From Amoebophrya sp. AT5.2 (taxonomy: Eukaryota; Sar; Dinophyceae; Syndiniales; Amoebophryaceae): a stretch of 30,334 nucleotides of DNA. Positions 1 through 30,334 of the stretch are shown here, piece after piece. Positions within the stretch are counted from its first letter, which is position 1, and every line of letters starts with the position of its first letter. The notes beneath the pieces were generated by a model. It made no database searches. It was not told the DNA's origin and worked only from the letters and a program-made list of their open reading frames with translations. Where the stretch lies: assembly GCA_005223375.1 (NCBI GenBank), contig RXOD01004054.1, positions 1 to 30,334 of the forward strand. Direction: 5' to 3'. A program made the translations under genes and the position numbers.

Positions 1-3000
1 AGACCAACTACCAGACGAACTACAAGCCAGCCACCACCAGACCAATGCCCAGGAAAATAGGTTGATCCTCCCCTTAACGTCGGAGCGGACAGCACTCGCG
101 CGGATCACGCGGCCCGAACAGCCCGACGCGTGCTCCGTGAGGTAGGAGAGGTCCTGGAAGCCCGCGCAGCAGTTCCAGACAGTTTCCGTAAGAACCAAGC
201 GCAGCTTCCGAGCGAGCGCCACCCGGTCCAGGGGCCTTACTGCTCCCTTCTTCCCTTTGCTGGCGCTGTCCCCCAACCTGTCATCATCTGAAGAAGACGC
301 GAGCAAGGCGGGGTGGTGTAGCTTCACAAACGCGAGAAACTCTTCGAGCGCCACGCACTGGGGATCCACTGGCTCCGCGCTCTCCGCTGCTCCAGGTGCA
401 CGCTTGTTGGGGCCAGGGTCCGCTCCGCCAAACAGAATGCCGCTTAGCAGCCGGCCGACGTGGTCGTCGAGGATGCTGTACAGCTCCAGCCCGTCGGTGA
501 CTAGAGGAAGCGACGATAGCTCCACGTCCTCGCATACAAGCTGCGGGTGGAAAAACGGCGCCGACGGCAGGCTCCGGTTTTCGTCAATGCTGTAGGATTC
601 CGGGGCGGTTCCATCTTCGCCATGGACTGCCTGCGGCAAGTCGTGAAGAAGAGGACTCTGTTCCTGTTCTCCGCGGGCTGCTCTCGCGGACGCGCCACTG
701 CTGCAAGCCTCTTCCTCACTCATGTGATTCACCAGCGCGGGAACCAGCTGAATTTCGCGCCCGCTCGGAGCGCGGAACAGCCCACACGACGGTCGCACTC
801 GCGCCATGGTCTCGCCGGCGCTTTCGCTCCCACTTTGCAGAGTGCTCCTCGGGGCGGGGTCATTAACATTAAGGTCTTCATGGGGGTCGATCTCCTCTGT
901 GGTCGGCGCCAACCCAAAGAGAAAGCCGCCAAACAGAGACGAGCTGCTGGTGTCGCCGACTGGCGCGTCGGTTGATGCATCCCCGCTTCCCCGCGCTAAT
1001 TTGCTCGCTTGGTCTCCTGGATTTGTACCGGGCAATTTGCTCCCATTTTTCGCACCAAGTCCAAATTTCCACGCCACGCGTTCTGGCAGGGACGCACCGT
1101 GTCGCGTGGAGTGCGCGCCCAGCTGCAGAAACCGCGCTACTACCTCGGAGAAGACACGGTCTCCGAAGCCCAGAACGGCCTGCAGGATGCCTGTGGAAAA
1201 GAGAGCCAGCACACTTCTGTTTGTGCGCTCCGTGTGCAGCAGTACCGGCTTCAGGGCGGTGAGCAGCGGGTGAAAGCTGGGGAGGAAACGCCGCAGACTG
1301 AGCGCCACGTTCGGCGTCCGCAGGAGGTTCGTGAGGTTCTGCAGCAGCAGGTGGACGTACAGGGTGCTGCGGAAGTGAAACTTCGCGCGGTCCCACACGG
1401 CCGCCCGGCGCAAAGCGTCATCGTCGGATAGGGACGCGCGCCTCTTCGAAAGCGATGGCCGCTTGATCAGCCGCGCAGCTTCGAAATTGTAGAACGCGAG
1501 CAGTCGCTTCTTGTCGTCGAAAAACGCCAGACTCCCGTATCGTTCCGTGACAGGGGCGACGGGAAATTGCGCCAGCCAGGAAAGGTCGCACACGTACGCC
1601 GCAGCCGCGGGGTAGTGCTTGTTGCGCACGCGGCCCCCAGGCTTTGCCCTTTCATCTTCGCGAGGCGGACGTGGCCCCGTAACAGGTAGAAGTGTGGAAA
1701 AATCGCCGCCCCCGGCATGACCGTCCGTGTCCTCCGTCGGCGGCGGATAGTAGTCCGTGTTAATGTACTTCGGCCCTTGATGCTGATGGTGCGAAGCCGA
1801 CACCCCTGAGGCTGATCCGTGGTCCTCGAACAGCTCGTCGGAGGAGGTAGCGGACGTTGCCGCTGTGCTCGCTGCCGCCGCGCTGACCGGAGCGCTAAAA
1901 GTAAAACCGTTGTCCATTCCGGCGTGGGCGTGCTGGTCCGTGGGCAAGAGAATCTCTGGCTCGAACGTGTCGGGATCAAAGGCCTGCAAAAACCACTGCC
2001 CACCGAGCACGAAGCACAAGTCCGACATCGCATCATCGCTCGAAATCACAACTGCGGACTCCTCGGACACGATCGGCGGAGGCAGCTCCTCGTCGGTAAA
2101 CAAGTGCGCACGCAGATGCGCTGCATCGGTAAGCGAGGAAAACCAACACCAAGCAGGACTATCATCGCTCTCTTCGACCCCGTCCTCACCCTCGCCTCGC
2201 TCCAGAGAAGTTGCAGCTCCGGCTAGCGGTGTGCTACGAACGTCGCCGCCCAAGTGCACTTGGCACGCACGCGACAGTTCTTGCCGGAAGAGCCCCCGAA
2301 GGATCTTCTCGTCCAACTCGCTGGCACTCGGAGGGACCTCCTCGGTACTTGCGGCCGCCAGCGCGACCGGCAAATTTGGCGGCAGAACTCCGTCTCGTCC
2401 GGCCACAAAGTCGTGTGGCAACTCCAAAACGTCCCGCAACGCGTAGTCGCCTGACGTGGAAGGCCAGCACGTCGTCAAGTCCGCGTTTAGGTTTGCCACG
2501 TCTTTTTGGTCCATAGCGTTTTTAATGATGCGGGTCGTCAGAGCCCGGCTACGGCTCGTTTTCGCCAGCGATACGAACTTAGCGGCGAGGTCACGGCGAC
2601 AATCCGCGAACAAAGGAGCGATCTCGGTCAAGCACAACGTGTAGAGCCTGCGGCTGTCGAACATATCGGAGTCCGAATCAGTTTCAGCGCCGTCCCTCGA
2701 CCTGTTTGTGTTTGAGTCCTTGCTCCTTGTCGTGCGGATCTCGTGGTTGCTCTTGCAGCGCTCTCCACCGCCTGCAGTTGATTCCGCTTCCGCAGGGCCG
2801 TCGTACACGACTCCTGAATTAAGATATTGAGTTTCATCGCTTTGGGGTGTATCACTGGAAGTGATGCGGACGGCCTCCTCCAGAAGTTCGCCCTCACCCC
2901 GGGCAGTCGCAGGGGCAGGTCGTGCTGATATTTGGACTGCGTCTTCGGACTTCCCGCCAGAAGCAGCTGGCTCCGCGGCGCCACATATCGCACACACAGG

Positions 3001-3021
3001 AAGGCAACTCAAGAAGCTCAT
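1..3021 (-). CDS. Large protein of unknown function, C-terminal part cut off by the window edge
   Basis: An uninterrupted minus-strand frame of 1007 codons runs from an ATG at 3019-3021 to base 1 with no stop, so the gene continues outside the window. An in-frame TAA at 3067-3069 lies just upstream, so this is the first usable ATG unless there is an earlier exon. The start MSFLSCLPVCAICGAAEP could be a short signal peptide, but it is weak. Residues about 20-115 are low complexity. A predicted helical stretch lies at about 129-174 (LTEIAPLF, then AKFVSLAKTSRSRALTTRII). Acidic and Ser-rich linkers follow, then a better structured part at about 465-635 (YVCDLSWLAQF, FHFRSTLYVHLLLQNLTNLL, VLALFSTGILQAVLGFGDRV). 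I recognise no family. The last 20 or so codons (FSWALVWWWLA) may be a membrane segment or intron read-through, because the final 60 bases carry the ACTAC-rich sequence seen at intron ends here. The frame is convincing: clean for 3 kb, with normal composition in the structured parts. Confidence 0.75.
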   Translation of the reverse strand, partial: MSFLSCLPVCAICGAAEPAASGGKSEDAVQISARPAPATARGEGELLEEAVRITSSDTPQSDETQYLNSGVVYDGPAEAESTAGGGERCKSNHEIRTTRSKDSNTNRSRDGAETDSDSDMFDSRRLYTLCLTEIAPLFADCRRDLAAKFVSLAKTSRSRALTTRIIKNAMDQKDVANLNADLTTCWPSTSGDYALRDVLELPHDFVAGRDGVLPPNLPVALAAASTEEVPPSASELDEKILRGLFRQELSRACQVHLGGDVRSTPLAGAATSLERGEGEDGVEESDDSPAWCWFSSLTDAAHLRAHLFTDEELPPPIVSEESAVVISSDDAMSDLCFVLGGQWFLQAFDPDTFEPEILLPTDQHAHAGMDNGFTFSAPVSAAAASTAATSATSSDELFEDHGSASGVSASHHQHQGPKYINTDYYPPPTEDTDGHAGGGDFSTLLPVTGPRPPREDERAKPGGRVRNKHYPAAAAYVCDLSWLAQFPVAPVTERYGSLAFFDDKKRLLAFYNFEAARLIKRPSLSKRRASLSDDDALRRAAVWDRAKFHFRSTLYVHLLLQNLTNLLRTPNVALSLRRFLPSFHPLLTALKPVLLHTERTNRSVLALFSTGILQAVLGFGDRVFSEVVARFLQLGAHSTRHGASLPERVAWKFGLGAKNGSKLPGTNPGDQASKLARGSGDASTDAPVGDTSSSSLFGGFLFGLAPTTEEIDPHEDLNVNDPAPRSTLQSGSESAGETMARVRPSCGLFRAPSGREIQLVPALVNHMSEEEACSSGASARAARGEQEQSPLLHDLPQAVHGEDGTAPESYSIDENRSLPSAPFFHPQLVCEDVELSSLPLVTDGLELYSILDDHVGRLLSGILFGGADPGPNKRAPGAAESAEPVDPQCVALEEFLAFVKLHHPALLASSSDDDRLGDSASKGKKGAVRPLDRVALARKLRLVLTETVWNCCAGFQDLSYLTEHASGCSGRVIRASAVRSDVKGRINLFSWALVWWWLACSSSGSWS

Positions 3022-3837
3022 CCTTCGCTTCCACCTTCGCAGTTGTCGATGCGCAGAGGTGTTACGTTACCTACGTACGTGTCAAAACATCGAGTACGAG
3101 GAAGAACGTACTTACTTATTTTTTAAGCAGATGCTCTTGCTCCTTCAGAAAATAGCCTCATTCTCCTACGTATGGGGGATGCACAAGAAGGGTGTGTCAC
3201 GACGGTCGTTCTCGTCTTGGCGGTCGTGGACGTACTGGTACATGCTGTTACCGATAGTGTCACATCATCGGACTCATTTTCTTGCAGGCACGGATTCGCC
3301 AAATACGAATGTATTGACAAACGAAACTTATTGATTCTTTATCACGCGGGCCTTCGTGATCGCAACGGCTGAACAAAAACAAGCAGTCGCATCCGCAATG
3401 CGAGATTATCTTTATGTAGACCAATACGGAATGCCTCGCTGACGACGTGCACGGACAGGATTCATTTGTATGTTGACGAAGGGAAGGAGGTTTCATCTGG
3501 TCTCGGTCACGACTGACGGATGACTTGCGAGAAACGTTTGTCAGTTTCCAGGCGTAACTTATTCGCAGATGTAGTGCAACTGCACGAGGGTGAGTGTACT
3601 TGGACCACGATGAGTTCTTCTTCTTCACATCATCTCAACATACGGATACGACTCTCTAACTCGTCGTTTTTTTTTTTGGTGAGCATGTAGCGCGTAAAAA
3701 CGGGCCAATCTTTTTTCCCCCCCAGCTGCTGCACATATGTGTTTTTTCAAAAATTTTTCTGTTTTTCTTTTTTCACTGTCCGCTACTAGAACTTGTGCAG
3801 CACTCGTCCCCATTCTCGGCAATTCTTGTTCTCGGCC
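3022..3837. other. Intergenic spacer
   Basis: This spacer holds the 3' flank of ETFA and the 5' flank of the left-edge gene. It is AT-richer than the genes, with an 11-base T run at 3667-3677 and further pyrimidine runs to about 3780. These read as A-rich tracts on the transcribed strand and could mark the ETFA 3' untranslated region. I found no ORF with coding character and no RNA gene. Confidence 0.5.
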
Positions 3838-5392
3838 TCATGGCAACTTGTCCGTCATCTCGGGAACTGCGTCAAAGAGGTCAGCAACTAATCCGTAGTC
3901 CGCGATGGAAAAGATTGGGGCGTCCGGATCCTTATTGATTGCGACGATCGTCTTCGAATCCTTCATCCCGGCGAGATGCTGAATCGCGCCACTTATCCCC
4001 ACAGCCACGTAGCAGTCTGGCGCCACTACCTTACCGGTTTGACCGACCTGCGAGATTTTTTTTTCAAGATTGTTGAACTCAACAACTGAATATACTTATC
4101 TTGTTCTTGCTGCTGCTGCTTTCCAAGAATAGTCTATGACGGGTCTATCTTTTTTACAAATATCAACACGAGTGCGGCAGCTGCATTGTAATAAAGATTT
4201 GTGCCTGCATGTCGTTTGCGCAGTATCCGGCGTCCACCGCTGCTCGCGAGGCGCCCATGGCGGCGGACATTTTGTCGCAGAGCGGTTGCAGCACCGTGTC
4301 GAACTTGTCGGCGCTACCAAGCGCTCGCCCTCCGCTCACGACCACGCTCGCCGAGCCGAGCTGCGGCTTGTCGTCCGACTTGGTCGATTCGCTGACGAAC
4401 TCACACTTCCCACTTACAAAGGACACCTCCTCGATCGCTCCTTCGGTGCCTGCGTTGGTGGTGATAGTACAAAAGAATGTAGGGGGCTGAAGCCTTGATG
4501 TCCTTGCTGGTGGCTTCCGTGCACGAAGCAAACTGCAGGTCGCGCGGTTACGAACGCAGTAGAGGTAGACAGTCACAGCGCTAGTTGTGTTGAATGAAAA
4601 GAAAAAACCGCAGCAGATTTTCATGGTTTACTGTCCTCAAGAAATGTGGAAATCCTCTTCGCGCAAGTACGTACCCGTCTCCGCCGCCATCTCAAACGCG
4701 GTTGGGCGCACGGTAGCTATGACCACGTCTTCCGTCGACTCTACTGTAGCGATGGCGTTGCCGGCATACATTGGCCGCTTGAAAGCCTTCGCCGAAACAA
4801 CTTCTGTGATCTCTGATATCGGCTGCACGTCCAGCAGTGCTCCCACGCGGGGCAAAGTGTCGCGCCCAACGTCTCCCGCCGCCGCAAAGATGTGCTTGAA
4901 GTTCTGCGTTTTGGCCAGATCTGCGATTACCGGAGCCCTGGTGTTCACGTGTTGTAGTCGTTTCCGATTCCCTGGTTGTTGCTTGAATGATGTGCGGTTG
5001 CATTGATTGGCAGTGAGTGGTCGCCTAAGCAAGGTTGAGGTGGCGGTGGGCCTGGGCAACTCAACATCGCCAAACGAAAATCTTCACTAAATCAACTACA
5101 ACATGAACAATGTTTATGTTTTATCAATCGAGTAAGTATATTACAGTGCATCCGCGGTCTTCGCGCCGCTGGCTAGGTACGTCTTCCCAAGCTTTGAGGT
5201 TTTCGCAGCAGCCTCGGGTGTTGTCGCAATGAACGATATGTCGCCACCAACCTTTTTCGCCGCTGACACAACAGCGTAGGTTGCGCTGCTGACGCCCGTC
5301 TTCGCATCGGAAGCAGCCACAACCAAAGTAGAGAAGTTCCGCCGACGAAAGGCCTGCACTCCACGCGCTTTCTGCAGAATCCGCGGATGCAT
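3838..5392 (-). CDS. ETFA: Electron transfer flavoprotein subunit alpha, mitochondrial (4 exons)
   Basis: Exons are 5145-5392, 4675-4937, 4205-4449 and 3838-4047. They join to 966 nt, 321 residues plus TGA, close to the usual length of about 330. The start [20 protein letters not shown] is Arg-rich with no acid, as in a mitochondrial presequence, and is followed by STLVVAA, where mature alpha subunits begin. The middle (residues about 83-170) carries [20 protein letters not shown] and YAGNAIATV. The FAD-binding C-terminal domain has [34 protein letters not shown] and the family signature [13 protein letters not shown]...VAIN (residues about 265-290), with Cys where Leu or Ile usually precedes Tyr. 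With the beta subunit, the protein would carry electrons from matrix acyl-CoA and amino-acid dehydrogenases to ETF-ubiquinone oxidoreductase. Two introns are GT-AG. The third is GC-AG and interrupts the FAD domain exactly between Gln252 and Val253. Confidence 0.95.
4048..4204 (-). other. ETFA intron 3, GC-AG, with a CAGG duplication at its ends
   Basis: This phase 0 intron of 157 bp is fixed by protein continuity: the exons must join as NDMQ then VGQTGK. The donor reads CAG/GCACAA and the acceptor TCGCAG/GTC, so there is no GT at the 5' end. CAGG occurs at both junctions, so the exact cut is ambiguous within four bases, as expected if an insertion duplicated its target. AAATCT occurs near both ends. 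A short perfect hairpin (TTGTTGA, two-base loop, TCAACAA) sits near the 3' end at about 4070-4085. Confidence 0.9.
4450..4674 (-). other. ETFA intron 2, GT-AG
   Basis: This 225 bp intron has donor GG/GTACGT and acceptor AACGCAG/GC. Joining restores [10 protein letters not shown] across the junction and keeps the frame (phase 1). The intron interrupts the variable linker between the two ETF alpha domains. Confidence 0.92.
4938..5144 (-). other. ETFA intron 1, GT-AG, with near-terminal inverted repeats
   Basis: This 207 bp intron has donor CT/GTAATA and acceptor CACCAG/GG. Joining gives ADALAPVIADL, as the family requires. Sequence near one end (4943-4958) matches, as an inverted repeat, sequence near the other end (about 5094-5107). 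The core TGTTGTAGT is identical, GTTCA flanks it on both sides, and the only difference is a two-base insertion. The arrangement resembles the inverted repeats of mobile introns (introner elements). Confidence 0.92.
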
Positions 5393-6307
5393 TTTTCTTG
5401 TTGAGATAGACTTTTCTTTTTTGGACAGTACGTGTAGAACAAGGTTTAGGTTAACGTGTGGTTCGGAAGGCAACACCAGTACCGCGACGGGTTTCGTCGT
5501 GTATAGACCTCTAATCACCTTTGGTCCTGACGCTGAGGACGCGTGGTTTCTTATTCTTTTTCTTTCAGCCTCTACTACAGGCGGCGGTCGCGGTCAGTGT
5601 GCCTGATTTTTACTCATCTCATCCTATCATAGAGAATGTAGTTTGTATGACACTTCTCCAGCTCAACATCTCTGTTTCCACGTCATTCTCTCCACCACTC
5701 CTAACGTCGACTGGGACTTGGGATTGCAGAGAAAAGCGCCGCTAAGGTTGCGGCACTGCCGAACACTGGTTGGAGGAATGCATGTTCAGTTGGCTTCATG
5801 CTGCCACCATAAAAAAGGACGGCGCTGTTACATATGAAGGTGCGCAGCAGAATTATTCTGCTAGATCTTGGTGTACCGCTGCTATTTTTTTGTTCATGAA
5901 GATGTACTCGTTCTCATATCTCATTGTTTGATTTTCCACGCTCTCTCCAGGCAGGGTGCACGTGGAACGCCCGTGTTTTAGGTAAGTGCTTAAATAGTTG
6001 TTCAATAAGAAAATCAGTACAAGAACAAGTACAACTGCAAGTAGGCGGAGTTCTTGTACTCGAGCTCGAGGACACAAGCACGACTATCAATCTAGTATAA
6101 GTACTGCGTCCTCGAAAACAAAAACAAGGCTGCAGCGCTCCATTGTACAGGGAGATAGCGACGAGACGCCTTTTTTAAACCGAACAGAATCCACAAAAAA
6201 TGCCATACGCGAAGATTGCGAAATAAAAAAGTAGAAGAAGAACTGGTGGTTCTCGAACTTGTTTTATTTCCTGATATTGGTATTGCATACTTAATTTTGG
6301 ACTTTTC
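5393..6307. other. Intergenic spacer
   Basis: This 915 bp spacer lies between the ETFA start codon and the stop of the acyltransferase-like gene. It is AT-rich, with scattered T and A runs and no coding frame that I trust. It contains the inverted repeat at 6016-6060 and a self-complementary CTCGAGCTCGAG at 6059-6070. The half near 6300 would be 3' untranslated region and the half near 5400 the ETFA promoter. Confidence 0.5.
6016..6060. repeat. 11-bp perfect inverted repeat
   Basis: AGTACAAGAAC at 6016-6026 is the exact reverse complement of GTTCTTGTACT at 6050-6060, with a 23-base loop. It lies about 250-290 bases past the stop codon of the acyltransferase-like gene on its transcribed strand. 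A role in 3'-end formation or in RNA stability is possible but is inference only. Confidence 0.6.
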
Positions 6308-9300
6308 TTAGGGCCCAACTGCCTCTCCGTCTTCCGTCACGACTCCGTCTTCCGTCACGACGACGAGGCTGGGATCTTTTCTCGCTTGCGTCGTCGACCC
6401 GGAGCCGGGTCCCGCCGCGCCCACGACCTCGACTTCGACCTGTTCCGTGCTCACCTTTGGTGCTTCGCCACCGCCTCCGGTACTATCGTCTACGGACGAC
6501 GAAGCTCCCGCGGTTCGCGTCTCGCGTCGGATGCGTCCCTCCAGGCAGACGGTTACGGTCAGCGGTCGCTCGTAGTTCAACATAGCCCGTGTGGACTCCA
6601 GATCTTTCTGCATATCCCTCGGGAGCGCTTTCAGGAACTCCTTCGACCTGCCCCCCGCCTCGATTTTGCGCAAGTGGTCGCCCACCCGCAGCCCGTTGCG
6701 GTCCGCCCACCCCTGCGGCTGCACCGCAGTGATCTCGCCCGTCACGTCCTGCACCACGAGGCCGAGGGCGGTGGCCGTTTTCACGTTCAGCGTCTTGATG
6801 TCTTCTACTGGTTCCCCGTCCTTGTCCCCCGCAGCTGCACTCTTGCCCCCCTTTCCAGCAGCACCCTTTCCACCGCCTCCTTTTCCGCCGCCGGAAGAAC
6901 CCGATCTCGCCGATCCCCGCCCCGATTTAGGTTTACCGCCGAGCAGCCCGGTTTTGGCCGCGACGACCCACAGGGGCGCGATGATCAGAACGACGAACGA
7001 GCCGTAGGGCATTGGGATGAGGCGGTTGAAGAACTCATGGAAGGCGTAGGCAAACAGGGCCCAGTTGCCGAGGATCGGCAGCAGTCGGCACGGGTCCGCG
7101 GTGTTCATCGCGCCGGAGGAGAACCAGACCACGATCAGCATCTCCGAGCCGTACCACCGCAGCCGGTCTAGGGTCCACTGCCGCGGGAAGAGGTCGCACC
7201 GCCCGTAGGACTCGGGAATCTGGAGGAAAACGAGAAACAAAAAACTCAGAGGCCAGTACGTGCGGAACAGCACGTTCTTCCAGTAGTCGTTGTGCTTGGG
7301 CAGGTACTTGCACATCACCATGCCGTACAGGTACAGCTTCACCAGGTGCAGAAACCCGACATTATTCATGGGAATCAGCACACGAAGGCCCCAGACGTAC
7401 ACCATCAGCACGTACGGAAGGTAGCGGTTCGTACCCACGCAGCAGGCGAACGCCACCAAAAACAGCATGCCGAAAAAGTCCGCGAGCCAGTACCCGAGAG
7501 TCTGCCTCGTGTTGCTATCCTTGAACCACTCCAGATCGGTATCCTCGAGCCAACCACCAGTGTACATGATCACCCCCGCGACGGAAGTGAGGAAGTAGAA
7601 ACCGCAGACGAGCTTCAGCTGTGGTAGAAGAGGTGGAAGAATTGCAATTTATGCAGCATCGACATGGGCTCATTTTCATTCATCTCCATGGATTGCGGAT
7701 TCAGTGTTTGCGTAGCTGATTTTTCGCTGTTGTGCCACGAGCATGTAGATTGAAATCGTTCTCGTTGTATAGTACGCTACCTTCCTACTTCAAAAACAAA
7801 GTAGCCTAGTATCTGTTAGCTAGCCACCTAGCTACTTACCTTCAAATTCGCAGTTCCGAATGGGTGCACCGAGCGCCACATGAGTAGTCGGCGGATCGGA
7901 AACGCGACGATGGCCATGCCGAGCAGCATGAGCACGAAGGTCATGTGGAAGAAGGTTCCGTCCTGGGAGAACTTTGCCGCGCCCTCCTCGTTGATGCAGT
8001 CCGCGATGTAGTTGGCGAGCACCCCCACGGCGAACAGGATCCCGAGCCGCAGCAGGTAGAAGACCAGCGGCGCGTGCGACATTACGAAGCACCAGCCGGA
8101 GATGAGGTAGAGGAAGGGAAGCACCCAGTTCAACGTGCCGAACACGTTGCGCTTCGCGTACTCGTTCGACCCGGCGTGCTCGGTAACCACGCACATGATG
8201 CAGCACACGCGGCCGAAATCAAGGAAGTACAACCGCTCCTTCTGCGGCCGGGTCACGAACTCCCAGTACAGGTTACCGACCTCGGCAAGCGGAGCGAACA
8301 GGCTGCTCGCCCTCGTCTCCCGTTGTACTTCGCCGTCCTTCGACGCACCGTCTGCGGGGGCGGCCCCGTCCGCATTATTTTTCCCTTGGTTTGCGGACGA
8401 CCTCTGGACGGGATTATCACCACCTTCCGGGTCGTCAGAAGAAGTCATTCCCTGGCCCGTGGACGTGTTGGACAGCGCGCGCGACACAACTTCGTCGTCG
8501 TCCATCGTTTTCTTCAGGTACAACTTGGCATGTTCCTTGTCCTCGAAGTCGGTGCCTACTCCTACTCCACCAACCTCCCGCATGTGCTGCTTGGTCGACA
8601 CAAGTCCCATATTCAGGCCGAGCGAAAACGGGGTCTGCTGCAATGACGTGTCGAACAACATCGCATCGCTTGGCGTCGCAGACAAAAGTTCGTCATCTCG
8701 TCCAGCAACAGCTGGCGGTGGTGCTGCTTCTCCTTCTCCGGCTGCAAAATTATAATCACCATCGTGTGCGGCCATTGTCGACGCGTCCGCCGGCTCTGCG
8801 TTCCAAGAAGGGAACTCGCGCCGCTGTGAGGACGGCCCTGCTGCCATAGGGGAAGTGCCGTAGGAAGCTGGATGGTAGCCGCCACAGTCGTTTCGCACAG
8901 ATTTCAACGCCGAAGCGCGCTCCTTGATAGACGCCACCCGATGGGACGCATCGCCTTCCGACGGTCCGACCTCGACGGCCCTGAAGTGTAGTCGTGTGTG
9001 TGTGTGTACCTACAACTTATTTGTTCATCTGCGGTGATCAACTGAACTCGCAGCTGACGTGTCCCTTCGTATCATTAGCATTACCGAGAAAAAGAGCCCG
9101 AGCCGCGAATAGATAGATACCATACAGAAGTTCGAAATTAATATGAAGATGCCGGTTGGGGCACGTGTACTTGTAGATGTCACTGGTGGGCAAGAACAAT
9201 TCATACATTGTTCATTCCATTTCCATTCGAAAGAATTAGACAAAGACGGCAGAAATCGAAGAAAATACCGCAGTGTCGCGTCGCCTTCTAGTTGCTTTCG

Positions 9301-9723
9301 GCTGACGACGCGGCCTTCCGAGGCGTCTCTTTCGTCCATCTTCGAGATGAGGAAAACGAGCGCCAGGCACGCAAGGAGGACCAGGCAGAAAGCGACTTTC
9401 GCCCCCGCAGTCTTGTACTCGATGTCGTAATCCGTGACGTACTCGATGCCGGAAGCGGGCCGCTCCCGGCACTTTTCCATGGCGGGGCCGCCATTTACGT
9501 CGCGCTCAGACGGATTGCTGTGGTACCACCAGTCCCATACCGCGGGATCTTGCTTTGAGTTCTGCGCTGCCACGAGCACCGAGGAAAACTGCACTTCAGC
9601 GGGGGAGAGCGAGAGAAGAAGAAGAAACGCACTACTCCTGCCGAACAACGTGCTGATTGGACGGAAGGATAACGATAAACGACCACGCGCCGTCTCCCCA
9701 GGCGTCGCGCGAGCGGTCCACAT
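6308..9723 (-). CDS. Acyltransferase-3-like multi-pass membrane protein with C-terminal PDZ-like domain (3 exons)
   Basis: Exons are 9269-9723, 7840-8980 and 6308-7618. They join to 2907 nt (968 residues, TAA stop). The start ATG at 9721-9723 opens MWTARATPGE. A hydrophobic segment at about 31-51 may be a signal peptide, and a clear membrane helix lies at about 109-127. Residues 152-395 are a polar, Ser- and Asp-rich linker. A polytopic domain follows at about 399-758: its first helix, RLYFLDFGRVCCIMCVVTEH, has the LD-x2-R...VV-x2-H pattern of acyltransferase family 3 (PF01757), which moves acyl groups onto extracellular or membrane substrates. About ten helices follow. A basic Gly-Ser-Lys linker leads to a PDZ-like fold at about 809-894 (GLVVQDV, ITAVQPQGWADRNGLRVGDHLRKIEAGG, PLTVTV). 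The tail carries two VVTEDG repeats. Family identity rests on the first helix and topology, so the substrate is unknown. Confidence 0.8.
6325..6360. repeat. Two perfect 18-bp tandem copies in the coding sequence
   Basis: CTCCGTCTTCCGTCACGA occurs twice in direct succession and encodes the duplicated VVTEDG hexapeptide at the acidic C-terminus of the acyltransferase-like protein. Perfect identity at DNA level points to a recent slippage duplication. Because the unit is 18 bp, it does not disturb the frame. Confidence 0.9.
7619..7839 (-). other. Acyltransferase-like gene intron 2, GT-AG
   Basis: This 221 bp phase 0 intron has donor AAG/GTAAGT and acceptor ACCACAG/CTG. Joining places GTANLK before LKLVCGFYFLTSVAGVIMY, which restores a full membrane helix. 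Close to the donor, AAGTAGC and GCTACTT form a short inverted pair. Confidence 0.92.
8981..9268 (-). other. Acyltransferase-like gene intron 1, GT-AG
   Basis: This 288 bp intron has donor TGCG/GTATTT and acceptor ACTTCAG/GG. It splits an Arg codon, giving ATLRAVEVG. It holds a (GT)7 microsatellite near the acceptor and the sequence GTGTAGTCG, similar to the inverted-repeat core of ETFA intron 1. Confidence 0.88.
8994..9007. repeat. (GT)7 microsatellite
   Basis: Seven GT units lie in intron 1 of the acyltransferase-like gene, just upstream of its acceptor on the transcribed strand, where they read as CA repeats. Confidence 0.95.
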
Positions 9724-10917
9724 CCTTCTCCTTCGTGAGTCAGAAGTGTGTGCCTCGATAAAAAAATAGTATCGAGACTTGAAATCAACAACTACTTCGA
9801 GCGTAAAAAACTAATAATTCGCCCCGATGTACTACACGTAGATGTGCCGCTTCCAAAGAGAGCAGCACGTTCACTGCAAGTGTCGCTGTTCTTGTGTTTC
9901 TGTTTGTGCCTTTGCGCGTCGTGCTCCGCAGTGGGATAAGGCTGCTGGCACTGTGCTTGTGACTACTAGGAAGAAGTGCGGATGCGGAGGGCGAGGGGTT
10001 GCTCCTTATGGCCAGTCACTGTAGGAGCCAATTTTCAATTTCAGCCAGTTTGCCATCGCCATCCTGTGCTTTTTCGGCATGCTTTCGAAGTTCAAGCAGC
10101 ACTTCCAGACGCGAGTTTGTAGTCCTCATTGCACATTCGTCTCCGCGGAATTGTGCCCTGTTCAGGCACAGTTTCTGCGCAAACCGCTTCACCACGACCA
10201 CGTCAATTCAAAATGATACACCATGAGTCTGTACGAGAACCAGAACCGCAACCGAAGCTGGCCTGCTATTGCAGCCACAAGCACAACGTCTACCGATAGA
10301 AACAAGCCATTTGGCGACCACAGTGTCAGTGGGAGAGCATTGCAGATCCACGACAGACACCGATCGTAGCCTTCTCATTTGTCACGACGACAATTATCGT
10401 GTTGCGGAGAAAACGAGCCAGGCGATACAGTATAGAGTTTCGTTCCGCATGACGGACATTATCTTTATATATCAGTGAAATTGCATACTAACCATGACAG
10501 CAAGCCGCATAGACGCAGCGACCGAACAGAACAGGAGTCTCATCATGTTCGAGGGCGGCGTAGCGAACTCGGTTGATGATCGCACGCCTCGATCATTTCG
10601 CCCTCTACCTGAGGAAGTTGAAGTTCGATTCCAGAAACAAACAAAACCGCGCCCAAAATGGGCTTGTTTGGGTACTTCGCGTTCGCGTTCGCGCTTCGTG
10701 CATTGTGTTTTATGATCTCGACGTCTTGTTGTAGTTCACACGACATAAAAGTACGTGGTCACTCACACTCTTCCTGTACTGTACATTTGCAATTTGTGTT
10801 TGTTTTTTTACACTTGCTTACTATGGCATCGTGTTCGTGCGTCTACCATCCCCTAGCCCTTTCCCTTCACCACGGTGGGTAAGCCCGTCAGCACTTCTGC
10901 TGAAGGTACGCCGTCGT
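9724..10917. other. Intergenic spacer, possibly holding one small gene
   Basis: About 1.2 kb separates the acyltransferase-like gene from the end of the giant gene. It is moderately AT-rich, with a TATATA-like stretch near 10465-10472. The only coding-like sequence I see is the tentative two-exon gene at 10016-10546. Plus-strand ORFs here are short and have no recognisable features. Confidence 0.4.
10016..10546 (-). CDS. Tentative small two-exon gene, unknown function
   Basis: A possible first exon (10493-10546) encodes MMRLLFCSVAASMRLAVM and is followed directly by a good donor, ATG/GTTAGT. A second open stretch ends with TGA at 10016-10018 and encodes a helical, charged segment that includes FRGDECAMRT, LEVLLELRKHAEKAQDGDG and AEIENWLLQ. 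With the acceptor GCGCAG/AAACTG (exon 2 at 10016-10174) the two join in frame to 70 residues with a hydrophobic, presequence-like start. Against this, the acceptor choice is a guess, an in-frame TGA lies just upstream of the second stretch, and I recognise no family. If real, it would be a small mitochondrial or secreted protein with two or three Cys. Confidence 0.22.
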
Positions 10918-13900
10918 CTACACCGTCGCCGTGATTTCTGGACGAGCGTATTCTTCTTGCTCGTCGTTCGTGGACTGCAAGAATGACGAAGACGACGTCA
11001 CCAGGGGTTCGCTTCCTAGCAATGCCCCGTCTGGTCCGACGTTATTTCCGCTGTCGCCTGGCTCATCGCCCTCTACCTGAGGGAGGTCGTTGCTGCGGGT
11101 TGCGTCTTCGAGGGACACGCCATCTTGTTCTGTGTGCGATCCCCCGGGGTAGGATTTTTTGAATCTTATCCCAGCGCCGGTAGCCGGTACGTAGGGTCCC
11201 CCAAGGTCCGTCACTTTCCCGAGCCACGCGAGGTTCCATACACTCGTAGAGACGCCCGGTCGACACGCATTTACGTCGCTCTGGTAAAAGACCTTCTCCG
11301 CTGGCACCCAGTACATCTGCTGGCTTTCGGTGTGTGTTTCCAGAGAATCGATGTCGACGATTACTGAATTTTTACTTTGCGGGCTCGCGCCCTCTCCCTC
11401 TTCCGAAGACTCGTCCTCAGGGGTGTCGTGCTGGTCCCCCACCTCTCCCGCGTCTCCCCTGGAAGTTTCGGTTTGAGTTTCCAGGAAGGAGGTTGGCGCG
11501 ACCGACGGCGCAAACCGTGGCAAGCCCATCGCCTGTAGCAGCTGAGCAGGTGACTGCCGCATTTCAGCCGCTAGCTGATCCAAGTCGTACTGGAGCATGT
11601 AGTCCCGCAGCGTCACTTTCGGATACTTTTTCTGGCTGTGCGTGCCATAGCCATTCCCGACCGTGTCGGTGTCGGTCCCCTGAGGACCGCTAGGAGTACG
11701 TGGTCCACCGCCCGCCGCGTCAGCTACGTTAATACCGTGGTTTTTCTCATTCTCGTTCCTCCTTCGATCCGGTTCGCCTTCGGATTCCCGCAAACCCCCT
11801 TCCTCTCGAAGTCCCTCTTCGAGGTCGTCCTCGCCCCGCGTCATATCCAACATGTACGCCCCCTCCAGGACCGTTCGTGGATAGATCACGTGGACCGTGT
11901 CGTCATCGTCCAGAGCGCGCGCCTGCACCTGCCACATGCCGAGGCTCGTCCCGCCCGTGCCTCGCTGCCAGTCGAAACGGATGAGCTCGCCGCGGTCCAC
12001 GCGGCCGTTCGCCCGGCAGATCACCACACTGTCCCCACCGCGGAGCACCGGGTCGGGGTTCTTCAGCACGCCGATCTTGCTGCGGGCCAGTGCCGCCTCG
12101 TACGCCTTGCGGAGCAGGACGATGTCGCGCTTCGTCCACGGCGTCAGCCCGCTCGCCGTCTTGTTGGTGGCGGCGTCGAAGGGGTCCCAGAAGAGGAACA
12201 ACTGAATGGCATTCGGAAAAATCTCCCAAAGCGAGGTGGACTGCGAGGACCCGTCGGGAATGCCGTCGTGAACTTTTCCGCGGTCCTCGTCCTCCTCGTC
12301 ATGCTCCAAGTACCTCGTTGGGCCGCCGACTGCCTCTTGCCGCAGCATCCTGAAGACGGGATTCCAATCGTTGTTGTTCTCGAGGTGCTGATTCTTCACG
12401 CGGCGAAAGAGCTCGTCGCGCGCTTTCGTCGACAGGTTCGCCAAAACTCGTTGCAAGGCGAACAGCTGGCGGCGAACCGTGCTGTAGTGTTCGTGGCTTC
12501 GCCCAAGCAGCCCGCCGGCGTCCCGTGTCTGCTGCGACGGCCAGTCCGTGGTGTGTGCCTCCCAGTCGGGAAGCTGGTCCACAAATAGCGGCAGTCTCAA
12601 TCCCATGCCCGGCTCGACCGTTGGGATTTGAAGGTAGGCCATGATCAGTTTCCGGTACGCGTGTTCGGTCTGCGCCTGTCGAAGATCGCGCGACATGTCG
12701 GCACTGCTTTGCATCTCGGTCTCGGAGTGCGCAGACGTAGACGTTGGTGGACTAGGAGTGGGCTGGGGCGGTGCCTCCGCTTGTGTATGCGTTCCTCCGC
12801 TTACCTCTGCAAAAGAACTACTTGTACTTCTGGGAGGGGCTGCGGCCATCGGTTCTTCATCTTCGACCTCCTGCTCCGCATCCTCTGCTTCCCCAGCACC
12901 CTCGTCCCTGTGGTCCTCCCATCTGGGGCCGTCCACGATGATGAGGCACTTGAAAAACGTACGCAGCTCCTCGGCCCCCCCGCACATGTCGGCCATATCG
13001 CGGAATATCACCGTGCAAAGGTGGCCGTCCCGCATGCCTCTCAAAGCCGCGCACGTATCGGGCGGGCAGGGAAGGTCCCGGTCACCGGCGCTCCCCCGCA
13101 CGTAAGTGTCGTAAATCGTGTCGTCAATGTCGCTGGCTCCGGCAAGAACTTCTTCCACCGCACCCAGTGCGACTTCCGAGGCGGCCGCGTCCTCCTCCGT
13201 GTGGTCCCTTGTTGCTCCTTCCGTGCCAAGGCCGCTAGCTCCTCCGGTTGTATCTTCATTTCTGCCGCCGCCTCGGCCTCGTCCCCCATCGCTAGTAGCC
13301 TGGCCTTCTGCGGCAGCGTTCCCACCCGTCTTCGACGATATTCTCTGCGCCATTTCGAGAAGAGAAGAAGATTTCTTCTGTTGCGCTGCGCGTCTGTGAT
13401 CCTGGATAGGGCCGGCGTCCCCGGCGCACGACGGGTCAAAAACTCCGTCGCTCGTCTTTCCGCCGCCGCCTCCCGTCGCCGGTTCCGCGTCGTCTCCACC
13501 ACACGAGTCTCCGCAGCTAGAGGTCGTGCTTTTCTTCGCTTGTTCTTCCCCGCAAAAATCTTCGTCCGCAATGTCGCTGTCATCGCGGTCGTAGTCATCC
13601 TCGTCGGGGTCCACCCCGGACTTGGAGGAGCCGCCGCTTTCGCCATTGCAACACGCCGAGCCAAGGACCAGTTTTCCGCCAAAACTGGGCGAATTATCTC
13701 CTGCTCCATTTTTGGAACCCGTGGAACTACTTTGACCTTCTTCCCCTCCGTCGCCACCACAGCACGAGGTCGTTTCTGCAGGTGCCCGGATTCCGCTCCC
13801 ACCTTTCGTGCTGGTGCTGTTCGTACCGGCGCCGCCGCCGCTTGCTCCCTTCTTGTCGTCGTCCTCGTCATCGCCATTGCAGCAGGCGGACATCGAGTTT

Positions 13901-16900
13901 ACCTTTGTCTTTGTGTGGCCATCGCCACCAGAAGTACCAGAATTATCCCCTCCTGTGCCGAACGAAGAGCCCGTGTCCCCCGAAGGCTTCGATCCGCCGG
14001 TAGATGAAGTCTTTGCACCACCTCCCGCTTTGTTGGTACTCGTGGCACTCCCGCCTTCACCTTCCTCGCGCTCGTCGTCTTCGCACCCGCCGGCGCCGTT
14101 ACAGCATTTGCAGTCTACCAAGACGTGGAAGTGGGGACCGCCTCCCTTTTGCGTCTTGTTCTTGTTCATCGCGACGTCGTCCAAGTCCTCCTCGGAGAGG
14201 CCGAATGCGTCGCTGAGCTTTATTCGTTTATGCGCGATGGGCTCTACCGATAGCAGTGCGGCCATAGGAACCGCGTAGCGTTCCGCCACGAAGTCATCCT
14301 CTAGCAGGGAGTTCGGAACGGGTACCACACCGGATGGCCCTGCAGCTTCTTCTAAAAACGCTGCAGCTGCGTGTTGTTGGGCTTGCCCCCGTGGCAGCTC
14401 CGCGTATGGCCGCTGTTCAGTCGAGGACATCAAACCAGCACTCTGGTGAGGAGTTGCGCCTGTCCCTGCGTGCGCCAACCCGAGTTGCCAGGCCTGGTCG
14501 GCGTCCTCACGGATAATCGCTGCGCACTGCGCCGGCCGCAAGCTATTTGCGTTGCTCCTCGCGTCCGGGCGCACATGCACGATGCCCGTGACGAATCGAA
14601 ACGCGTTCCAGTACCCAATATCGTTCGGGAACGTCACGAACCGCGCCATCCAAGCCGTCCGTGCAACCGCGAACTCGTGCCACAGGAACGCCGGGGCGCT
14701 GAGTATCCCCCGACCGTACAGGAGTAGCGCCAGCAACAGGCCCGCCTCCTGGTACCGCCTTTGCTCACTTTGGGAACCGAGGTTGGGGACCTTATCGCCA
14801 CGGTCCGCGAACAGAAGCAGATCGGTAACGACGGACAGCGCGAGCGAGGCCCCCACGGACCGGCGGAAATCCTCGGGCGGCTTCCGCAAAAATACTTTTA
14901 CGGACGTTGATGAATCTGCCTGCTTGCCACTACTCGCCAGCGGCGGAAGGAACGCCGCCGACGTACCATAATAGCACGACTGGGGCGAGACGGCTCGCCT
15001 AAGCGCGAACCTGCTTGCGTCCTGGTCGTAGCAAAACCCGGCTAAGCGGCACGTGCGCGCGTCACCGAATTTCGAGCCCATCGGGGAGGAGTGGCGGTAC
15101 TCTTCGTCAATGTCGCAATTCATTTCATCACTCGTCCCTGGAGTGATGGCTGCTGCATTTACGGAGGCGCTGCTGCTGCGTCTTCTTCCGCTGCCAGGAA
15201 GCGTGGTGCGCTTTTCGTAAGCGGTGAACTCGGACGTTGATGCACCAGACGAGGCTTGTTGTTCGCTTCTGCTACTACTGGGCGAATCCACGATCAAGGC
15301 ACCCTTGGACGCAAGAAAGCAGGCTCCCTGTGTGGAGTCGTAGACTATGCCCGGGCAGTGCCTCTCCAGGTCGGAACAAGCTTGCACGCACTCCCCGAAC
15401 CCGTCGTAGCGGCCCGCGCCGTCGTTTAGCTTCGTCCAGGTCTGTCCCGCGTGCTCCACAAACGTCTGCAGAGGCTTCGTCGGCTTCCTTTTCCCATTCC
15501 CTAGAAGATATCGTCCCTGGAGGGAAAGCGGTAGCAGCTGCGCTTTTGCATCTGCCTGGTCCTCGAGCCACTGTCTGCATCTTTTCGACACACGGTCTTC
15601 GTCAAAGAGCGTGAGACCCGGGTGTGAGACCGCCGCCTTAATCCGCTGGAGCCGTCGCACGTGAACCTCCGCAATGTTTCCCGGGACCACACACGTGTCG
15701 TCTCGGCACAGCAAGGAAGTCTGCCATTTCGACGCCGCCCCTGTTGCTCCCGCCGGCGCGTCTTCGGCACTGGTATCCGACGTCCCGCCGCGGTGGGAAA
15801 AGCACACCCGATTCATGTGCTTCGGGCCGCAGCCCTGGCCCTCTGCGGCAACGGCGGGGCAAGGCTGCCGCAGCTTGTAGGCAATGACTTCGTTGTCCTG
15901 CCCGTCCCCCCGCGCCAGCTTTTCCACACTGCAGGACACATCGGTGTTCTGCCGGAACGGAGGGTACTTTTTCGGGGAGGTGTCGACGGTGTCGTCGGGG
16001 CTGAGGGCGGGCTCAATCTCCGGAGAGGCGGAGCGACACAAACACCTCCAGCGCTTCCGCTTGGGCCCCCTAGACCGCCGACCTTTACGTTTACTGCTGA
16101 AAAGCCGTGTGAAAGAATTCCATGCGTTCCTGATAAATCGTAAGGGATTCCATGGATCCTGCTTCTCTGGCACTGGTCCAAACCAGAAATAGGGTAGTGG
16201 TTCTCGGGCCGCCTGAAATAGGCCGCTGTATTCGCTGCACTTTTCTGCACACATTTCCGGGGTAGTGATATCCGACCAGCCAGTGCGCTTCGAGCCCAGA
16301 GCCGCCCAGCTACTTCCAGGCGGAATCCTGCTGCCTTGTACGTCGAACTTGGAATTCCACTTCTTCAGCTTCGTGAGTATGCGTTTTGCCTCCGCATCCC
16401 TAGGGCCCAAGGAATCCCGCGGACGCGTCGGCGTGAAGCAACCGACCTGCTCAAAACGTCGCAGTTTACAGATGGAAGCTTTTTCGAGCGCATTCCTGGC
16501 GACTAAATGTATTGGCGGCTTTTCCACGTTGAAGAGCGTGCAAACACTGTCGGTGGGAAACGGACCGCCAGTGGGCCGGTTGTTTACACCGGGGGTGAGA
16601 CTGAGTGCACTCCTCGCGCGCTGCTGCGACGAGGCCCCACGACCGGCCGCCGAAGATGCCCCGCCACCGCTACCCCCGACGTCTTCCCCAATCGCGACGA
16701 ACACGAAGCTGTGACACCTCTGGTCGCGTTCGCACGCTTCGAAACACGCGTCGATCGTCGGGTACTTAAAACGAGCGCTGCAGCCCTCTAGCCCGCACCA
16801 CGGCTTCAGCCGCATCTCTGCTGCACTATCCGGAGTGGAAATGTCGTCCCCATCCGTCTCAGCGACCGAGGTGTCGTCGTACTGGATAAGTGCGGAGGGC

Positions 16901-19900
16901 TCGGATCCGAATGGACAAGGGTTGGAGTTCCTCGTTTCGTCAGCGTGCTCCGAATGAAGACGCGGACGGCCAAAGGGCCCTTCGGGCTGGTCGCAAGGGG
17001 TCTGCGACCAAACGAATTGCTTGGCGCTAGCAGCGCCATCAAGACGAGTTAACATTGGTACAGAGGACCCGCTATGGCTACGATTTTCTTCTTCTTTCCC
17101 GAGCTCCATTGCTGACCACGCGGGGTGGTTCGGCTTGTTGTGCGCTCCGGTGAACGGGTTGGGTAGCTGCGCGCCGCCGACGCGTTGTCCCAGCAGCTGG
17201 GGAATCGCGTTCATCACTTTCCGCCCGATTGTCTCGCCCAGCCTTGGACAGCGAATCTTCACTCCACTTCGGTCCTGCGCCTCGTCCTCGTCGTGTAGCA
17301 GCAGCTCCGCTTTAGTGCACAAGCGGAACCTAGGGGACAGGCCCGCGTGCGCCCCTGGGTTCATCAGGGGGTGCGCGCAAACTTCCTTTGCTGTGCGGAG
17401 CGCCACGCTGCGAAGCGCGGCCCCCGGAAATGAGGCCCCGCCCAGGAGACGCGCTGCTGTTGATCCCGCGATTCGACTGGGCAGAAGGCCGTCCTCCACG
17501 ATGGAGCGCGGACACATCCTCGCCCTCTCTTCAGGCAAAGGCTCATCAGCTTCCTCCGACAGCTTGCAGCACTGCATCCCCACGCCGGGTGCTTCCTGCG
17601 GCAAGCACTTCGCAAGATTATCCGCGGCAGCCGCTGCGGGCCGTGGCAGGGATTGAGCTGCACCTGCTGGGTGTGCCCGATCGACGCTGTGTAACAGTGA
17701 CGCGATTTGAAAAACTGGAATTGTTGGCACAGCCCCCGAGGCTGCGCGTGCCGCTGCGCCCGGCTCCCGTACAACGGCCCAATAGTTCGAATCCGGCGAC
17801 CGCACGGCCGACGCGGTCCAGATTCGCTGGTAGTCGAATTTGCATTCCGCGTTTTCGCCCTCCGCCGCCTCCGCCTTACCCGCTTCCGCTTCGTGTCGCG
17901 TGCAGAGCCGCATCCGGTTCCTGCTCTCCGCGCCGGTCGCGAAATAGAGCGAGTCGCACAAATACTCCGCCTCCTTGTAGGTTCTGTCCTTGAAATTTTC
18001 GCACGTCAGCGGGGACTTGCCATTGTTCGGCAGCAGGCCGTAATTTTCGACAACGGTGGGCACTTTCTCCCCAGCCAAACTGCAGCACCGCACGTGGTGG
18101 CGCTCGGACGTAGTGTCAGCAGCGCGGGTTGGAATCCGGTGCCGCCCCGCCGGGGCGCCCGCGACGCTGTAGACCGTCGTGCCCGCGCCGGGAGGCAAGT
18201 CACAGGTCGTGCCGCTCCAGACTCGCATGTTGTCGAACCAACACCCCGTACCCTGCGTCGCGTCTTGCTGCAGTTCCTCCGCTGTGCAGAGCCGTAAGCC
18301 GCTCTCGGAACAGACGTCCTTTGCGTCCTCGTAGGTTTGTACCTGTAAGAAACGACACTGCGCCTCGACAGTCTCCCACCAGCGTTTCCGCCCCCCTTTC
18401 CTTGAAGGATCCTTGTAGTAGGCGGGCGCACTTTTGCCAGGAGTGCGCGATGTAGATGTGTGCGGCAGGTACTCGGCCATACGAGGCGCCTTTCCACCGT
18501 CTCCGGGCTTTTCCGGACAGCAGCGCACGGCGGCAGTCTGCGTCGCGCGGGTGCACTGGGGCGCAATTGTGTTCACGTTTCTGGCGGCCCCACTCAGCGT
18601 GAGGTAGCGCGGTACTGTTGTCGCATCGTCGCCCTTCATCTCGTCCTCGACCTCGAACGAGAATTTCAGAAAGCTCAGAACGCCCGCGGGGACGAGCGCG
18701 CGCGACGTCCTGGTAAGCTGCTTGTCGTTCCCTGAGGAGGTGTCAAACAGGGAGACCGCGTCGCCCGGCAACAGAATCGGCGCTCCCTCCGCCACCAGCA
18801 AACACTGCGGCACTTTGCGTGTGGGGAGCGGAGCTGCACCCCTATTGCCTTGCCGCGCGACGTCGGCCGTCGGGCTGCCGCTGCCCTCTTCAAGGAAAGA
18901 ACTGCTCCTTGTTGGCGCGGTCCCTGCAGCCGTTGCGCCCCTCCGTTGGCCGTGCCTGTTCTGGCCGCGGCCAGGCCCCAAGGCCGCTTCAACGTCCATC
19001 TCGGCCGCGTCCCCGATCGGAACCTCTTGCTCCCAGTAGTTGAATCCGCCACAGCCGACGACGTAGTCGCACTTCCGCCGGCAGCTGCTGACCGAAACGC
19101 CCGTTTTCACGATCCACTTTAGGTCCTCGCTCGGTGTCGAGCCCGTCGCGGCATCGGCGTCCTGTTGCGGCGCCCCCGCGCTCGTGAACATGTACGGACT
19201 GTACAGAAAGCGTGTCGAGTACAGCGTGTAAGGCGTGTTCGTCTCCGCAAAGTCCTCGTCGACGTCGGACTCCGACAAGCACCTTCCCCCGGTCGCGCTG
19301 CACTGCCCGGGCGCCGCCGTGTACCCGTTGGGACAGCGTTCGCACGTGCCGGGACTATCCCCCGACACGATGCTGCAGCACTGGCAGGGCTCGCAAACGC
19401 CCCGCTTCGGATCACAGTCGCGGGGCACGCTGTCGTGGCCGCTGCGGTCGCGGCGCGTCGTGAGCGCATCAAACGACGGACAATCCGACAGCGTCATATC
19501 AATGTCGCTCTCGACGTCCCGCCCCATCCCCCATCGTCCGCCCAACCCCAAAAGCTGCATCAGTCCCGGGCGTGGGTTCGTTCCGGCGCGCCGTGCTCGG
19601 GCGAGGGTGCGCGCTGCGATTTTCCTCATGGTCCGAAACAGCTGGCGCTTCAGCGGAAACCGCGGCGCATACTTCGGCGGCCCGCGGGTCAGATCGCGCG
19701 ACCCGATCCGGCACATCACGAGGAAGCTGCGGTGCTGCCGCGGGTCTCGCTCCCGGTTTGCACCCCGTCCCAGCAAGTCATCATTGTCCGACGTGCCCGC
19801 GAAGTTGCGGAGAACCTCGGTTGCTTCCGAGGAAACCCTTGCGCCCAGACTCGACCGCCGCAGACTCACGCGGCCCGTTCGCATGTCGAAGCTGCAGCCG

Positions 19901-22164
19901 AGCGGAATCAGCTCCTTCGAATCCGCAACTTCGATCGAGGTCTGCTCGTTGAGCAGTACGGAACTGAATCCCAGCTGCCGTAACGCGTTCGCGCACTCGC
20001 CTACCGTCGTTATGCTCGACCGACACCGCTTCCGACCGCCCGCCCGGATTGCGTAGGCCGTCCGCATGCACACCGGTTTTTTCGCCCAGCGCGAGCCGCA
20101 GGACCGCACAAAGGCTGCACCATCCGCATTCCGGATCGCACGTTGCCGGTACACGAGACACGACGACGCCGAGGACGCGTCATCTGTTGCCGGCGTCGTA
20201 TCCTCGTCCTCGCCGACTGATGACACCGTCTTCAGGTTCGTCTGAACCCGACCGACGCGGCGACACATAGTGAGCCACGCGTGAGTGCGCGCGGTCGGTA
20301 GCTGCCACGTCGCCGTCGTGCCAGCATACATCCAGCGATTTCTCCACGCAACCGACCGCGAACGAGTCATCTGCTCGGAGCTGCGGTCAACGCGGCCCCA
20401 CGCGTCGGTGGGCGGAAAGCTTGTGCCTCGCGCGTTGTTCATAAAGGCCACATCCGAAACGTAGGAAAGACCCCCTAGGCCGCCACTTGTTTCGTCTGAA
20501 GAAGTAGTGGCGCCCGAGCCAAGGAACGCCTCGTCGCTAGCGACTGTGGCGATCGAGGCAAGTGTGTGCAGTGGGAGAAAAGCTTCCAGCATCTGCTGCA
20601 TGCAGTCGAGGGCTGCCACGACGTCTGCTCTGCTCGAAGATTTTGGGGCGCCTGTGTACGCGTACAAAATTTTGTCTGACGCAGACACCAAATTCCACAA
20701 ATCTGCTGCGGACTCAAGCACTCTGCGGATCTCGTTGCGCCATACTTCGGGCTTCAGCCGAAACGCGCTTTCCGCGATGTTGTCCTCCGCAGTTTCGCGC
20801 ACAACAGCCGGATGCGTCCCGTAATAGTCCCCGGGCGCGGTCGCGCTGCCGATGCCGTGCGGCGTAGCGTCGAAAGGTGTCGCGCCTCCGGGGGGTTGCA
20901 CGGCCGCAGCAACAACTGGAGAAGTAATTGCAGCTGCGTCGGCTGCATCCGTGTAGTTTCGATTCGAATACCCGGTTGCAAGCGGCCCCGCCTTTCCCTT
21001 TTCGCCACCGTCGGTCGTCTCCGCTCCAGACTTCTGCAGAAAGACGCTCCAGAGCGCACTCGGCTCCGCTTTCTCCAGTCTCTCCTCCCCCGTCTCTGGA
21101 TCGACCACCTTTTTCTTTCGTGGCGCGAGAAACTTGCTATGCGAACTGAGCGCAAAACTTCCCTGACGGTCCCCCGGTGCTGCTTCGGGCAGACTCAACA
21201 GCTCCACGGCGCTATTCCACATCACCTCGAGGAACGATCGGGACTCCGCCAATGCACCTTGTGCGCTGTAACCGTTTCCACCTGATGTGGTGGCTCGAAC
21301 CGAGCCCGGCAACAGCGCGCTGCACGTGCTCTGTAGGCGCTCAGCAGGCTTCTTCCAGGGCGGGTCCTCGTGCGGAGGCCGCAGGATGTCCACCAACGGC
21401 TTCAGGAAGTTAGCCTCCTTCCGCGCCCCGCCCCCGGCTCCTGCTCCCCCTACTAGCGTTGACGTTCCCGGCCCCGGCGTCATCGGCACACTGTTCTTGA
21501 AAAAGTCGTCCCGAGCCTTTATCATCGCCCACAAAATCTGTTCCCCCGCCTCTTCTCGCTTCACCGAGGCGAACGGCGCCACGGCTTCCTGCAGCAGACA
21601 TTCCAGTTTTTTCATCCCCGCCGTTTCCAGGAAGCCAACAATCTGCGCCCGACTGGAGTCGAGGCTCCCCAGCAGCGCTCCGTTGCGGTGGTGCAGCCCG
21701 ATGGCAGCCAGACTGGCCGCGTTGCCGTGCAACACGCGGCGCCAGGTTTTCCAATTCTTCCCGGTGAAGCGAAACACGTCGAAATTCTCTGGAGTGTTCG
21801 CGTGCGAAAATCCCGCGCCTGAAAGCCCAGCTCCGAGGGCGCTCTCCGTCGTCCATTGTTCACTGGTGCTGGACCCGCGTGGAGTCGCATGCCGGCCCGT
21901 CACATGCTGGTGCTGAGAAAAGAAAGACGCTCCGTCGCGGTCATGGTTCTGTGCCCCCACGAAAGTCTTTTCTTCGTCGACCTCGGCGTCATGATCATCT
22001 TGGAGTTGGTGCTGTGGTCCTCCTCGTCCTCGCCCCCCAGGTATTAAACCTGGCTCGAGTTCAGCCTTTCCCGAATTCGACTTCTCAGCCGCGCGGCCAA
22101 CTGTGGATGCGACGAAAAGGGATGAAGAAAAAATCAGGCCCTTGACTTTCATGGTGGTGGACAT
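10918..22164 (-). CDS. Giant secreted mosaic Cys-rich protein, single exon, about 3748 residues
   Basis: One open frame of 3749 codons ends in TAG at 10918-10920. ATG at 22162-22164 (or 22150-22152) precedes a signal peptide, MKVKGLIFSSSLFVASTVGRA. The frame extends further 5' only through a GTG. From this start: a helical region with FDVFRFTGKNWKTWRRVLHG at about 127; a Cys module at 670-766 (GECANALRQLGF...IPLGCSFDMRTGRV); a compact Cys cluster at 914-964 (CEPCQCCS...CERCPNGY); a PAN/Apple-like module at about 1015-1100; three RLCT-type modules near 1273-1325, 1392-1450 and 1586-1727; a further PAN-like module at about 1786-1878; a WSC-like module at about 1906-2054; another PAN-like module at 2218-2293; a helical hydrophobic part at about 2421-2560; an acidic CC-rich repeat block at about 2676-2924; and helical C-terminal domains to about 3450. 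There is no clear membrane anchor. PAN and WSC modules usually bind protein or carbohydrate, so a surface or host-contact role is plausible but unproven. Confidence 0.85.
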   Translation of the reverse strand: MSTTMKVKGLIFSSSLFVASTVGRAAEKSNSGKAELEPGLIPGGRGRGGPQHQLQDDHDAEVDEEKTFVGAQNHDRDGASFFSQHQHVTGRHATPRGSSTSEQWTTESALGAGLSGAGFSHANTPENFDVFRFTGKNWKTWRRVLHGNAASLAAIGLHHRNGALLGSLDSSRAQIVGFLETAGMKKLECLLQEAVAPFASVKREEAGEQILWAMIKARDDFFKNSVPMTPGPGTSTLVGGAGAGGGARKEANFLKPLVDILRPPHEDPPWKKPAERLQSTCSALLPGSVRATTSGGNGYSAQGALAESRSFLEVMWNSAVELLSLPEAAPGDRQGSFALSSHSKFLAPRKKKVVDPETGEERLEKAEPSALWSVFLQKSGAETTDGGEKGKAGPLATGYSNRNYTDAADAAAITSPVVAAAVQPPGGATPFDATPHGIGSATAPGDYYGTHPAVVRETAEDNIAESAFRLKPEVWRNEIRRVLESAADLWNLVSASDKILYAYTGAPKSSSRADVVAALDCMQQMLEAFLPLHTLASIATVASDEAFLGSGATTSSDETSGGLGGLSYVSDVAFMNNARGTSFPPTDAWGRVDRSSEQMTRSRSVAWRNRWMYAGTTATWQLPTARTHAWLTMCRRVGRVQTNLKTVSSVGEDEDTTPATDDASSASSCLVYRQRAIRNADGAAFVRSCGSRWAKKPVCMRTAYAIRAGGRKRCRSSITTVGECANALRQLGFSSVLLNEQTSIEVADSKELIPLGCSFDMRTGRVSLRRSSLGARVSSEATEVLRNFAGTSDNDDLLGRGANRERDPRQHRSFLVMCRIGSRDLTRGPPKYAPRFPLKRQLFRTMRKIAARTLARARRAGTNPRPGLMQLLGLGGRWGMGRDVESDIDMTLSDCPSFDALTTRRDRSGHDSVPRDCDPKRGVCEPCQCCSIVSGDSPGTCERCPNGYTAAPGQCSATGGRCLSESDVDEDFAETNTPYTLYSTRFLYSPYMFTSAGAPQQDADAATGSTPSEDLKWIVKTGVSVSSCRRKCDYVVGCGGFNYWEQEVPIGDAAEMDVEAALGPGRGQNRHGQRRGATAAGTAPTRSSSFLEEGSGSPTADVARQGNRGAAPLPTRKVPQCLLVAEGAPILLPGDAVSLFDTSSGNDKQLTRTSRALVPAGVLSFLKFSFEVEDEMKGDDATTVPRYLTLSGAARNVNTIAPQCTRATQTAAVRCCPEKPGDGGKAPRMAEYLPHTSTSRTPGKSAPAYYKDPSRKGGRKRWWETVEAQCRFLQVQTYEDAKDVCSESGLRLCTAEELQQDATQGTGCWFDNMRVWSGTTCDLPPGAGTTVYSVAGAPAGRHRIPTRAADTTSERHHVRCCSLAGEKVPTVVENYGLLPNNGKSPLTCENFKDRTYKEAEYLCDSLYFATGAESRNRMRLCTRHEAEAGKAEAAEGENAECKFDYQRIWTASAVRSPDSNYWAVVREPGAAARAASGAVPTIPVFQIASLLHSVDRAHPAGAAQSLPRPAAAAADNLAKCLPQEAPGVGMQCCKLSEEADEPLPEERARMCPRSIVEDGLLPSRIAGSTAARLLGGASFPGAALRSVALRTAKEVCAHPLMNPGAHAGLSPRFRLCTKAELLLHDEDEAQDRSGVKIRCPRLGETIGRKVMNAIPQLLGQRVGGAQLPNPFTGAHNKPNHPAWSAMELGKEEENRSHSGSSVPMLTRLDGAASAKQFVWSQTPCDQPEGPFGRPRLHSEHADETRNSNPCPFGSEPSALIQYDDTSVAETDGDDISTPDSAAEMRLKPWCGLEGCSARFKYPTIDACFEACERDQRCHSFVFVAIGEDVGGSGGGASSAAGRGASSQQRARSALSLTPGVNNRPTGGPFPTDSVCTLFNVEKPPIHLVARNALEKASICKLRRFEQVGCFTPTRPRDSLGPRDAEAKRILTKLKKWNSKFDVQGSRIPPGSSWAALGSKRTGWSDITTPEMCAEKCSEYSGLFQAAREPLPYFWFGPVPEKQDPWNPLRFIRNAWNSFTRLFSSKRKGRRSRGPKRKRWRCLCRSASPEIEPALSPDDTVDTSPKKYPPFRQNTDVSCSVEKLARGDGQDNEVIAYKLRQPCPAVAAEGQGCGPKHMNRVCFSHRGGTSDTSAEDAPAGATGAASKWQTSLLCRDDTCVVPGNIAEVHVRRLQRIKAAVSHPGLTLFDEDRVSKRCRQWLEDQADAKAQLLPLSLQGRYLLGNGKRKPTKPLQTFVEHAGQTWTKLNDGAGRYDGFGECVQACSDLERHCPGIVYDSTQGACFLASKGALIVDSPSSSRSEQQASSGASTSEFTAYEKRTTLPGSGRRRSSSASVNAAAITPGTSDEMNCDIDEEYRHSSPMGSKFGDARTCRLAGFCYDQDASRFALRRAVSPQSCYYGTSAAFLPPLASSGKQADSSTSVKVFLRKPPEDFRRSVGASLALSVVTDLLLFADRGDKVPNLGSQSEQRRYQEAGLLLALLLYGRGILSAPAFLWHEFAVARTAWMARFVTFPNDIGYWNAFRFVTGIVHVRPDARSNANSLRPAQCAAIIREDADQAWQLGLAHAGTGATPHQSAGLMSSTEQRPYAELPRGQAQQHAAAAFLEEAAGPSGVVPVPNSLLEDDFVAERYAVPMAALLSVEPIAHKRIKLSDAFGLSEEDLDDVAMNKNKTQKGGGPHFHVLVDCKCCNGAGGCEDDEREEGEGGSATSTNKAGGGAKTSSTGGSKPSGDTGSSFGTGGDNSGTSGGDGHTKTKVNSMSACCNGDDEDDDKKGASGGGAGTNSTSTKGGSGIRAPAETTSCCGGDGGEEGQSSSTGSKNGAGDNSPSFGGKLVLGSACCNGESGGSSKSGVDPDEDDYDRDDSDIADEDFCGEEQAKKSTTSSCGDSCGGDDAEPATGGGGGKTSDGVFDPSCAGDAGPIQDHRRAAQQKKSSSLLEMAQRISSKTGGNAAAEGQATSDGGRGRGGGRNEDTTGGASGLGTEGATRDHTEEDAAASEVALGAVEEVLAGASDIDDTIYDTYVRGSAGDRDLPCPPDTCAALRGMRDGHLCTVIFRDMADMCGGAEELRTFFKCLIIVDGPRWEDHRDEGAGEAEDAEQEVEDEEPMAAAPPRSTSSSFAEVSGGTHTQAEAPPQPTPSPPTSTSAHSETEMQSSADMSRDLRQAQTEHAYRKLIMAYLQIPTVEPGMGLRLPLFVDQLPDWEAHTTDWPSQQTRDAGGLLGRSHEHYSTVRRQLFALQRVLANLSTKARDELFRRVKNQHLENNNDWNPVFRMLRQEAVGGPTRYLEHDEEDEDRGKVHDGIPDGSSQSTSLWEIFPNAIQLFLFWDPFDAATNKTASGLTPWTKRDIVLLRKAYEAALARSKIGVLKNPDPVLRGGDSVVICRANGRVDRGELIRFDWQRGTGGTSLGMWQVQARALDDDDTVHVIYPRTVLEGAYMLDMTRGEDDLEEGLREEGGLRESEGEPDRRRNENEKNHGINVADAAGGGPRTPSGPQGTDTDTVGNGYGTHSQKKYPKVTLRDYMLQYDLDQLAAEMRQSPAQLLQAMGLPRFAPSVAPTSFLETQTETSRGDAGEVGDQHDTPEDESSEEGEGASPQSKNSVIVDIDSLETHTESQQMYWVPAEKVFYQSDVNACRPGVSTSVWNLAWLGKVTDLGGPYVPATGAGIRFKKSYPGGSHTEQDGVSLEDATRSNDLPQVEGDEPGDSGNNVGPDGALLGSEPLVTSSSSFLQSTNDEQEEYARPEITATV
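13395..14135 (-). repeat. Acidic CC-rich protein repeat block inside the giant gene
   Basis: Within a Gly-, Ser-, Thr- and Asp-rich stretch, short Cys-pair units recur: CKCCNG near 14110, SACCNGDDEDDD near 13875, TSCCGGDGGEEG near 13757 and SACCNGESGG near 13645. FCGEE and SCGDSCGGDD follow near 13550 and 13510. Between units the protein is low complexity with almost no hydrophobic residues. Paired Cys beside acidic runs could bind metal ions or form disulfide cross-links; neither is shown by the sequence. Confidence 0.8.
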
Positions 22165-23107
22165 TTCCAGGAGAGGGACGAGGAGGGCGCGCGTCACACT
22201 CCAGCGTCCTCTCTGTTCTAGATGACTCTGTGAATACTCATGCTTTGCTTTGCAGTTGAGCAGAAACACCACCGCAAAAACAAAGCGTTATCACCAACGC
22301 CAAGCGTCGTTGATGAACCATCATGGGGTGGACCACGGTCTTCAGATGAAACTCCAAATTTGCTTCGTTGTAGTCGTTTCCCCTATGAATTCATTTACAT
22401 TTTCCTAATTCTGGGTAGTCTAGACAAAAGCATTATCTCTACTAACTTCGGCGTATTTGATGCTATCGTCAGCTGCGTTATCAAGCATTTATTTTGCTTG
22501 AATTTCATAGATACTGCATACTGACTACCGGGCTCAGGCATGCATTAATGGTCCTGATGTGGAAAGGTGATGGAGGTGGTGCGAGCAGAAACAGAATAGG
22601 AAAACTGCGGGGTACTACTAGCAGGAGCTGCAGCACCAGCACGAGCACTACAAATACAATCAATTTTTATTACGAGGTACTTTGACGACGGTACGACGAC
22701 ACGAGAACGACGGAAGCAAAAATCATCACATGCAACAGCGAAACCGAACGTGTGCGTCGCGGAAAACGAAACGATGATGCATGCGGACGGATGCGGAATC
22801 GCGAGGCTCACGGACTAGAAAAAGAGATGAAGATCATGATGTAGCGCGAGTGCCACGGGATTGATTCAACGAGGTACGTTTTAGATGACGACGAAGGAAG
22901 CAGCACCTCAGCTGCAAAGTAGGCACGGACTGTCTCATACGTCGACCGATGAGAAGACAGCATCAGAAAAAACGGACTCGATTTCAACACGTGATCATAC
23001 GCACCAGTGGCCCGCTCTTGTTTTCCACCGTAATCCTTGCTTTGTATGTTCTTTCAAGCGACGACCAGTCCTCGGTTGTTCATCCTTTTCTTTTTTCCCA
23101 CTTCTAG
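22165..23107. other. Intergenic spacer upstream of the giant gene
   Basis: This AT-rich spacer of about 940 bp would carry the giant gene promoter and the 3' end of the COA6-like gene. GTTGTAGTCGTTTCC at 22367-22381 is identical to 15 bases at 4951-4965 in the inverted repeat of ETFA intron 1, so a 5' untranslated intron or element remnant is possible here. I see no coding frame. Confidence 0.45.
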
Positions 23108-23371
23108 CTACATTCGCTCAACCCCGGTCCAAATACTGACGTCGACATCATCCAGACCTTCTCTGTCGTGCACGTACTTTAAGCGGCGGTCACACGTACT
23201 CTCGAAAAGCTTGATTTCCTCCTTGCATTTGCGCAAATCCCCCAGGTGGTCCTCGATACAGCGGCGCAGCGGCTGCATCGTGCAGATGATGTTTTGGCTG
23301 TCTCCCTTTTGGACGCGCTGGCTGAGCGGCCCGAGAGAACGCTCGATAGCCTGCTCGGTCGACGTGGACAT
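23108..23371 (-). CDS. Small twin-Cys protein resembling cytochrome c oxidase assembly factor 6
   Basis: An 87-residue ORF has its ATG at 23369-23371 and TAG at 23108-23110. An in-frame TAA lies 27-29 bases upstream of the ATG and no acceptor falls between them, so the start is firm. Cys30, Cys38, Cys49 and Cys60 give C-x7-C-x10-C-x10-C. The last three spacings and the surrounding residues (CIEDHLGDLRKC, EEIKLFESTC, then DRRLKYVHDREG) match the COA6 pattern, in which the first pair is C-x9-C. COA6 is a CHCH-type protein of the mitochondrial intermembrane space that helps metallate cytochrome oxidase subunit 2. The two-residue shortening of the first pair is unusual. COX6B is less likely because its second and third Cys lie farther apart. 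I leave the symbol blank because the match is by pattern only. Confidence 0.68.
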   Translation of the reverse strand: MSTSTEQAIERSLGPLSQRVQKGDSQNIICTMQPLRRCIEDHLGDLRKCKEEIKLFESTCDRRLKYVHDREGLDDVDVSIWTGVERM

Positions 23372-23954
23372 CCGCCGGGGCCGTTTGAACGCAGTTTACT
23401 CTGGGAATCTCCGCCTGCTGTCCTAGAGATGGAAACGGTAGCGGATCTTGATCTACAACTTACCTAGCAAGCTGCTTTTCTTACCGTTTGGTTTCTCTGT
23501 TGGGTCATGTACTTGCGATCTGTAGTTCTCGATCCACATCTAAAGTTCTACTAAGTCTACTTTTTGTACCTCAACAGGTGCCCCTCATCACTCCGCTGCG
23601 CAAAACGCGAACATCCAGCTTGCTGTGGTCACTGGAAACGAATCGCGGTCTTGAGGCTTGAAGACGCCGAGGGCGAGGCCGTGGCCGACGAGGACGAAGT
23701 CAAGTGCTATTGTAATCAACTTGTTTGGTTTTCCATCTCTACTCTCTTTCTGCGTTCATTTTAGATTGAGCACCATGATTTTCCACAGCGGCATCAACAC
23801 CACCGACACTTTTTCAGCATCGGCGCGACGCGCGGCACAGTACTTCTTGAGTGCTTGTTGGCCTTTGTTGCTCCTCCCCCACAAAACGCCAAATGCAAAA
23901 GCATAAGCAATAGCAAATGCATTGTATACTAGCAGTTCAGGTATTTTCGTATGA
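23372..23954. other. Spacer with unassigned GC-rich, coding-like islands
   Basis: Two GC-rich islands (about 23585-23712 and 23785-23905) stand out from the AT-rich surroundings. On the minus strand the upper one reads LWGRSNKGQQALKKYCAARR and on through a normal-looking frame to a TGA. The lower one reads LDFVLVGHGLALGVFKPQ through to two adjacent stops. They could be two exons of a small gene between the RING-CH and COA6-like genes, but I could not find splice sites that join them with confidence. The rest is flank. A donor-like AG/GTAAGT lies near 23461-23467. Confidence 0.3.
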
Positions 23955-25952
23955 TCACATGTTCACTCGCGCAAAATTCTCCAAGTCGTATCGCAGTTGT
24001 GCCTGCACCTGCTCCGCCGTTGTTGCGTGGTTCCCTGGGAGCAAAGCTACGCTACCCTCGGCCGGTGGCGCGCTGGGCCTTGTATGTCCCTCGTCTTCTG
24101 AGGACGAGTTGTTCGCACTGAAAGTCAACGGCGCCGCATCCTGATGTTGAATCGTTCCTTGCGCGAACACTTGCGGCTGGGCGAGCTCGTGCTGCCGCGC
24201 TCCGGTGGAATTGCCCATCGTCGGCAGAAGCGCATGCGAGAAAACGTCATGCCCTTGGTGTGTCACCCCTTGACGCGAGACAGCACCCCGCCCCGCTGCG
24301 GATGAACCGGAACCGGCCTCTGTTGTTCTTACGGCATGCAAATGCTCATGGCTCTCCTGGATCAGCGCCACGAGGTTTGCCGGGAAGTTTGGGCCGTTGT
24401 GGAACCTGGACAAGTCCTCGACAACGTAATGGTGGGACAACACCTCCAGCTGCTGCAGTCGTAGGTACTCGAGGTAGACTTGCCACGCCGACGACAGCAG
24501 CAGAAACGCGCCCGTGACGAATCCGACGAAAGAAAAGCAGAATGTCAGCGCGATCGCGAACAGGACCAGCATGTGGTGCTCCCGCCCTTGGTCGCACAGC
24601 GCACAAACGCGGCCCCAGCAAGCACGCAACGAGCCGACGCAGGCATTCCGCCCCGCGCGACCGAGCAAGCAGCAGCACGACAGCGGAAAAATCGGGCACG
24701 GACAACAGAACAGTGCAGGGAAAAGCAGTGGAGGTGGCGGCGCGCCCCAGGGCGCCGCCGGGGGAGCCACTCGTGGCCCCCAACGGGCACGCCAGGCTGG
24801 CCTTGAACCGCCCCAACGGTACGGCCCTCGGGGGCGAAACCACCACCAGCGTTGAAAGCGGTGCGTGAAACGGTTGTAGGCGGGCCGCACGACGAAGGCG
24901 CGCGAGCCGATCCAAACCGCGCTCGAATGGTGGTCGAAACTCTGGCGAACGTTCGAAGCGTTCGCGTCAAAATTCGCGACGTGCGCGTTCCGCTGCTCAT
25001 CTACTTGACGCTCATGATCTCCAACGCGTATGGATGCGGCGTGGTTCCCTCCAGCGCGCCCATTCGTCTCCGTTCTTGCTGCGCCGCCATCTTCCTGCTC
25101 AATCGATCCTTGACTTACCGCTGGCCAATCCGCTTCGGCTTCTTCAGCGGCCCCGGGTCTGCGCCCGCATATCCGCACCAAAATCGTGTACCAACCGTAC
25201 ACTGAGTACACAATGACGAAGAGCGCGAAAAACTCGGCCACGCCGTAGAAGTAGTACACGCCCTTGCGGTCGAACAGGTAGTTTTCCTCCCACTCGTACC
25301 TTCGCATCCAGGCTGGAAACGCGTTCTTGAGTTCTTCCCCCAGAGCGAGCTGGTCCACGATCCCGGTACAGAACGCGAACACCACCATCACAAGCTGAGA
25401 GAGCCAGAAAATCCAGCACCCCTTCTTCAAGACGCGCTGCCGGAAGTTCTGCACCCTTCGGTCTCGTTCCTCACTCGAACTCAGCACCTGCACATACTTC
25501 AGCCGGTACTCAAACGAGCATAGCGGGCAGTGCGTGAACGCGGTCGCATTCAGAGCCGCGCCCTGTGCTCGCCACACGTCGAGGCAGTGCCGGTGCACGT
25601 ACTGCTGCGAGCCGCGACAGAGACACGGACAGATCAGCTCGCCATCATCGACGACTCCTGAAGAAAGGTCGGCCGACGAAGAGCTTGGACCTGCCGCAGC
25701 CGTGCCTCCGTCTTGCAGCTGCTGACGACCACTTGAGAACGCCGTTCCTGCACCAGTGTCATCTGCCCTTTCAAGTTCCGCCTGTAGGCATATGCGGCAG
25801 CGGCGGCGCCCGGGAGCCGCGTGCCACTGGTACTGCGCAAAATGCATGGTACTGGGGGTCGGCGCAAGCAGCGGCTGGTGGTGCGTCGAAGCATGCGGAG
25901 CAGAAGGAATGACATACTCCCCTACGATCGGGTGGTCCGGACCGCCAGGCAT
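23955..25952 (-). CDS. Membrane-bound RING-CH (MARCH-type) E3 ubiquitin ligase
   Basis: This single open frame of 665 residues starts at the ATG at 25950-25952 and ends in TGA at 23955-23957. The frame opens slightly further 5', to a TAA at 26052-26054, but without an ATG. Residues 52-144 form a C4HC3 RING-CH domain: CRIC, then CLCRGSQQYVHRHC, then HCPLC, which bind two zinc ions and recruit an E2. The loop between the first Cys pair and CLC is 54 residues, longer than usual. Membrane helices lie at about 176-200 (WIFWLSQLVMVVFAFCTGIV), 230-262 (FFALFVIVYSVYGWYTILV) and 458-489 (LVLFAIALTFCFSFVGFVTG). Before the third is a Trp-Arg-Pro-Gly-rich stretch and the Cys cluster LFCCPCPIFPLSCCCLLG, a candidate for lipidation. 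Such ligases ubiquitinate membrane proteins in the ER and endosomes. The substrate cannot be told. Confidence 0.9.
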   Translation of the reverse strand: MPGGPDHPIVGEYVIPSAPHASTHHQPLLAPTPSTMHFAQYQWHAAPGRRRCRICLQAELERADDTGAGTAFSSGRQQLQDGGTAAAGPSSSSADLSSGVVDDGELICPCLCRGSQQYVHRHCLDVWRAQGAALNATAFTHCPLCSFEYRLKYVQVLSSSEERDRRVQNFRQRVLKKGCWIFWLSQLVMVVFAFCTGIVDQLALGEELKNAFPAWMRRYEWEENYLFDRKGVYYFYGVAEFFALFVIVYSVYGWYTILVRICGRRPGAAEEAEADWPAVSQGSIEQEDGGAARTETNGRAGGNHAASIRVGDHERQVDEQRNAHVANFDANASNVRQSFDHHSSAVWIGSRAFVVRPAYNRFTHRFQRWWWFRPRGPYRWGGSRPAWRARWGPRVAPPAAPWGAPPPPLLFPALFCCPCPIFPLSCCCLLGRAGRNACVGSLRACWGRVCALCDQGREHHMLVLFAIALTFCFSFVGFVTGAFLLLSSAWQVYLEYLRLQQLEVLSHHYVVEDLSRFHNGPNFPANLVALIQESHEHLHAVRTTEAGSGSSAAGRGAVSRQGVTHQGHDVFSHALLPTMGNSTGARQHELAQPQVFAQGTIQHQDAAPLTFSANNSSSEDEGHTRPSAPPAEGSVALLPGNHATTAEQVQAQLRYDLENFARVNM

Positions 25953-26706
25953 TTTGGTTGTGGCGCTGGCAAGTTCTACTCGGCCTCGGCCAGTGTCTTC
26001 AGTGATCGGAAGAACAACAAGTTCATTGGTCGAGGAATCCAAACCTTTTTCTTACACCTAGCCCTACCGCACCCATGTCCAGTACATCCGGGTGCGATGC
26101 ATTCTGCCAGATTTTTCCGACGTTTTGGTGGGAAGGCACAAATACGGGAGCTCAGGGTCGGGTCGGTGGCCGCTGTTGCAATCAGATGTTTCAAACCATC
26201 GCATCACCATGTGAGTGCGACTCACAGCCTCTATCTCTACCTCTATCTAGTCATCAAAGTAAGAAAGTTATATTAAATTAGTAGCGCCAGCAGGAGACGC
26301 AGACGGAAGAATCAAATTAAATGAGTTCTTCGACGGCGAATCACAAAGCGAGCCCGAGAACTGCTTACGGAAGCACATTTTTTCTCATTCTCTCGTCTCA
26401 CTCTCTCATCGCTAAACATCGCAAATATCAATCGCAACGACGGCGCCGAACAACAAGTGGTCATCTCTCGTTTCAAAATACGTACGCGTGTTTTGCGTTT
26501 GTTCCGAAGGTATTTCAATTGCATCTTTGTCAATTTGCGTCCCATGAATGTGTACTTATCTCGTCGAGGACACCGTAGCAATGTAATATTTCAGCAGCAG
26601 ATGCAGAAGTGAGCCTTGCTGCCGCGCAACATTGGCGCGGGCTGCCGCACGGCATCTGCGCTGCTGGTGGGCGTGGGCGGAAGATGCTGACTGCCTCGTC
26701 CAACTA
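25953..26706. other. Intergenic spacer
   Basis: This is about 750 bp of AT-rich sequence between IMP4 and the RING-CH gene. It holds a short imperfect repeat, CCTCTATCTCTA/CCTCTATCTAGT, near 26229-26252. A very basic minus-strand ORF near 26312-26545 has an ATG but low coding quality, and I do not call it. Nothing else is recognisable. Confidence 0.5.
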
Positions 26707-27903
26707 CTAGGCCAGCACATCCTTCTGCTTGTTGAAGTATGGGCGCAGCACCCACTCCACCTTGCAGTCCTTCATATCCATTGTCCCCAATTCTACCCTG
26801 TACAGCTGCAGGCTAAATCGCGGCCCCACTTCCCGCAATTCGATATCGCTCTCCCGTTTCTCCGTCTGACCGTTCTCCAACTTCCGCTTTTTCTTTGCCC
26901 CCGCGCCCCCGTCCTTCAGGTCGCCGTAGTTGTAGTGCCGGAAATGTATGGTGTCTTTATGGTTTGCGAAAGTCATCACGCGGTTTCCCAGCGGCGCCGC
27001 AGGCGGGAAAAGCGCCTGCAAGATGGTTTGCACGCGCTTCCCAAACTTCGATTCGAAGTTGTGGAACAGGAGATGCGGCGCGGCTTCCGACATGTTGTCT
27101 GGCTTCTCGGCGAGGTCGTGGCGGAGGATGACGTTCTTCATGCCGAAATACGCCGTAGGCCCGTACGGCAGGTGGGAGATGATCAGTCCGTCGGGCTCCC
27201 CTCGGTGCTCGTGGACAATGCAAATGTCTGTAACGTCGTTCTTCCGCGCCATCTCCACGAGATCCTTCATCACATAGGAACCTGGAAAGCGTGCGAGTGG
27301 GAATGATTGAGGATGTTGAGATCTTTGATTTGTGGGACGACGAGTGCTTATGTTTTACTTCTACCGCTGGAATTGGAAATTTGCATTTCTTGAGATCTAT
27401 CTGCGTTCGTTGTGAGAAACACAAAGCAACAGGACGATGGACGTTCATCTTCATGCTTAGCTTACTAGCAGCCACAGGGGAATCGGAATTCATAACGAAA
27501 CAAAATGGGTGGAAAACCCGGGTATGAAGAGCATGAAGATGTTGTTCGTACCACGATTTATCCTTTGCGCGTTCGGCAGCAGAAGCCGGAACTCCTTCAC
27601 GAAGCTCATCAGCCGCGAGCTTGGTTCTCTCGCCGTCGTGATCACGATTTTTGGGTCTCGGACGCCCATGTATGCGTACTCATCGTCGATCACCTGGTGC
27701 TGCTCCCGCGTTGTCACATCCTCCAGGTCCAGCCCCGTACGCAGCTTGTCCGCTTCTTTGCTTCGGAGGTCGGTCGGCAGCGCCTTGTTCTGCTCCAGCG
27801 CGTCGCGGAGCCGCTTCTTCTTCTCGAACGTAGTCGCCTCGCGCTCCTCCAGCGCCTTCTGGTAGAGGTACTCCTTGCGCTGCCGCGTCGACTTGCGCAA
27901 CAT
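26707..27903 (-). CDS. IMP4: U3 small nucleolar ribonucleoprotein IMP4, Brix domain (2 exons)
   Basis: Exons 27552-27903 and 26707-27281 join to 927 nt, 308 residues plus TAG, near the family's usual 290-300. The start MLRKSTRQRKEYLYQKALEE is the conserved basic helix of IMP4. The Brix domain follows: KIVITTAREPSSRLMSFVKE, PNAQRINRG, then after the splice SYVMKDLVEMAR, CIVHEHRGEPDGLIISHLPY, GPTAYFGMKNVILRHD, MTFANHKDTIHFRHYNY and VELREVGPRF-type sequence. In eukaryotes IMP4, with IMP3 and MPP10, binds U3 snoRNA in the nucleolus and drives pre-18S rRNA cleavage. A lysine-rich insert (GGAGAKKKRKLENGQTEK) before the final strands could be a local nuclear signal. An ATG-proximal choice at 27901-27903 fits the family start, although the frame opens further upstream. 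Confidence 0.96.
27282..27551 (-). other. IMP4 intron, GT-AG
   Basis: This 270 bp intron has donor CGTG/GTACGA and acceptor TTTCCAG/GTT. Joining gives INRGSYVMKDLVE, in frame and as expected for the Brix domain (phase 1). Confidence 0.95.
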
Positions 27904-28744
27904 GATTTTCGGGGTCGGCAGGGAGGAAGCTAAAAATTGTGCGCCGGTGACGGTGTGTCTAGTGCGTATCAAGATCGTGATCAAGCTCGAGTAGTTCACC
28001 TTCAAGCTCTAGTACTGGCAGCCACTCATAGTTACCTCCTGGCTGGGACATTTGCATTTGCATTTCACGGACCGGTACCAACTTCAATATGATCATCTAC
28101 AGAAGTGGATCGTGAAGCGGAAGGAGATCGTCTATCTGTGATCGAAGGAAGTACCTTGCAGAGGGGCGCCCCCGCTTCACACGAAACGTGAAGATCTTTG
28201 CGATCAATCTCAACATGTTGGGATCCTGATAGAGTCGTCGCACGAGTTTCAGAAAATGCGATGCAATTCGCATTCACATTGATCGATCATGACCGAAGGT
28301 AGGACAATAGGACGACAATTTAAGTCAGCGACCACACCGCGGCCTCGTCATTCGATACATGTCATACTTTGTAACAAGCGCTCCCCGCTACGCGTCACAG
28401 TTTGTAGTTCTTCGGTGGAGCTGACCTTTCATGTCGCTGCTTCAGGAAGAAAATCCAGGGAGAAAATGGAGCCGTCCAGTTTAATTTGCATGTGTCGTCC
28501 ACCGCCGCGTCGAGTACTTCCTTGTGCGTGGTCCCTGGGAGATCAGCTATCATGATCATCGCAACAGAAATGCAACAAGAGCAGCTCCGCAAGTCAAAAA
28601 GAGCAAGCAGCCACTACGTACAAGCTGCACGTTGACGTACAATAAAAAACGTGAAGTATTGTTTTTTCATAAAAATCTAGCCCACATCGACCTCCGCTAC
28701 GACGCGGACGCGGTCGCATTCGTCGGCTCCACTTCTAGTCTTGT
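27904..28744. other. Intergenic spacer
   Basis: This spacer of about 840 bp lies between IMP4 and the right-end gene. It contains a dense GATC cluster (28091-28288) and a 7-bp hairpin, AATGCGA/TCGCATT, at 28255-28274. A minus-strand ORF at about 28395-28556 (from MIMIADLPGTTHKEVLDAAV to a TGA) has fair composition and could be a small gene or exon, but I recognise nothing in it. Confidence 0.4.
28091..28288. repeat. Cluster of nine GATC sites
   Basis: GATC begins at 28091, 28108, 28126, 28140, 28193, 28202, 28222, 28281 and 28285. Random sequence of this length would hold about one. Four of the first sites sit in partly similar contexts (GATCG followed by purine-rich sequence), which suggests degenerate tandem repeats. 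No function is implied. Confidence 0.7.
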
Positions 28745-30244
28745 TCACTTCGCCACTTTATTGTAGCTCGTTTCGGCCCAGTTTCTTCTTTGCGCGACCT
28801 GTGTGCGCAGCACCTCGCGCTCTTTCGTCAGGCCTCTCAGCGACACGTGGCAGCCTTCCACGAGCTGCTGCAGCACCCCGCACAGCATTAGTAGCTCCCC
28901 GTCGCCCATCTGGTGGCACACCCCCTCCGTGATGATGCTTGCTCCGGCCGGGTACAGCCGCAGCAGGTCTGCCACCTGCTCCAGGGGGGCCTGCGCGTAC
29001 TCCTCCAGCAGGCGCCGAGGCACGTTCGCCGGAATTCTCCACGGCTCGGTCACCTGCCCGACAGCGGAGGGCGCGAGCCCGGGGAACGCCGTCGGCGGCG
29101 ACCCGAGTCTTGTCGGCGGAGCGATGTTGGTGGACCTGGGGCTGCCAGTGATGGGGTTCACTCCTCCTGGATGAGGAAGAGGATAAGCCCCCATGCCGCG
29201 GGGCGGAAAATGCACCTGCTGGTGACCACCAGCACCGGGGCCCATCATAGACTGGAACCCGTACCCCCCCGGCGCATTCACGTTTCCGCCATGCAGATTT
29301 GGGTTTGCAACTGGCTGATCCGCCGGCGGGACACGACCTGTTGCCTCCTTCTCCTTGTTTTCTTCGTTTTCGCTACCCGTGCTCATAGCGCCGAACATGG
29401 CGCCTATTCCGGACACGATTCGCGCGCCAAAATTTGGTAGGGACGCGTCTTCCTCGTCCTCCTTGCTGTCGTCCTTGTTCAGAAACTCTGCAGTTTTGTT
29501 TGGCGACCTCGCGCGGCCACCAGCGACCGAACTTTTTGATTTATCGTCCCCGCCCATGAGAATGGCTTTGTCGCTCTCCGCAGCAAGTTTCTTCAATTGC
29601 TCCAGCTGCGAATCTTTGCCGGTCGTTGTACCGCCAGTCGCTACAAGGTCCGGCTTTCTCACCTGGAACCGCTTCAATGGTTTCTTCCCCGCGGGATTCG
29701 CGCCTGCAACTACTCCCGGCTCTTCGCTCGACGTCGTTGCATCCGACGACTTCGACACGGAACTTTTACTTGCCGCTCCTGGTCTGTCCGGCGCCTTGTT
29801 TCCGGGCAACGCCGAGTCGGAACTTAGCGAATCCGACGGCGTGAAGGCTGGAACAACTTTTTTCGACGCACCGGCAGCCGCTGAAGACGACGCAGCGGCA
29901 CCTCCACTCCCAGCACCTGCTTCCGGCTTTTCATCCGATGTTTTGTTCGACGACGTCGGTCGCGGTGGCGATCTTTCCGCCGACGGTCGGTCTGCGCTGT
30001 CCATCTCCTTCGAGAACGCCGACGCAGCCCTGCGCGGCGGGGGCCGCGAGTTCGACCGTGACCGCGCGGCCTGTGCCGCCTTGATCTCCCGCATCTTCGG
30101 AGAGTTGTCGGTGGAGAAGGCCGCGCCCAGCTCGGTGATCACGGACGGCGAGTTCTTCTGGCAGGAAGAGATCGCGTTGCCCAGTTTCGCCAGGATTTTT
30201 GGTAGCAGCTTCATGGTCCACTCGCCGCTCTCCTCCGTCCACAT
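28745..30244 (-). CDS. Low-complexity protein of unknown function, 5' end uncertain
   Basis: This is a 499-codon frame ending in TGA at 28745-28747. The first ATG is at 30242-30244. The frame stays open to a TGA at 30320-30322, so an upstream exon with an acceptor in that interval is possible. The N-terminal 60 residues look structured (WTMKLLPKILAKLGNAISSC, SVITELGAAF). Residues about 60-390 are Ser-, Ala-, Pro-, Gly- and Lys-rich and probably disordered, with one folded-looking patch (NFGARIVSGIGAMFGAMSTG). The C-terminal 100 residues are helical (VPRRLLEEYAQAPLEQVADLL, GELLMLCGVLQQLVEGC, LTKEREVLRTQVAQRRNW) and may form a coiled coil. I recognise no family. An adaptor or scaffold role would fit this layout, but that is a guess. 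Confidence 0.72.
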   Translation of the reverse strand: MWTEESGEWTMKLLPKILAKLGNAISSCQKNSPSVITELGAAFSTDNSPKMREIKAAQAARSRSNSRPPPRRAASAFSKEMDSADRPSAERSPPRPTSSNKTSDEKPEAGAGSGGAAASSSAAAGASKKVVPAFTPSDSLSSDSALPGNKAPDRPGAASKSSVSKSSDATTSSEEPGVVAGANPAGKKPLKRFQVRKPDLVATGGTTTGKDSQLEQLKKLAAESDKAILMGGDDKSKSSVAGGRARSPNKTAEFLNKDDSKEDEEDASLPNFGARIVSGIGAMFGAMSTGSENEENKEKEATGRVPPADQPVANPNLHGGNVNAPGGYGFQSMMGPGAGGHQQVHFPPRGMGAYPLPHPGGVNPITGSPRSTNIAPPTRLGSPPTAFPGLAPSAVGQVTEPWRIPANVPRRLLEEYAQAPLEQVADLLRLYPAGASIITEGVCHQMGDGELLMLCGVLQQLVEGCHVSLRGLTKEREVLRTQVAQRRNWAETSYNKVAK

Positions 30245-30334
30245 TAGAGGTTGAAAAAATGCAGGTCGTGCTTCAGGTTTAGGTTTAGCCCTTAGCAGAT
30301 CCTGGCTGTCACCTTCCGGTCAGTGATGGTCATC

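What the first reader, a model, noticed from the sequence alone, without database searches (positions are those of the whole stretch)
10918..22164. An 11.2 kb intronless gene for a giant secreted mosaic protein
A signal peptide is followed by about 3700 residues with many Cys-rich modules and no membrane anchor, in one uninterrupted frame. Two recognisable housekeeping genes next to it (ETFA, IMP4) carry introns. A secreted protein of this size and module order matches nothing I know and could be a surface, host-contact or matrix protein of an alveolate.
Basis: partly seen in the sequence, partly recalled or inferred. Interest (0 to 1): 0.75.

Follow-up and report, generated by a model that had tools for sequence, protein, structure and literature searches.

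The report
Giant intronless secreted PAN-module protein gene
A marine dinoflagellate-type microbe carries a very long, apparently intron-free gene for a huge, probably secreted, cysteine-rich protein built partly from known sticky modules; the gene is real, but very long unbroken genes are common in this genome.

Summary
The frame is real, on the minus strand: ATG at 22164, TAG ending at 10918, 3748 residues. ETFA and IMP4 neighbours are interrupted. A public model of the same gene (EukProt g154.t1) removes six in-frame stretches as introns. These have exon-like G+C (0.58-0.63; neighbour introns 0.37-0.48), no stops, and one holds half of a PAN module, so I judge most of them false; their codon score is only intermediate, so RNA must decide. 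The genome is dinoflagellate-type: 18 exact spliced-leader copies, none of the reversed control. Pfam supports two PAN modules; other modules are by eye. Two searches of 5.8 billion proteins found only the gene itself. Giant frames are ordinary here: three others of 2000+ residues in 200 kb sampled; 8 of 27 PAN_4-bearing frames are 1000+ residues, up to 6716. Best reading: a secreted modular adhesive or matrix protein, one of several giant single-frame PAN/WSC genes. The signal peptide coincides with the most splice-acceptor-like tract of the gene, so the protein's start is unproven.

The parts
10918..22164 (-). Coding frame of the giant protein, 3748 residues from ATG to TAG
   Evidence: coding statistics
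22090..22164 (-). Signal-peptide-like N-terminus (MSTTMKVKGLIFSSSLFVASTVGRA)
   Evidence: Sequence; uncharged 11-residue stretch with mean hydropathy 1.9, seventh highest of 45 sampled frames; no predictor run
22101..22131 (-). Pyrimidine tract followed by CAG inside the signal-peptide codons: possible (trans-)splice acceptor
   Evidence: Highest pyrimidine fraction (0.82) of 310 YAG sites in the gene plus 436 bases upstream
18793..19110 (-). PAN-like module 1 (by eye only)
   Evidence: Cys pattern; no Pfam match for that piece
18067..18381 (-). RLCT module copy 1 (C..TYEDAKDVC..LRLCTAEEL..GTGC.FD..VW..T.C..RCC)
   Evidence: 47% identity to a second gene on C1739, E 9.7e-12; module-only search E 3.0e-13
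17551..18018 (-). RLCT module copy 2
   Evidence: 33% identity to copy 1 in a two-row alignment
16975..17532 (-). RLCT module copy 3, degenerate
   Evidence: Partial pattern by eye; aligned poorly, 14% identity to copy 1
16468..16803 (-). PAN module 2
   Evidence: PAN_4 E 6.3e-5, below its cut-off; 50% identity over 36 residues to PAN-bearing frames on C49 and C458
15868..16455 (-). WSC-like stretch by eye; not supported by tests
   Evidence: No Pfam match; window absent from 22 WSC matches at E <= 1 in the genome
15265..15453 (-). PAN module 3
   Evidence: PAN_1 22.5 bits, cut-off 21.4; whole protein PAN_1 30.6 bits, E 3e-7
14965..15120 (-). Trefoil-like Cys pattern by eye; no Pfam match
   Evidence: piece without Pfam match
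14683..14739 (-). Most hydrophobic 19-residue stretch (1.79), unlikely membrane helix
13483..14115 (-). Gly/Ser/Asp-rich stretch with repeated CC(N/G)G clusters
21787..22050 (-). Stretch 1 skipped by EukProt model g154.t1 (264 bases)
17683..17811 (-). Stretch 2 skipped by the model (129 bases)
16879..17181 (-). Stretch 3 skipped by the model (303 bases)
16096..16719 (-). Stretch 4 skipped by the model (624 bases); cuts PAN module 2
12673..12867 (-). Stretch 5 skipped by the model (195 bases)
11455..11850 (-). Stretch 6 skipped by the model (396 bases)

Best explanation
A protein-coding gene of a dinoflagellate-type genome, probably a syndinian parasite like Amoebophrya, read from one long exon. 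The product enters the secretory pathway, its Cys-rich middle third folds into disulfide-bonded PAN and PAN-adjacent modules that bind carbohydrate or protein, and the low-complexity and Cys-pair stretches act as linkers and possible cross-link sites. I think it is released or displayed as an adhesive or matrix protein (dinospore coat, extrusome content or host-contact layer). Shown: the long frame, two PAN modules, paralogous modules elsewhere in the genome, dinoflagellate spliced leaders. Inferred: secretion, disulfides, single exon in the mRNA, organism, and the adhesive or matrix role.
For: 3748-residue stop-free frame. PAN_1 E 3e-7 over its cut-off, PAN_4 E 6.3e-5; PAN modules are, from general knowledge, extracellular binding modules. 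Related modules in C1739 (with four Kazal stretches), C49 and C458 (both PAN). Other giant frames with the same kinds of modules: C700, 3298 codons, 9 WSC and 2 PAN_4 matches; C75, 6716 codons; C420, 2808 codons. Six stretches skipped by the public model have G+C 0.58-0.63 against 0.37-0.48 in neighbour introns and 0.47-0.49 in noncoding stretches, none holds a stop, and the product of their stop-free chances at their own composition is about 2.5e-10. No confident membrane helix. Spliced leader: 18 exact, 50 with up to 2 mismatches, reversed control 0. Sampled G+C 0.556 (mean of 20 pieces) against 55.92% for Amoebophrya AT5.
Against: The public model splices out six stretches at places where GT..AG can be placed. 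In 5 of 6 their codon score lies below the 5th percentile of equally long kept pieces, and the reading frame scores best of six frames in only 3 of 6. The signal peptide coincides with the best acceptor-like tract. No relative outside the gene itself in two searches, so no conservation supports the frame. Predicted folds were poor (mean pLDDT 50.1 and 35.9). Assembly size and contig number (50.7 Mb, 2759) fit no Amoebophrya assembly in the tables I saw, and the recalled MALV-II probe found nothing.
Confidence: 0.5

Rival explanations
1. The gene is spliced as in EukProt g154.t1: six GT-AG introns whose lengths are multiples of three, giving a 3117-residue protein.
For: The model exists and its kept parts match the window letter for letter; each gap can be placed with GT..AG. 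Codon scores of the six stretches are lower than those of kept pieces.
Against: All six are stop-free, multiples of three and exon-like in G+C. Stretch 4 would cut PAN module 2 in two (Pfam match at residues 1839-1860, cut after 1851). Stretch 2 starts inside RLCT module copy 2.
Confidence: 0.2
2. The 5' end is wrong: the mRNA begins at a trans- or cis-splice acceptor at about 22101, so the ATG and signal peptide are not translated and the start lies downstream or in an upstream exon.
For: The tract TTTTCTTCATCCCTTTTCGTCGCATCCACAG has the highest pyrimidine fraction of 310 YAG sites; only 4 of 2967 such sites in 45 sampled frames reach 0.82; spliced leaders exist in this genome.
Against: Codons for a hydrophobic signal core are T-rich anyway; another acceptor-like site lies upstream at 22556 (0.75); the public model also starts at this ATG. 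PAN modules argue for secretion independently.
Confidence: 0.2
3. A membrane-anchored giant receptor-like protein with its anchor near residues 2512-2530 and an inner C-terminal part that is poor in Cys.
For: Best hydrophobic stretch 1.79; very few Cys after residue 3109.
Against: Arg and Pro inside the stretch; the CC(N/G)G clusters would then lie inside the cell.
Confidence: 0.1

Closest known systems
PAN/Apple-module secreted proteins (Pfam PF00024, PF14295)
   Same: Signal-peptide-like start plus two Pfam-supported PAN modules.
   Different: Size of 3748 residues, with large unmatched N- and C-terminal parts and unnamed RLCT modules; no related protein found outside the gene itself.
Giant WSC/PAN frames of the same genome (C700, C75, C420 and others)
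   Same: Single open frames of 2808-6716 codons carrying PAN_4 matches; C700 also has 9 WSC matches.
   Different: The window protein has no WSC match; the whole-segment searches did not pair it with those frames.
LCCL adhesive-like proteins (LAPs) of Apicomplexa and LAP-like proteins of dinoflagellates
   Same: Secreted, modular, adhesive-type architecture; LAP-like proteins are reported in Amoebophryaceae (PMC11285972, passages).
   Different: No LCCL, ricin, F5/8C or SRCR module appeared in the Pfam scan of the window protein.
TSP1/vWF adhesin candidates of Amoebophrya
   Same: Proposed host-contact proteins of the same kind of parasite (PMC6176090, passages).
   Different: No TSP1 or vWF match in the Pfam scan.

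Membership tests
PAN-domain protein | PAN_1 match over the curated cut-off | tested here: met
   30.6 bits against 21.4 for the whole protein; piece alone 22.5
PAN-domain protein | Several PAN modules | tested here: inconclusive
   A second module matches PAN_4 at 23.4 bits, below the cut-off of 27; a third is by eye only
WSC-domain protein | WSC (PF01822) match | tested here: not met
   No match for the piece; the window frame is not among 22 genome matches at E <= 1
C-type lectin-like or Link fold (RLCT module) | Fold match of the module | tested here: inconclusive
   Model of mean pLDDT 50.1; 0 of 30 Foldseek matches at E <= 0.001
LAP / LCCL protein | LCCL module | tested here: not met
   Pfam scan of the whole protein lists only PAN_1 and PAN_4 at E <= 1
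Secreted protein | Cleaved signal peptide | not testable with these tools
   Sequence and hydropathy only; 5' end unproven
Retrogene with relict spliced leader | Leader remnant upstream | tested here: not met
   0 matches of the 15-base leader end in the window with up to 3 mismatches; chance mean 0.82
Dinoflagellate-type genome | Canonical spliced-leader sequence | tested here: met
   18 exact copies, reversed control 0; leader letters recalled

The most novel reading that the evidence does not exclude
This genome makes a lineage-specific set of giant, single-exon secreted proteins, up to about 6700 residues, assembled from PAN, WSC, Kazal and the unnamed RLCT module, which form the dinospore coat or extrusome contents used to stick to and enter host cells. 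Ordinary gene prediction has chopped them into false exons, so the set has gone unseen.
Probability: 0.3. Interest if true: 0.6.

Novelty: new member of a known kind. Interest (0 to 1): 0.35.

Why it matters
If giant single-exon PAN/WSC proteins are a real group here, they are natural candidates for host contact in a parasite group whose adhesion proteins are little studied, and they show that public gene models of such genomes may cut long exons into false introns. By itself the window gene is one ordinary-looking member of a genome rich in very long frames.

Tried and rejected
WSC and trefoil readings by eye: not supported by Pfam. C-type-lectin-like or Link reading of the RLCT module: the order of predicted helices and strands looked right to me, but the model is of low confidence and no fold match was significant. 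Structure of PAN plus WSC-like stretch: mean pLDDT 35.9, not used. RLCT module search in the protein collection: 54 candidates, none at E <= 0.001. PDB by sequence: 0 at E <= 1. Repeated SFLE motif: 3 copies in the protein, 0 of 2000 shuffles reach 3, picked after seeing it; genome-wide the codon pattern for SSFLE occurs 56 times against 55 for the reversed control (only TCN serine and CTN leucine codons covered), so no genome-wide export motif. Retrogene origin: no leader remnant in the window. MALV-II probe (recalled): 0 matches up to 1 mismatch, inconclusive because rDNA may be missing from the assembly; the SSU family search did not complete. Literature: searches for dinoflagellate with WSC domain (4 papers, none on this by title and abstract start), for PAN domain with WSC and extrusome (0 papers), for Amoebophrya with PAN or Apple domain (the three Amoebophrya papers listed show 0 occurrences of either) and for giant genes or long exons in dinoflagellates gave no report of this gene group; library is open-licence PMC only.

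Full report
1. Observation. The frame is on the minus strand: ATG at 22164, TAG at 10920-10918, 3748 residues; the plus frame has many stops. At its own base composition a run of this length has log10 p near -52. Codon positions have G+C 0.62, 0.54 and 0.70. ETFA and IMP4 are confirmed by Pfam, and the gaps between their coding pieces have G+C 0.37-0.48 over 4 gaps (boundaries by eye). These genes, the giant frame and a RINGv-bearing frame all lie on the minus strand.

2. A rival gene model. The protein search returned one relative: EukProt g154.t1, 3117 residues. A residue walk shows the same gene with six stretches left out (88, 43, 101, 208, 65 and 132 codons by the lengths: 264, 129, 303, 624, 195 and 396 bases). 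By eye each gap can be placed with GT..AG. For the single-exon reading: all six are stop-free in frame, G+C is 0.58-0.63, and stretch 4 holds half of a PAN module. Against it: codon scores (-0.061 to 0.068) lie between coding (about 0.10-0.12 mean) and noncoding stretches (-0.37 to -0.20); 5 of 6 fall below the 5th percentile of kept pieces; the true frame scores best of six in 3 of 6. A gene finder would pick just such weak stretches as introns, so I favour one exon, but RNA must decide. I do not know what evidence stood behind the public model.

3. Organism. The dinoflagellate spliced leader (letters recalled) occurs 18 times exactly and 50 times with up to 2 mismatches, with 0 in the reversed control. 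PMC10624901 (passages) says the leader is highly conserved in dinoflagellates and more variable in perkinsids. G+C of 20 sampled pieces is 0.51-0.62, mean 0.556, near Amoebophrya AT5 at 55.92% (PMC7789003, section 5), whose introns are almost all GT-AG. Size and contig number (50.7 Mb, 2759) do not match AT5 (87.7 Mb, 2351 scaffolds), and a recalled MALV-II probe found nothing. So: dinoflagellate-type, perhaps a syndinian; species not settled.

4. Anatomy. Signal-peptide-like start; a Cys-poor N-terminal part to about residue 700; a Cys-rich middle (about 700-2440) with Pfam-supported PAN modules, an unnamed module with the pattern RLCT (copies 1 and 2 clear, copy 3 degenerate), and by-eye PAN, WSC and trefoil resemblances that failed or were not reached in tests; a Gly/Ser/Asp-rich stretch with Cys pairs (2720-2930); a C-terminal part almost without Cys. 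The best hydrophobic stretch is weak.

5. Relatives. The middle segment (1161 residues) matches itself and 4 other places on 3 contigs at E <= 0.001: C1739, C49 twice, C458. The C1739 frame carries Kazal modules, the C49 and C458 frames carry PAN. The N-terminal 1194 and C-terminal 1395 residues match only themselves at E <= 0.01. In 5.8 billion proteins, two searches with different regions returned only g154.t1; both scored only about 2000 candidates sharing most words and only proteins of 0.55-1.75 times the length, so distant or shorter relatives would be missed. A third search with the C1739 module returned none.

6. Is the length special? In 230,334 bases (six contig pieces of 30-40 kb, from the long end of the assembly, plus the window) there are 45 non-overlapping frames of 300 or more codons; four exceed 2000 codons (3789, 3263, 2619, 2166), one being the window's. 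Two of the other three carry RdRP and PDEase modules, one has none found. Genome-wide, 31 PAN_4 matches at E <= 0.01 fall in 27 distinct frames (my count by contig and frame length), of which 8 have 1000 or more codons and 4 have 2000 or more: 6716, 3789 (the window), 3298 and 2808. Of 22 WSC matches at E <= 1, 9 lie in the 3298-codon frame of C700 and one weak one (E 0.24) in a 3085-codon frame of C615. Published Amoebophrya tables list longest exons of 79.7, 44.0 and 14.8 kb. So giant unbroken frames are a habit of this genome, not a mark of this gene.

7. The 5' end. The signal-peptide codons contain the tract TTTTCTTCATCCCTTTTCGTCGCATCCACAG, the most acceptor-like of 310 YAG sites scored (0.82); a second upstream site scores 0.75. 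The IMP4 acceptor scores 0.75 and one ETFA acceptor 0.43. A leader added at 22101 would remove the ATG. Signal-core codons are T-rich by nature, so this is a caution, not a disproof.

8. Mechanism. Best reading: a secreted, disulfide-bonded modular protein that binds carbohydrate or protein through PAN and related modules and serves as adhesive or matrix material. PAN modules carry this role in other organisms (general knowledge). Work on Amoebophrya has so far looked at TSP1 and vWF proteins as adhesin candidates (PMC6176090, passages), and LAP-like proteins were reported in Amoebophryaceae (PMC11285972, passages). No expression, location or binding data were available.

9. Verdict. Observation confirmed; interpretation partly supported; a new member of a known kind, of moderate interest, more as a pointer to a group of giant PAN/WSC frames than on its own.

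Noticed in passing
G000 C75 about 26216-26323 (+): A PAN_4 match (E 0.0055) lies in an open frame of 6716 codons, about 20 kb without a stop; not read further.
   Followed up: no
G000 C700 5143-12015 (-): Open frame of 3298 codons with 9 WSC and 2 PAN_4 matches.
   Followed up: no
L006 4336-9999 (-), C2 14336-24124: A 3263-codon frame carries a cellular-type RNA-dependent RNA polymerase module (PF05183, E 3.9e-41), suggesting RNA silencing in this organism.
   Followed up: no
L022 (C1739): A frame with a long GKDMYSGAK-type repeat, one RLCT module and four Kazal stretches.
   Followed up: partly
window 4048-4204 (-): The third ETFA gap seems to begin with GC, not GT, if the exon ends at the conserved MQ (boundary by eye).
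   Followed up: no
window 10918-22164 (-): Motif SFLE occurs 3 times in the giant protein, more than in any of 2000 shuffles, but its SSFLE codon pattern is not enriched genome-wide.
   Followed up: yes
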